From Candidatus Woesearchaeota archaeon (lineage in GTDB: Archaea; Nanobdellota; Nanobdellia; Woesearchaeales; WJIZ01), in NCBI GenBank assembly GCA_014729995.1, contig WJIZ01000037.1, positions 1 to 50,686 of the forward strand: a stretch of DNA of 50,686 bases, written 5' to 3'. Positions 1 to 50,686 of this stretch are shown here, piece by piece. A program made the position numbers and the translations under genes. The notes below the pieces were generated by a model. The model was not told where the DNA came from. It ran no database searches and saw only the letters and a list, made by a program, of their open reading frames with translations. The number at the start of each line of letters is the position of its first letter. Within the stretch, counting starts at the first letter, position 1.

Positions 1-3000
1 CACATCCATGTCAAAATAGGCTTTCCTGTTGGTCTCAGCTATCTTGCCCACGAATATGCTTCTCGGGCCTTCCTTCGGCACTTCCTTGTAATCAACTTTA
101 GCGTGGAACCTCTTTCTTTTCTCCATCTCATGCTTGATTATGAGGAATGTAGCCAGCCCAACCAGTATTATTCCGGCAATCAGGGCGAGAATCCAAAGAG
201 GAAGGAAACCAAATACCCTGTACTGATGCAGGGGATAGGCTATAGTAAAGAAAGTTTCGGTGCTGGATTCCAGCCCGAGATAATCAGCTTTTGCGCTTAA
301 TATATAATCTCCGGGCACGAAATCCTTATTTATCCTGAATGTCCTGATCAGGGAGGAAAAAGTCTGTATATTTAATTCGTGAGTTCCAATATTTGTTATA
401 TTTGTCCTGTTAATATCTGATATAGTAAAATTCAGCTTAACATCATAGCTCCTTCCTACAAGGAGGTTTATCAGGTCAAGCCCGTACTTTAAGTCATAGC
501 CTATATATGCTGTTTTCTTCAATGTGCTCAATCTCATCAAGAGTGTCTTGACAGGGATGTCTATGTCTTCTGTTATAGTCAATGCTACTGGAATATTATA
601 GCTATAGTCGCCCCGTATTTTTACGCTTCCGTAATATACCCCCTCTTCCTGGTTCCCGAGTATCCTGAATCTTATGCTTTGGGTTGTGTTTGGGGGAATA
701 ACTATCTCTTCCTTTTCAAGCTGGATAGAGGGCGACACTTTTCCCTCAAGCTGCATGGTGAGCCTTATTGCCTCGTCCTTGAAATTGTATATCGAGAACG
801 AGTCATCGATATAATTTCCCCTTTTTACTTTTTTTATTATCTCGTTTATGGAAACAAAGATATCCATTGGAGAAGGCTGCTCCATCTCTGCTTTGGAGAT
901 TGCGACCTGCTCCTCCCTTCTTGTTGATGTGTAATCCTCTGTTTTTGAAGGTGCTACGTATGCCTGGTCTGTGGGTATGGATTCCATGTATATTGTATGG
1001 TTAACTGTTTCCCCTGCCCTTACTGAGTTATTTCCTGTTAAGTTGCCCACTGAAGCAAGGTAGCCGTCCTTTAATCCGATAATGTAATAGAAGCCTGATT
1101 CAGGAACATCTATGGAGAAGTTTCCGTCAGAATCGGAGTAAGTAATATAATTTCCTACGATAACAGTTGCATTTACTATAGGAATTGTGCTGCCTTCTTC
1201 ATATACATACCCGGTTACTGTACCATTTTGCTGGGGATAGTATACCCTGCTCAATGTTATGTTGATATTCTGGCTTGTGTATCCTATGACAGATATGTTT
1301 GTGAAATAAGGAACATAGCCGTATTTGAATACTGCGAAGTCTAAATTGCTTCCTGCGTCGGGTGAGATGTTGTAGAATCCATTTGGGTCTGTCTTTTTTG
1401 CTGTCTCGTTGATTATTACGTATGCATCTTCTATAGGGCTGAGGGAAAGGTTTTCTTTTACGTAGCCGTAGACTGTACCCCAGTCTTTCGGAGTGTCTTC
1501 CCCGCTCAAAGGATATAGTGTAATATTATGGGTGAGTGTATCTTCGGGGCTGATATTTACGTAATCGAGATAGGCAGCAAATCCGCTTTTTATAGCCATC
1601 ACAGCCATATTCTGGCTTGCGGTTACAGGGAACTTATAATAGCCAGAGCTGTTTGTCATATCAGAGCCGCCGCCTGCTGCAACCATGGCATCTTCGACTG
1701 TTGAGTTATCCCTCCTGTCATGCACATAGCCCTCTAAATAGGCGTCTGAAATTTCGCCGCCTGTATATGCACTGTTTAATGTAATATTATATTCCTTGGA
1801 TTCAAACCGGTTTACGGTTACTGTGCTTATGAATGTCCTGTAAGATGTGTGCACTGCGATTATCTGGTGCGTTCCATTGCTTAACGGAAAGGTATACTGG
1901 CCTGTGGCATTACTTAAACCAGAGCCCCCTCCTGCAGATATAGTAACGTTCTGGACTGTGCAGTTCGCAAGGCTGAAGTTGAGCCTGCACCGCGAAGTAT
2001 TTTTGAATACATAACCGAAAATCTCTGCATTGTACTGCTCTCCGCCGAAATCAGGCTCCATTGAGATGTTTTTCCACGTACCGTTTTCTGAAACAACGAC
2101 ATCATCAATGTACTGCCTGTAGCCTGTTTTGGTTGCAACAACTGTGTGATTTCCAGTGTATACCAGGACGCTATAGTAGCCCGAGCCGTTGGTTGAGGTG
2201 TAGCTTCCCGAGACTTTAATAAGAACACTATCCAAGGGATTTCCAGTGTTGAGCGCTGTAACATACCCTTTTAAAAGCCCCTTTTTGGTGATTGTGTCGT
2301 TGAACAGCGGGTCTGAAATAGGATCGGGAAAGAAATAATAAGTGAGGTTGTTCTGCATGCTCCAGCCCCTCAGAGCACTCTTGTTCACGGTCAGCGGGAG
2401 CATCATCTGGTAGTTTATCAGCGTTCCAGTAAAGCCTGTTTCATAGTCTTCTGTGTCAACGACGAAAAAAAGCTGCCCGCTGCTGTCCTTAAGTGCGCCA
2501 ACCTTGAAGCTGCTGTTAAGAGGATAAGTGTGTATTGCCGGAATATTTGAAATTGTCGAGCCCCCGAAATTGACTGACATGGTATCGTTGAAAGTGTTGT
2601 CTGCAGAGAACTCGTTGGTGGAATTTACGCCCATAAAATTATTTATGTCTGAGAAAGATGCTGGAACAGGAAGATTGCTTATGGAAACATTAAGCTGCGA
2701 CTGGTTTACTGTGCTTGCATACATGTCATAGCCTGTAGAAGCGTGAATCCTAAAGAACAAGTCATACCTATATGTCTTATAATAATCGTTCTTGTCAATT
2801 TCATAAGGCCAGTGGGTCTGGTTGTTTGACGGGCTGATTATAACAAAGCCATAGAAGCCTGCCCAACCTGTGTCTCTTCTTATGCCATGAATATGTATCT
2901 GGTGGATGTATCCTGCTGTGGCGTTTATCTTGTAGCCTGCATATCCGATATAGTCCTTGATGTATACTAGAGTGAGGCTTGCAAATACCATTGAGAATAT

Positions 3001-3045
3001 TATAATCAAGGCATAAACAATCTTATAATGTTTTTTTAGTATCAT
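1..3045 (-). CDS. Large cell-surface protein with five carboxypeptidase-regulatory-like domains (partial, C-terminus outside window)
   Basis: The reading frame is open for 1015 codons from the ATG at 3045 to the window edge, with no stop, so the C-terminus is missing. Residues about 9-28 are a hydrophobic signal or anchor segment. A long Asn/Ser/Thr-rich extracellular part follows, with five successive beta-sandwich repeats of the carboxypeptidase-regulatory-like type starting near residues 259, 345, 435, 524 and 608; each begins G-Y-V and contains an NGSGYY-like turn. A second membrane span lies near residues 945-970, followed by a basic stretch (KHEMEKRKRFH). Topology is therefore mostly outside with a cytoplasmic tail. 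The start overlaps the stop of a ribbon-helix-helix fragment as ATGA. The product is probably an S-layer-like or adhesin-type protein; the exact function is unknown. Confidence 0.85.
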   Translation of the reverse strand, partial: MILKKHYKIVYALIIIFSMVFASLTLVYIKDYIGYAGYKINATAGYIHQIHIHGIRRDTGWAGFYGFVIISPSNNQTHWPYEIDKNDYYKTYRYDLFFRIHASTGYDMYASTVNQSQLNVSISNLPVPASFSDINNFMGVNSTNEFSADNTFNDTMSVNFGGSTISNIPAIHTYPLNSSFKVGALKDSSGQLFFVVDTEDYETGFTGTLINYQMMLPLTVNKSALRGWSMQNNLTYYFFPDPISDPLFNDTITKKGLLKGYVTALNTGNPLDSVLIKVSGSYTSTNGSGYYSVLVYTGNHTVVATKTGYRQYIDDVVVSENGTWKNISMEPDFGGEQYNAEIFGYVFKNTSRCRLNFSLANCTVQNVTISAGGGSGLSNATGQYTFPLSNGTHQIIAVHTSYRTFISTVTVNRFESKEYNITLNSAYTGGEISDAYLEGYVHDRRDNSTVEDAMVAAGGGSDMTNSSGYYKFPVTASQNMAVMAIKSGFAAYLDYVNISPEDTLTHNITLYPLSGEDTPKDWGTVYGYVKENLSLSPIEDAYVIINETAKKTDPNGFYNISPDAGSNLDFAVFKYGYVPYFTNISVIGYTSQNINITLSRVYYPQQNGTVTGYVYEEGSTIPIVNATVIVGNYITYSDSDGNFSIDVPESGFYYIIGLKDGYLASVGNLTGNNSVRAGETVNHTIYMESIPTDQAYVAPSKTEDYTSTRREEQVAISKAEMEQPSPMDIFVSINEIIKKVKRGNYIDDSFSIYNFKDEAIRLTMQLEGKVSPSIQLEKEEIVIPPNTTQSIRFRILGNQEEGVYYGSVKIRGDYSYNIPVALTITEDIDIPVKTLLMRLSTLKKTAYIGYDLKYGLDLINLLVGRSYDVKLNFTISDINRTNITNIGTHELNIQTFSSLIRTFRINKDFVPGDYILSAKADYLGLESSTETFFTIAYPLHQYRVFGFLPLWILALIAGIILVGLATFLIIKHEMEKRKRFHAKVDYKEVPKEGPRSIFVGKIAETNRKAYFDMDV

Positions 3046-3101
3046 ATTTCCGTATCCATCCTCCTCTTTATCAGATACTCAAACCCGTGAGAGCGGTTTG
3101 C
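3042..3101 (-). pseudogene. Duplicated 3' end of a ribbon-helix-helix gene
   Basis: Read on the minus strand, this stretch encodes ANRSHGFEYLIKRRMDTEI and then a stop whose TGA overlaps the ATG of the surface-protein gene. It matches the C-terminal half of the intact ribbon-helix-helix gene at 3193-3330 (46 identical bases) but has no beta-strand half and no start of its own. The arrangement suggests the RHH gene once ran directly into the surface-protein gene and was later split by a duplication. It may still help translational coupling, but that is inference. Confidence 0.7.
3056..3101. repeat. 46-bp direct repeat, copy 1
   Basis: The 46 bases starting CCATCCTCCTCTTTATC and ending GAGCGGTTTGC are identical to 3207-3252. 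The two copies are 151 bp apart and enclose about 105 bp that folds into two hairpins. Both copies encode the C-terminal helix of a ribbon-helix-helix protein on the minus strand. Confidence 0.95.
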
Positions 3102-3104
3102 AAC

Positions 3105-3175
3105 AACCTTTTCGAAAGGTTGACGAAAGAGCACAAGGGGGAACATTCGCTCCGCTATGCTCCGCGAAGTTCCCC
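3105..3175. other. Two strong hairpins between the direct repeats
   Basis: The first hairpin (3105-3121) pairs AACCTTT with AAAGGTT around a 3-base loop. The second (3138-3175) pairs GGGGAAC plus TTCGC with GCGAA plus GTTCCCC, a 12-bp stem with one bulged A. This insert is richer in G+C than its surroundings. It could be a palindromic mobile unit, a transcription-attenuating structure or a duplication scar; no coding frame in it looks real. Confidence 0.6.
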
Positions 3176-3192
3176 AAGGCATAAACCTGCAA

Positions 3193-3330
3193 CTACATCT
3201 CATTACCCATCCTCCTCTTTATCAGATACTCAAACCCGTGAGAGCGGTTTGCGAACGTTTTATCAGATACTTTTTTATCTATCCAGTTGAGAAGATCTTT
3301 ATCTAAAGTGACTGTAATTCTTTCTTTCAA
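3193..3330 (-). CDS. Ribbon-helix-helix DNA-binding protein (45 aa)
   Basis: A 45-residue protein begins at TTG 3330. Its N-terminal strand KERITVTLD is followed by helices with the turn ANRSHGFEYLIKRR, the CopG/Arc/MetJ ribbon-helix-helix pattern (alternating beta strand, then an N-R-S-capped second helix). A TATA-like ATTTAAATATT at about 3355-3366 is some 30 bp upstream, so the transcript may be leaderless. The gene heads the operon leading into the large surface protein, so it is probably an autoregulator of that operon. Its last codons (GNEM) come from the inserted sequence, not the original gene end. The rare TTG start is the main uncertainty. Confidence 0.72.
   Translation of the reverse strand: MKERITVTLDKDLLNWIDKKVSDKTFANRSHGFEYLIKRRMGNEM
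3207..3252. repeat. 46-bp direct repeat, copy 2
   Basis: Identical to 3056-3101. This copy lies inside the intact ribbon-helix-helix gene and encodes its second helix region. Confidence 0.95.
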
Positions 3331-3343
3331 GTTATTTAAAAAT

Positions 3344-3452
3344 CATACTAAGTAATATTTAAATGTTTTCTTTTTGTAAATTAGTATAGTAAAAAGTATA
3401 TTTTTATTTTTTTTAGATTATTTTTACATATATTTACATATTAAGTAATATT
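3344..3452 (-). promoter_or_regulatory. Promoter of the RHH/surface-protein operon with two near-identical operator-like repeats
   Basis: CATACTAAGTAATATT at 3344-3359 recurs as CATATTAAGTAATATT at 3437-3452, 15 of 16 bases matching. The first copy overlaps the TATA-like element placed for the TTG start at 3330, as a repressor site would. Ribbon-helix-helix proteins commonly autoregulate through such repeats. The region is very AT-rich, so chance similarity is possible. Confidence 0.45.
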
Positions 3453-3480
3453 AAGAAATTTGTTGAGTTCGACCAACAGT

Positions 3481-6400
3481 TTATTTAGAGAGCAAGTCAA
3501 ATGCTTTTTTGCAATCGCTGCTTATTTTGCTTTTCCAGGACTGGGGCAGCTGGGAATAGAGCTTTTGCATATCCTGATAGGCTTGTTTTGCCTGCTCTTT
3601 TTTATTCTCTGAAGCTAATTTTTCTATATTTTTTACATTCTTTAGAATCCTGTGGGAGAGAAGCTCGTTGTAGACAGCGCTTATCCTGTCAATTACTTTT
3701 TTCCTTAGGCCAGAATTAAGGCTATCGTTATATATCTTTATGAGCTCGTGGTATGTGTCTTCTGCTGCGGCTAATTTTTCTTCTGAGATCTCCTTTTCTG
3801 CTTTCTTCATCAGCTGGGTTATCTGGTGCAGGTCCCTGTTCAATATTTTCTTTATATGCGATATAGGGCTTATTTTTTCCAGTATATCATATTTCCTTAT
3901 CTTCACCAGTATTTCAAATTCATAGAAGACATAGATTATAAGCAGGAGTATAATAAGGCCTATCTGTATAACCAAAGCGGGATTTTCAATCCCTGAAAGC
4001 GAGGAGAATATTGCAAAGCCTGTAATGCCGAATCCCTTGCTTTTTTCGGGCATTGCTAAGGGATCAACCACCAGGGAGATAATCTCTTTTGTCTTTTCGA
4101 TATCAATGTCTTTCTTTATGTAATATATAACTTTCTTTGTTTCTAATGGGTCTGAGGTAAAAATAGGATCCGGCTCTATTATCTGGGTTTTAGTTATGAA
4201 TTCAATTTCATCTGTATTTTTTGCTATATCTTTTGGCAAGTAGCTTAGAATCAACTGCCTGCTGTTATCATCCTGAAGCTGGAACTCTTCCCTGATGAGA
4301 GTGATTTTCTGCTCTTCTCCTGTTAACAACACCGTGTTTATGCTTTTAACAGTCCTTATCAGAAGAAGGGATTTTTGAAGGGCTGTATTGGCTTTAACTG
4401 CCTGGCCTATATCTGTGTTCTTATTTATGGTAAAATACCTTTCTAATATTTCCCCTATGTCTTTTTCTTCGGGATAGAAATTGTATTCTTCGGTGGCTTC
4501 TACTTTGATATCCACTATTGTATTTGTTTTTATGTCCTCCAATGCTGCTTCCAATTCCTGCCTCCTCTGCTTTCTTTCCTCTTCGTCCTTTATATATTTT
4601 AATCCGTGAAAAGCACTTCCTGAACTTATCAATATTTTTTTTGCTTTCTGCAGCTTTTTTTCCATTTCAATAGTTTGGGCAGCCTCTAAATTGAGCCTGT
4701 CCATGTTATCCAGCCTGTATAATGCATCAGTGATTTGCTCTACCAGCAGGTCAACATTATCGCTGCTTTCTGGGTTTTTTACCTCTTCATGGCTTTCCAC
4801 TTCTTCCGGCCCTTCCGGTATTGTATTGTTCCCCCTGCTTTTTGGAGTTGAGATGTTTAATTGTATTGTTTTGTTTAGGTAGTATGTTTTGGAAATGTCC
4901 TGCATTAATGATATCTCATCGTTGAGGGAATTGTAATCATCTTTTATTATGACAATTCTCTTTATGCCTTCAAGCAGGGACTGGGAGACTTTTCCGCCCG
5001 AGTCTGTTGTATACTTCTCGCCCTCGATAAATACTGTTGCGCCTTTTACAGGCTCTTCGTTGCTGCTCTTAACTATTATCTCGAGGCTGTGGCTGTCTTT
5101 TACATAGATTTTTACTGTATCTGATGCTATATTTCCCAAAGAATCTTCCACCTCCAAAATGACCTCATATGTGCCTACTTTATCATATTTATGGTTAGTG
5201 TTTTTTCCGGTTGAGCTTTTGCCGTCACCAAAATCCCAGGTATATGTCCTTGAGCCGATGCCGCTTGAAACTTCAGCCTCGAACTTTATATCTTTTCCGG
5301 ATGGAACTTTGCTTTCGCTTGCAATAACAGAAGCCTTAAAGGTATTCTCTACTGAATACTCTTTTTTTATCCTCTTGATTCCATTTTCATATGTTAAAAT
5401 AGCCTCTATAGCATACTTTCCGGGTATCTTTGTCTGATTTATCTCCCCTATGATAGGATATTGCTTATCCTTAAAATAAGCGATTGCTGAATCCTCATTG
5501 GGGTTTGTGATAACTAATGTTGTTTCTGAGCCGTAGGGAGCTGTTATTATATAATATCCCTTTTGGCCTAAGCCAAACTCTTCCTTATTTAAGCTCAGGC
5601 TGAAATTTTGCTGCGTGTTAATTAGGAATTTCCTGGCTGCTGATGTGTTTGTGTTTCCTACACTGTCTGTACACCTGATATACCATTCATAAGTCCCGTT
5701 TTCCAGGTCAGAAAGTGTTATCGCCTGCAGCTCACCGCTTTTTACGTTGATGTTCTGCTTTTCATTTCCATCAAGCAAAAGCCTGCAGCTGAATTCTTCT
5801 GCAAAATTTTCCTGCGCTGTGAAGTTAAGGCTTATGTAATCCATGAATGTCAGGAACTTATCCTCTGTGTGGAGGATTATCCGGGGGGGCGTAAAATCTT
5901 CTGTCAGGGTTTTCTTGGAGCTTTCTGCCTTGGCTCCGGAAGAGTCTTCGCATGCCAGCTTATAGCTATACTCCCCCTCCTGCAGATGGTTGGGCATGGA
6001 TTTTGATTCGGAAGAAGAGGAATTCAAGATCTGGAGGGCTGCCTGCCCGTTAAGCAATAATTTGCAGCTGACTTCAGTATCAGAGTCATGATATACAAAA
6101 TAATCTATATTTATATCTGATTCTTTGCTGTAATGCTTATCATTTTCAGGGGCTAAGGATTCAATTCTGAGCGAGCCTGAATGTCCGTGGTATACTGTAA
6201 GGCTTATAGTACTGTTCTGGCCTATAGCAGAAACAGCTTTTATCCCTGAGTTGAACTGCGCTGCTTCTGCTGCAACGCTGCTGTATATTATTTCTGAATA
6301 TGGATTTTCCAGTATGGAATAATCTGCATAGATCACCTGTGCTGACACTATGTTGTTTTCAGTTGCACCAAGTTTTCCCCTGTAAAGGTTTAATTTTTCT

Positions 6401-6681
6401 CCCCAGGATGCTGAATAAGAATCTAAGTTTACTAATGCACAGCACTTACCTGCGCCATAGCAAAGCTTGTTTTTTGAGCCTGTCTCCTCCGAATATACAG
6501 TCCATTTAGTGCATAGGTTTGAGCCATGGTGCTGCCAGCTGAAGCTGCTTTCCCCTACTGAAAACTCTATGATGCTTTCTGACACCTGCCTGCTGCTTAG
6601 TGAGATGTCAATGGTTTTTTCTGCTGATACAAAGACAGACAGCAGGAGCAGCATTGCCAGGGCAAGGGAAGGAAGCTTCAT
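3481..6681 (-). CDS. Large membrane-anchored surface protein with PKD domain
   Basis: The 1066-residue product has a signal peptide at residues 1-20 and extracellular Ig-like segments with Cys pairs between about 180 and 360. A PKD domain lies at about 455-530 (core YTWDFGDGKS, then HKYDKVGTYEVILEVED). A carboxypeptidase-regulatory-like beta domain covers 530-600, followed by an acidic, helical and probably coiled-coil stretch (620-880). A single transmembrane span at about 898-925 is followed by a cytoplasmic helical tail of about 140 residues. It is an archaeal surface protein with an intracellular domain that could sense or scaffold; no enzyme motif is visible. The start overlaps the upstream RHH gene by ATGA, so translation is coupled. 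Confidence 0.88.
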   Translation of the reverse strand: MKLPSLALAMLLLLSVFVSAEKTIDISLSSRQVSESIIEFSVGESSFSWQHHGSNLCTKWTVYSEETGSKNKLCYGAGKCCALVNLDSYSASWGEKLNLYRGKLGATENNIVSAQVIYADYSILENPYSEIIYSSVAAEAAQFNSGIKAVSAIGQNSTISLTVYHGHSGSLRIESLAPENDKHYSKESDINIDYFVYHDSDTEVSCKLLLNGQAALQILNSSSSESKSMPNHLQEGEYSYKLACEDSSGAKAESSKKTLTEDFTPPRIILHTEDKFLTFMDYISLNFTAQENFAEEFSCRLLLDGNEKQNINVKSGELQAITLSDLENGTYEWYIRCTDSVGNTNTSAARKFLINTQQNFSLSLNKEEFGLGQKGYYIITAPYGSETTLVITNPNEDSAIAYFKDKQYPIIGEINQTKIPGKYAIEAILTYENGIKRIKKEYSVENTFKASVIASESKVPSGKDIKFEAEVSSGIGSRTYTWDFGDGKSSTGKNTNHKYDKVGTYEVILEVEDSLGNIASDTVKIYVKDSHSLEIIVKSSNEEPVKGATVFIEGEKYTTDSGGKVSQSLLEGIKRIVIIKDDYNSLNDEISLMQDISKTYYLNKTIQLNISTPKSRGNNTIPEGPEEVESHEEVKNPESSDNVDLLVEQITDALYRLDNMDRLNLEAAQTIEMEKKLQKAKKILISSGSAFHGLKYIKDEEERKQRRQELEAALEDIKTNTIVDIKVEATEEYNFYPEEKDIGEILERYFTINKNTDIGQAVKANTALQKSLLLIRTVKSINTVLLTGEEQKITLIREEFQLQDDNSRQLILSYLPKDIAKNTDEIEFITKTQIIEPDPIFTSDPLETKKVIYYIKKDIDIEKTKEIISLVVDPLAMPEKSKGFGITGFAIFSSLSGIENPALVIQIGLIILLLIIYVFYEFEILVKIRKYDILEKISPISHIKKILNRDLHQITQLMKKAEKEISEEKLAAAEDTYHELIKIYNDSLNSGLRKKVIDRISAVYNELLSHRILKNVKNIEKLASENKKEQAKQAYQDMQKLYSQLPQSWKSKISSDCKKAFDLLSK

Positions 6682-6962
6682 TTTTTGACCTCCCTGGCTG
6701 TTATCATGTCTTTGATTCTTCTGAGCTCGTCAAGCAGGAGCTCTTCTTTTGATTTTTGGGAGCTGTCCCTGACTGCTTCTTTTATATCTGCCCTAAGCTT
6801 CTTAATCTGGAATACTGCAGGGTCTTTCCATTCAAGCCACCTTTTCCTTACTATGCTCCTTACGGCTTCGGACAGATCAAGGTAATGGCCTTCCTTTATG
6901 GCTGCCTTTAGGGATTTCACCATTGATTCTGGCATCCTGATCGATACAATGCTGTTAGTCAT
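6678..6962 (-). CDS. Ribbon-helix-helix protein with C-terminal helical extension
   Basis: The 94-residue protein opens with SIVSIRMPESMVKSLK, a typical RHH beta strand and helix 1, followed by LDLSEAVRSIVRKRW as helix 2. Residues 45-94 form a charged helical tail that may multimerise or contact a partner. It overlaps by ATGA both the RHH gene upstream (6959-7105) and the surface-protein gene downstream (3481-6681), so the three are one translationally coupled operon. It is probably a transcriptional regulator of its own operon. Confidence 0.85.
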   Translation of the reverse strand: MTNSIVSIRMPESMVKSLKAAIKEGHYLDLSEAVRSIVRKRWLEWKDPAVFQIKKLRADIKEAVRDSSQKSKEELLLDELRRIKDMITAREVKK

Positions 6963-7105
6963 TCGTTTTCCCTCAGATGGTCGCGAAGAAAATCCCTTAT
7001 TGCCTCAGACCTTGAACCGTAAACCTGCTTATTCACCAAAGAATCAAGCCATTTAACAATATCAGATGGAAGCCTAACATTTAAAATCTGAATTTCCTGC
7101 GGCAT
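6959..7105 (-). CDS. Small ribbon-helix-helix protein (48 aa)
   Basis: ATG at 7105 opens a 48-codon frame: strand EIQILNVRLPSDIV, helix 1 KWLDSLVNKQ, and helix 2 after the turn YGSRSEAIRDFLRDHL. This is a minimal CopG-like RHH fold. Its TGA overlaps the ATG of the second RHH gene (ATGA at 6959-6962). Two consecutive, different RHH proteins in front of one surface protein is unusual and may mean a heterodimer or two levels of control. Confidence 0.88.
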   Translation of the reverse strand: MPQEIQILNVRLPSDIVKWLDSLVNKQVYGSRSEAIRDFLRDHLRENE

Positions 7106-7415
7106 TTGTAGACCAGTATACTTATGTATGATATATGTATTTTAAATCTTTATCATATGTAATATATAAACCTTTCTAATTATTTTTGTAAATTTTATGT
7201 TAGTTTTTTGTATTCTTTTTGTATGCTTTATGTAATTTACTAAATCCTATTATTTATTTTTAAATATTTTGTAATTTAATTGTATTTTATATGTAATTTT
7301 CTTGTATATCAATTTAATGCCTAATTTATTCTTGGAAATATGACTTCCAGAATTTCTTTTGATACCTCTATATACAAAAAGGAATATTTATATATGAGTT
7401 ATACTAATATCCGCT
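7106..7415. promoter_or_regulatory. Divergent AT-rich intergenic region
   Basis: This 310-bp region separates the RHH/PKD operon (minus) from a plus-strand gene. It has no plausible gene. It holds repeated TGTAAT-type words (near 7158, 7228, 7270 and 7294), including ATATGTAATATATAAA at 7155-7170, similar to motifs before the other two surface cassettes. A plus-strand TATA-like TTTATATATG lies at about 7387-7396. The minus-strand core promoter is probably the TTTAAAAT-type element near 7135-7146. Confidence 0.4.
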
Positions 7416-7427
7416 TTGGGGGTAAAT

Positions 7428-7814
7428 TTGGTAATACTATTCGACGTATTTAATCTGCCTGAAGATATTTTTGAGATTATTTTTGCTACTAAGCAGCAGA
7501 AGATAATAGCTAAAGTCCTGATAAGTGCCATGAAAGAGAACAAAGGAAGCTTTTCCAAGACCGAGATGAGCTTCTTAGCAACCCAGCTGCATGAGGGAAA
7601 GTACGTGACTGAGATAGACGAGCCGGAATACAAAGGCAAGAAAGTGAAGCTGAGCTATAACAAGAGGCAGTTTTACGACCGCATCCTCACTCCGATGAAG
7701 AGCATGGGTATGATATATTACGACCTTTACAAGAAGAATTATTCTATCTCAGACAGGTTTAATAAGGAGATGCAAAAAATCGGCCTGATGTGGCTCAGGC
7801 AAATCAAGAAATAA
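7428..7814 (+). CDS. Uncharacterised small protein, possibly winged-helix
   Basis: About 128 residues, rich in Lys and aromatic residues, with predominantly helical segments such as KQQKIIAKVLISAMKEN and FSKTEMSFLATQLHEG. It has no signal peptide, Cys or membrane span. The order of helices followed by a short hairpin (KGKKVKLSYNKRQFYDR) would fit a winged-helix DNA-binding fold, but I do not recognise the family. No ATG is available: TTG at 7428 is preceded by GGGGGT at 7418-7423 as ribosome binding site, while an in-frame TTG also exists at 7416. It stands alone between surface-protein operons. Confidence 0.65.
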   Translation: MVILFDVFNLPEDIFEIIFATKQQKIIAKVLISAMKENKGSFSKTEMSFLATQLHEGKYVTEIDEPEYKGKKVKLSYNKRQFYDRILTPMKSMGMIYYDLYKKNYSISDRFNKEMQKIGLMWLRQIKK

Positions 7815-7887
7815 GCTTATATAGATACCTGAGACTCGTTTCTTTTTCCAAGCATGAGTTCCAAAATCACTTTATTTATCTTTGAGT

Positions 7888-8649
7888 TTATTGTAATGCA
7901 ACATAAAAATAATAAGTTGTGGGTGCGGTGTTGCCTGAATGGCCGTCTTCTGCGACAATCATCTGGAAGTCCCATGGCAGATTATTGAAGCCTATTATGC
8001 CGCCCGGCCTTATGATGCTTGTATATATTACGTCATTTGCTGTTTTCTCGTACAGCATCACTTCTTGGTATGTTCCTGCTGAAGAGGCATTGCTTGAATT
8101 ATACAGGTATACGACAGGGCAGGTTTTGTTGATATAGTTGGCCCCGACGTAGAAAGGATCGTACAGCGTTGTTTCGTTGAATGTTTCGTTTATGCCGTCT
8201 GCGGAACCCGGGCTGAGCCCTAATGAAGCTTCGTAGTCTGTAAGATTAAGATAATTATCCTCGCGCTTTGAGAAGTTATAGCATTCTATATTCCCGGAGC
8301 TGAAGCTTAATTCAGATGTTGATGCGTATACCTGCCCGGAGGGGTTTGCTGTTTCCCAGTCGTATAGTATATATCCCGATGCATCTCCGAGGTTTATTGT
8401 GCCTGTGACATTTCCGTAATAGCCCTGCCATGTAAGTGTCTGGGTTTGTGCGTATATGTTAAGCTGGGTTACATTTCCAGCTATTGCATCCAGTGTACTT
8501 GCAGGAGTGAGCTGCCTTCTTGAGCTGTTTACTACTGACAGGCCTTCGGGGCCTTCGGGAACAGAAGCTGCAAGGGCGAAAGCCGCAGCTAACAGAACTG
8601 CGAATAATAAAACCGCGTGCTTATTCCGCTTGGTGATTTTCGCTTTCAT
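7888..8649 (-). CDS. Secreted protein of unknown function
   Basis: 253 residues with a basic N-terminus and hydrophobic signal segment (residues about 12-29, ending ALAAS). The mature part is rich in Asn, Ser, Thr and Tyr and has several N-x-S/T sequons (NVT, NLT, NET, NKT, NSS), suggesting a glycosylated surface protein. No second membrane span or catalytic motif is visible. The start overlaps the upstream tandem-HTH regulator gene by ATGA, so it is translated with it. I do not recognise a family. Confidence 0.8.
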   Translation of the reverse strand: MKAKITKRNKHAVLLFAVLLAAAFALAASVPEGPEGLSVVNSSRRQLTPASTLDAIAGNVTQLNIYAQTQTLTWQGYYGNVTGTINLGDASGYILYDWETANPSGQVYASTSELSFSSGNIECYNFSKREDNYLNLTDYEASLGLSPGSADGINETFNETTLYDPFYVGANYINKTCPVVYLYNSSNASSAGTYQEVMLYEKTANDVIYTSIIRPGGIIGFNNLPWDFQMIVAEDGHSGNTAPTTYYFYVALQ

Positions 8650-9107
8650 GTCTTGTTATTTATCCTCTGCCTGATTGTCCAGACGGTCTTATAATCCCGC
8701 TTTAATATTGAAGAGACCTGGTTGAGCGTGTAATTATATGAGAGAAGGTGTGCAACAATGCTTTCAAGGACGCTTAGGCTTTTGTTTTCTATTATAGACA
8801 GGGGCAGGGCTTTTCCGCGCGCTTTTAATTCAGGGACGAGCTTTTTTCTTGCCCTGTTGTATGTTGTCCTTATAGGCTGCTCTTTTCTTGCTGTCAGAAA
8901 AGCTATTTCCCTTATCGATAATTTTAGGTTTTCTTTCAGGTACTTGACTATGCTTTCCAGCGAGCCCAGCTTCTTATTGAAAATTGATAAAGGTATGCCT
9001 ATATTCTTTTTTTCAGCCAAATCCAGAATTTCCTTATAGCTTAGCCTATACTTTTGCTCTAAATTTTTTATATCTTTGAACAGCTGTTCTGTTTTTTGAA
9101 TATCCAT
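8646..9107 (-). CDS. Tandem helix-turn-helix DNA-binding protein
   Basis: The 153-residue protein carries two copies of a module of about 50 residues. Copy 1 (about 37-88) begins IPLSIFNKKLGSLESIVKYL and copy 2 (about 99-150) begins LPLSIIENKSLSVLESIVAHL. Each ends in a sigma-region-4-like HTH (IREIAFLTARKEQPIRTTYNRA and LNQVSSILKRDYKTVWTIRQ). This internal duplication gives a likely two-headed DNA binder reading direct repeats. It is coupled by ATGA to the secreted protein downstream and is probably a regulator of that operon. Confidence 0.75.
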   Translation of the reverse strand: MDIQKTEQLFKDIKNLEQKYRLSYKEILDLAEKKNIGIPLSIFNKKLGSLESIVKYLKENLKLSIREIAFLTARKEQPIRTTYNRARKKLVPELKARGKALPLSIIENKSLSVLESIVAHLLSYNYTLNQVSSILKRDYKTVWTIRQRINNKT

Positions 9108-9108
9108 T

Positions 9109-9184
9109 TACTAATTAGTATACTATTTTAATACTATGTAATAATATTTATATATAAATTTATCTATTTTTTAATACTATGTAA
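9109..9184 (-). promoter_or_regulatory. Operator-like repeats and TATA box before the tandem-HTH gene
   Basis: The 16-mer TTTTAATACTATGTAA occurs at 9126-9141 and again at 9169-9184, 43 bp apart and flanking a TATA-like TTTATATATAAAT (9147-9159). A perfect 12-bp palindrome TACTAATTAGTA lies at 9109-9120, just before the ATG. Two direct repeats suit a regulator with two HTH copies. Binding is inference. Confidence 0.55.
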
Positions 9185-9317
9185 GAAAAGGATTTTTAGT
9201 TAGGCTGATATGAATTCACTCAGGGTATGAAACGAATAAAAATAAGAAGAAAGCGGCTGATTTTAAACCAGCATGAAATGAAAAATGTCGGCCTGTTCTT
9301 ATTTGCAGGATTAAGGA

Positions 9318-11051
9318 TTATTTCAGACTGACCCCGCACTTTTTGCATTTCTTTCTGTTGCGTAAATTCTTATGGCCGCAGTTCGGACATTTCTTTTTTG
9401 TTAGTGTGATCAGCACTAAGATGACAAGTATTATTATCAGTGCAGTGAGCAGATAGGTAAGCAGCGTAGCTTCCTTTATAACGAGATCAAACCTTCCTTC
9501 GATTATTTTTACTAGGGCATTTTCCCTTTCCCCATAATAAGACCTTACTGTAATGGTGGGATTATCCTCTATGTCTTCTTCGTCCATCTCAACAGGCAGG
9601 TATGCTTTTCCTTTTTTTCCGGGCTCTATGCTTATTACCCCTTCGGAGCTCAGCGTAATCCTTTCGCCCTGAATAATTATATCAATTATTTCGGTATCTA
9701 CATACACTTTTTTCTTTCCTATATTTTCTATTATTACAACAAACCTTTCCTTGAGCTTATCGTAATATACGTTGTCATATTGTATCTTGGTGTCATCCTG
9801 TATCTCAATGGTTGAAACGCCTATAACGCCGTCCAGGACAAATTCCAGGGAATTTTTTGATTCTCCGTAAATGGTGTAGTAATCAAGCTCTGCCTCGTCT
9901 GCAAGCAAAGGCTCTACATCATAGACCACTGTCTTAAAGCTGTTGGCTGCTATGAAAACCGGCTCCAAGTCGCCGAAAGACTGCTCGTTATCACCCTCTA
10001 TCAACGTATACGAGCCTTTGAAATAGGTGACTACATCGGCATTATTCCTGTATGTTATCTCTACCTGCCTGGTTATTTTATTATACCTTACTGCTGAGAC
10101 GTTCAATGAGAGCGAGATTTTAGGCACTTCGAAGATATCCAGATGCTCCACCTGGGCAATCGAGCCCTGGGGGGCCCTTGCTGACCTTGCAAATTTCACA
10201 AATGTTGCAATGCCGAGTTCCCTCCTGACTATGGTTGCGGTTCCCACCAAGTCATTGCCTATTAAGACGCCTGTATTGATATCAGAATTCGTCACGTATT
10301 CCTTTACCTTATCAGGGACATTATTCCTGCCGATGAACAGTGTGGGATATTCCCCTGACATCAGGCTGGCTTCAATGAATTCGCCGTTTGACATCAATAC
10401 CTGGCCGACAGGCTTTTTTTCGACGTATTTCTTTACTATTTCCACATTGTTAGCAAACCTGTCCCCGTCTATGTTTATGATTTCGGGCTCGAATTTTTCC
10501 AAAGCGCCTGTGACTTCCCTGTCAACATGCCCGTATATAAGCAATTCCTCGGGCTGCCTTTCATCAAGGAAATTCTCAATTTCAACTATATTGGTTTTGT
10601 CTGCGAAGAGGACATATGACTTGGATATTGCAGCATATGGCGCGACGGCGATTGAGTTGTAACCATATGAATAATCTGTTATAATAAAGTTGTTTATATC
10701 TTCGAGGTCTTTTGCCAATTCCAGGCTGAGGCTGTCAAACTGCCTCTCTTCAACATCCTGGTATCCCCTATTTTTTATTGTGGACTCATATCCAAAAACA
10801 AAAGGCCTTTTCCGGGAGCTCAAGATTGTTATACTGTCTTCTTTGGGTATTGCATTCAGTATTATTGTTGAATGGGGCTCGCTTTCCAGGAAACGAGGCG
10901 CTTTTCCCGCAAAGCCGCCATACATCATTCCTGAATATACGTCTTTCCAGTCCTTGGAATTTATAATAACAACTTCCTTTGCTGCAGCGAATGAGCATAC
11001 CAGCAGCAGGCTGAACAAGAAGAATAAAAGCCCCTTTTTTGACCAAACCAT
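9318..11051 (-). CDS. Membrane-anchored surface protein with cytoplasmic zinc ribbon
   Basis: 577 residues. A signal peptide (1-24) is followed by an N-terminal alpha/beta region with repeated blocks resembling cell-wall-binding or S-layer-associated repeats (VVIINSKDWKDVYSG; YVLFADKTNIVEIENFL; PTLFIGRNNVPDKVKEYV). Beta-rich domains cover about 280-510. One membrane span lies at 525-547, and a short Cys4 zinc ribbon (CPNCGHKN ... CKKCG) ends the protein on the cytoplasmic side. A TATA-like TATTTAAA at 11073-11080 is about 26 bp before the ATG, so the transcript is probably leaderless. It may recognise surface polymer and signal or anchor inside; no enzymatic motif is seen. Confidence 0.82.
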   Translation of the reverse strand: MVWSKKGLLFFLFSLLLVCSFAAAKEVVIINSKDWKDVYSGMMYGGFAGKAPRFLESEPHSTIILNAIPKEDSITILSSRKRPFVFGYESTIKNRGYQDVEERQFDSLSLELAKDLEDINNFIITDYSYGYNSIAVAPYAAISKSYVLFADKTNIVEIENFLDERQPEELLIYGHVDREVTGALEKFEPEIINIDGDRFANNVEIVKKYVEKKPVGQVLMSNGEFIEASLMSGEYPTLFIGRNNVPDKVKEYVTNSDINTGVLIGNDLVGTATIVRRELGIATFVKFARSARAPQGSIAQVEHLDIFEVPKISLSLNVSAVRYNKITRQVEITYRNNADVVTYFKGSYTLIEGDNEQSFGDLEPVFIAANSFKTVVYDVEPLLADEAELDYYTIYGESKNSLEFVLDGVIGVSTIEIQDDTKIQYDNVYYDKLKERFVVIIENIGKKKVYVDTEIIDIIIQGERITLSSEGVISIEPGKKGKAYLPVEMDEEDIEDNPTITVRSYYGERENALVKIIEGRFDLVIKEATLLTYLLTALIIILVILVLITLTKKKCPNCGHKNLRNRKKCKKCGVSLK

Positions 11052-11131
11052 AATCTAAAAAAAGAATTTAGTTTCTATTTAAAGTTTTCGTAAAGAAACA
11101 TTTAAATAAATTAAGCACAAAATTATATAAA
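11052..11131. promoter_or_regulatory. Divergent promoters, both apparently leaderless
   Basis: A minus-strand TATA-like box (11073-11080) lies 26 bp before the ATG at 11051. A plus-strand ATTTAAATAAATT at about 11100-11112 lies 25-30 bp before the ATG at 11132. The spacing leaves no room for 5' untranslated sequence in either direction. Confidence 0.55.
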
Positions 11132-11470
11132 ATGAAGATAATGGTTTCAATTATGTCTGCCTTGATTATAGCTGCAGGCATACTTCATTTTTTTGATAAT
11201 TTATTTATACCGACTAAAGACATGGGGTATTCGGCAGTTTTGATAGTATTGGGAGTGGTTCTAATCGCTTCCTCCATAGTTAATAAATTATTGATAGGAT
11301 TTGAGAGGTTTTTTCTTTTTGTGCAGGGAATCTTGCTTATTGGGGTTGCTGTTTTGCCTTTTTTTAGCGCTTTGCTGCCTGTAATCCCAAAGCAAGGCCC
11401 GGTTTATGCGGGCATGGTCATAATAATCGGGGCTATCGGCTTATTGTATGGAGTGTTGGGTATGTGCTAG
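11132..11470 (+). CDS. Small four-span membrane protein
   Basis: 112 residues that are almost entirely hydrophobic, with four predicted membrane helices (about 3-20, 34-52, 60-82 and 90-110). There are no charged catalytic residues and no family I recognise. It is followed at about 50 bp by two further small genes on the same strand. Confidence 0.7.
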   Translation: MKIMVSIMSALIIAAGILHFFDNLFIPTKDMGYSAVLIVLGVVLIASSIVNKLLIGFERFFLFVQGILLIGVAVLPFFSALLPVIPKQGPVYAGMVIIIGAIGLLYGVLGMC

Positions 11471-11522
11471 ACAATAGAAATATTTATATTTATCAAGTTT
11501 AAGAAAAGAACAGGTGATACTT

Positions 11523-11648
11523 ATGAACAGAAGAGGATTTATATTGCATCCTGCAACATGGATTATTGCAGCTTTTATTCTGGGATTTGTCGCAGCAGTT
11601 CTCATAGCGAGGGGTGCAATTCCTTTGAATATACCGGTGTGTCCGTGA
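11523..11648 (+). CDS. 41-residue single-span membrane protein
   Basis: ATG at 11523 follows GGTGAT at a good ribosome-binding distance and opens 41 codons: a basic N-terminus (MNRRGFILHP), one hydrophobic helix (about 11-30) and a short C-terminal tail ending NIPVCP. The stop at 11648 lies just before the next gene, whose ribosome binding site GAGGTGA overlaps the end of this one. It resembles small DPANN membrane proteins in form only; function unknown. Confidence 0.6.
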   Translation: MNRRGFILHPATWIIAAFILGFVAAVLIARGAIPLNIPVCP

Positions 11649-11658
11649 GGTGAGATGA

Positions 11659-12129
11659 ATGGCATGGAACCCAATAGGAGGCGCTTTTGAAAAAATACTT
11701 ACAAAAGTATCTGCTTCAGCCAGGCAACACGGACATTTTTCTCGTGAAATAATGGCTTTAGGGAAAAGAATGCATAAAGATGTGGCTCATTTGGATAAAT
11801 CTCTGCAGAGAGAAAAAGAAGCAGAGGAAAAAAGAAATGCGAATAAGATGATTAGAGATGCAGAAAAAACAATTAAAAGTGCAGGTAATTTGAGCAAGCA
11901 TTGTGATATGGTCGAAGCTGAATTAGTAAATTGCAGGGCTTTGGCTATTCAGAATTTAAGGAAGCTCTTAGGTGATATAGTTAGAGCAAGAGAAAACGGC
12001 TTTAATCAAACAACTGCAAATAATATGAATGCAAAAATCCAAGAAGCATTGGCTGAAATATCTAGGGGCTCTTCCAAATGTGGCAATGTTGAACTGTCTG
12101 TTTCAGCAGAAGCAAAAAGAGCGGCATAG
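11659..12129 (+). CDS. Helical, probably coiled-coil protein of unknown function
   Basis: 156 residues, mostly charged helices (for example HLDKSLQREKEAEEKRNANK), with three Cys and no signal peptide or membrane span. ATG at 11659 is preceded by GAGGTGA at 5-8 bp. The gene is in a likely operon with the 41-residue membrane protein. I do not recognise the family. Confidence 0.68.
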   Translation: MAWNPIGGAFEKILTKVSASARQHGHFSREIMALGKRMHKDVAHLDKSLQREKEAEEKRNANKMIRDAEKTIKSAGNLSKHCDMVEAELVNCRALAIQNLRKLLGDIVRARENGFNQTTANNMNAKIQEALAEISRGSSKCGNVELSVSAEAKRAA

Positions 12130-12164
12130 CTCAATTAGTTTTTACATTTTTCTTCATTTCTAAA

Positions 12165-12479
12165 ATGCCTCCCTGCTTACAATGCGGCAAATGCTGCCTC
12201 GGACTGGAATGGACTTTCAGTTATCCGGGAAAGGGTGAAGATGCAAAGAATCCTTCTGATAAGATTAGGGCAAAGGCAGAATCAAAGATGAGTTCTTATG
12301 GGTTATTGTACCATAGATTCAGAAGGGCAGAGAAGAAAGACGGGAAGATTTCTCTTACATACAAGGTTGGCGGGTGCCAGCACCTGAAATTTAGGGAAGG
12401 AAAGGCATTCTGCGATAATCATGCTAACAGGCCTGCTGCGTGCAGAGACTATTTCTGTGATAAAGCAAAGAAACAGTAG
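12165..12479 (+). CDS. YkgJ-like CxxCxxCC cysteine-cluster protein
   Basis: 104 residues with the N-terminal signature CLQCGKCC (Cys 4, 7, 10, 11) and the C-terminal part CQHLKF ... AFCDNH ... RPAACRDYFC, matching the YkgJ family (PF03692), which binds a metal or Fe-S cluster through about eight Cys. It is a close paralogue of the next gene (same CLQCGKCCLG opening and shared LTYKVG/LTFKVG block), so a tandem duplication. The start is leaderless or nearly so. The biochemical role of the family is poorly known. Confidence 0.85.
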   Translation: MPPCLQCGKCCLGLEWTFSYPGKGEDAKNPSDKIRAKAESKMSSYGLLYHRFRRAEKKDGKISLTYKVGGCQHLKFREGKAFCDNHANRPAACRDYFCDKAKKQ

Positions 12480-12512
12480 TTTTTTATAAGACTTGATTCA
12501 TAATTTTTCCCT

Positions 12513-12884
12513 ATGGCGGGACATTTAATTCCGGAAGACCAAGCATGCTTACAATGCGGCAAATGCTGCCTCGGCATAGAGTGGACATTTACCTATAAAG
12601 CGCCGAATGAAGATGCCGATAATCCGAGCGAAGCAATTAAAAATAAAGTCATTGCAAAAATGAATTCTTATGGGATATATTACCCTAAATTCAGGAGGGC
12701 TGAAAGAGAGGGCGACTATCTATCATTAACGTTTAAGGTAGGCATCTGCCAACACCTAAGATATGACGGGAAAGCTTACTGCAATATCCATGATAACCGT
12801 TTTGCCATCTGCAAAGGATATCTCTGCGAAGAGGCAAAGAAGAGGTTAAAGAGGATAAATGGGAAAAAGCCTACTCAATCGTGA
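12513..12884 (+). CDS. YkgJ-like CxxCxxCC cysteine-cluster protein, tandem paralogue
   Basis: 123 residues with CLQCGKCC near residue 11 and the later pair CQHLRY ... AYCNIH ... FAICKGYLC. Compared with its upstream paralogue it has a 9-residue longer N-terminus and a basic C-terminal tail. A TATA-like TTTTTTATAAGAC (12480-12491) about 25 bp upstream suggests its own leaderless promoter rather than only read-through. It converges on and overlaps the eL33 gene by 14 bp. Confidence 0.85.
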   Translation: MAGHLIPEDQACLQCGKCCLGIEWTFTYKAPNEDADNPSEAIKNKVIAKMNSYGIYYPKFRRAEREGDYLSLTFKVGICQHLRYDGKAYCNIHDNRFAICKGYLCEEAKKRLKRINGKKPTQS

Positions 12885-13128
12885 CTTTTGTGCCAAGGCT
12901 TTGGCCGGGCATGCCTTTTTCGAAGACTGCCCTTACCGCGCCTTTATTGCCATGGGCATTTGATACTTTTCCGGTTATCGCATTTCCCTTAGAATTTAAC
13001 CAGGTGACTTTTTTTCCTATCAACTCAGCGGCTTTCTCTTTTTGAGAGATGTCTTTGACTGCAATAACCATCTGGTTGCTGTACTGGGTGTGCCTTCCTC
13101 CGCGAAAATTAACTATTGTTCCTTCCAT
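12871..13128 (-). CDS. rpl35ae: Large ribosomal subunit protein eL33 (L35Ae)
   Basis: 85 residues with the family hallmarks VNFRGGRHTQYSNQM, GKKVTW and HGNKGAVRAVFEKGMPGQ, and a C-terminus LGTKVTIE. eL33 is an archaeal/eukaryotic ribosomal protein bound to 23S rRNA of the large subunit. Length is normal for archaea. The TATA-like TTTTTAAACC at about 13146-13157 fits a short or absent leader. It stands alone, not in a ribosomal operon. Confidence 0.93.
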   Translation of the reverse strand: MEGTIVNFRGGRHTQYSNQMVIAVKDISQKEKAAELIGKKVTWLNSKGNAITGKVSNAHGNKGAVRAVFEKGMPGQSLGTKVTIE

Positions 13129-13299
13129 GATTTTTGAGAATTCTGTTAGGTTTAAAAAGGTTACTGAAGGGGTTTCTGATTCAAATAATTATTTTATTTT
13201 CTGTAGTGAGAACTGCCCTTTTTAGTCTACATATAAATAAAGGGTAAGATCGCGTTATAAGAACTCAGTGGAATTCAGACTGGAATTTTTTAGTCCTTG

Positions 13300-14514
13300 T
13301 CAAACCAAAAAATATAATATAACAGGCAGCAGCAAACAGCCCATATTATGGCTTCTCTTTACGTTTAAGATTGCGGGCAATACTCCAATAAATGTGGAAA
13401 CAATCAATACCAAGAACCCCATGAAGCCAGTAAGTAGAAGGACAAGAACAGAGACAAAGACAATTATTCCTATAACTAATGCTTTATAATTAACTTTCCC
13501 TATCAGCTTTGAAAAAACCCTGCTGATTAACAGTGCCAGGAAAACTGCGATGCACCCTGCTGTCAATGCAGCGAAAATAAAAATAAGCAATTGGCTGTAA
13601 TCGATAGCATTTATTATTTCCATAACCGCCACTATAGCGCCGTTTCTTGTTTTTGACAGAGCATAAAAGGTAGCGATTGAGAAAGCGAAGTTTACAGTGT
13701 TTATGCCTCCTACAAGTATAAGGAATGCGTGCATGCCTATATTCCTTCCTACCAATAACAATCCGATTATGCTGGCCTGGGCTGCTCCCAATCCCGGAAA
13801 TAGCCCTGTCAATGAGCCTGAAAAAACTCCTGCCCCGACAGCTTTAACTGTTTTCAATTTTCCAACTTTTACTGAAGAGCCGATTTCCTGCTTTGGTATC
13901 TTCACTTTATCACCCAGAGAGAGCAATAATGTGCTTATTCCAAACAGCCCAGTGAGAAGGGGAAACAACGGCTGCCTTAAATTCGGCATATTTAAAACAA
14001 TTAACCCTAGAACGCCTGCCTGGAAGAATACATACAATCCTATAATTTTTTTTCTGGCTGTTCTCTCCAAAAGAATCATTCCCATAACAACGAACACCAG
14101 AATATATCCCATGTAAGGCTGTAAAAATTCATAAAAAGCAGGCAGAACCGGTATTGCCACCGGGATGAGGGCTAAAGTTACCAATAAACAGAAAAAGCTG
14201 CCAATAACAGTAAGCTTTACTGCTTCATACCCCTTTCCCTGAAGCAGCATTCTGTGGCCGGGCAGGACTGAAAGCACCATACCAGGATCAGGCGCACCTA
14301 GGAATATTGATGGAATCGAATCCAGGAAAGTGTGGGTCAATGCAAGTGAAATTATGAATACGGCAAGAATTAATGGTGATGTGTAAGCAAGCAGCAAGGG
14401 GGATAAGCTTACTAATAATATCGAAACAAGATTTACGTGGATTCCGGGGATGAGGCCTGTGAAGATTCCACATAAAACCCCAACCAGTATTGCAATCAAT
14501 ATCCCCCAAAACAT
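13300..14514 (-). CDS. TctA-family membrane permease
   Basis: 404 residues with about ten to twelve membrane helices. The N-terminal GIFTGLIPGIHVNLV and central GSLTGLFPGLGAAQASIIG are the two internally repeated G-x-x-P-G-x-x motifs of the TctA/DUF112 permease family (PF01970). Bacterial TctA works with TctB and a periplasmic binding protein TctC; neither lies here, as in other archaea that carry a lone TctA. The substrate is unknown, probably an organic acid or an envelope-related solute. Confidence 0.82.
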   Translation of the reverse strand: MFWGILIAILVGVLCGIFTGLIPGIHVNLVSILLVSLSPLLLAYTSPLILAVFIISLALTHTFLDSIPSIFLGAPDPGMVLSVLPGHRMLLQGKGYEAVKLTVIGSFFCLLVTLALIPVAIPVLPAFYEFLQPYMGYILVFVVMGMILLERTARKKIIGLYVFFQAGVLGLIVLNMPNLRQPLFPLLTGLFGISTLLLSLGDKVKIPKQEIGSSVKVGKLKTVKAVGAGVFSGSLTGLFPGLGAAQASIIGLLLVGRNIGMHAFLILVGGINTVNFAFSIATFYALSKTRNGAIVAVMEIINAIDYSQLLIFIFAALTAGCIAVFLALLISRVFSKLIGKVNYKALVIGIIVFVSVLVLLLTGFMGFLVLIVSTFIGVLPAILNVKRSHNMGCLLLPVILYFLV

Positions 14515-14715
14515 TTTAGGAGATAGTTGCTTATCTATTCTTAAGCATTATTGTACTAAAACCATTATTCCTCAGTTTTAGGTTTTGAGGTGTTGCCATT
14601 TGCAATTAACGAATTTTTTTCTATCTTCATAGATAAGATTTAAATTTTTGTCAGGGAGGTGTGAGTGCTTTTCCAGTAAGAGAAGAATCCAGCTTATAAA
14701 TTTTGTATCGCGATT
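14515..14715. other. Intergenic, no gene recognised
   Basis: Apart from TATA-like AGATTTAAATTTT at about 14635-14647 I see no coding frame. A short stretch could be the decayed upstream part of the pseudogene that follows, but no residues of an AAA+ domain can be read. Confidence 0.4.
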
Positions 14716-15141
14716 GTGATGCAGATTTGTTTTTTTAGAAAGATTTGACTATTCTGTAGCAAAGCAGAAAGTGTCTTCCTCAAAACCATATTCAGGAGAT
14801 AATAGTTTTCTTAAAACAATTGCATTCGATTTCACAGAAAATAAGGTCAAAATGCTCGATAATCTGGTGTTTCTGCAGCTATTAAGAAAAAATAAGGAAG
14901 TTTATTAGCACTCTGATAAAAAAGAGTGTGATTTTGTAGTTAAGGAAGGCTTAAAAATTTCTGAGGCGATACAAGTGTGCTTGGACCTTAGCAATCCTAA
15001 AACAAGAAAAAGAGAGATACGGGGATTGCGAAATGCGATGGTAAAATACAAATTAAAAAGGGGCTTATTCTGACTATGGAATACGAAGAAAAATTCAGTA
15101 ATATAATAATAAAGCCTGTATGTAAGTGGTTATTGAAGTGA
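14716..15141 (+). pseudogene. Remnant of an archaeal ATPase with DUF4143 domain
   Basis: The C-terminal half of a DUF4143-type ATPase can be read in pieces: DADLFF, then after a T-run (14730-14736, one T short) ERFDYSVAKQKVSSSKPYS, GDNSFLKTIAFDFTENK, LDNLVFLQLLRKNKEVY, an in-frame TAG at 14906-14908, then DFVVKEGLKISEAIQVCLDL. A frame loss at 15071-15073 follows, and then TMEYEEKFSNIIIKPV to the stop at 15139-15141. Order and spacing match the domain (F-Y-S-V-K-Q; N-L-V-F-x-E-L; V-D-F-V). The AAA+ half is gone. At least three lesions argue for true decay. The parent family often spreads horizontally in DPANN archaea. Confidence 0.75.
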
Positions 15142-15332
15142 TCACTAGGTCATTGGCCTTTGTTATGGCATATTACAATAACTTTAGTTGTCACTATAAT
15201 CTAATTTAGCGCCAAGAAGCCTTTCAGACAGGCTAAATAGCGTTAAGGTGTTTTCTCTTAAAATCATTTCATATATTTTGTGTGCAGAAAAGGCGTTCAC
15301 GCGACAAGCTATTGCGTAATTATGCCGAATCA
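15142..15332. other. Intergenic, no gene recognised
   Basis: 191 bp between the pseudogene and the converging minus-strand gene. No open frame, strong inverted repeat or RNA gene is evident. Confidence 0.4.
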
Positions 15333-15683
15333 TCAAATTTTTTCAATTACTCTTATGCGGTGGGCTATGATTTCCATTTTGTTCTGATATTCTTCACTCT
15401 GGCCGATGACTTCTATGCGTGTGCCTGCGGGAACTGTCATATTATCGAATACAATAACATCTATGTAACTGGGCTGCTGGACCCTGATGAAAGTTATGTT
15501 TTCCATGCTGTTTACTTCTATAACCTTTCCATTTATTTTTATCATATCCTGCATCTTTTCTGAATTTATTTTCTCAATTGTCTTTATATCGTAATCAAGG
15601 CTTTCAGATAACGAAAACAGGATAAGTATTCCGGCCAATGAGCCTAAAAAGGCAACAAAAACAATAATTTTCTCTTCCATCAT
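15333..15683 (-). CDS. Membrane-tethered OB-fold-like protein
   Basis: About 116 residues from ATG 15683. One N-terminal membrane helix (EKIIVFVAFLGSLAGILILFSL) is followed by a small beta domain: MIKINGKVIEVNSMENITFIRVQQ, YIDVIVFDN, AGTRIEVIGQSEEYQNKMEIIAHRI. This resembles the tRNA-anti/OB-fold nucleic-acid-binding proteins of archaea. An in-frame upstream ATG at 15722 would lie on the TATA-like TTTTTAAATAA (15702-15711), so 15683 (or 15680) is the better start, leaderless. Function unknown. Confidence 0.68.
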   Translation of the reverse strand: MMEEKIIVFVAFLGSLAGILILFSLSESLDYDIKTIEKINSEKMQDMIKINGKVIEVNSMENITFIRVQQPSYIDVIVFDNMTVPAGTRIEVIGQSEEYQNKMEIIAHRIRVIEKI

Positions 15684-15754
15684 AGGCAGAATTCGATTTT
15701 TATTTAAAAATATTGTCCGCAAGATTTAAATAAGCTTATTGCTTCTTGGAATCG
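15684..15754. promoter_or_regulatory. Divergent leaderless promoters for the OB-like gene and lonB
   Basis: The minus-strand TATA-like box is at 15702-15711 and a plus-strand ATTTAAATAA at about 15724-15733. Each lies about 25-28 bp from its ATG (15683 and 15755). Confidence 0.6.
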
Positions 15755-17620
15755 ATGGCAGAGAGACTGAAATACAAAACAACAGCAGACATTAAAGTCA
15801 GCAGGAAAATAGCAGACCAGGTTATCGGACAGAGCGCTGCTGTAAATGTCATTAAGAAAGCGGCGCAGCAAAGAAGGCATGTTTTTCTTATAGGCGAGCC
15901 AGGCACAGGAAAAAGTATGCTTGGGCTTGCTTTAGCTGAATTGCTGCCTAAAGAGAAGCTTGTTGACATACTTGCGTTTTTCAACCCGAATGATGAAAAT
16001 TCCCCTTTAATAAGGACTGTGCCGGCGGGACAGGGAAGGCAGCTTGTTGCGCAATCGAAGATGCAAGGCGTGGCATCTTTCAAGAACCAGAGCATAATAC
16101 TTTTTATTTTAGTCGTAATTGCCATGATTACGCCATGGTGGGCGCGAAGCTATTATAATTCGGATATCATGTTTGCTGCATTTTTTCTGGGAGGCATGAT
16201 ATTCCTGGCTGCTTTTATTTTGTTTATTAATGTGGGCAGGCGAATGAAAGCCCCGCAGGCGAAAGCGCCCAAGATAATCGTTGATAATTACAAGAAAAAG
16301 CAGGCGCCTTTTTTCGATGCGACAGGAGCGCATGCTGGTGCCCTCCTTGGTGATGTGCTTCACGATCCTTTTCAGAGCGGCGGATTGGGCACCCCTGCGA
16401 ATGAGAGGGTTGTGGCAGGGATGATCCATAAAGCCAACAAGGGAGTATTATTTGTGGATGAAATTGCTACTTTGGACAGAGTTACGCAGCAGGAATTATT
16501 GAGCGCCCTTCAGGAGAGAAAGTTTTCTATTACAGGCCAGTCTGAGAGAAGTGCAGGGGCAATGGTAAGGACAGAGCCTGTGCCATGTGATTTTGTCCTG
16601 GTAGCTGCAGGCAACCTTGAAACTGTCAAGAATATGCATCCAGCTTTGAGAAGCAGAATCAGAGGATACGGCTATGAAGTTTTTATGGAAGAAACCATAA
16701 AAGACACCCCAGAAAACAGGGACAAGATCGCGGTATTTGTGGCGCAGGAGGTTTTCAAAGACAAGAGGATTCCCCATTTTGACAGGGGAGCGGTACATAC
16801 TGTGATTGAGGAAGCCAGAAGAAGGGCAAACAGGAAAGGCCATTTGACGCTGAGATTGAGGGATTTGGGAGGATTGGTGAGGGCTGCGGGCGACATTGCT
16901 ATTGAAGAAAAAGCCAAGCTTGTAAAGAAAGAGCATGTAAATAAGGCTAAGCGCTTAGCCAGGCCATTAGAGAAGCAGCTTGCTGATAAGTATATAGAGA
17001 AAAGAAAGCAATACCAGGTGATTGTTACTGAAGGCAAGAAGATAGGAAGGGTCAACGGGATGGCTGTTATAGGAGGGGCAGATGCGTTTTCAGGCATTAT
17101 CCTGCCTATAGAGGCGCAGGTAACCGCAGGGGGCAAGAAAAGAGATGTGGTCGCTACAGGCAAATTGGGCGATATTGCAAAAGAGGCTGTGAAGAATGTG
17201 TCTGCCATAATAATGAAATATTTCGGTGAGGACATAAAGGAAACCTATGACATTTATGTGCAGTTTCTGCAGACTTATGAAGGAGTTGAGGGCGATTCTG
17301 CATCTATTGCTGTTGCAGTGGGCATTATCTCCTCGTTCAGAGATATTCCTGTAAGGCAGGACACTGCCATGACCGGCTCTTTGTCTGTAAGGGGCGAGGT
17401 GCTGCCCATAGGAGGAGTGAGCTCCAAGGTAGAAGCTGCAATTGAGGCTGGCCTTAAACAGGTGATAGTGCCTAAGTCTAATCTGCATGATATTGTTATA
17501 GACAAGGATGAGCTCAAGAAAATAAAGATAATCCCTGTTGGCAGCCTGGGAGAAGTTCTTAAAGTAGCTTTGGACTGGAAAGGAAAGCAGGAGATTTTGG
17601 ATAAAATACTGAAGAAATAG
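15755..17620 (+). CDS. lonB: Archaeal membrane-anchored ATP-dependent protease LonB
   Basis: 621 residues from ATG 15755; a TTG nine bases upstream is unlikely because the TATA box fits the ATG. AAA+ Walker A GEPGTGKS is at 47-54 and Walker B VLFVDEIA further on. Two membrane helices inserted between Walker A and B (about 110-165) are the LonB signature. The C-terminal Lon protease domain has catalytic Ser515 in EGDSAS and Lys558 in VSSKVEAA. LonB degrades misfolded proteins at the cytoplasmic membrane and is usually essential in archaea. Length and motifs are normal. Confidence 0.96.
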
Positions 17621-17637
17621 GCTTCAGATAACATTAT

Positions 17638-18294
17638 TTATTTTTTTAACATACTAACTTTTCTTTTTGCTTTCTCAATCTTATCATCTTCCTTTTCCTT
17701 AAGCTTTTCCAGCTTGTCCTCTTCTTTGGCTTTGGCTTCTTCTGCATAATTTTCCAGCTTCTTCAATTTTTTTCTTTCCTGCTCCAGGGTCTGGTCTTCG
17801 ACCCTGAGCAAATTTTCAAGCTTTCTTTTCTCCTCTGATACTATATCATTCCTTTCTTGCTCAAGCTCCCTGAGCCTTTGCTCTGCCAATTTAAGCATTG
17901 TCTTCCTGCGTGCGTGCCTGCTGATGAGGAATGCCATGGGAATATACACCAGGCCGAACACCATCAGCACAATTGAAACCCCTGATTTTCCGTACCTGAA
18001 ATAATAATGGATGCTCAGGGCAATAAAAGACAGGCCAAGAATATAAAGTAAAGGCACAAGCACAGAGTTGAACCCGAACTCATCAGTTTCCTTCAATCCC
18101 ATTTCGGACATTTCTTTGTTCCTGTGGCGGGTATTCTTATACAGCCATTGGAAATACATCAAGCCAACTGCCGCAATGATGCCATATGAAATTATTCTTG
18201 CGGCGGTGTTTAGAAAATTATGCAGAATCCTGGTTATGATTATAATTACTATTAAAATGGTAAACATCACTATGCCATGCTTGTTGTCCTGCAT
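17638..18294 (-). CDS. Membrane protein with C-terminal coiled coil
   Basis: About 218 residues with four hydrophobic helices in the first 125 and then a long Lys/Glu coiled coil (about 130-218) that includes heptad-like runs such as LRELEQERNDIVSEEKRK. ATG 18294 is chosen over the in-frame ATG at 18318 because the latter overlaps the upstream gene. The tail is cytoplasmic if the four spans are counted. It forms a two-gene operon with the small two-span protein upstream. No family recognised. Confidence 0.72.
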   Translation of the reverse strand: MQDNKHGIVMFTILIVIIIITRILHNFLNTAARIISYGIIAAVGLMYFQWLYKNTRHRNKEMSEMGLKETDEFGFNSVLVPLLYILGLSFIALSIHYYFRYGKSGVSIVLMVFGLVYIPMAFLISRHARRKTMLKLAEQRLRELEQERNDIVSEEKRKLENLLRVEDQTLEQERKKLKKLENYAEEAKAKEEDKLEKLKEKEDDKIEKAKRKVSMLKK

Positions 18295-18295
18295 G

Positions 18296-18478
18296 TTATT
18301 TCCTAGCCAGATTCTCAATTAGAGTGATAATTCCAAAAGCAATGAATCCGCATCCAAGGCCTATGAATAATCCCGCTACTAATTCATCATAAAGAAACCC
18401 TAATCCCATGCCAAGCAGCAACCCTGCCGGAATGAATAAGCCTCCTGCGCCCCTATGACTGCTGTCTTTATTTCCCAT
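18296..18478 (-). CDS. Small two-span membrane protein
   Basis: 60 residues with a Gly-rich N-terminus and two membrane helices (about 14-30 and 35-53), including GLLLGMGLGFLYD. ATG 18478 is preceded by GAGGT at 6 bp; an in-frame ATG at 18502 lacks such a site. The stop lies 1 bp before the next gene start, so they are co-transcribed. Function unknown. Confidence 0.68.
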   Translation of the reverse strand: MGNKDSSHRGAGGLFIPAGLLLGMGLGFLYDELVAGLFIGLGCGFIAFGIITLIENLARK

Positions 18479-18570
18479 TTTATACCTCTTTTTTAAATAC
18501 AATAAATTTAACTAAATTATATAAAATTTTCTAAAAAACTGAAATTTTTGAATTTCCTGATTTTTAGTAA

Positions 18571-18580
18571 CCTATAAAAA
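18571..18580 (+). promoter_or_regulatory. TATA-like box of polB
   Basis: CCTATAAAAA is centred about 30 bp before the polB ATG at 18606, consistent with a leaderless or nearly leaderless transcript. Confidence 0.5.
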
Positions 18581-18605
18581 TCAATTCTTCTTACGCTTTT
18601 TCCGG

Positions 18606-20963
18606 ATGAAGGCGTTTGTTATCTACCCCACTTACAAAATTGAAGGGAATAAAGCAAAGGTTATGCTTTTTGGCAGGCTGGAAAACGGAGAGAGCTTTGT
18701 AACAATCAATGATTTCAAGCCCTATTTCTGGATAAGGAAATCGGATAAGGAGGCTGCGCTTAAGATCCTTGATGAGCTAAAGACAGAAAATGTCGAGATA
18801 AGGGATTCTGGCTTCAGGAATTTTGATGATGAAGCGGTATGCAAGGCAGTCCTATCCATACCCAGGGAAGTGCCCGAGCTTAAGAAGATATTTCTTGAGC
18901 GCAATATAGTGTGCTATGAAGCGGACATCCGCTTTTCCTACAGGTTTATGATTGACCACCATATAAAAGGCTCAACAGAAATTATCGGAAAGCACAGAAA
19001 GCCGGCTGCTGGGGATGACCTATATGTAGACAGGATATATGAAAATTCGGAATTCAGGCCTGCAGAATATTTTCCCAATCTTGAGATGCTGTCCATTGAT
19101 ATAGAGACCGATTTAAAAGGAAAACAGATTTTTGCAATCTCCCTATACTCTAAAAAAATAAAAAAAGTATTGCTCCTCAAAGAAGAAGGCAGATATGAAA
19201 ATGCTGAAAATTTTCCGGATGAAAAGTCATTATTGGAAAATTTTAAGAGCCTGATACACCAACTGGACCCTGATGTAATAATCGGCTGGAACCTGATTGA
19301 TTTTGATTTCAGCATTTTAAAAGATAAATTCAGGCAATATAAAATCCCTTTTAATCTGGGAAGGACAGGCAGGGAATGCTCGATAAGGCTGACAGAATCT
19401 TTTTTTACAGACTCAAGCGCTAATTTTGCAGGAAGGGCGGTAATTGACGGCATTCATCTCATGAAAGTATCTTTTCTGCGGTTGCCAGATTATAAGCTAA
19501 ATACCGCAGCTAAAGAGATAATGGGGGATGAGAAGCTAATAACAAGCGCTGAAAGGGGAAAGGAAATTGAAGAGCTTTATGGGAAAGACCCTCAGAAGCT
19601 GGTCGATTATAACCTTAAAGATTCCATATTGGTTTACAATATATTAAGGAAGTCCAGGACTTTAGACCTTTCGGTAAAAAGGTCATTGCTGACGGGCATG
19701 CAGCTGGACAGGGTAAATGCGAGCATAGCTTCGATGGATTCCCTGTACCTAAGGGAGCTGAAGAAAAGAAAGATAGCAGCGCCTTCTGCATTTGTGAATG
19801 ATTCAGACCGAAGGATTAGAGGCGGCTATGTGATGCAAAGCAAGCCCGGAATCTATGAAGGAATCATAGTGCTGGACTTCAAGAGCCTTTATCCCAGCGT
19901 GATGCGCACCTTTAATATAGACCCGTGGAGCTTTGTGCCCGAGGAGAAATATAAGTCTATGCCAAAGAAAGAACAGGAGCAATTGATAGAAGCCCCCAAC
20001 GGGGCCCATTTCAAGAACCAGGAAGGCATTTTGCCCATGATCCTGGAAAGGCTATGGAAACAAAGGGAGCTGGCTAAGAAAGCCAACGATAAGCTAACAA
20101 ACCAGGCAATCAAGATTACAATGAATTCGATGTTTGGTGTCCTGGCCAACCCGACCTGCAGGTTTTATTCCCTGGAAATGGCCAACGGCATAACCCATTT
20201 CGGCCAGTTCTTAAATAAATTGACTGCAAAAAAAGTTGAAGAGAGGGGATATGAAGTTATATACGGGGACACGGACAGCATTTTCGTGAATACAAAGGCA
20301 AATAACGTAAATGAAGCAGAAAGAATAGGAACAGAGTTGCAACACTATATAAATGATTTTTACACAAAATATGTCAAGCAATACAACAGACCGAATTTCT
20401 TGGAAATCGAATTTGAAAAAGCTTTCAAAAAATTCCTTATGCCTAAAGTCAGGGGCTCAAATATGGGCGCCAAAAAAAGATACGCGGGATTAATCGAAAA
20501 AAATGGAAAAGAAGAGATTACTTTCACAGGACTGGAATTTGTACGGAGTGACTGGACTGAAGTTTCAAAGAAATTCCAAATGCAGCTCTTAGACCAGATA
20601 TTTCATGATAAACCAGTAGAAAATTATATTAAAGAGTTTGTGAGGGATTTAAGGAATGGCAGTATGGATGAGCTGCTTATCTACAGGAAATCAATAAGGA
20701 AGAAAGTATCATCTTATATCAAGACAACCCCTCCGCATATAAAGGCGGCAAGAAAAATAGGAAGAGAAAATCCCGGCATGATAGAGTATGTGATGACTGT
20801 AAACGGGCCGGAGCCTGTCGAAGAAGCAAAATCGAGGCTGGATTATAAGCATTATATAGACAAGCAAATAAGGCCTTTAGCAGACTCTATACTTTCTTTC
20901 CAGGACAAGAGCTTTGATGAACTGACTGCAAAACATAAGCAAACTAAGCTTGGAGGATTTTGA
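18606..20963 (+). CDS. polB: Family B replicative DNA polymerase
   Basis: 785 residues, a compact archaeal PolB. The 3'-5' exonuclease motifs are Exo I SIDIET (about 161), Exo II NLIDFDF and Exo III YNLKD. Polymerase motifs are A DFKSLYPSVM (about 424), B KITMNSMFG (about 502) and C YGDTDS (about 552), with the thumb KxRGSNMGAKKRYAG. The last residues QTKLGGF resemble a PCNA-interacting peptide (Q-x-x-L-x-x-F) at the extreme C-terminus. No intein is present at motifs A, B or C. It replicates chromosomal DNA with proofreading. Confidence 0.96.
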   Translation: MKAFVIYPTYKIEGNKAKVMLFGRLENGESFVTINDFKPYFWIRKSDKEAALKILDELKTENVEIRDSGFRNFDDEAVCKAVLSIPREVPELKKIFLERNIVCYEADIRFSYRFMIDHHIKGSTEIIGKHRKPAAGDDLYVDRIYENSEFRPAEYFPNLEMLSIDIETDLKGKQIFAISLYSKKIKKVLLLKEEGRYENAENFPDEKSLLENFKSLIHQLDPDVIIGWNLIDFDFSILKDKFRQYKIPFNLGRTGRECSIRLTESFFTDSSANFAGRAVIDGIHLMKVSFLRLPDYKLNTAAKEIMGDEKLITSAERGKEIEELYGKDPQKLVDYNLKDSILVYNILRKSRTLDLSVKRSLLTGMQLDRVNASIASMDSLYLRELKKRKIAAPSAFVNDSDRRIRGGYVMQSKPGIYEGIIVLDFKSLYPSVMRTFNIDPWSFVPEEKYKSMPKKEQEQLIEAPNGAHFKNQEGILPMILERLWKQRELAKKANDKLTNQAIKITMNSMFGVLANPTCRFYSLEMANGITHFGQFLNKLTAKKVEERGYEVIYGDTDSIFVNTKANNVNEAERIGTELQHYINDFYTKYVKQYNRPNFLEIEFEKAFKKFLMPKVRGSNMGAKKRYAGLIEKNGKEEITFTGLEFVRSDWTEVSKKFQMQLLDQIFHDKPVENYIKEFVRDLRNGSMDELLIYRKSIRKKVSSYIKTTPPHIKAARKIGRENPGMIEYVMTVNGPEPVEEAKSRLDYKHYIDKQIRPLADSILSFQDKSFDELTAKHKQTKLGGF

Positions 20964-21016
20964 ACCGAAATATTAAAATACTACTAGTTGATATGTGCTT
21001 TATCGGGGTGATAAAA

Positions 21017-22333
21017 ATGAAAAAAACATCTTTGATTTTATTGTGCTTATTTTCAGCTCTTATTGCTGCAGCGGCAGGAAATGCAATAGAATATAACTGC
21101 ACTTCTGAAAACTTAGGCTTGTGCGCTGATGAAACGTCATGTATGGATGCAGGCGGTGTTTGGGATGGCTATGAGTGCGAGAAGGCAGAGGAGGCGGAAG
21201 ACGAATGTACAACTGATGCTGACTGTGAAGATGATGAAGCCTGTAATAATGGAGAGTGTGAGGATGCAGATGAAGATGCAGATACAAATGAGGAGGAAGA
21301 TGAAAAGGATGAAGAAAGCGAAGAAGATGAAGAGGACGAAGAAACAGAACTTGAGACAGATGAAGAAGAAGTGAAAGTATTTGACATTCTCCTGGGAGCA
21401 AAAATAAGGATGCTTCAGCTTGAGAAAAGAATCATGAGGAATATTTATTTCGGTCAGGAGGCTGTGAATTATATAGATGATGAAAACATAACAAGCGAAG
21501 CGAACGCTATTCTTGATGAGATGAGCTTACTGCTGGATGAAATAGCAGAATACGAATATGATGGAAAGGATAAAGAGGCATTGGTCAGGGATTTCCTTGC
21601 ATACAAGGCGCGGGCGATTGATTTAACAAGAAAATTCAGAAAGCTTGTAAGAGGGGAAATTACAGGCCAGGAAGCAAGAGATATCAGAAATGCCCTGAAA
21701 GACCTGGACAAAGCTGAGCTGGAAGATATTAGCGACGAAATCCGTGAACAGATATGGGAATTAAATGCATTAAGGCTTGAACAGACATTGGCGGCCATGG
21801 AAGCTGAGAACGACGCATTGGTTGAAAAGGTTAGGAACGGGGAGGCTACGAGAAATGAGGTAAAGGGTTTTATAAGGGAATCATGGAAATCCCTGGACGG
21901 CCCACAAAAAAAGGAAGTTGTCAGGAAAGCTGTCCAGCAGCGTTTAAGAAAAGCAGCATATTATAAGGATGTAAATGACAGGATAATAACCCAAAGCGAG
22001 AAGCAATTTTTGAGAACTAAGGCAAAAGCAGCATCAAGAATCAAGAACCTGAAAAGAAAAATTATAGCAGGTGAAGTTGAGCTTTCTGCAGTAAAGGAAA
22101 GGATTAGGAATAACATCAAGGAAAGAAAAGAGACCATAAAGCAGAATATGCAGGAAAGAAGGGATGCTATTAAAGACAATATCCAGACCAGAAGGCAAAA
22201 TATCCAAAATCGAAGAGAGACTGTAAAACAGGATGCTGCAAACAGGAGAGCATCCTCAGCAGCCGGCAATGCAGATGCTGCACCAGCGGAAGATTCAACA
22301 ACAGATACAACAGCAGACGCTGCTTCAAGCTGA
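21017..22333 (+). CDS. Secreted acidic coiled-coil protein with 11-residue repeats
   Basis: About 438 residues from ATG 21017, which follows GGTGAT; the frame is open further upstream but that part overlaps polB. Signal peptide 1-22. A Cys-rich segment follows (about 27-80; motifs CADETSCMDAGG and CTTDADCEDDEACNNGEC, the latter resembling EGF-like or dickkopf-like small disulfide repeats), then a long Glu/Asp run and an extended helical region. Near the C-terminus there are tandem 11-mers: NIKERKETIKQ, NMQERRDAIKD, NIQTRRQNIQN. The tail is Ala/Thr rich. It is secreted and probably fibrous; function unknown. It shares the GGTGATAAAAATG start context with the next gene. Confidence 0.82.
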   Translation: MKKTSLILLCLFSALIAAAAGNAIEYNCTSENLGLCADETSCMDAGGVWDGYECEKAEEAEDECTTDADCEDDEACNNGECEDADEDADTNEEEDEKDEESEEDEEDEETELETDEEEVKVFDILLGAKIRMLQLEKRIMRNIYFGQEAVNYIDDENITSEANAILDEMSLLLDEIAEYEYDGKDKEALVRDFLAYKARAIDLTRKFRKLVRGEITGQEARDIRNALKDLDKAELEDISDEIREQIWELNALRLEQTLAAMEAENDALVEKVRNGEATRNEVKGFIRESWKSLDGPQKKEVVRKAVQQRLRKAAYYKDVNDRIITQSEKQFLRTKAKAASRIKNLKRKIIAGEVELSAVKERIRNNIKERKETIKQNMQERRDAIKDNIQTRRQNIQNRRETVKQDAANRRASSAAGNADAAPAEDSTTDTTADAASS

Positions 22334-22343
22334 GGTGATAAAA

Positions 22344-22541
22344 ATGAGAAAGATAATAACTGCCATTATTTTGCTGATGATATTAACTGTATTAGGGTGC
22401 GCCCAGCAGCAGCCTGCGCCTGACACAGGAGAAACAGAAGATACAAGCACGGGCTTAACAGATGAGCAGGAAATAGAAAATATGGCAGATGAGAACTGGG
22501 TCGACCCTGAATCAGAGGTAGACATCGGGGACATGATATAG
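22344..22541 (+). CDS. Small lipoprotein
   Basis: 65 residues. The signal sequence ends in the lipobox LTVLGC (Cys19) and the mature part is short, acidic and disordered (EQEIENMADENWVDPESEVD). GAGGTGAT precedes the ATG by 5 bp. It directly follows the secreted coiled-coil gene and probably shares its transcript, so the two may act together at the membrane. No family recognised. Confidence 0.75.
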   Translation: MRKIITAIILLMILTVLGCAQQQPAPDTGETEDTSTGLTDEQEIENMADENWVDPESEVDIGDMI

Positions 22542-22601
22542 TACATAGTTTCTTTCTTATTTCTTTTTTTAATAATAATTCTTTATTCTGGAGTAGCAAA
22601 A

Positions 22602-22611
22602 GATATATAAA
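22602..22611 (+). promoter_or_regulatory. TATA-like box for the YqjD/YqjE-like pair
   Basis: GATATATAAA lies about 45 bp before the chosen ATG at 22647, leaving a short leader that carries the GAGGGG ribosome binding site at 22635-22640. Confidence 0.5.
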
Positions 22612-22646
22612 CCCCTTTACCTTTCTGCTTATTTGAGGGGATGCTT

Positions 22647-22832
22647 ATGAAAAAAAGGAACCAACTGGATGTTTTGAAAGCTAGGATGCAGGATTTGAAG
22701 GATAAGATAGCAGAGATGGAAGAGAACGTGGAAGACAAGATAACGGAAAACCCTATTGAGTCGGTGTCTATAGCTTTTGGCATTGGGCTGCTTGCGGGCG
22801 GCGTTATAGGAGCGATGATGAGAAAAAAATGA
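22647..22832 (+). CDS. YqjD/ElaB-like small membrane-anchored protein
   Basis: 61 residues: a charged helix (NQLDVLKARMQDLKDKIAEM ...), then ENPIESVSIAFGIGLLAGGVIGAMMRKK, a Gly-rich C-terminal membrane helix. The NP-x-x-x-V-x-x-A-x-G-x-G-x-L-x-G pattern is the DUF883/YqjD signature of bacterial ribosome-associated inner-membrane proteins. ATG 22647 is 7 bp after GAGGGG; an in-frame ATG at 22641 abuts that site. It overlaps the next gene by ATGA. Confidence 0.72.
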   Translation: MKKRNQLDVLKARMQDLKDKIAEMEENVEDKITENPIESVSIAFGIGLLAGGVIGAMMRKK

Positions 22833-23119
22833 GCTTAAAAGATTTTTTACTTCAATTCAAGCAAGGGTTTGATTCGGGCATAAAACAGGCAGAAGCCCGC
22901 TTTGAATTATTTACAAGAAAACTTGAATACAAGCTGGAAAGCTTCAAGAAGAGAATATTTCTTTCTGTTTTGCAGGGGTTCTTTGTTCTATTGGGGCTTT
23001 TTTTCCTGATAGCGGGGGCAATGTTGTTTTTTTCGAGGTATTTTTCTTTGGACATTATCCTGCTTATCTCGGGCTTAATTATACTTTATATAGCTTTTTT
23101 AGCAGGCTGGAAGAGATAA
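22829..23119 (+). CDS. YqjE-like two-span membrane protein (holin-X-like)
   Basis: 96 residues: an amphipathic helix of about 45 residues, then two membrane helices (about 47-70 and 75-93) ending in GWKR. The arrangement YqjD-like then YqjE-like with a 4-bp overlap copies the bacterial yqjD-yqjE order; YqjE belongs to the Actinobacterial Holin-X/YqjE group. A role in envelope stress is known only for bacteria and is speculative here. Confidence 0.65.
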   Translation: MSLKDFLLQFKQGFDSGIKQAEARFELFTRKLEYKLESFKKRIFLSVLQGFFVLLGLFFLIAGAMLFFSRYFSLDIILLISGLIILYIAFLAGWKR

Positions 23120-23127
23120 TATGCAGT

Positions 23128-24114
23128 TCAGTTTCTCCAGGAAACAGTTACATCATCGGTTCTCTCGTATGGATTAATTATTGCTTTTTCAATTGGAGTA
23201 GTGATGCCTGCCTTATTCATAATTATTCCAAGCCAGGCTATCATGGCTGCATTATCTACCAGAAACTGGTTTTCAATTACATAGCATTTCCCATTTCTCT
23301 CTCTGCACATTATCCTGCACATCTCCTGCAGCCTTTTATTGCATGCCACTCCCCCCCCTAATAATAATTCATCTTTTCCGGTATGAGCCATAGCCCTCTC
23401 GCTCGCTTCGACCATCATAGCAAATACAGTTTCCTGCAAAGAGTAGCATAAATCTTCCCTAGAATATTCGCCTGATCTCAGCTTTTGGCGTATGTTTGTA
23501 AGAATGCCTCCAAATGACGCATCCATCCCCTTGACAACGTAGGGCAGTTCGATATAATTTTTGCCTTTTTCAGCTGAAGCAGCAACTTTCGGCCCGCCCG
23601 GAAAACCGAGCCCCATATCACGGGCAAAGGTATCCAGGAAATTGCCTATGCCGCCGTCCAATGTCTCGCCGAATATCCTGTATTTTCCGCCGTCGTAGGC
23701 TATTATCTGAGTGTTGGCTCCTGAAACATAGAGCAAGACAGGATCTTTAGCTTTAGTAAGCATGTTGCCTATCTCTAAGTGGGCTATGCAGTGGTTTACG
23801 CCAATTAGCGGCTTTTTGGCTAAAGCAGCTAATGTTTTTGCAACCAAGCTGCCTATCCTTAAGGTATGGCCAATTCCGGGACTCTGGGAGAAAGCTATTA
23901 AATCAATATCCTGTAAACTGAGCTTTGCTTCGTGTAATCCTTTTTTAATAACTTTGTCAAAGCATTCTACATGATGCTCTGCAGCTTTAGCTGGAATTAT
24001 GCCTCCTGTCTTGGTTGTGTAGCTGTCCTTGACATTGGCTAATACCTTTTTCTTGTCAGTTACAACTGCTGCTCCGAAAGTATGTGCAGTTGATTCTATA
24101 CCTAAGCATATCAT
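23128..24114 (-). CDS. kae1: Kae1/TsaD, tRNA N6-threonylcarbamoyladenosine transferase catalytic subunit
   Basis: 328 residues of the ASKHA fold. Metal-binding His108 and His112 lie in VNHCIAHLE; other conserved blocks are SPGIGHTLRIG, YVSGANTQI, GGPKVAASA, LLLGGGVACN and the final DNAAMIAW. It transfers the threonylcarbamoyl group to A37 of ANN-decoding tRNAs within the KEOPS complex. No Bud32 kinase is fused at the C-terminus, unlike in some archaea, so Bud32 must lie elsewhere. Length is normal. Confidence 0.96.
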   Translation of the reverse strand: MICLGIESTAHTFGAAVVTDKKKVLANVKDSYTTKTGGIIPAKAAEHHVECFDKVIKKGLHEAKLSLQDIDLIAFSQSPGIGHTLRIGSLVAKTLAALAKKPLIGVNHCIAHLEIGNMLTKAKDPVLLYVSGANTQIIAYDGGKYRIFGETLDGGIGNFLDTFARDMGLGFPGGPKVAASAEKGKNYIELPYVVKGMDASFGGILTNIRQKLRSGEYSREDLCYSLQETVFAMMVEASERAMAHTGKDELLLGGGVACNKRLQEMCRIMCRERNGKCYVIENQFLVDNAAMIAWLGIIMNKAGITTPIEKAIINPYERTDDVTVSWRN

Positions 24115-24158
24115 AGGAATGAAAAATTAAAGATAGTATATAAAATTAGAGTTTTTGA

Positions 24159-25574
24159 TCAAACACTTTGCATAGTGTTTGGCAATTTAGCTGCTGTGCC
24201 TACTAAAACATCTACCTTGTCCCGCTGTGCGTTGATAACATATACTTTATATCCATTAGCCTCAAAACTATCTGTAACCATTCCTGGGTTTGCTATTCCG
24301 TTATTCTTGAATTTGTGTATCGCTTTATCATAAAAATCAATAGAGGGATTATTCTCATTCAGGCCTGTTCTCCATATAAGGCCTCCATAATCAAGCACTG
24401 CCCTTTCTATCGCCTGTGTTGCAAACCCATTGCCCCTATAATCGGGCTTGGTTGCTATCTTGCATGCATATCCCATATTATCAAACTGCCTGACTACCAT
24501 GCCTCCAGACCATTCCTGCGCTTCAATATATATCCTATTTATTGGATGTTCTGCAAGGGTGCTTTCTTCCCAGTAATCTGTAACTAAAGCTAATCCCCTT
24601 TCCAGAAATGCGCTGTTAAATATATCAGTTAGCTCTAACTTGCCATTCTCTCCGAGATGTTCTGGCTGATCATATGATTGGATAATATAGGGCATCCTCA
24701 TGATAGTCCCGACCCCATCTGTAAGAAGCTCTGCCAAAAGGTCAGAAGGAGTAGTAATCTGTACACTCCTTCCAGGTCCAATCTGTTTCAATAGCTCATA
24801 AGCTGATTGGGTATTTAACGCCATACCGTCTTTTATAATTCCTTCTGTAATAAGCTGATGAAGATCCGCTTCAGACTTTATTTCTGATATGGTGTATCCA
24901 TTGTTATCTTCAACCGCACGATCTCCAAGCAACATAAGCTTATATGCTTGTAGCCATTTGACAACTTGTGCTGCTGCTGGGGTTGCATTCACATTATATT
25001 CCTGCCCATCATGGTCCATTCCGATATGACTTATTACAGGGATAATGCTGTTATGTAAGGAAGTTATTATGGGTGCTGTATCTACATATAATACATCACC
25101 CACATATCCTGTATCAATAGATTCTCCTGTTTTACTATCGATCTCAATCCCGTGTGGCCTTATCCTTAAAACCCCAAAAGGCATTGCTCGTGCTTCAACC
25201 CCACCACAATTTAAGCTTTCGACTACATTCTCTAAATTTTTTTGTGCAACAGGAACCATCTCAGAAAGCAATTGCTCATATGTCACTCGTATACCATTAA
25301 CCTTTCTTGAGCTTCTGTATGAAGGCAATTCATCATATTGAGGGCCGCCGCCTATGATAAGTGGCAAGGTTATACCTAATTTATTATCTAAAGTTTGATA
25401 ATTACGAACTATAGCTGCCAGCTCTTCACCCTCTAATAGCTTGCCGCTTGCTTTAACAACACCCACTTCATGCTTATTCATTCCTAGAAGCAGGTTTAGC
25501 CAATACTCTGAAACAGCTATACCTGTTTCCCTTTGGATTTCAGATAATCGGCCCTTGGTAAATTTTGTTTCCAT
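24159..25574 (-). CDS. Acetylglutamate kinase-like / N-acetyltransferase fusion
   Basis: 471 residues. Residues about 30-300 form an amino-acid-kinase domain: VVKASGKLL, LPLIIGGGPQYD, YNVNATPAAAQVVKWLQAYKL, IKDGMALNTQSAYELL and LLAELLTDGVGTIM parallel acetylglutamate kinase. Residues about 310-455 form a GNAT domain (ATKPDYRGNGFATQAIE; LIWRTGLNENNPSIDFYDKA) of the vertebrate/Xanthomonas NAGS type (PF04768 / DUF619). Such fusions carry NAGS and/or NAGK activity for arginine synthesis. No other arg gene is in the window. The kinase glycine-rich loop reads ASGK rather than GGN, so kinase activity may be lost. It is divergent from taw1 across a 24-bp palindrome. Confidence 0.8.
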   Translation of the reverse strand: METKFTKGRLSEIQRETGIAVSEYWLNLLLGMNKHEVGVVKASGKLLEGEELAAIVRNYQTLDNKLGITLPLIIGGGPQYDELPSYRSSRKVNGIRVTYEQLLSEMVPVAQKNLENVVESLNCGGVEARAMPFGVLRIRPHGIEIDSKTGESIDTGYVGDVLYVDTAPIITSLHNSIIPVISHIGMDHDGQEYNVNATPAAAQVVKWLQAYKLMLLGDRAVEDNNGYTISEIKSEADLHQLITEGIIKDGMALNTQSAYELLKQIGPGRSVQITTPSDLLAELLTDGVGTIMRMPYIIQSYDQPEHLGENGKLELTDIFNSAFLERGLALVTDYWEESTLAEHPINRIYIEAQEWSGGMVVRQFDNMGYACKIATKPDYRGNGFATQAIERAVLDYGGLIWRTGLNENNPSIDFYDKAIHKFKNNGIANPGMVTDSFEANGYKVYVINAQRDKVDVLVGTAAKLPNTMQSV

Positions 25575-25636
25575 TTTTTATCAGGAAAAAATTTAATTTT
25601 TAAAGACTATCGACCAGTATAGAACATAAATAAACA

Positions 25637-25660
25637 TAATTGTCTAATATTAGACAATTA
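25637..25660. promoter_or_regulatory. 24-bp perfect palindrome, candidate operator
   Basis: The half-site TAATTGTCTAAT is followed directly by its exact reverse complement ATTAGACAATTA. It lies in the divergent spacer, immediately before the TATA-like GCTTTAAAAT (25661-25670) of taw1 and about 63 bp from the ATG of the acetylglutamate kinase fusion. The position suits an activator or repressor acting on one or both genes. It is not followed by a T-run and is not a terminator between convergent genes. Confidence 0.7.
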
Positions 25661-25692
25661 GCTTTAAAATACCCTTTTGATTAGCTATTTCT

Positions 25693-26634
25693 ATGGACAA
25701 AAAACTTGAGTCGAGGTTAAAGAAACAGCATTACTATCTGGCAGGCAACCATTCAGCTGTAAAGATATGCACATGGACCAAGAAATCACTTAAGGATGAG
25801 GGGGCCTGCTATAAAGAGAAGTTTTATGGAATAAAATCTCATAGATGCTGCCAGATGACCCCTTCGTTTATGTGCGATTTAGAATGCATCTTCTGCTGGC
25901 GCAACATGGAGGCGCACACAGGGATTAAGATGGAGGGCAGGATTGATGAGCCCCATGAAATAATAGATAAGTGTGTGGAAGGGCAAAGGAAGCTTCTTAA
26001 CGGATTTCCCGGAAATGAGAAAATCAATATTAAGAAGTTCAGGGAAGCGCAGAACCCCAACCAATGGGCTATTAGCCTGACCGGGGAGCCGACGATTTAT
26101 CCTAAGCTAAATGAACTGATAAAATTGCTGAAAAAAAGGAGAGATTCTGTCTTTGTTGTCAGCAACGGCATGTTTCCTGAGAGGCTTAAGAATATCGAGC
26201 CCCCAACAAATCTTTATCTCTCATTGGATGCCCCAAACAAAGAGCTCTTTGAAAAAATTGATAAGCCCACTCAAAAAAATGCATGGCAGAAACTAAACAA
26301 AAGCTTAGAAATATTAAAGGAATTGAAGAAAAAGACAACAACTGTAATAAGGATCACTCTCATAAAAGGCATGAACGATACTGACATCAAAGGCTATGCC
26401 CCTCTAATAAAAAAAGCAGAGCCGAATTTTGTTGAAGTTAAATCATTTATGTTTGTAGGTTCTGCCAGGCTAAGGCTAAGTATGGCAAATATGTGCAGGC
26501 ATGAATATGTCAAGGAATTTGCTAAGAAGCTATCTAATATTTCAGGGTATGAAATAAAGGACGAAAGTGTAGAAAGCAGGGTTTGTTTGCTGAAGAGGGC
26601 TAAGGGGGAGATCCTAAGACGGCTTTATGAATAA
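25693..26634 (+). CDS. taw1: tRNA 4-demethylwyosine synthase Taw1 (TYW1-like radical SAM)
   Basis: 313 residues. The radical-SAM cluster motif is CDLECIFCW (Cys61, 65, 68). Upstream Cys26, 39 and 52 match the second Fe-S cluster of archaeal Taw1. SLTGEPTIYPKL and LSLDAPNKELF are further family blocks. The enzyme condenses pyruvate carbon with N1-methylguanosine-37 of tRNA-Phe, forming the tricyclic imidazo-purine of wyosine bases, an archaeal/eukaryotic modification. The fused flavodoxin of eukaryotic TYW1 is absent, as expected in archaea. Confidence 0.95.
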   Translation: MDKKLESRLKKQHYYLAGNHSAVKICTWTKKSLKDEGACYKEKFYGIKSHRCCQMTPSFMCDLECIFCWRNMEAHTGIKMEGRIDEPHEIIDKCVEGQRKLLNGFPGNEKINIKKFREAQNPNQWAISLTGEPTIYPKLNELIKLLKKRRDSVFVVSNGMFPERLKNIEPPTNLYLSLDAPNKELFEKIDKPTQKNAWQKLNKSLEILKELKKKTTTVIRITLIKGMNDTDIKGYAPLIKKAEPNFVEVKSFMFVGSARLRLSMANMCRHEYVKEFAKKLSNISGYEIKDESVESRVCLLKRAKGEILRRLYE

Positions 26635-27227
26635 TCCTTATCTTCTTCCAAATCGCATTTCATTATAGAATAAGGTATGCGTGTGCTTGAGGCTAAATCA
26701 AGTATTGCTTCCTGTTCTTTTGTGTAGAATTCCCTTTTACTCGAAAATTTAAAATTTTTTTCTTTAAACCTTGGTATTCATGCCATGCTTTCTCTTTATT
26801 TTTTTGTCTTTTTTCTATTTGAGATGCATCCAGGGTAAATATCAATAAATAAACAGGCAAGGACTGAACTCTTGATATGATTTTTTTATATTTTTTTTCG
26901 AAACGCACAGGCGAATCCCAATTAAAAATTTTTAACGAAATATGAAATCTTTCCAATATAAATATGCAATCCTCATTTCTTAATTTTTCTTCGATATAAT
27001 CTATAATTTTTTCGAAATAATTTAGCCTTATTTCTGTAATCCCTGGGATAAAATTGTGCCTCCATCCGAATAATAATTCTTCTTCGGTGTAGGCATATAT
27101 AACATTATCATTAATACTTTTTTTTATATTTTCTAAAGAAAGTACTTTTGCCAGAGCCTGCAATACCCTCAATTACTATTACTTTTTTATCCTTTGGGAT
27201 ATGCATATGATCAAGGTTTATCCACAT
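26625..27227 (-). pseudogene. P-loop nucleoside/nucleotide-kinase-like gene with two compensating frameshifts
   Basis: From ATG 27227 the frame reads MWINLDHMHIPKDKK, VIVIEGIAGSGKST (Walker A) and FFRKYKK, then breaks in an 8-A run (27118-27125). One frame over it continues SINDNVIYAYTEEELLFGWR ... DCIFILERFHISL ... up to KAWHEYQGLKKK. At a 7-A run (26755-26761) it shifts back: FSSKREFYTKEQEAILDLA, then SSTRIPYSIMKCDLEEDKDYS and a stop at 26625. The outer segments are in the same frame (603 bp, 201 codons), so one base is extra and one missing. The repaired protein resembles thymidylate/deoxynucleoside kinases (P-loop, then E-R-F-H-x-S). Either assembly error or real decay. Confidence 0.72.
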
Positions 27228-27247
27228 ATTAATAATTCTTTCGGGGC

Positions 27248-27703
27248 TTATCTATCAATTTTGTGTTTTTCAGCACATTGAACATATCCAGCTGCCAGGC
27301 CTGTCATTGTAGCTATTATCTTTTTCAAGGTATCTGCAGCTATCTTGTTTTTATAAGAATGTGCTACTTCGATTCTGCCTATCGCTTCATTAAACCTTAA
27401 GGTATAATCTCCGAAGCTGAAACTCTGCTTATTCCCGCTGTATCTCTTTTTTTTGCTCTTGAAAGTATTAGCCATGAAATTATCATACATTGCACTGCTT
27501 TTTTCATTATCAAAGGAAAATTTCACCGGAACATAAAAATGAACTTTATTTAAACTTACCCTATAAAGATCATAATTAAACATCAATTTATCATATTGCT
27601 GAGTCATATCATTTACCATATCAACAAGCAAAGAGTTGTCTTCAGCTTCTGCTTTTTTTATTTTAGATCCTAAACTTTTTAGGTCGGAGGATAGTGAGCC
27701 CAT
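27248..27703 (-). CDS. Uncharacterised soluble protein
   Basis: 151 residues, helical N-terminus and mixed C-terminal part; Lys/Asp rich, one Cys, no signal or membrane span. The block NKVHFYVPVKFSFDNEKSS followed by NKQSFSFGDYTLRFNEAIGRIEV suggests a small beta domain flanked by helices. It lies 20 bp upstream of the broken kinase on the same strand and likely shares its transcript. No family recognised. Confidence 0.65.
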   Translation of the reverse strand: MGSLSSDLKSLGSKIKKAEAEDNSLLVDMVNDMTQQYDKLMFNYDLYRVSLNKVHFYVPVKFSFDNEKSSAMYDNFMANTFKSKKKRYSGNKQSFSFGDYTLRFNEAIGRIEVAHSYKNKIAADTLKKIIATMTGLAAGYVQCAEKHKIDR

Positions 27704-27735
27704 TCCCAGCGTGAAAATTACCTTATTTAAATAAC

Positions 27736-28347
27736 TTACTCAATAGTAACAACCTTTCCTCTGGGGCCGGGATTAAAAACTTTGCAGCCCTTTATCTTAT
27801 CCCCCTTGCCGAAGTTCTCGTGGAAATGGCCGCAGAAAGCGTAATTTATCCTGAATTTTTTTATAAACCCTGTTAAGGACTTGTTGCCTAAATGCCTGCC
27901 CATTATCTTGTCCAGGGCTGTATTGTAAAAGGGTGAGTGGCTGACCAGTATAAGTATCTTTTTCTTTTTTTTGAATTTATCCAGCTTAGCCTTTATAGTC
28001 CGCGCCCATTCCTCAAACTCAATGTCTTTCTCGGTAAAGCCGCCCCCTCCCCACCCGATGAGCCTTATATTTTTGAAAGCTGAGATTCTTTTGTGGATGA
28101 ATTTAACATTAGGGTATTTCTTTGATATTTCCCTTACTAAGGCTTCTTCTTCATGGTTGCCGTGTATTAAGAAAATTCTTTTGTTAAGCCTGGACAGCTT
28201 TGCAACAAGTTTTTTCACGCCCTGCTCGAATGTTGTGAAATCTCCCGCACATATCAGAAAGTCAGGCTTATGCTCTTTTATCTTTTTTTTAAGTATGTTA
28301 AAATATTTCCTGTTCCCGTGCAAATCAACAAATGCAAGGCATTTCAT
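27736..28347 (-). CDS. Calcineurin-like metallophosphoesterase
   Basis: 203 residues with the full metal-binding set: D-x-H in FVDLHG (residues 7-9), GD in CAGDFTTFEQG, GNHE in IHGNHEEEA, His in LVSHSP and GHFHE near the C-terminus. It hydrolyses a phosphoester; the substrate cannot be read from sequence. The length and compact form match archaeal YfcE/MJ0936-like phosphodiesterases. A GGGG loop after LIGW is unusual but common in this archaeal subgroup. Confidence 0.88.
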   Translation of the reverse strand: MKCLAFVDLHGNRKYFNILKKKIKEHKPDFLICAGDFTTFEQGVKKLVAKLSRLNKRIFLIHGNHEEEALVREISKKYPNVKFIHKRISAFKNIRLIGWGGGGFTEKDIEFEEWARTIKAKLDKFKKKKKILILVSHSPFYNTALDKIMGRHLGNKSLTGFIKKFRINYAFCGHFHENFGKGDKIKGCKVFNPGPRGKVVTIE

Positions 28348-28395
28348 GGTTATATTTCGTGCTTTTTATATTTAAAATTAATGCAATATAGCAAT

Positions 28396-29598
28396 TTATG
28401 AGAAAGTGTAATAATCCTCCAGCACTATCTTATCCAGCTCCTCTGCCTGCCTTATTATCTGCAGCCTGCCTTTGCCGATCTCCACAAACCTTTCAGCGAA
28501 TTCAGATGCTTCCCTATCCAGGTTAATGCCTATCAGAGAAACAGTTATCCCTGCATTTCTTATATTGGCCATTTCTACGAGGCTTTCTTTTTTTGGCTCA
28601 TTCCCGACTGTGGGCATAGCATCAGTTATGACTATAAGATGCCTGGTAAATTCTCCCTTTGGGAATAGTTCCAATGATTTGTGGAGCATTCCCCTGAAAT
28701 CGGTCTGTTTGGATGCCCTGATCCTGGATATTTTTTCCAGCAGCATGGGGAAGTTTGAAGTGGGGTAAATTTTCTCTTTTATATCTGAGCCGAAAACAAT
28801 GAGGCCTACTTTGTCTTTTTGCTCAATTGCCTTATAAGCCAGGGCAATGCCTGCTTTCTTGGACATCTCTATCTTCTTTCCTTTCATGCTGCCGGAGGCG
28901 TCCACAGCATAGATTATATATGCACTGCCTTTGCTCTGCATCTCGCTGGTCCTAAGATCTGTTCGCATTACTTTTTTATGGCCCCTCCTTATAGCCATTT
29001 TCAGGCTTTGCTTTATTTCAATGTCCCTGTACCTGTCGCCTTTCTTATAATGCCGGAAATCCCCCCTTTCGCCGTAATGGGAAGCTTTTTTATGTATCTT
29101 TTCACCGAATATCCCTTTTGGGATTATGTTGTCAAGCTCTTCGGCATACAACAGAAGAGAAGCCAATTTAAAGCCTTTTTCAGCTATAGAGCTGTCCCTT
29201 TTCAACAGCTTTTTTTCTTTTAACTCGTCTATCCTGCCCTTGAGCTTTTTCTTGAGCTCTTTCCTGAATTCAGGTATTTTTATATTCCTCTTTATATAAT
29301 CAGGATTATATCCGGAGATGAGCCTGATTAATGTTTTCCCGTATATTTTCTTTGCCATGGAATAATTATTCGTGAGATTTTGGAACATCATATCGGGATT
29401 GAATGCGCTGATGCCCTGGTTTATGGCTTCGTTAAGAATCCTTCCTTCCTCTTTGGCTCTTTCATCCTGCTGCTGTACAGATTTTAAGAGCTGGCTTTCA
29501 ATATTTTCAGTGCTTGTTTTGCTTTCAGCTGACTCAATCTCTTTTAACTCATCTATATCTACGTTGTAATCCGGGCTACCCCGCATCACTTCTTTCAT
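28396..29598 (-). CDS. VWA-domain protein partnered with MoxR ATPase
   Basis: 400 residues. The helical N-terminal half carries a charged linker (YGERGDFRHYKKGDRYRDIE). The C-terminal von Willebrand A domain has the MIDAS motif DASGSMKG, with TDFRG and ITDAMPT completing the site. This pairs with the AAA+ MoxR gene just upstream (overlap 23 bp), like the BchI/BchD or MoxR/CoxE pairs that insert metals or remodel complexes. Later in-frame ATG 29586 shortens the overlap to 11 bp and may be the true start. The target is unknown. Confidence 0.87.
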   Translation of the reverse strand: MKEVMRGSPDYNVDIDELKEIESAESKTSTENIESQLLKSVQQQDERAKEEGRILNEAINQGISAFNPDMMFQNLTNNYSMAKKIYGKTLIRLISGYNPDYIKRNIKIPEFRKELKKKLKGRIDELKEKKLLKRDSSIAEKGFKLASLLLYAEELDNIIPKGIFGEKIHKKASHYGERGDFRHYKKGDRYRDIEIKQSLKMAIRRGHKKVMRTDLRTSEMQSKGSAYIIYAVDASGSMKGKKIEMSKKAGIALAYKAIEQKDKVGLIVFGSDIKEKIYPTSNFPMLLEKISRIRASKQTDFRGMLHKSLELFPKGEFTRHLIVITDAMPTVGNEPKKESLVEMANIRNAGITVSLIGINLDREASEFAERFVEIGKGRLQIIRQAEELDKIVLEDYYTFS

Positions 29599-30490
29599 TC
29601 AGCAGGCCTTCAATATCCATCTTGGAGAACTGCTTCTCTATATATTCTACAGGGCTCTGGAGATATTTGATAGAGGGCTTTAGCTTGATCCTGTGAGAAA
29701 GGACAGAAACAACAGCCTCTTTCAAGTCATTCAGCCCGACTTTATCCCTGCCTGCGAGGAGTGCATTGGCCTGGCTCCTGTCATAAAGCCCTATGCTTGC
29801 CCTGACTGAGGGGTGCTTTTCCAAATCGATGCTATCCCTTAAGATCCTGATGAAATGCACCATCAAGCTGAGCATATCAGAAGGGACTTTACATAATTTT
29901 TTCCCTCTCAGCCTTATAATTTTTTCTTCTATGCCCTCTTTTTCCGGATAGCCCATGTATATGACATCAAACCTGTCCAGCAGTACATCGCTGAGCTTTT
30001 CTGTGGAAGTGTCTTCGGGATTCATGGTTCCTATAAAGATAAAATCAATATCAAAATCCACATCATAGCTCCCGATCGTGGCCTTCTTCTCTTCCAGAAC
30101 CTGAAGCATCGCATTCTGCAGCTTTTCAGGGCATCTATTCAGCTCGTCAAAAAACAATATTCCCTTGTCTGCCTTGAATATTTTGCCTTTTTGGAATGCC
30201 TCTATGGACAGGGGGCCGTATTCCAGGGCTTTCACAGGATCTATATCCCCCAAGATGTCCTCAACTGTTAAGTCGGGGCTGCCCTGTATCCTTATGAAAT
30301 TCTTCAACCCCATCTTTGAAACATTCTTTGCCAATGTTGTCTTGCCTATTCCGGGCGGGCCTACAATGATTATGTTCCTGGCAGCTATCAAGGCGCTCTT
30401 TACTTCTTTTTTTACTTTGTCCTGGCCTAGTATGTCTGTAAAGCAGTCTTGTTTCTGCAGCAATTTGCCCTTTAGTTTTTCGAACGGCAT
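29576..30490 (-). CDS. MoxR-family AAA+ ATPase
   Basis: 304 residues. Walker A is GPPGIGKTTL (about 44-53), Walker B ILFFDELNR, the sensor 1 region FIGTMNPED, then an arginine-finger region LLDRFDVIYMGYPEKE and the lid domain. It is the chaperone-like ATPase that acts on or through the VWA protein encoded next. A TATA-like TTATATAAATC at about 30513-30524 stands 25-28 bp before the ATG, so the pair is a leaderless two-gene operon. Confidence 0.92.
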   Translation of the reverse strand: MPFEKLKGKLLQKQDCFTDILGQDKVKKEVKSALIAARNIIIVGPPGIGKTTLAKNVSKMGLKNFIRIQGSPDLTVEDILGDIDPVKALEYGPLSIEAFQKGKIFKADKGILFFDELNRCPEKLQNAMLQVLEEKKATIGSYDVDFDIDFIFIGTMNPEDTSTEKLSDVLLDRFDVIYMGYPEKEGIEEKIIRLRGKKLCKVPSDMLSLMVHFIRILRDSIDLEKHPSVRASIGLYDRSQANALLAGRDKVGLNDLKEAVVSVLSHRIKLKPSIKYLQSPVEYIEKQFSKMDIEGLLNERSDAG

Positions 30491-30590
30491 AGGGCTGACA
30501 GGAAGATTTGTTGATTTATATAATTAACCCGCAAAATCAGGCCCATTCCCGGAATACGGCATATTTACGGCCAAAGCTGACTTAAATACA

Positions 30591-31367
30591 CTAAGACAGG
30601 CAGTTTTCCTGCAAGCCAGCATACCGGCAAAGCATTTTTTTATAACCAGCAAAAATATCTGTAATTTTTTCATCGGACTGATTATTTATAATTGCGTGCG
30701 CCTTTCTTTCCAGCTGTATCCTGTATATCTTAGGCATCAGCTTAATAGCTTCATCAAATTCATGGTTTCTAAGTGTCTGCTGCCCATTCAATGAATCATG
30801 AACAGCATGCATCACGATACCAATGCGCATCATTTCCGGCTTTAAAACCCCATCAAGTATATCCAGTACGTCTGTCCAATAGGAATCCCTGTCATGTAAA
30901 GCTGTACGCTTCCCTGCTATCTCTACCAAAGCTTTGTAATCAATGCTGATTGGACCATATTCATCATCATCCCCCAATGCATCAAATCTCTCATCTAATA
31001 CTCTGGGTTTTTCAATTGTACCCAAACTTCCATCCGGAATTAATGAGCCAAGAGGCCTGTTGTCTTTCTTCTTTGGTTTTGGCCCGGGTTTTCTACGTTG
31101 CCTACCAGACCTGCTGCCGGCATAAATTGTAGAACTATCAACAGCATACCCTAGTGAATTAGTCGCGCAATATTCTGCACCCACTTTTGCTTCTAACCGG
31201 GAGGGAGATAAGTACATGGGATCTGGCTTTTTTGCTATCTTATCCAGTATTGCGGGCATGCTTTGAGAGGGCTCTTTCCACTGTGTTGAACCAATCTTTC
31301 TTTTTTTCCATTCTCCACTTTTATTACTATATTCATTGTCTTTAATAAATAATGTATCCACAGCCAT
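30591..31367 (-). CDS. Uncharacterised protein with basic AT-hook-like segment
   Basis: 258 residues. N-terminal third is polar. At about residues 84-101 a basic segment SGRQRRKPGPKPKKK resembles an AT-hook or disordered nucleic-acid-binding linker. The C-terminal part is helical with CRYAGLQENC near the end. No signal peptide or membrane span. GGGGA lies 3-4 bp before the ATG. Its promoter contains the same two 13-bp words as the pst promoter (see 31404-31426), so it may respond to phosphate. I do not recognise the family. Confidence 0.65.
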   Translation of the reverse strand: MAVDTLFIKDNEYSNKSGEWKKRKIGSTQWKEPSQSMPAILDKIAKKPDPMYLSPSRLEAKVGAEYCATNSLGYAVDSSTIYAGSRSGRQRRKPGPKPKKKDNRPLGSLIPDGSLGTIEKPRVLDERFDALGDDDEYGPISIDYKALVEIAGKRTALHDRDSYWTDVLDILDGVLKPEMMRIGIVMHAVHDSLNGQQTLRNHEFDEAIKLMPKIYRIQLERKAHAIINNQSDEKITDIFAGYKKMLCRYAGLQENCLS

Positions 31368-31403
31368 TTTCCCCTTTTAGTTAAACTCAACCTTTTCTTA
31401 AAT

Positions 31404-31426
31404 CTTAACTATATAGGCTATATAGA
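31404..31426 (-). promoter_or_regulatory. Two overlapping CTATATAG palindromes shared with the pst promoter
   Basis: On the plus strand the site reads CTTAACTATATAG immediately followed by GCTATATAGA, giving palindromic CTATATAG at 31409-31416 and 31418-31425. Read on the minus strand the 31409-31416 copy is correctly placed as a TATA box for the gene starting at 31367. Both words recur in the pst promoter (32618-32659). Confidence 0.6.
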
Positions 31427-31494
31427 TATTGCAGTTTAAAATGCCCCCCTATCAGGAGGAAAAATTTACATTTTATTGAATATACTATATTAAT

Positions 31495-32442
31495 TCACAA
31501 GATGCTGTCCTTTATCATTTTCCTGTAGAAAGATATGTTGATTATCTCTTCCTCTATATCAACAGTAAACCTGATAATGTCTTCAAGGTAATCAGAAATA
31601 GCCTTATCATTTATTTCAGCTAATTTCTTTTTGATGCCTGCTATTTCGGCATTGCTTATTTTCCTGAACACATTGTCTGAAGCAGCCAACAGGTGCTTAG
31701 TGCTGCGGTTAAGCTCTTTCTTCACTAATTCCAGCAGCTTCTCCTGCGATATGCTTTTTCTGCATTTGTGGAGATACTCGCAGAGATGGTTTATATTGTC
31801 GCCTATATTCTCCAGCTTTTTGCTTATCAGAAAATATGATGGAATCAGAGAAACATTTCTTATTCTGGATGACAGGAGCACCTTTGAGTCTATGAGGGCT
31901 AGAGAGACAATCTTGGTCATGAGATGGAATAGCCTGTCTATTTCGTTTTCGTTCATCCTGATTTCCACTATATCAAGGTCTTCGAGCAGGTTTGATATAG
32001 AAAGATCGACAATCAGGCTTATCCTGTATAGGATCTGGTTTATGTCTATTTTGGATTTGTCCAAAAGAACCTTTAATGTAATCTTATTCTTATCTTCGTA
32101 GCTAATCTCTGTGCCGCTCATATGCGTAATGGTTTTCCTGATTTTTGCCTTGGCTTCTTTTGCCAGGCCCTTTTTGGAGAAAAGATTTATTGTTTCTGCA
32201 CCCAGATAATAGATAGCAAAAATAATCTGGTCTATATTTTCCAGGTAATCATCCACGTTCAGGGATATTTCGCTTATTTTTTTGTCCTCCAATGCATAGG
32301 GCGAAATTACCAAAGAGCGGTTATTGTTTTCTGTTATTATAATTTCGTGCCTTTTCTTGAGATTATTTTTTTTAACCCATGCTTTGGGCAGGGAGACGGA
32401 ATAGGTTGTGCCAGCGACAAGCTGAATTTTTCTCCTGTGCAT
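31495..32442 (-). CDS. AbrB-type DNA-binding / PhoU-domain regulator
   Basis: 315 residues. Residues 1-45 (RRKIQLVAGTTYSVSLPKAWVK) form a SpoVT/AbrB-type swapped-hairpin DNA-binding domain. The rest (about 100-315) is two PhoU-like helical repeats with E-x-x-R/D-x-x-x-x-D metal motifs (MNENEIDRLFHLM; SKKLENIGDNINHLCEYL). This architecture is an archaeal phosphate regulator that replaces the bacterial PhoB/PhoR output, and it is divergent from pstSCAB. It probably senses transporter or phosphate state and controls the shared intergenic region and perhaps the gene at 30591-31367. Confidence 0.88.
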   Translation of the reverse strand: MHRRKIQLVAGTTYSVSLPKAWVKKNNLKKRHEIIITENNNRSLVISPYALEDKKISEISLNVDDYLENIDQIIFAIYYLGAETINLFSKKGLAKEAKAKIRKTITHMSGTEISYEDKNKITLKVLLDKSKIDINQILYRISLIVDLSISNLLEDLDIVEIRMNENEIDRLFHLMTKIVSLALIDSKVLLSSRIRNVSLIPSYFLISKKLENIGDNINHLCEYLHKCRKSISQEKLLELVKKELNRSTKHLLAASDNVFRKISNAEIAGIKKKLAEINDKAISDYLEDIIRFTVDIEEEIINISFYRKMIKDSIL

Positions 32443-32721
32443 ATTTTATGATTTCGAATTAAATACTATATAAATATTTCTATACTCTATATTTATTATT
32501 TAAAAATATATAATAAAAAATTGAATAAATAAATTCTAAAATCATATAATTTTAATGAACTACAGAAATGATAAATTTTTTGAAATATATGAATTATTAA
32601 TATTATAAATTTAAGCTTAACTATATAGTTTTTCTAAATACTATTTAGGCTATATAGACAACTAATTTAATTGTGTATTGTTATTTTGTAATTCTTATAA
32701 GAATTTATGGGGGGTGAAACC
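32443..32721. promoter_or_regulatory. Divergent phosphate-module control region
   Basis: This 279-bp, extremely AT-rich spacer separates the AbrB-PhoU gene from pstS. It contains CTTAACTATATAG ending at 32628, a variant CTATTTAG at 32641-32648, and TAGGCTATATAGA spanning 32646-32658. The CTATATAG at 32650-32657 is also a plausible TATA box for pstS, leaving a leader of about 40 bases. ACTATATAA and CTATAC words near 32463-32485 lie by the regulator start. No small gene is evident. Confidence 0.6.
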
Positions 32722-33651
32722 ATGAGACATATTATGTTCTTTCTTTTGTTAGGATTGATGCTAGCGGCCTGCTCGCAGGAATATGAGATTGTAGATACTG
32801 CTCCTAATGAGCCCTCAGAAAAGGCTACGGCAGAAAGCATCGAGATTAAAGGCTCGGATACATTACTGCAGCTTGTTTCTAATATGGCAGAGGCGTATTC
32901 TGCAGGCAATCAGGTAAGGATTTCAGTTACAGGCGGCGGATCAGGGACTGGAATAGCTGCCCTGATAAACGGAGAGATTGATATTGCGGATGCTTCAAGA
33001 AAAATCAAGGAAAAGGAAATAATAATGGCCGGGGAAAGAGGCACCAACCCATGGGAATTTGTTATTGCCAGGGACATGCTTTCTGTGATAGTTCATGAAG
33101 ACAATACTGTTAGGCAATTGACATTTGATGAAATTGGACAAATATTCAGGGGGGAGATAGTGAACTGGGAAGAAGTGGGCGGTGATGACCAGGAGATTAC
33201 TTTGTATGGGAGGCAAAGCACTTCTGGAACTTATGCTTTCTTTATGGAGCATGTGCTGGAGGCAGACTATTCACCCGAGATGAGGAATATGGAGGGCAAC
33301 CAGGCTATATTGGATGCAGTAAGGCAGGATGATTCTGGAATTGGCTATGCCGGCCTGGGCTATATAGTTGATGAGAGCGGAAACCAGGCTGATGGAATAA
33401 ATGTGGTGGAAGTTGGTGATGGAGATGGAGAATACATCTCACCGCTTGATAAGGATAAGATGCCAGATTATCCTATCTCAAGGGAGCTATACCAATACCT
33501 TGCAGAAAAGCCTGAGGAAAACTCAGCAGTATATAATTTCCTGCTGTTCGAATTGAGCGACCAGGGCCAGTCAATAGTAGAAGATACAGGCTTTGTCAGG
33601 CTGACTGCCAAAGACATACAGTACAACAACGAGCAGCTGGCAAAAATATAA
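32722..33651 (+). CDS. pstS: Phosphate ABC transporter substrate-binding lipoprotein PstS
   Basis: 309 residues from ATG 32722, which follows GGGGTGA; an upstream in-frame ATG at 32707 would include that site. A lipobox LMLAAC places Cys17 as the lipidated residue. Phosphate-contacting blocks include KGSDTLLQLV, GGGSGTGIAALINGEIDIA and GRQSTSGTY. It delivers phosphate to PstCA. The stop shares its last base with the ATG of pstC. Confidence 0.94.
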   Translation: MRHIMFFLLLGLMLAACSQEYEIVDTAPNEPSEKATAESIEIKGSDTLLQLVSNMAEAYSAGNQVRISVTGGGSGTGIAALINGEIDIADASRKIKEKEIIMAGERGTNPWEFVIARDMLSVIVHEDNTVRQLTFDEIGQIFRGEIVNWEEVGGDDQEITLYGRQSTSGTYAFFMEHVLEADYSPEMRNMEGNQAILDAVRQDDSGIGYAGLGYIVDESGNQADGINVVEVGDGDGEYISPLDKDKMPDYPISRELYQYLAEKPEENSAVYNFLLFELSDQGQSIVEDTGFVRLTAKDIQYNNEQLAKI

Positions 33652-34535
33652 TGAAAAACTGCAGGAGAGAGCGCTGCATAGAATTATTTTTTTTATTTAT
33701 AAGCATAACAGCACTCCTGATACTTATAGGGATTTTCTTCTTTCTTTTTTATACAGGGATGCAGACTTTTTTCGAAGTTTCTCCAGCAGAGTTTTTCCTG
33801 GGCAGGCAATGGAACCCCGCTGCATACGGCGAGCCCAGCTGGGGCATCTTAGCATTAATTGCGGGCACGCTTATGGTTACTTTCGGTGCGTTGCTTATTG
33901 CGATACCTCTCGGAATAGCTTCTGCAATCTACTTGTCGGATATTGCACGCCCCGGAATAAGGGAGACTCTCAAGCCTGCCATAGAAATGATAGCAGGCAT
34001 CCCGTCTGTTGTGCTTGGCCTGATAGGCATACTTTTCCTATCCCCCTTAATTGCGCAGATTTTCGGCCTGAATTCGGGCTTAAATGCATTAACCTCTTCC
34101 ATAATAGTTGGCATAATGGTGCTGCCGACTATAATAAGCATTTCCGAAGACGTGTTAACATCCCTGCCCCAGGAATTCAGGGAGGCAAGCCTTGCTTTGG
34201 GCGCGACAAAATGGCAGATGATCAGGATGACTTTGCTGCCTGCAGCTATGTCTGGCATAGCTGCCGCAATTATGCTCGGCCTGGGCAGGGCAGTCGGCGA
34301 AACAATGGCAGTATTAATGGCTGCAGGCAATTCAAGGGCAATGCCTTCCTCTTTTTTTGACCCGGTAAGGCCCATGACAGCAAATATAGCGATCGAGATA
34401 AAAGAGGTTGTCCAGGGCAGCCTTCACTATAAGGCTCTTTTCGCAATAGGCCTTGTTCTTTTTGTGATGACTTTTGCGGTAAATTTTATCTCGGATATTA
34501 TAATCCAAAGGCATGTGAGGAAGTACAAATGGTAA
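33651..34535 (+). CDS. pstC: Phosphate ABC transporter permease PstC
   Basis: 294 residues with six membrane helices; the permease EAA loop reads EFREASLALGATKWQ. It forms the membrane channel with PstA. It overlaps pstS by 1 bp and pstA by 7 bp, so the operon is tightly coupled. Length is normal. Confidence 0.94.
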   Translation: MKNCRRERCIELFFLFISITALLILIGIFFFLFYTGMQTFFEVSPAEFFLGRQWNPAAYGEPSWGILALIAGTLMVTFGALLIAIPLGIASAIYLSDIARPGIRETLKPAIEMIAGIPSVVLGLIGILFLSPLIAQIFGLNSGLNALTSSIIVGIMVLPTIISISEDVLTSLPQEFREASLALGATKWQMIRMTLLPAAMSGIAAAIMLGLGRAVGETMAVLMAAGNSRAMPSSFFDPVRPMTANIAIEIKEVVQGSLHYKALFAIGLVLFVMTFAVNFISDIIIQRHVRKYKW

Positions 34536-35395
34536 ATACTTTTTCCGGAGAAAAGCCAAGGCAGGTGATTTATTTTGTATTGTTCCGGATTGCCGCTTTA
34601 TTCTCGGTAATAGTGCTTATATTTGTTCTGTTGTATGTTTTCAGGGGAGGCATGGCTGTTCTGGACTGGCAGTTCCTGACACATATGTGGTCTCATCGCG
34701 ATATAACAAAAGGGGGAATTTTTCCCGCTATCCTGGGCTCGATATTTTTGGGGATATGCGTAGCCATTGTTTCCATTCCGATAGGAATCTGCACAGCAAT
34801 ATACCTCAATGAATATGCAAAAGAGACTTTATTTACAAGGATAATAAAGCTTGCGATAAGAAACCTGGCAGGAGTGCCTTCTGTCGTGTACGGCATTTTT
34901 GGGCTGGCATTCTTTGTTGTGTTCCTTAACCTTAAGACCTCGCTTATTGCTGCCTCGCTTACCCTTGGATGCATGACACTTCCATGGATAATAACAGCAA
35001 GCGAAGAAGCGCTTAAGGCTGTTCCGATGTCTTTCAGGGAAGGAAGCTACGCATTAGGCGCTCCCAAGTGGGAAACCATAAGGAAGAATGTCCTGCCTTA
35101 TTCTTTTGCCGGAATGCTGACAGGCTCAATCATAGGAGTTTCAAGGGCGATGGGTGAGACTGCGCCCATAATCATGGTGGGCGCGACTTTTTTTATGGAT
35201 TATCTGCCTGCATCAATCTTTGATAAGTTCATGGCTTTGCCATACCACCTTTTTATACTGGCGACGCAGCATTCCAGCCAGCATGCAAGGGAATATGCTC
35301 TCGGCACATCTTTGGTGCTTATATTATTGGTATTCATGCTGAACCTCGGGGCTTTTGTGATTCGATACAGGCTGAGAAGCAAAAAGGAGTGGTAG
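34529..35395 (+). CDS. pstA: Phosphate ABC transporter permease PstA
   Basis: 288 residues with six membrane helices and the EAA loop SFREGSYALGAPKWETIR. The N-terminus overlaps the pstC end. Partner of PstC in the phosphate importer. Confidence 0.94.
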   Translation: MVNTFSGEKPRQVIYFVLFRIAALFSVIVLIFVLLYVFRGGMAVLDWQFLTHMWSHRDITKGGIFPAILGSIFLGICVAIVSIPIGICTAIYLNEYAKETLFTRIIKLAIRNLAGVPSVVYGIFGLAFFVVFLNLKTSLIAASLTLGCMTLPWIITASEEALKAVPMSFREGSYALGAPKWETIRKNVLPYSFAGMLTGSIIGVSRAMGETAPIIMVGATFFMDYLPASIFDKFMALPYHLFILATQHSSQHAREYALGTSLVLILLVFMLNLGAFVIRYRLRSKKEW

Positions 35396-35396
35396 G

Positions 35397-36164
35397 ATGA
35401 ATAAAGGTAAAAAAGGAAAGATAGAATTCAGGAATGTTAATTTTTCATATGCAGAGAAGCAGATACTTTTCGATGTCAGCCTTAAAATTATTTCTAAGAA
35501 GATAACCGCCCTTATAGGGCCTTCGGGATGCGGCAAATCAACTTTGCTCAGGTGCATAAACCGCATGAACGACCTGATTCCCTTTGCAAAGCTGGAGGGA
35601 GATATTCTTTATGAAGATAGGAACATCTACAGGAAAGAAGAGGATGTTGTGGAACTCAGGAAAAAGATAGGAATGGTATTCCAGAAGCCAAACCCTTTCC
35701 CCATGTCAATATTTGATAATGTAGCTTATGGGCTGAGGGTGCAAAGAATCAAGGACAAGAAAAATCTTAAGAGGATAGTCAGGGAAAGCCTTAACAAGGC
35801 AGACCTGTGGGAGGAAGTGAAGGAGCGCCTTAGCTTATCTGCATTTCGGCTGTCAGGGGGGCAGCAGCAAAGGCTGTGCATAGCAAGAGCATTGGCAATA
35901 CAGCCTGATGTTATCCTGCTGGATGAGCCCTGTTCTGCGCTTGACCCCAAATCGACAGCAAGAATAGAATATCTCCTGCAAAAGATAAAGCATGAGCATA
36001 CTATCATAATAGTTACACATAATATGCACCAGGCAAAAAGAATCTCTGATTATGCCTGTTACCTGCTGAATGGGAAGGTAATTGAATATTCAGCAACTCA
36101 GGAGATGTTCGAAACCCCGAAAAATAAGCTTACCAGGGACTATATAAACGGAGAGTTTGGATAA
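35397..36164 (+). CDS. pstB: Phosphate ABC transporter ATPase PstB
   Basis: 255 residues. Walker A is IGPSGCGKST, the Q-loop VFQKPNPFPMSIFDN is PstB-specific, the ABC signature is LSGGQQQRLC, Walker B VILLDEPCSALDP and the H-loop IIVTHNMHQA. It powers the PstSCA importer. No phoU follows, which fits PhoU function residing in the divergent AbrB-PhoU protein. Confidence 0.96.
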   Translation: MNKGKKGKIEFRNVNFSYAEKQILFDVSLKIISKKITALIGPSGCGKSTLLRCINRMNDLIPFAKLEGDILYEDRNIYRKEEDVVELRKKIGMVFQKPNPFPMSIFDNVAYGLRVQRIKDKKNLKRIVRESLNKADLWEEVKERLSLSAFRLSGGQQQRLCIARALAIQPDVILLDEPCSALDPKSTARIEYLLQKIKHEHTIIIVTHNMHQAKRISDYACYLLNGKVIEYSATQEMFETPKNKLTRDYINGEFG

Positions 36165-36252
36165 CTGCCTGCTGTATAAAATCCTGCTCATGGCATATTG
36201 GCGCAATATTCTGACCAATGCTGCATATATGGGATTGAATTATACCAATGGC

Positions 36253-36843
36253 TTAGGTTATCATCCGGATCAATGTTATTGCAATGCCTGCGCTTAACGG
36301 CACTATGAGGTTATCATCTACTTTTTCCAGGCCAAGCTTGATGTCTATCCCTTCCAGAAAAACAGCAAAAACAGAGGCAATCAGCGCTTCATACCATACA
36401 ACGAATATATGCGCTGCTATTGCAGCTATAACAATGCCTATTGCAGCACCTTCAAGAAACCTCTTGTCAGAAAAAGGGTGCCTGATCCTGCCGAAGTGCA
36501 TTCCTACAATATTGGGTATGCTGTCGCCTATAGCAAGTATTATTATAGAAGCCATAGCAATGTTCTTGCTGAACAGCAACAGGCTCAGCTCTGCCCCCGC
36601 CAGATAGAACAGAGAGCCCCTGCCAGGGAATTTTTTTCTGATTTCGGGCCTTTCAAAATTCCTGAGGCACCAGCTTATTACAGGCAGGTTTACTTTCCTT
36701 GCCAGCAGGAGCAGGAGGAAAGAGGCCAAGATAATTATTGCCAATATCAGCCTGCCTATAAAATTATAGAAAATGAGGAAAACCAATAATATTCCAAAAA
36801 GCAGGTGGAATACTTTTCTTCTGATTTCAAGCTGTTTGTCCAT
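36253..36843 (-). CDS. Polyprenol/dolichol-kinase-like CTP-dependent lipid kinase
   Basis: 196 residues with six or seven membrane helices. The conserved LAIGDSIPNIVGMHFGRIRH and DKRFLEGA blocks match the SEC59/DGK1/VTE5 family (dolichol kinase, diacylglycerol kinase, phytol kinase), which uses CTP. In archaea the likely substrate is a polyprenol or archaeol-type lipid. It overlaps the DUF368 gene by 17 bp and is last in the run, suggesting a lipid-carrier salvage role. The substrate is inference. Confidence 0.8.
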   Translation of the reverse strand: MDKQLEIRRKVFHLLFGILLVFLIFYNFIGRLILAIIILASFLLLLLARKVNLPVISWCLRNFERPEIRKKFPGRGSLFYLAGAELSLLLFSKNIAMASIIILAIGDSIPNIVGMHFGRIRHPFSDKRFLEGAAIGIVIAAIAAHIFVVWYEALIASVFAVFLEGIDIKLGLEKVDDNLIVPLSAGIAITLIRMIT

Positions 36844-37705
36844 TTTTGCTTTGTATGATAATCACGGATATAAATCCCAGCAATAATAAAGCTGATGTGG
36901 ATATTATGTTATTTGCAGACCAGGCAATATCATATTGGGCTATCCTTCTTATTGGAATTGCCAGTGCGCCTATCACCAGGCCGAGAAGAAAATACAATGT
37001 TTTGCAGCGGTCTTTTACGAAGAGGAAGGACACAGCTCTGGAAACGGCGAACATCCCTAAAACCGCGCCTATAAGAAACACAAAGATATGCAAAAGATTG
37101 TTAATTATATCATGCAAAGCTGCTATCATAAATTCGTATATGCCCATTATAAGCAGGATGAAAGCGCCCGATATGCCCGGAAGGAACATAGCGCTTACAG
37201 CCAGGAAGCCCCCAAGAAATATGTAAAATAAACCGGGAGTTATGGATGCAGGCATTACCAATGCCAAGCCGCTGCCCAGGGCTATGCCAAGAAAGCCAAA
37301 TGAAATATTTTTTGGGGAATGGCTTTCTATATTCTTATAGATGAATAATGATGAAGCAAGTATCAATCCGATAAAAAAAGAGATTGTATGCACAAAATAA
37401 TTATTGAGCAGGTAATGAATCAGCCTGGAGCCCAGCAAAAAGGATGCGGCAATTCCTGCCGCGAGTGCAGCAAGAAAGCCTAAATCAAGCTTTTTAATGT
37501 CTTCTTTGAAAACTGCGCAATTCTCTTTGTTTCTCTTAAACAGAAGCGCAATGAAATTTTTAAGCAGCCGGGGAGAGAAGGCTTTGACAGCATTTATAAG
37601 CCTTGAGTATATGCCTGTGATAAATGCTATGGTTCCGCCTGAAATGCCTGGTATTAGGTCGCATATGCCCATAAGCATTCCCTTTAGAAATATAGTGATG
37701 CTCAT
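36827..37705 (-). CDS. DUF368 membrane protein, polyprenyl-phosphate translocase family
   Basis: 292 residues with eight or nine membrane helices and the family motifs KGMLMGICDLIPGISGGTIAF and VSAMFLPGISGAFILL, two inverted repeats of P-G-I-S-G. Bacterial and archaeal DUF368 proteins (PopT) have been shown to recycle polyprenyl-phosphate carrier lipid across the membrane. The gene sits between a polyprenol-kinase-like gene and a sugar nucleotidyltransferase, which fits return of the glycosylation carrier lipid. It overlaps the upstream gene by ATGA. Confidence 0.88.
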   Translation of the reverse strand: MSITIFLKGMLMGICDLIPGISGGTIAFITGIYSRLINAVKAFSPRLLKNFIALLFKRNKENCAVFKEDIKKLDLGFLAALAAGIAASFLLGSRLIHYLLNNYFVHTISFFIGLILASSLFIYKNIESHSPKNISFGFLGIALGSGLALVMPASITPGLFYIFLGGFLAVSAMFLPGISGAFILLIMGIYEFMIAALHDIINNLLHIFVFLIGAVLGMFAVSRAVSFLFVKDRCKTLYFLLGLVIGALAIPIRRIAQYDIAWSANNIISTSALLLLGFISVIIIQSKNGQTA

Positions 37706-38742
37706 TTCCTTACAATACCCTTAAGATCCTTGCCTTTTTTGACGACCTTAGGCCAGACTAATGTGCCTGACTCAAGGAGGACATCCTTTAACCTGCAGCT
37801 GTCACCGATAGCTGCCCCGAAGTTCTCAACTTTCATTACCCTGCCTTTGACCTTAATTTCCACCTTTGGGGCTGTCTCTACAGTGCCCCTGAACTCAACA
37901 TTATTCCCTATTATACTGTCCTCGATTACAGAGTCTTTATGTATTATGACATTATCCCCTATAATTGAATTTTTTACAAACCCTTCAATTACGCAGTTTT
38001 TTCCAACAGAAGAATCGGTCACTTCCCCTTTTATTACGGTGTTCCTGCCTGCCTTTATATCCCTGTCCCTTATTATCTGGTCTGCTTCCAGGAGGTTCCA
38101 GGGATAGCTTACAGGCAGCCATACCTTGGCCTCTACGGAGAATATATCCTCACTTTTTGCCAGAAGATTGAAACCGTCTGTCAATTCGAGCTCTCCCCTT
38201 GAAGACTTCTTTATTTTCCTTAAGCAGCCGAATATTTTATTATCAAAGACGTAGCATGCTGTGTTGGCAAGGTCGGATATGTAATTCTTGGGCTTTTCCT
38301 GCAGCTCAAGAATCCTATCGCCTTTTTGCGTGAATATGCCGAAGTCCTGGTAATTCTGCACCCTCTTCACCATTACAGCAAGGTCATATTTCAGGCATTT
38401 CCTGATGTCCCCCCTGAAATAAACATCGTCCCCCATCATAACCAGAAACCTACCACCTTTGATGTAGCTTTCAGCCTGAAGGAGGGCATGGCCTGTGCCC
38501 AGCTGTTTTTTCTGCTCTACATACTTCAGCTCAATATTCCCAAACCTGTGGCCAAGGTATTTCTGTATCATCTCGCCCCTGTAGCCTATTACTATCATTG
38601 CTTCATCGACAAGGTCCATCAACTGCTCCAGGTTATGCTCTATTAATGCCTTATTGGATATTTTCAGCAAAGGCTTGGGCATGCTGAGAGTGAGCGGATA
38701 AGTGCGGGTGCTCTTTCCTGCAGCTAAGATTACAGCTTTCAT
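37702..38742 (-). CDS. Sugar-1-phosphate nucleotidyltransferase with left-handed beta-helix domain
   Basis: 346 residues. The N-terminal GT-A nucleotidyltransferase domain (1-225) has LAAGKSTRTYPLTLSMPKPL and the metal site MMGDD. A C-terminal hexapeptide beta helix (230-346) has imperfect I/V-x-x-x-x repeats (SSVGKNCVIEGFVKNSIIG). The architecture is that of archaeal GlmU-like or glucose-1-phosphate thymidylyltransferase enzymes; the base and sugar cannot be decided. It probably supplies activated sugar for lipid-linked glycans, given its neighbours. Confidence 0.87.
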   Translation of the reverse strand: MKAVILAAGKSTRTYPLTLSMPKPLLKISNKALIEHNLEQLMDLVDEAMIVIGYRGEMIQKYLGHRFGNIELKYVEQKKQLGTGHALLQAESYIKGGRFLVMMGDDVYFRGDIRKCLKYDLAVMVKRVQNYQDFGIFTQKGDRILELQEKPKNYISDLANTACYVFDNKIFGCLRKIKKSSRGELELTDGFNLLAKSEDIFSVEAKVWLPVSYPWNLLEADQIIRDRDIKAGRNTVIKGEVTDSSVGKNCVIEGFVKNSIIGDNVIIHKDSVIEDSIIGNNVEFRGTVETAPKVEIKVKGRVMKVENFGAAIGDSCRLKDVLLESGTLVWPKVVKKGKDLKGIVRK

Positions 38743-38747
38743 TTTTC

Positions 38748-39992
38748 TTACCTCTTTAATTCGATTTTATTCACTTTCTCTTTAATATATTTATTGTTTA
38801 GGAGGCTTTTTATTAAACTTTTGGGATTAGTGTGCTGCCTTTTTTCCACAGCAAAAAGAAACTTCCCTTCTGCATATGTTTCTTTATGCCTTTCCCTAAA
38901 ATTTATTGCATGCTGTTTTATTGTTTTGGGCGGGCCTTTGATGATTTTTATTTCGGGCAGAGTATCATTCTTAATTATAAAGTAAAAATATGCCTTCTTA
39001 TCCCATTCCCAATCTGAGTAAAGCAGGCTGAATCCATGGTTCTTAACCTGTTTTTTTATATATTGGCAAACTTTCAACAATTTGCTTCCTACAACGTCTT
39101 CCTTGCCTTTAGCCGGCAGTGCCTCGATTACAAAAAGCAAATCCTTTCCTGCTTTTCTTTTTAATTCCGGCATGCTTACCTTTTTTATCTCAAAGAACCG
39201 CGTCGAGGGATTTTTAAGGAATTTTTTTGAATATGCCTTTATTTTTTCCAGCTTTTCCAAGCTTACAGCTGCAGCAGCATTCCTTGACTCCTGGACTGGA
39301 TCGATTATGATTAGGGGGGAGCGGGTTTTTGACTTGTCAAGATGGAACAAGGCCTGCTTCTCATTCTTGTAGTGCCTTTCTATGTCAATAAAAACCTTTG
39401 GAACCCATTTGGGCACAGCTTCTACCAATGTTTTGAATCTTTTATAATATATTGTAAGAATCTCGCATACATATCCTGAAAACCCATTTATGTATGATTC
39501 AGCGCCGTACACGCCGGCTGCCTTGAAGAACTGCTTAGTGAGCCTTATCTCGTCTCTATCCTGCTTATGCCTTTTTACCCATGCTGCATGCAGGGGCGAA
39601 ACATCTGTTATGTTCAAGGCCTGGCCCGCATTTTTAATATCAAGGATAGGCACTATCTCGAAAGTGAACCCTTTCTGCATAGCCTGGAAATAATCCCTGC
39701 TGCCGTGCAGCCTGTTAATGCTGAATTTCGCTTTCAGCTTTTTTTCCAAAATATCCGATAATTCACTGCTCCTGCTCCTGTACTTATTGTAGGGAAACTT
39801 GACAAAAATGTCAGCATCATGCGCCTGCTTAAGCCACGTGCCTTTCCGGCCGCTTCCCCCAAGAATTGCTTTGGCTTCAGGAACAGCTTTCTGCACCCTT
39901 TTCAGGAATTTGCCTATCCTGGAGCTAATTTCTCTTTCTTCTTTCTTGGAAGGCTTTATTTCCCTTAAAACCTGTTTCAATACCTTTTCCAT
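38748..39992 (-). CDS. cca: Archaeal (class I) CCA-adding tRNA nucleotidyltransferase
   Basis: 414 residues. The catalytic head is GGSGRKGTWL followed by DADIFVKF (the two Asp) and later FEIVPILDI. The tail contains the class I tRNA-binding domain. It adds and repairs the 3' CCA of tRNAs without a template. A TATA-like TTTTTATAATAA about 25 bp upstream supports a leaderless start. Length is slightly below the usual 430-450. Confidence 0.94.
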   Translation of the reverse strand: MEKVLKQVLREIKPSKKEEREISSRIGKFLKRVQKAVPEAKAILGGSGRKGTWLKQAHDADIFVKFPYNKYRSRSSELSDILEKKLKAKFSINRLHGSRDYFQAMQKGFTFEIVPILDIKNAGQALNITDVSPLHAAWVKRHKQDRDEIRLTKQFFKAAGVYGAESYINGFSGYVCEILTIYYKRFKTLVEAVPKWVPKVFIDIERHYKNEKQALFHLDKSKTRSPLIIIDPVQESRNAAAAVSLEKLEKIKAYSKKFLKNPSTRFFEIKKVSMPELKRKAGKDLLFVIEALPAKGKEDVVGSKLLKVCQYIKKQVKNHGFSLLYSDWEWDKKAYFYFIIKNDTLPEIKIIKGPPKTIKQHAINFRERHKETYAEGKFLFAVEKRQHTNPKSLIKSLLNNKYIKEKVNKIELKR

Positions 39993-40052
39993 GACAGGAA
40001 TTACTTATGTTATTATAAAAAGTTTTTTATAAATACCCTGCTTAATTTTTTC
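39993..40052. promoter_or_regulatory. Divergent leaderless promoters of cca and the endonuclease IV gene
   Basis: TATA-like elements at about 40010-40021 (minus) and 40025-40037 (plus, TTTTTATAAATAC) each lie about 20-28 bp from the respective ATG. No other signal fits in this 60-bp space. Confidence 0.55.
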
Positions 40053-40826
40053 ATGATCAAGTTTGGACCGGGAGGGACTGCAGGACTGGGTTATGGGGAA
40101 GGAATACCTATTATAGCGGGAGCTGGATTATCTGCGCTGGAAATAGAATTTACTTATGGAGTGAGAATGTCAAATGAGGAAGCCAAAAAAATTGGCAGCA
40201 TGGCACAGAAATACGGCATATCGCTTAGTGTTCATGCGCCTTATTATATAAACCTGGCTTCTAAAGATGCGGCAAAGCAGGAAGCGTCAATAAAGAGGAT
40301 AATGGATTCCTGCGAGAGAGCGCATTACTTAAAAGCATCTCCTGTCGTATACCATTCGGGATTTTTCCAGAAACAAGATGCCAAGCGTGTCAGGGAAATG
40401 ATAACAAGGAATACCTCTCTTATTATGGATAAGATAAGGGAGAATAACTGGAAGGTTAAGATCTCCCCCGAACTTACGGGAAAGAAGTCCCAATTCGGCT
40501 CTATCCCTGAGCTTCTGGATTTGAGAAGAGATACAGGCTGCGAGATAACTGTGGATTTTGCGCACCAGAGGGCAAGGCAGCAGGGCAGGATTGATTATGC
40601 CGAAGTATTAAAGAAGTTGAAGCCATTGAAACACTTACATGCGCATTTTTCCGGAATAGAATGGACTGACAAGGGAGAGAGAAGGCATCTCGGCCTGACA
40701 AAAGAGGAAATTATTCCATTTGCAAGAGCGATTAAGAGAGCTGATGCTGATATTACAATTATTAATGAAGGGCCTGAGCCTATAAAGGATGCGAAGCTGA
40801 TTAAGCATGTTTTTGATACACTATAG
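40053..40826 (+). CDS. nfo: Endonuclease IV-like AP endonuclease
   Basis: 257 residues of the xylose-isomerase-like TIM barrel. Metal ligands are seen in SVHAPYY, VYHSGF, SPELTGK, VDFAHQ, HAHFSG and INEGPE, the endonuclease IV set. It cleaves 5' of abasic sites in base excision repair. The length is a little short of E. coli Nfo (285), normal for archaea. Its partner glycosylase, endonuclease III, is encoded near the right end of the window. Confidence 0.9.
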   Translation: MIKFGPGGTAGLGYGEGIPIIAGAGLSALEIEFTYGVRMSNEEAKKIGSMAQKYGISLSVHAPYYINLASKDAAKQEASIKRIMDSCERAHYLKASPVVYHSGFFQKQDAKRVREMITRNTSLIMDKIRENNWKVKISPELTGKKSQFGSIPELLDLRRDTGCEITVDFAHQRARQQGRIDYAEVLKKLKPLKHLHAHFSGIEWTDKGERRHLGLTKEEIIPFARAIKRADADITIINEGPEPIKDAKLIKHVFDTL

Positions 40827-40831
40827 AAATT

Positions 40832-41422
40832 CTAACATCCAACCTGTTTAAATTTCGCATGGGGCATTGGCTTATGATATCTAAACCTTTCTATCTTTTT
40901 CCTTGCTATTTTTTTATCATCAGAGCTAGGACTGACATTTTCAATATGGTTGTGCAGCCGAAAGTATGGCACATTACATAGAAACCAGGAATAATCTTCC
41001 CCCCCCTTTACAATGGACAATAATCCGGCCGGATTTCCGACAATACCAACGGATTCAAATATTGCCCTTATATCTTCATTGAAATACTTATATTCTTTTT
41101 CATTTCCGTAGAAAATTGCCACTAGATTATTTCCTTCTCTTCCAATTATACAGTCCAACTCAAGAGGCCCATTCCAAGAAGACGGATGTAGAAGATATTC
41201 TATCCCAGTTTCAGATTTCTCCTTAACAAGCTCAACCAAGGCATTAAAATTATCAAATGGAGCAGTAATTAGCTGGAAAGGAGAATCAGAATTTTTGATT
41301 TCTTTTGCTTTAGCCTTAGTCTTAAATTTACTTAAATAATTGAAATGGAATGTATATGCCCTGTGTGCTTTATCAAAATCCATTTTATTTCGGAGTAAAG
41401 TTGCTTTTATATAGGTTATCAT
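40832..41422 (-). CDS. Uncharacterised protein
   Basis: 196 residues (183 if ATG 41383 is the start), soluble, mixed alpha/beta, with three Cys. Blocks such as LELDCIIGREGNNLVAIFYG and PSSWNGPLELD suggest a compact beta sheet. It converges on the endonuclease IV gene with only 5 bp between stops. Next to it lies an IS200/IS605 remnant, so acquisition or disruption nearby is possible. No family recognised. Confidence 0.6.
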   Translation of the reverse strand: MITYIKATLLRNKMDFDKAHRAYTFHFNYLSKFKTKAKAKEIKNSDSPFQLITAPFDNFNALVELVKEKSETGIEYLLHPSSWNGPLELDCIIGREGNNLVAIFYGNEKEYKYFNEDIRAIFESVGIVGNPAGLLSIVKGGEDYSWFLCNVPYFRLHNHIENVSPSSDDKKIARKKIERFRYHKPMPHAKFKQVGC

Positions 41423-41445
41423 ATAATAAATGAAATACCTCCAAA

Positions 41446-41780
41446 ATAAATCCGACTAAAGTCGGGGGTTTCTTAACGCAAATCCCCAAACTTTAACTGT
41501 TCGGTCAAACCGAGAAAGTTTAATGCGGGGCTGGCTAAGAGCAGAAACCCTAAGCATAGCCAAGCCATGCTATCAGAATTATGGTAATAACATGGTAAAA
41601 AACAAATACCAACATTTCAATCCAGTTGAACACAAAATTGCATCAAAGATAGCAACGGTGAGGACATCTCATCACTGCAAATATAAAACAAACTATCACA
41701 TCATCTGGATACCGAAATACAGGAAACAGATATTGAAAAATGTTAAGATTAACCCAAGATAAAGGGTCGTGGACTCTTGC
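41446..41780 (+). mobile_element. Remnant of an IS200/IS605-type insertion sequence with truncated Y1 transposase
   Basis: The frame starting at ATG 41592 (or 41523) encodes SHHCKYKTNYHIIWIPKYRKQIL, the N-terminal HUH-neighbouring block of IS200 TnpA, then goes out of family within ten residues and stops at 41762. The remaining two thirds, including the catalytic Tyr, are missing. Upstream are a 6-bp-stem hairpin (41452-41465, CCGACT/AGTCGG) and a larger nested hairpin, as expected for a subterminal IS605 left end. No right end was recognised. It is a dead element. Confidence 0.78.
41484..41530 (+). other. Nested three-part hairpin at the IS200/IS605 remnant
   Basis: Three paired blocks are nested: CCCC (41484-41487) with GGGG (41527-41530), AAACTTT (41488-41494) with AAAGTTT (41515-41521), and TCGGT (41501-41505) with ACCGA (41509-41513). 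It could be the left-end hairpin of the element or a structured RNA of the element. A coding role is unlikely. Confidence 0.55.
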
Positions 41781-41832
41781 AAGGGCGTTTTCATGGAAAA
41801 AATTTTAAACCAAACACAGATTTAATAAAAAA

Positions 41833-42222
41833 ATGCAGAAAATAATCCTCGACACGAACTTTTTGCTAATTCCGTATACACTTAAGGTGGATATATTTGT
41901 GGAGATAGACAGGATTATTCAGGACAGATACGAAATATGCATTATTGACAGGACAATAGCAGAGCTGGATAATATAATAGAAAAGCAGAAGGGAAAGGAA
42001 AAACAGGCTGCCAAATTTGCAAAAGAGCTGATTAGGAAGAAAAAAATCAGGGAGATAAAGACCGAGGAAAGCAATCAGAGTGTTGATGAAGAGATTCTGA
42101 ACTTGTCAGAAAAAGAAGAGATAATAGTTGCAACCCAGGATAAGGAGCTGAAGGAGAAGCTTAAGGAATCGGGAGCCAGGGTGATAATATTAAGGCAGAA
42201 ATCACACCTGAAACTGGCATGA
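41833..42222 (+). CDS. Fcf1-like PIN-domain ribonuclease
   Basis: 129 residues. PIN-domain acidic residues appear in ILDTNFLL (Asp7), TIAELDNI (Glu/Asp), SVDEEIL and ATQDKELKEK. The sequence and its position just before the Rpo7/Spt4/eS24/eS27 run match the archaeal homologue of Fcf1/Utp24, which cuts pre-rRNA. The conserved gene order usually begins with aIF2-gamma, which is not present here. No antitoxin gene is adjacent, against a VapC toxin. Confidence 0.82.
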   Translation: MQKIILDTNFLLIPYTLKVDIFVEIDRIIQDRYEICIIDRTIAELDNIIEKQKGKEKQAAKFAKELIRKKKIREIKTEESNQSVDEEILNLSEKEEIIVATQDKELKEKLKESGARVIILRQKSHLKLA

Positions 42223-42230
42223 TGATACGT

Positions 42231-42243
42231 AAGCTTTATAAAG
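42231..42243 (+). promoter_or_regulatory. TATA-like box for the Rpo7 operon
   Basis: AGCTTTATAAAGC lies about 45-55 bp before the rpo7 ATG at 42286, so this operon has a leader of about 20-25 bases, unlike many genes here. It is partly palindromic. Confidence 0.45.
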
Positions 42244-42285
42244 CACTCTTTTATTCCAATTGAAAGAGATGTTTGGGGTTATAAC

Positions 42286-42864
42286 ATGTTTTATAAGACT
42301 GAATTAAGGGATCATATAAGGGTGCCTCCCAATATGTTTGAAATCAAGCTGGAGGAGGCCATAATCCAGCGGGTAAAGAAAAAATACGAGGGCTACATAT
42401 CCAAGGATTTCGGTATTGTCATTGACGTGTCTGATGTGAAGGATATAGGAGAGGGCATAATAATTGCGGGAGACGGCGCGCCCTATTATGAAGTGGGATT
42501 CGAGCTCATAACGTATAAGCCGGAGATGCATGAAGTGCTTCTGGGCAGGATAAAAGACATAGCTGATTTCGGCGCTTTCATGAATTTAGGGCCTATAGAC
42601 GGCATGATACATGTCAGCCAGACAATGGATGATTTTGTTTCATACTCCAAGGAAAAGGTTCTGTCGGGCAAGGAAAGCAAGAAATCACTAAAAGTGGGTG
42701 ATAACTGCAGGGCAAGAATAATTGCAGTTTCCTTCAAGGATATCCAGAATCCCAAGATAGGATTAACCATGAGGCAGCAGGGATTAGGCAAATTAGAATG
42801 GCTTGAGGAGAAGGAAGAGAAAAAGGACGATAAAGAGAAAAAGGAAAATAAGAAAAATGGCTAA
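42286..42864 (+). CDS. rpo7: RNA polymerase subunit Rpo7 (E')
   Basis: 192 residues. The N-terminal RNP-like half (LRDHIRVPPNMF) and the C-terminal S1 domain LLGRIKDIADFGAFMNLGPIDGMIHVSQ are diagnostic of archaeal Rpo7/RpoE1, part of the stalk that binds nascent RNA. A Lys/Glu-rich tail of about 20 residues is added after the S1 domain. It overlaps the Spt4 gene by 8 bp. Confidence 0.96.
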   Translation: MFYKTELRDHIRVPPNMFEIKLEEAIIQRVKKKYEGYISKDFGIVIDVSDVKDIGEGIIIAGDGAPYYEVGFELITYKPEMHEVLLGRIKDIADFGAFMNLGPIDGMIHVSQTMDDFVSYSKEKVLSGKESKKSLKVGDNCRARIIAVSFKDIQNPKIGLTMRQQGLGKLEWLEEKEEKKDDKEKKENKKNG

Positions 42865-43045
42865 GAAAAAAGTATGCAAAAAATGCAAGTATTTCTATGA
42901 GGGAAGTGAGTGCCCGGCCTGCAAGTCCAACCAGACAGCCTCAACCTGGCAGGGAAGGCTGCATATAATAGATGCTAACCGCTCTGAGATTGCAAAGAAA
43001 GTGGGAATCAATGCTAAAGGAGAATATGCTATCAAGGTAAGGTGA
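42857..43045 (+). CDS. spt4: Transcription elongation factor Spt4 (RpoE2)
   Basis: 62 residues from ATG 42857. Four Cys form the zinc finger (CKKCKYFYEGSECPAC), followed by WQGRLHIIDANRSEIAKKVGI. Spt4 binds Spt5 on RNA polymerase. An in-frame upstream start would only add the basic tail region of Rpo7 in the wrong frame and is rejected. Confidence 0.95.
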   Translation: MAKKKVCKKCKYFYEGSECPACKSNQTASTWQGRLHIIDANRSEIAKKVGINAKGEYAIKVR

Positions 43046-43051
43046 TGTTTC

Positions 43052-43516
43052 TTGAAAATTAATGTTAAGAATAAGAAGGAAAACATGCTGTTGTCAAGGA
43101 TAGAGATAGATGCTGAACTCGATTTCAGAGGAATGCCCACCCCTTCTGAACAGGATGTCAAGAAAGCATTGTCCAAAGAATTTAATGTTGAGGAGCATCT
43201 TATAGTTATAAAGAAAATAGCGACTTTCAACGGAAGGGGCGAAGCAGTTGTCAATGCACACCAATATATAAGCAGAGAGGAGAGGGACAGGCTTGAGCCG
43301 CTGCTGGTAAGAAAAGAAGCAGAAGCAAGGAAAAAGGCAGAAGAGCAGAAGAAAAAGGAAGCGGGCAGTGAAACAAAAGAAGAAAAGAAAGAAACAGAAG
43401 AGCCGGAAAAGAAAACAGAAGAGAAAACAGAAGAGAAAACAGAAAACAAGAAGGAAGAAAAACCTGCAGAGAAGAAAGAAGGGAATCCTGGGAAAGAAGA
43501 GAAAAAGAAATCGTGA
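43052..43516 (+). CDS. rps24e: Small ribosomal subunit protein eS24 with long charged tail
   Basis: 154 residues. The core (1-95) has NMLLSRIEIDAELDFRGMPTPS and KKIATFNGRGEAVVNAHQY as in archaeal eS24. Residues about 96-154 are a Lys/Glu tail with repeated KKTEEKTEEKTE units, not found in the usual protein of about 100 residues. TTG at 43052 is the start, preceded by GGTGATG. It lies between Spt4 and eS27 in the standard archaeal order. Confidence 0.93.
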   Translation: MKINVKNKKENMLLSRIEIDAELDFRGMPTPSEQDVKKALSKEFNVEEHLIVIKKIATFNGRGEAVVNAHQYISREERDRLEPLLVRKEAEARKKAEEQKKKEAGSETKEEKKETEEPEKKTEEKTEEKTENKKEEKPAEKKEGNPGKEEKKKS

Positions 43517-43521
43517 TTTAG

Positions 43522-43728
43522 ATGGCTGAGAAAAAAGAACAAAAGGGAAAGGAAGGAAAGAAGAAAAAGCCTTTCAACAGGCAAAAGATGTATAACATTT
43601 CAGGGGATAAGATAGAAAGGAAGAATAAGGCATGCCCAAAATGCGGCAAGGAATCTTATTTGGCTAACCATAAAGACAGGCTGAGCTGCGGGAAATGCGG
43701 GTATGTTGAAGTAAAGCAGAAGGCTTAA
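43522..43728 (+). CDS. rps27ae: Small ribosomal subunit protein eS31 (S27ae)
   Basis: 68 residues. The zinc ribbon CPKCGKESYLANHKDRLSCGKCGYVE is the S27ae signature. The first 25 residues are very basic. No ubiquitin-like domain is fused, as expected in archaea. It closes the Rpo7-Spt4-eS24 operon. Confidence 0.94.
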   Translation: MAEKKEQKGKEGKKKKPFNRQKMYNISGDKIERKNKACPKCGKESYLANHKDRLSCGKCGYVEVKQKA

Positions 43729-43835
43729 AATATGCATCATATAATTCTTTGTTCTGATAAGCCGAATTGGCTAAGAAAGAAATAATCCTTTATCCATGCA
43801 GTAGGTTTTTATAGTCAGATACTTAATTTCTTAAA

Positions 43836-44246
43836 ATGGAGCAGAAATCACTCTTAAATATGTTTTTCCTGCTGCTTGCTGAAAGCATCATCATATTCTT
43901 TCTTTTCGGCCTAGAGAAGACAGGCAGCGCTTTTTTTCTAAGCAGGGGGCCAATTTCAAATGTAGCAGTTATACTTATGGCTGTCTTTATTTTTACATTA
44001 TTTTCAATACTGCTGTTCCTGAAGTTTCTGCATCACAAACATGTAAAAGAGCCGGATGAAGGAAAATTAAGCCTTTATTATGTGTTCGACAGCCTGGAGG
44101 ATAAAAAGCCCAGGAATGAAATAATCAGGGATTTAGAAGATAGGGGCTTTAGAAAGAAGGATATCCTGGAATTTATCGATGAATGGGAGAAAAACGAGAA
44201 TTCGTGGGAAAAAATAGTCTCTAAGGAAAGGAGCACTGGACATTAG
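43836..44246 (+). CDS. Two-span membrane protein with cytoplasmic C-terminal helical domain
   Basis: 136 residues: membrane helices about 5-24 and 42-64, then a charged helical domain (SLEDKKPRNEIIRDLEDRGF, RKKDILEFIDEWEKN). A similar pattern with repeated D-x-x-E/R motifs occurs in small archaeal membrane proteins of unknown role. A TATA-like GTTTTTATAG (43805-43814) lies about 25 bp upstream, leaderless. Confidence 0.68.
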   Translation: MEQKSLLNMFFLLLAESIIIFFLFGLEKTGSAFFLSRGPISNVAVILMAVFIFTLFSILLFLKFLHHKHVKEPDEGKLSLYYVFDSLEDKKPRNEIIRDLEDRGFRKKDILEFIDEWEKNENSWEKIVSKERSTGH

Positions 44247-44355
44247 CAATTATGCAATATTTAATTGTTTTAGGTTATAATTCGCTATAATACACAGCAC
44301 TGGACAAATTTTCTGTGTGTGTGAGATATATAAATAAGCTTATCATTCTTTAACC

Positions 44356-45120
44356 ATGATCCGAAGCACTTTCCAGATTTTAGACAGGGTGGGCGAATTG
44401 CGCGAACACAGCATCTGGAAGCAGGGCATAAGAGACTGGGATGATTTTATTGAGAGGGACAGGATAAAAGGGATCTCTGCGGGAAAGAAGCCGTATCTTG
44501 ACAGGCAGCTCAGAAAGGCAAAGCGCGCACTTTACAATATGGACTCTTCGTATTTTTACGATAAACTGGGCATGAAAGATACGTGGAGACTATATGATTT
44601 TTTCAGGGAAGAGGCGGTGTTTCTTGATATAGAGGCAGAGGGCGTCAATCCACATTCGGATATTACTGTGATAGGGCTTTTTGACGGGATTAGCACAAAG
44701 ACTATGGTAAAAGGGGTGAACATGGAATACTCTTCCCTGAGAAAAGAGCTTAGCAGATATAAAGTCATAGTCACTTTCAACGGCTCGAGCTTTGATCTGC
44801 CTTTTATAAGAAAAAGATACGACATACTGCCCGACATACCGCATATAGACCTGAGGCATTTATGCTCCAGGCTGGGGCTTAGCGGCGGGCTAAAGAATAT
44901 AGAAAAGGGGTTTGGCATAAGCAGGAATAAAATAATCGAGCACATGTACGGGGGAGACGCCTTAATGCTCTGGAAAATGTTTAAGGCAACAGGGGACAGG
45001 CATTATCTCAACCTCCTGGTGGAATATAATGAAGAAGATGTGCTTAGCCTGAAGAAGATAATGAACTACTGCTATGATAAGCTGAGCGGGGAAATGAAGA
45101 ATGAGATTGCTGCTGAATAA
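44356..45120 (+). CDS. YprB-like RNase H-fold exonuclease
   Basis: 254 residues. A DEDD exonuclease core is visible: FLDIEAEG (motif I D-x-E), VTFNGSSFDLPFI (motif II with Asp) and LVEYNEEDVLSL (motif III). This is the PF13482 RNase_H_2 family seen in YprB and archaeal homologues. It probably degrades or trims DNA or RNA 3' ends. Its TATA-like GATATATAAATA stands about 25 bp upstream. It overlaps the next gene by 20 bp. Confidence 0.83.
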   Translation: MIRSTFQILDRVGELREHSIWKQGIRDWDDFIERDRIKGISAGKKPYLDRQLRKAKRALYNMDSSYFYDKLGMKDTWRLYDFFREEAVFLDIEAEGVNPHSDITVIGLFDGISTKTMVKGVNMEYSSLRKELSRYKVIVTFNGSSFDLPFIRKRYDILPDIPHIDLRHLCSRLGLSGGLKNIEKGFGISRNKIIEHMYGGDALMLWKMFKATGDRHYLNLLVEYNEEDVLSLKKIMNYCYDKLSGEMKNEIAAE

Positions 45121-45460
45121 GGCTTTTTTTGGCAAGAAAAATTGTTTTAAGGTGGCTTTGAATGAGAGAAGGGAATGCTATTTTCATTTCGGCATGGAGA
45201 AGAACGGAAGCTATGAATGGAAGAAAGTGAAGATGAGTGATGCTGAGCTTGGCGAGATTTCGCAGGTTTTGAGAAAGGAGAGGAACTCAACAGCTTTTTT
45301 TCATAATTTCAACGGCAACAAAACGCAGATATGGGTGAACAGAAAAGACAATCATTTTTTTATTAAGGTGAGGGAGCTTTCCAAGTCTTTTTCAGAGGGC
45401 GAACAGGAGGTGCTGAGGATACTGCTGGAGAGAGCTATACTGCAGATGAATTCGCTGTGA
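45101..45460 (+). CDS. Uncharacterised small protein, possibly PC4/Whirly-like single-strand DNA binder
   Basis: 119 residues. A beta-rich first part (NCFKVALNERRECYFHFG ... WKKVKMSDAELGEI) is followed by HNFNGNKTQIWVNRKDNHFFIKV and a C-terminal helix EGEQEVLRILLERAILQM. The strand layout with a closing helix recalls PC4/Whirly-type ssDNA-binding proteins, but I see no specific signature. It overlaps the exonuclease gene and precedes a DNA-repair-type radical SAM gene, fitting a nucleic-acid role. Low certainty. Confidence 0.6.
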   Translation: MRLLLNKAFFGKKNCFKVALNERRECYFHFGMEKNGSYEWKKVKMSDAELGEISQVLRKERNSTAFFHNFNGNKTQIWVNRKDNHFFIKVRELSKSFSEGEQEVLRILLERAILQMNSL

Positions 45461-45508
45461 CTTTGACAAGAAATCAGTCACCTATAACAGGGCTGGAAAA
45501 ATATCAAA

Positions 45509-46630
45509 ATGAACACACTGCAAAAAGTCGGCATACTTGGGGATTCAGCTAAATGGGACAGCTGTGCGAGCTCTGCATCTCCGAGGAAGATAAAGACCAA
45601 TGACAGGATTGGAAATGCTGCAGGCTGCGGCATATGCCATTCCTTTACTGAGGACGGGAGATGCATTTCACTGTGGAAAACGCTTTATTCCAATGCCTGC
45701 TCATTTGACTGCAAATACTGCCCCAACTCGGCAGGGTGCAACATAAATAAGGCAAGATTCGGGCCTGAAGAGTTTGCCAGGGTTTTTATGTCCCTTTATG
45801 TCAGGAATTATGTAGAAGGATTGTTTATCAGCTCTGCTGTGGAGAAGGATGCTGACAGGACAACAGAGAGCATGATAGGCGCTGTGGAGCTTATCAGGAA
45901 CAAATACAAGTTCCAGGGATATATCCATTTTAAAGTGCTGCCCGGAACAAATTATGACCTGATTAAGCACGCTTCTGATTTTTCCGACAGGATGTCTGTA
46001 AATCTTGAAGCCCCGAACAAATCAAGGATGAGCGAGATAAGCTCTGTCAAGGATTATAAGACAGACATATTGAGAAGGCAGGCATGGCTTAAGAGGATGA
46101 AAATTCCATCAGGCCAGACAACACAGCTTGTTGTGGGGGGAAGCGGCGAGACAGATTTGGAGATATTGAAAATGATTGACTGGGAATATAAGAATATTGG
46201 CCTTAAGAGGGGATATTATTCTGCTTTCTCGCCTGTGCCGAAGACTCCACTGCAGTTCAAGGACAAAACACCCCTGGCAAGGGAAAAGCGCCTTTATAAC
46301 ATAGATTTTATGCTCAGGAAATATGATATCCCGCTGAATGAGTTCAGGGAAATAATGGATAATGGGATGCTGCCGGGAATAGACCCTAAATTAGCCCTTG
46401 CGAGAAAACATTTTGATTCCGGCATTGACCTGAATGAAGCGGGCTGGAATGAGCTGATAAGAGTGCCGGGGATAGGGCCAAGAAGCGCACATCGCATATT
46501 AGAGCTGCGGAAAAGCCGTGTGAAACTTAAGAAAAAAGAGCAGCTTAAGAATATAGGTGTTGTGCTGAAGAGAGCGCTGCCTTTTATAGAGATAGATGGA
46601 AAAAGGCAGAGGATGCTGATTGAATATTGA
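45509..46630 (+). CDS. Radical SAM protein with C-terminal helix-hairpin-helix (putative DNA modification/repair type)
   Basis: 373 residues. An N-terminal Cys region (CASSASPRK; GCGICHSFTEDGRC) is followed by the radical-SAM motif CSFDCKYC and LEAPNKSR. The C-terminus has the HhH motif ELIRVPGIGPRSAHRILELR. This matches the rSAM_link_UDG family (TIGR03916), annotated as putative DNA modification or repair. In bacteria it is paired with an uracil-DNA-glycosylase-like/DUF4130 protein; no such neighbour is recognised here. Confidence 0.88.
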   Translation: MNTLQKVGILGDSAKWDSCASSASPRKIKTNDRIGNAAGCGICHSFTEDGRCISLWKTLYSNACSFDCKYCPNSAGCNINKARFGPEEFARVFMSLYVRNYVEGLFISSAVEKDADRTTESMIGAVELIRNKYKFQGYIHFKVLPGTNYDLIKHASDFSDRMSVNLEAPNKSRMSEISSVKDYKTDILRRQAWLKRMKIPSGQTTQLVVGGSGETDLEILKMIDWEYKNIGLKRGYYSAFSPVPKTPLQFKDKTPLAREKRLYNIDFMLRKYDIPLNEFREIMDNGMLPGIDPKLALARKHFDSGIDLNEAGWNELIRVPGIGPRSAHRILELRKSRVKLKKKEQLKNIGVVLKRALPFIEIDGKRQRMLIEY

Positions 46631-46676
46631 GCATAAAAACTCAAGCTTTATAAATTCATCGTAATCCCAAAATTTC

Positions 46677-47087
46677 ATGGCAGACTGCTCAAAATGCGAC
46701 GGACATTGCTGCAAGTACATCACAGTGCAGATAGACACGCCGGAAGATGACATAGATTTTGAGGAATTGAAATGGTTCTTATGCCATAAGGATGTTTTGG
46801 TATATATCGATCATGATAATGGCTGGTGTGTTGAATTTAAGACTGAATGCAAATACCAGGATCCAAAGACAAACATGTGCACTATTTACGATAAGAGGCC
46901 GAGAGTCTGCAAGGAACATCGCCTTGATGAGTGCGAGGGCAATGAAGATTATGATGATTACTATAAGCTGATGTTCAGGAGCATGGAAGATATCGATGAA
47001 TATCGAAAAAAGATTCAATCTGGCAAAAAGGCACAAAAATTACAGAAAAGAAGTACTGGAAAAGCTAGGGAAGCAAAGCGAATCTGA
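46677..47087 (+). CDS. YkgJ-like CxxCxxCC cysteine-cluster protein
   Basis: 136 residues with CSKCDGHCC near the start and C-terminal Cys in GWCVEF, CKYQDP, MCTIYDKRPRVCKEH and DECEGN, the YkgJ (PF03692) layout. It is a different subgroup from the tandem pair at 12165-12884. A TATA-like AAGCTTTATAAATTC (46643-46656) about 25 bp upstream implies a leaderless start. The last 30 codons overlap the next ORF in another frame, so the true C-terminus is less certain. Confidence 0.82.
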   Translation: MADCSKCDGHCCKYITVQIDTPEDDIDFEELKWFLCHKDVLVYIDHDNGWCVEFKTECKYQDPKTNMCTIYDKRPRVCKEHRLDECEGNEDYDDYYKLMFRSMEDIDEYRKKIQSGKKAQKLQKRSTGKAREAKRI

Positions 47088-47607
47088 GATAGAGTCTATT
47101 TCGACATACGAAGCCAGGCAAGCTTATAACTGGAACAAGCAAGTTGCAGCATGCTATCAAAGAAGCAGGGCGTTTATAAGGCTTAAGATTAGCAGATATG
47201 GAATAGTATACGGCAGGCTAGAGCCAGAGCATTTTGTCGAGGACATGGTTGCTGAATGGCTTGTTTCGAGATTTCCTAAGCTTGCGGTTATGATTGAAAG
47301 CTTTAGGGGGACGTTTGTGGTATCCAAAGAGAAGCCGCTTACTGTTTACAGGGAAAAGATAGAAGAATTGCTGCCGATGCTTGAAAAAAGCCTGCCTGAA
47401 GATGCTATATTAAAGAAGCTGGAAGAATTCAATGATGAGGATTATTGGGAAAATTATTATGATTCACAGTTCATAAAGACAAGAAAAAATCGCAAATATT
47501 TTTTGCATAATATCCCGAAGAAGTTTCATAATTGGGATGGTTTAAGGCTTGAAAAAGAGAGGTTCTCAGGAAACAGAAAATTGAAAGATTATCTACCCAA
47601 ACATTAA
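46996..47607 (+). CDS. Uncharacterised helical protein
   Basis: 203 residues, charged and mostly helical, one Cys. It has YEARQAYNWNKQVAACYQRS and VEDMVAEWLVSRFPKLAVM, with a central FRGTFVVSKEKPLTVY. It starts 92 bp inside the preceding YkgJ gene in another frame; a later start would remove only part of the overlap, and no other ATG exists in the first 70 codons. Either the overlap is real or one gene has a frame error. No family recognised. Confidence 0.6.
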   Translation: MNIEKRFNLAKRHKNYRKEVLEKLGKQSESEIESISTYEARQAYNWNKQVAACYQRSRAFIRLKISRYGIVYGRLEPEHFVEDMVAEWLVSRFPKLAVMIESFRGTFVVSKEKPLTVYREKIEELLPMLEKSLPEDAILKKLEEFNDEDYWENYYDSQFIKTRKNRKYFLHNIPKKFHNWDGLRLEKERFSGNRKLKDYLPKH

Positions 47608-47632
47608 AATAAGCCAAAGCCTTACCAGCTTT

Positions 47633-48631
47633 ATGAAAGAGGCGGATTTTTATAAGAAGCTTGGAAATAATAAAGTGCACTGCCTGCTCTGCCCGCATTT
47701 TTGCGTGATTTCAGATTCTGAAAGGGGGAAATGCCATGTAAGGGAAAACAGAGCCGGAAAGCTTTATTCTTTATCATACGGGAAAGCCATATCTACTGCA
47801 GTTGACCCGATAGAGAAAAAGCCGCTGTTTCATTTCATGCCGGGGAGCTATTCCTATTCGGTTGCGACCATGGGATGCAATTTCAAGTGCGAGTTCTGCC
47901 AGAACTGCGAGATTTCGCAGCCGGGAAAGGAAATTTACGGCAGGGAGCTTTCTGCAGGCCAGATTGTAGAAGAGGCATTAGCCAATGGATGCAAAAGCAT
48001 CGCTTACACTTACACAGAGCCGACAATTTTTTATGAATACGCATATGATATCGCTAAGAAGGCAAAGAAAGAGGGATTGAAAAACATCTTTGTCACAAAC
48101 GGATTTATTGCAGCTTCACCCCTGAAGAAAATATCGCCTTATCTTGATGCTGCCAATATCGACTTAAAATCATTTAGCGAGAAGGCTTATAATAATGTCA
48201 TAGGAGGCAGGCTTAAGCCTGTCCTGGATTCGATTAAGCTGTACAAGGAGCTGGATGTTTTCCTGGAGATTACCACCCTAATTGTGCCCGGGATGAATGA
48301 TTCTAACAAGGAGATAGCGCAGATTGCAGGTTTTATTGCTTCTATAGATAAGGAAATTCCGTGGCATGTGTCGAGATTCCATCCTATGCACCATATGTCA
48401 GACGGGAAAATTACCCCCAAAGAAACTATTTCCAGGGCTGTTGAAATCGGCAGGAAAGCCGGGCTTAATTATACCTATGCGGGAAACATCCCGGGAGATG
48501 ACCATGAATCGACAATCTGCCCTGCATGCGGCGCTAAAGCCATTGAGAGATGCGGCTTTCATGTTGATAGGATTAATGCCAAGGAGGGAAAATGCTCTTT
48601 TTGCGGGGAGGAAATAAATATAGTACAATGA
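47633..48631 (+). CDS. amrS: AmrS-like radical SAM protein (AmmeMemoRadiSam type)
   Basis: 332 residues. The N-terminal CLLCPHFC and CHVRENRAGKL blocks are followed by the radical-SAM motif CNFKCEFCQN, TYTEPTIFYEYAYD, IDLKSFSEKAY and RFHPMH. A C-terminal Cys4 segment (CPACG ... CSFCG) resembles a zinc ribbon. The family is the AmmeMemoRadiSam RadiSam component, also close to pyruvate formate-lyase activators. The Memo and AMMECR1 partners are not in the window. It shares ATGA with the PCMT gene. Confidence 0.9.
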   Translation: MKEADFYKKLGNNKVHCLLCPHFCVISDSERGKCHVRENRAGKLYSLSYGKAISTAVDPIEKKPLFHFMPGSYSYSVATMGCNFKCEFCQNCEISQPGKEIYGRELSAGQIVEEALANGCKSIAYTYTEPTIFYEYAYDIAKKAKKEGLKNIFVTNGFIAASPLKKISPYLDAANIDLKSFSEKAYNNVIGGRLKPVLDSIKLYKELDVFLEITTLIVPGMNDSNKEIAQIAGFIASIDKEIPWHVSRFHPMHHMSDGKITPKETISRAVEIGRKAGLNYTYAGNIPGDDHESTICPACGAKAIERCGFHVDRINAKEGKCSFCGEEINIVQ

Positions 48632-49248
48632 ATTTTGAGAAAGAGAGAAAGGAGATGGTCGAAAACCAGATAAGGAAGAGAGGAATAAGAGATAAGAATG
48701 TATTGAAAGCCATGCTCAAAGTCAAGAGGCATGAGTTTGTGCCTGAAGATAACCATGACGAAGCTTATTCTGACTGGCCCCTGGCAATAGGCCATGGCCA
48801 GACCATATCGCAGCCATATATAGTTGCCCTGATGACAGAGCTGCTCGAGCTTAAGGGAAACGAGAAGGTTTTGGAGATAGGCACAGGAAGCGGATACCAG
48901 GCTGCTGTATTGGCTGAAATAGCCGCTAAGGTTGTTTCTATGGAAAGGGTGGGTGAGCTTAGCCAGACAGCGAGGAAGAGGCTTGCTAAATATGATAATA
49001 TTGAGCTTGTTACTGGAAACGGGGCGAAAGGATATGCAGAGGAAGCGCCTTACGATGCAATAATCGCAACTGCTGCAGCAGCTGAGATCCCCAGGGCCTT
49101 GGTTGAGCAGCTTTGTGAAGGCGGCATACTGGTAATTCCTGTGGGAGATTTTCTTTACCAGAACCTGGTCAAGATCAAGAAAACAAAGAAAAAGATTATA
49201 GAGAGGAAAGTCCTGGGAGTGAGATTTGTCCCATTAATTTCGGAGTGA
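48628..49248 (+). CDS. pcm: Protein-L-isoaspartate O-methyltransferase
   Basis: 206 residues from ATG 48628 (ATGA overlap with amrS). The SAM-binding motif is VLEIGTGSGYQAAVLAEI and the PCMT signature is LAIGHGQTISQPYIVALM. It methylates isoaspartyl residues to repair aged proteins. An ATG further upstream would lie inside amrS and is not used. Confidence 0.95.
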   Translation: MNFEKERKEMVENQIRKRGIRDKNVLKAMLKVKRHEFVPEDNHDEAYSDWPLAIGHGQTISQPYIVALMTELLELKGNEKVLEIGTGSGYQAAVLAEIAAKVVSMERVGELSQTARKRLAKYDNIELVTGNGAKGYAEEAPYDAIIATAAAAEIPRALVEQLCEGGILVIPVGDFLYQNLVKIKKTKKKIIERKVLGVRFVPLISE

Positions 49249-49256
49249 GGTGAAAA

Positions 49257-49553
49257 ATGCAAAGCAAAATAAAATTCAGGGATGTAGAGAAGCTGAGCGA
49301 GCAGGAGAAGAATGAAATCAATGCAAGATTGGCGAATTTTGAGGAAAAGAACAAAGGCTTTTTTTCTGAGATGCACCTTAATATCGACTGCAAGCCGGGC
49401 AAGGAAAAGTTGAGGGGTAAGAAAGCTTATCGCTGCAGAATAAATGCTGTAACAGACAAGGGAAGATTTCATGCTGAAGAAAGCACAATAGGAGCTGAGA
49501 ATTCAGTAATAAGGGCATTGAAAAAAATAGAGAGGCAGATACTCAGGATTTGA
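49257..49553 (+). CDS. HPF/RaiA-like ribosome-associated protein
   Basis: 98 residues with a beta-alpha-beta-beta-beta-alpha order: LSEQEKNEINARLANFEEKN, then MHLNIDCKPG, KKAYRCRINAVTDKGRFHAEE and NSVIRALKKIERQI. The final helix and A-x-x-A-L-x-x-I-E-x-Q pattern resemble the sigma-54-modulation/HPF family, which protects idle ribosomes. It follows pcm after 8 bp with GAGGTGA before the ATG. Assigned by pattern only; moderate confidence. Confidence 0.65.
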   Translation: MQSKIKFRDVEKLSEQEKNEINARLANFEEKNKGFFSEMHLNIDCKPGKEKLRGKKAYRCRINAVTDKGRFHAEESTIGAENSVIRALKKIERQILRI

Positions 49554-50184
49554 GGGTTTTGTGCCTGTAGCTGCACAGGCCCATTATACTGCAATTATAG
49601 CATAGCGGCCTCGGTCCGCATATCGTCTTTCCGTGCCAGACGAACAGTTCATTGACAAGCTGCCAGTATTTTTTCGGGGTTATCTTTATTAATTCTGTTT
49701 CTGTTTTAAGCGGTGTTTTTGTGCTTACAAGCCCTGTCCTGTTAGCTATCTTGTGGACGTGGGTGTCTACGGGTATTGCATCTTTCTTGTGGGCATAAAC
49801 CATGACACAGCCTGCTACTTTCCTGCCCACTCCAGGCAGCTTTATCAGTTCTTCTGTTGCAGCAGGGATTTTTCCGCTGTTTTCTATGATTTTTTTTGCT
49901 GCCCCGATTATGTATCTTGATTTTTGGTTATGGAAGCCGATTCTCCTGATTAGCAGATTTACTTCCTTTGGATTTGCTTTTGACAGGCTTTCTGCTGTCG
50001 GATATTTTTTGAACAGCTTTTCGCATAAGGGATATGTGACTTCGTCCCTGGAACGGGCGCTGAGAATTGCTGCTATCAAAATCTGGTACGGAGAATAGTT
50101 TTTTGACATTTCCCCAAGCATTGTTTTTGACCTTTCTTTTTTCAATATGTCAAGCATCTTTTCTATTTTCTTCGTTTTGTTCAT
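49543..50184 (-). CDS. nth: Endonuclease III
   Basis: 213 residues from ATG 50184, close to the normal length; a longer frame upstream belongs to the overlapping YkgJ-like gene. The HhH LIKLPGVGRKVAGCVM has catalytic Lys122, and Asp140 is in IPVDTHVHK. The Fe-S cluster Cys are 189, 195, 198 and 204, giving C-x5-C-x2-C-x5-C; the first gap is one residue shorter than the usual x6. It removes oxidised pyrimidines and nicks at AP sites. Confidence 0.94.
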   Translation of the reverse strand: MNKTKKIEKMLDILKKERSKTMLGEMSKNYSPYQILIAAILSARSRDEVTYPLCEKLFKKYPTAESLSKANPKEVNLLIRRIGFHNQKSRYIIGAAKKIIENSGKIPAATEELIKLPGVGRKVAGCVMVYAHKKDAIPVDTHVHKIANRTGLVSTKTPLKTETELIKITPKKYWQLVNELFVWHGKTICGPRPLCYNCSIMGLCSYRHKTLKS

Positions 50185-50476
50185 GCTTTTCCTCCAGGTA
50201 TTTGTCGAATGAATACGTTCTTGGCCTGCAGTCTGTAAAGCTTCCTCAGGATAGCGCCTGCAGATTTCGGGCCTTGAGCCATAGATCTCACAGGAGTACC
50301 TGCTGCCTGGTTTTTTCAGGAAGATACACCATCCCTTTCTTGTTTTGATGTAATTCCGACTGTTAATCTCTTCTATGAAATCCTTATAGCCTATCTTTTT
50401 TAATTCTCTTAATGTCTTTTTTATTAAGCCTTGGCGAGCATTTCCAGCATTCGCCACAGCGCCTGCACCTGAACAT
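50150..50476 (-). pseudogene. YkgJ-like cysteine-cluster gene broken by two compensating frameshifts
   Basis: From ATG 50476 the frame reads MFRCRRCGECWKCSPRLNKK and DIKRI, then stops soon after a 6-A run (50396-50401). Shifted by one base it continues IGYKDFIEEINSRNYIKTRK, GWCIFLKKPGSRYSCEIYG and SRPEICRRYPE. Near 50245-50250 it shifts back to GSFTDCRPRTYSFDKYLEEKH and ends at 50150. The outer parts are in the same frame (327 bp). The result is a normal YkgJ-like protein whose end overlaps the nth start by 35 bp. The second Cys of CC is Trp. It is a sequencing or assembly artefact, or a decayed gene. Confidence 0.7.
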
Positions 50477-50576
50477 GATAAGGCAGAAGGGAGAGCTGGT
50501 TCTTAATATTAGCGATTTAGATTTTTTTGAATACCCTGTTTTAAACCGGTTCTGTAGAAAGTCATATTAATGAAAG

Positions 50577-50623
50577 CCCTCATTACCATAGGTAATGAGG
50601 GGTGGTAGGAGCGAACCCTACCA
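50577..50623 (+). other. Two tandem hairpins directly before an ORF
   Basis: CCCTCATTACC and GGTAATGAGGG pair over 11 bp around a 3-base loop (50577-50601). TGGTAGG and CCTACCA then pair over 7 bp (50603-50609 with 50617-50623), the last A being the first base of the ATG. The structure hides the start codon, as in the end of a mobile element or a cis-regulatory RNA. Confidence 0.6.
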
Positions 50624-50686
50624 TGAAGAAAAAAAGAACACTAAAACAAAAAGCTTTCGATTTGTGGAAAAAAGCAGGACTTCCTA
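50623..50686 (+). CDS. Start of an unknown ORF (partial at window edge)
   Basis: 21 complete codons, MKKKRTLKQKAFDLWKKAGLP, basic and Lys-rich, preceded by tandem hairpins and no obvious ribosome binding site. The remaining sequence is outside the window. Too short to assign; a mobile-element protein is one possibility given the hairpins. Confidence 0.4.
   Translation, partial: MKKKRTLKQKAFDLWKKAGLP

What the first reader, a model, noticed from the sequence alone, without database searches (positions are those of the whole stretch)
3042..9184. Three regulator/surface-protein cassettes with ATGA coupling
Seen: three separate minus-strand operons each end in a secreted or membrane-anchored protein (1-3045, 3481-6681, 7888-8649). 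In each, one or two small DNA-binding genes precede it (RHH at 3193-3330 plus a duplicated 3' fragment; RHH at 6959-7105 and RHH at 6678-6962; tandem HTH at 8646-9107), and the gene just before the surface protein overlaps its start by ATGA. Known: RHH proteins often autoregulate. Inference: a repeated design for alternative expression of surface proteins, perhaps phase or antigenic switching. I know of no described system with this exact three-fold arrangement.
Basis: partly seen in the sequence, partly recalled or inferred. Interest (0 to 1): 0.75.

Follow-up and report, generated by a model that had tools for sequence, protein, structure and literature searches.

The report
Self-regulating surface-protein gene cassettes in archaea
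In a large group of tiny, mostly uncultured archaea, genes for cell-surface proteins are repeatedly led by, and sometimes fused to, a small DNA-binding protein whose own promoter carries dedicated rows of repeated sites, which points to a built-in feedback circuit for the cell surface in organisms thought to live attached to other cells.

Summary
All four ATGA overlaps are real. Overlaps alone are common here (12.8% of same-strand neighbours), so three together prove little; relatives decide it. The tandem-HTH gene (8646-9107) belongs to a multi-copy Nanoarchaeota family found in 128 of 279 phylum genomes. 62 of 82 named-genome copies overlap a signal-peptide/TM gene, against 13 of 244 control genes. 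The two-RHH plus PKD-protein operon is usually single-copy and syntenic; RHH-b overlaps the surface gene in most relatives. New findings: (1) each cassette type has its own operator-like repeats: TACA every 11 bp before RHH-a, TATTACTYAGTATG twice before RHH1, helically phased TACTTACATAATAAGTA repeats before HTH genes; in ~950 kb of this genome they occur almost only there. (2) In other genomes the tandem HTH is fused behind a C-terminal hydrophobic segment of giant surface proteins whose promoters carry the same operator. (3) The "duplicated 3' fragment" is the remnant of a second RHH1 gene that relatives keep. Best reading: cis-autoregulated (probably repressed), translationally coupled regulator/surface-protein cassettes. 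DNA binding, repression and membrane feedback are inferred. Phase or antigenic switching is unsupported.

The parts
1..3045 (-). Surface protein 1: N-terminal TM/signal anchor, carboxypeptidase-regulatory-like repeats, C-terminal TM; runs off the contig end
   Evidence: Pfam CarboxypepD_reg E 5e-27; ORF and TM; orthologues in G005 and G002
3042..3203 (-). 53-aa ORF: relic of a second RHH1 copy (only its last ~20 codons match); overlaps RHH1 by 11 nt and surface protein 1 by ATGA
   Evidence: 49 nt 98% identical to the RHH1 3' end; G005 and G002 have two intact tandem RHH1 genes here
3193..3330 (-). RHH1, 45-aa ribbon-helix-helix protein (TTG start)
   Evidence: NikR-type RHH match E 4e-6; orthologues E ~1e-31
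3344..3451 (.). RHH1 operator-like direct repeats TATTACTYAGTATG (3344-3357 exact, 3437-3451 variant), either side of the TATA-like region
   Evidence: Repeats; conserved in G005 and G002 promoters; exact site occurs only here in ~950 kb
3481..6681 (-). Surface protein 2: signal peptide, Ig/PKD domains, C-terminal TM and cytoplasmic tail
   Evidence: Pfam PKD_4 E 4e-17; orthologues E down to 5e-292
6678..6962 (-). RHH-b, 94-aa RHH protein with C-terminal helical extension; ATGA overlap with surface protein 2
   Evidence: RHH_1 weak E 0.003; orthologues in 22 of 60 relatives; overlap conserved
6959..7105 (-). RHH-a, 48-aa RHH protein; ATGA overlap with RHH-b
   Evidence: RHH_1 above cut-off; conserved pair with RHH-b
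7209..7306 (-). RHH-a/b operator-like array: TACA half-sites every 11 bp (7209-7234 and 7270-7306)
   Evidence: Triple 11-bp pattern found only here in ~950 kb; 43 pairs at 11 bp against 0.55 expected in 16 promoters of the operon; TRF period 11
7888..8649 (-). Surface protein 3 (SP253 family): signal peptide plus beta-rich domain with WQGYYGNVTG motif; no Pfam family
   Evidence: family forms arrays in relatives
8646..9107 (-). Tandem HTH protein, two sigma-region-4-like domains; ATGA overlap with surface protein 3
   Evidence: AlphaFold pLDDT 94.5; single-domain matches to SigW/SigR region 4; 38 of 40 homologues hit Sigma70_r4_2
9126..9187 (.). HTH operator-like direct repeats (9126-9144, 9169-9187; spacing 43 bp) flanking a TATA-like TTTATATATAAA (9147-9158)
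   Evidence: same variant and spacing 43-46 in G005, G002, G021 orthologues; family motif

Best explanation
Each cassette is a cis-autoregulatory unit. A promoter carrying phased repeats of a dedicated operator drives one mRNA that encodes first a small DNA-binding protein (an RHH pair or a tandem sigma4-like HTH) and then, by stop-start overlap, a secreted or membrane-anchored surface protein. The regulator binds the repeats on both sides of the TATA box of its own promoter, most likely as a repressor, so surface-protein output is set by feedback; translational coupling keeps regulator and surface protein in step. In split cassettes the regulator is soluble; in some relatives the HTH is the C-terminal tail of the giant surface protein itself, so the surface protein would act directly on its own promoter from the membrane. 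Shown by sequence: gene order, overlaps, conservation, dedicated operator-like repeats, fusions. Inferred: DNA binding to these repeats, repression rather than activation, actual translational coupling, and sensing or physical contact between regulator and surface protein.
For: HTH genes overlap a signal-peptide/TM gene in 62 of 82 cases (72 adjacent) in 77 named loci, against 13 of 244 soluble control genes of similar size under the same start-choice rule (odds ratio 55, P 7e-36). RHH-a/RHH-b/PKD order and short overlaps are kept across the order. TACTTACA is in 17 of 53 HTH promoters against 0.4 expected, and in 22 of 61 further promoters against 0.7; spacings are helically phased (R 0.70; replicate P about 1e-6). 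In ~950 kb of G000 nearly all strong sites lie before HTH genes. RHH-a promoters: 43 TACA pairs at 11 bp against 0.55, array unique in the genome part searched. RHH1 operator conserved in three genera. Fused giant proteins carry a hydrophobic segment, a basic cluster and tandem HTH at the C-terminus; three fused-gene promoters each hold two sites of the motif learned from split genes (0 of 300 shuffles). Overlaps of this kind couple translation in archaea (PMC6728339, PMC10666635).
Against: No binding, expression or deletion data; direction of regulation is unproven. About half of HTH promoters lack a clear consensus site (divergent sites or wrong start codons). A minority of HTH genes are not overlapped with a surface gene (10 of 82 have no SP/TM neighbour called). 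Roughly 28% of the genome was not scanned, so further sites cannot be excluded. SP/TM calls rest on simple hydropathy, not SignalP, and the C-terminal segments of several fusions are only weakly hydrophobic. Loci are not phylogenetically independent. RHH-b and RHH1 are below Pfam cut-offs.
Confidence: 0.75

Rival explanations
1. Ordinary compact-genome operon packing: ATGA overlaps are common and the regulator/surface pairing is incidental.
For: 12.8% of co-directional pairs in this genome overlap by exactly 4 nt and 28% of downstream genes are SP/TM.
Against: 62/82 against 13/244; conservation of both module types across the order; dedicated promoter repeats; natural fusions.
Confidence: 0.05
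2. Phase or antigenic variation: the cassettes are alternatives, one expressed at a time, switched by DNA rearrangement or mutual repression.
For: HTH family multi-copy (5 genes here, up to 11 matches in G001); paralogous SP253 arrays; several paralogues in one genome share near-identical operators, which would allow cross-repression; 29-bp tandem repeats in one fused-gene promoter.
Against: No invertible element or coding-region repeat tract seen in the first 11 kb of the window or its promoters; RHH cassettes are usually single-copy and syntenic; each cassette type has a different operator.
Confidence: 0.12
3. Sigma/anti-sigma-like sensor pair: the HTH protein is held at the membrane by the surface protein and released on a signal. 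(A refinement of the best explanation rather than an exclusive alternative.)
For: HTH domains are sigma4-like; many partners have a ~85-aa N-terminal cytoplasmic helical region before the TM; fusion of HTH to surface proteins.
Against: No sigma region 2, and archaeal RNA polymerase uses no sigma factor; the window partner SP253 has almost no cytoplasmic part and looks like a cleavable signal peptide protein.
Confidence: 0.25
4. Toxin-antitoxin-like operons with RHH antitoxins.
For: RHH-b and RHH-a match ParD antitoxins weakly; autoregulation by RHH arrays is typical of such operons (general knowledge).
Against: The downstream product is a ~1000-aa secreted surface protein in nearly all genomes, with no toxin domain found.
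Confidence: 0.02

Closest known systems
Transmembrane transcription regulators (ToxR/CadC; archaeal ArnR/ArnR1; census in PMC10269533, ArnR in PMC6396743)
   Same: The fused relatives join a DNA-binding domain to a membrane-spanning protein with an outer domain; ArnR also controls surface structures
   Different: Here the DNA-binding part is a tandem sigma4-like HTH at the C-terminus of a giant surface protein; in most genomes it is a separate overlapping gene; ArnR has an N-terminal HTH and two C-terminal TMs
ECF sigma / membrane anti-sigma gene pairs
   Same: Sigma4-like HTH gene overlapping a membrane-protein gene, with an autoregulated promoter
   Different: No sigma region 2, two HTH domains, archaeal transcription, operators flank TATA rather than forming -35/-10 elements
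RHH autoregulators (NikR N-domain, ParD, CdrS, Arc/MetJ type)
   Same: RHH fold; arrays of short phased repeats in the own promoter
   Different: Two RHH genes in tandem, coupled to a large surface protein; no nickel-binding domain, no toxin
Translationally coupled archaeal gene pairs (PMC6728339, PMC10666635)
   Same: 4-nt stop-start overlaps, often for interacting partners
   Different: The pair is a DNA-binding protein and a secreted or membrane surface protein
Hypervariable Ig-domain surface modules of Thermococcales (PMC8416519)
   Same: Archaeal modules built around large Ig-type surface proteins
   Different: The terms helix-turn-helix, HTH and RHH do not occur in that paper's text; the large gene is first in the operon there

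Membership tests
Ribbon-helix-helix superfamily | RHH domain detectable by profile | tested here: met
   RHH-a 29.0 bits against cut-off 20.5. RHH-b (17.9) and RHH1 are below Pfam cut-off but match ParD or NikR models at E 1e-4 to 4e-6, also below those models' own cut-offs
Transmembrane transcription regulator (one polypeptide) | DNA-binding domain and TM in the same protein | tested here: not met
   Window HTH protein has no TM. The fused relatives do meet it, with weakly hydrophobic segments in some
ECF sigma factor | Sigma regions 2 and 4 | tested here: not met
   Only region-4-like HTH, twice; no region 2
Type II toxin-antitoxin system | Small toxin gene next to the RHH antitoxin | tested here: not met
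   Downstream genes are large secreted or membrane proteins
Phase/antigenic variation locus | Switching mechanism: repeat tract, inversion or recombination cassette | tested here: inconclusive
   None seen in the regions examined; no strain pairs to compare
Autoregulated operon | Dedicated operator in the own promoter | tested here: met
   at sequence level only
Autoregulated operon | Regulator binds the operator and changes transcription | not testable with these tools
   Needs binding and reporter assays

The most novel reading that the evidence does not exclude
A lineage-wide archaeal surface-to-promoter feedback system: surface proteins of Nanoarchaeota carry, as a coupled partner or as their own cytoplasmic tail, a tandem sigma4-like DNA-binding module that reads a private operator, so that state or amount of a surface protein directly controls its own gene, with multi-copy cassettes allowing alternative surfaces.
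Probability: 0.4. Interest if true: 0.85.

Novelty: new variant of a known kind. Interest (0 to 1): 0.7.

Why it matters
How Nanoarchaeota/Woesearchaeota control the surface proteins with which they are thought to attach to partner cells is, as far as I know, largely uncharacterised. A family present in nearly half of sampled genomes of the phylum, with predicted operators that can be tested in vitro, gives a direct handle. Surface proteins ending in a DNA-binding domain would extend membrane-tethered transcription control to giant adhesin-like proteins.

Tried and rejected
Unseeded motif EM fell into T-rich low complexity; word counts and a seeded PWM were used instead. The insert in the RHH1 relic was tested as a repeated mobile element: no other copy in the part searched. 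A common regulon for all three cassettes was considered and rejected because each operator is private. Two open frames of over 2000 aa at HTH loci (G105, G167; L170, L171) were runs of N and were dropped. The SP253 model is of moderate confidence and matched nothing in the PDB, so no function was assigned from it. Literature searches found no description of this family in the open library.
Full report
Setting. The window is contig C37 (50,686 bp) of a 1.33-Mb, 45-contig genome, 98% complete. The best 77 relatives of its tandem-HTH protein among 84,980 species genomes come almost all from records named Woesearchaeota, Pacearchaeota, Nanoarchaeia or Nanoarchaeota, so this is a DPANN archaeon.

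Observation. All ORFs and the four ATGA overlaps are present. Reading in transcription order (minus strand): HTH153 -> SP253; RHH-a -> RHH-b -> PKD protein; RHH1 -> 53-aa ORF -> carboxypeptidase-regulatory-repeat protein. The 53-aa ORF is not a regulator. It contains 49 nt that are 98% identical to the 3' part of RHH1, and in G002 and G005 the same place holds two intact tandem RHH1 genes. It is the remnant of the second copy; it still overlaps RHH1 (11 nt) and the surface gene (4 nt), so a coupling chain could still work (inference).

Is it more than chance? Overlaps alone are not: 81 of 635 co-directional pairs in ~950 kb of this genome overlap by 4 nt, and 57 of 635 both overlap by 1-25 nt and lead into an SP/TM gene. 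Relatives decide it. In 77 named loci selected only by the HTH sequence, 62 of 82 separate HTH genes overlap a gene with a signal peptide or TM and 72 are followed by one; overlaps are mostly -4 (28 cases), -8, -11, -14 and -17. The same procedure, with the same preference for overlapping ATG starts, gives 13 of 244 for soluble genes of similar size in this genome (Fisher P 7e-36). The HTH family is in 41 of 60 close genomes and 128 of 279 phylum genomes.

RHH cassette. RHH-b relatives occur in 22 of 60 genomes, usually once. RHH-a/RHH-b are a conserved tandem pair, and RHH-b overlaps the following surface gene in most genomes. The block around the window is syntenic in G002 and G005. In G001, G047 and G025 the PKD and carboxypeptidase-repeat genes follow the RHH-b gene without an RHH1 gene between them, so RHH1 was probably inserted into an older single operon (inference).

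Promoters. Upstream of HTH153 two 19-nt direct repeats, 43 bp apart, flank a TATA-like element. Orthologues in G005, G002 and G021 keep the same variant and spacing. Across 53 HTH promoters the word TACTTACA occurs in 17 against 0.4 expected; the seeded consensus is TACTTACATAATAAGTA. A further 61 promoters, excluding those already used, give 22 against 0.7, with helically phased spacings again. A PWM scan of ~950 kb of this genome finds 22 sites above 13 bits, nearly all before HTH genes, plus RHH1 and an RHH1-like gene. RHH-a promoters instead carry TACA every 11 bp: 43 pairs against 0.55 expected; the triple array occurs only before RHH-a in the searched genome. RHH1 has a third motif, TATTACTYAGTATG twice, conserved in three genera and otherwise absent as an exact match. 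Each regulator type thus has its own private operator-like array.

HTH protein. The AlphaFold model (pLDDT 94.5) has two HTH domains. Single domains resemble sigma region 4 (SigW domain 4: TM-score 0.80 by target length), but nothing in the PDB matches the whole. Pfam Sigma70_r4_2 is hit by 38 of 40 homologues at a relaxed threshold; no dedicated Pfam or NCBIfam family was found for it. No sigma region 2 was detected.

Fusions. In several genomes the tandem HTH is not a separate gene but the C-terminus of a giant surface protein (Ig, H-type-lectin or similar domains), after a hydrophobic segment (GSWTIxILLVA type) and a basic cluster. One genome (L168) has both: an HTH gene overlapping by 11 nt a 1,666-aa surface protein that itself ends in the HTH module. 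Three fused genes with intact 5' ends each carry two sites of the operator learned from separate HTH genes (0 of 300 shuffles). Gene fusion plus shared operator is the strongest sign that regulator and surface protein form one functional unit.

Partners. Surface proteins paired with HTH genes fall into at least two kinds: SP253-type proteins, often in arrays, and large proteins with about 85 cytoplasmic residues, one TM and an ectodomain up to ~2,600 aa, some with laminin-G domains.

Mechanism. The most economical reading is autoregulation by a regulator made from the same mRNA, binding phased repeats on both sides of the TATA box, hence probably repression; coupling by termination-reinitiation, for which this overlap class has experimental support in archaea (PMC6728339, PMC10666635). 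Feedback from the membrane is direct in the fused forms if the tail is cytoplasmic, and unknown in the split forms. Phase or antigenic switching has no positive evidence, although HTH paralogues with similar operators could cross-regulate.

Known systems. Membrane-tethered regulators are widespread (PMC10269533) and ArnR/ArnR1 control archaeal surface structures (PMC6396743), but ArnR has an N-terminal HTH on a regulator-type protein. I found no paper describing this family in the open library. I rate it a new variant of a known kind.

Limits. Sequence evidence only; simple hydropathy for SP/TM; start codons partly uncertain; non-independent genomes; ~28% of the genome not scanned for operators.

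Noticed in passing
L133:2248-11503 (G000 C45): A 66-aa putative RHH-like gene (no Pfam hit) overlaps by 17 nt a 3,023-aa Ig/cadherin-repeat membrane protein: another regulator/surface candidate.
   Followed up: partly
L131:6026-10604 (G000 C43): A 45-aa RHH1-like gene sits 1 nt upstream of a type II/IV secretion ATPase gene (T2SSE, E 7e-12) and a multi-TM gene, with an HTH-type operator site nearby at 10689.
   Followed up: partly
L088:12269-17487 (G000 C39): An 83-aa winged-HTH-like gene overlaps by 10 nt a 1,658-aa membrane protein.
   Followed up: no
L014:2383-4574 (G000 C13): A 53-aa RHH/HTH-like gene overlaps by 4 nt a 677-aa N-terminally anchored protein.
   Followed up: no
L153, L152, L183, L184, L238: Arrays of about 4 to 6 paralogous SP253-type surface proteins around a tandem-HTH gene.
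   Followed up: partly
L230, about 140 nt upstream of the fused gene (start near 4479): 29-bp tandem repeats (TATACACTACATTTTTTAACAATAAAGGC, about 3 copies) in the promoter of a surface-HTH fusion: a possible length-variable element.
   Followed up: no
window 3103-3196: Hairpin-rich insert inside the RHH1 relic; no second copy in the ~950 kb of the genome searched.
   Followed up: partly
L054:229-558 (G000 C26): An HTH gene with about eight operator-like sites upstream, followed after 110 nt by a large membrane protein.
   Followed up: no
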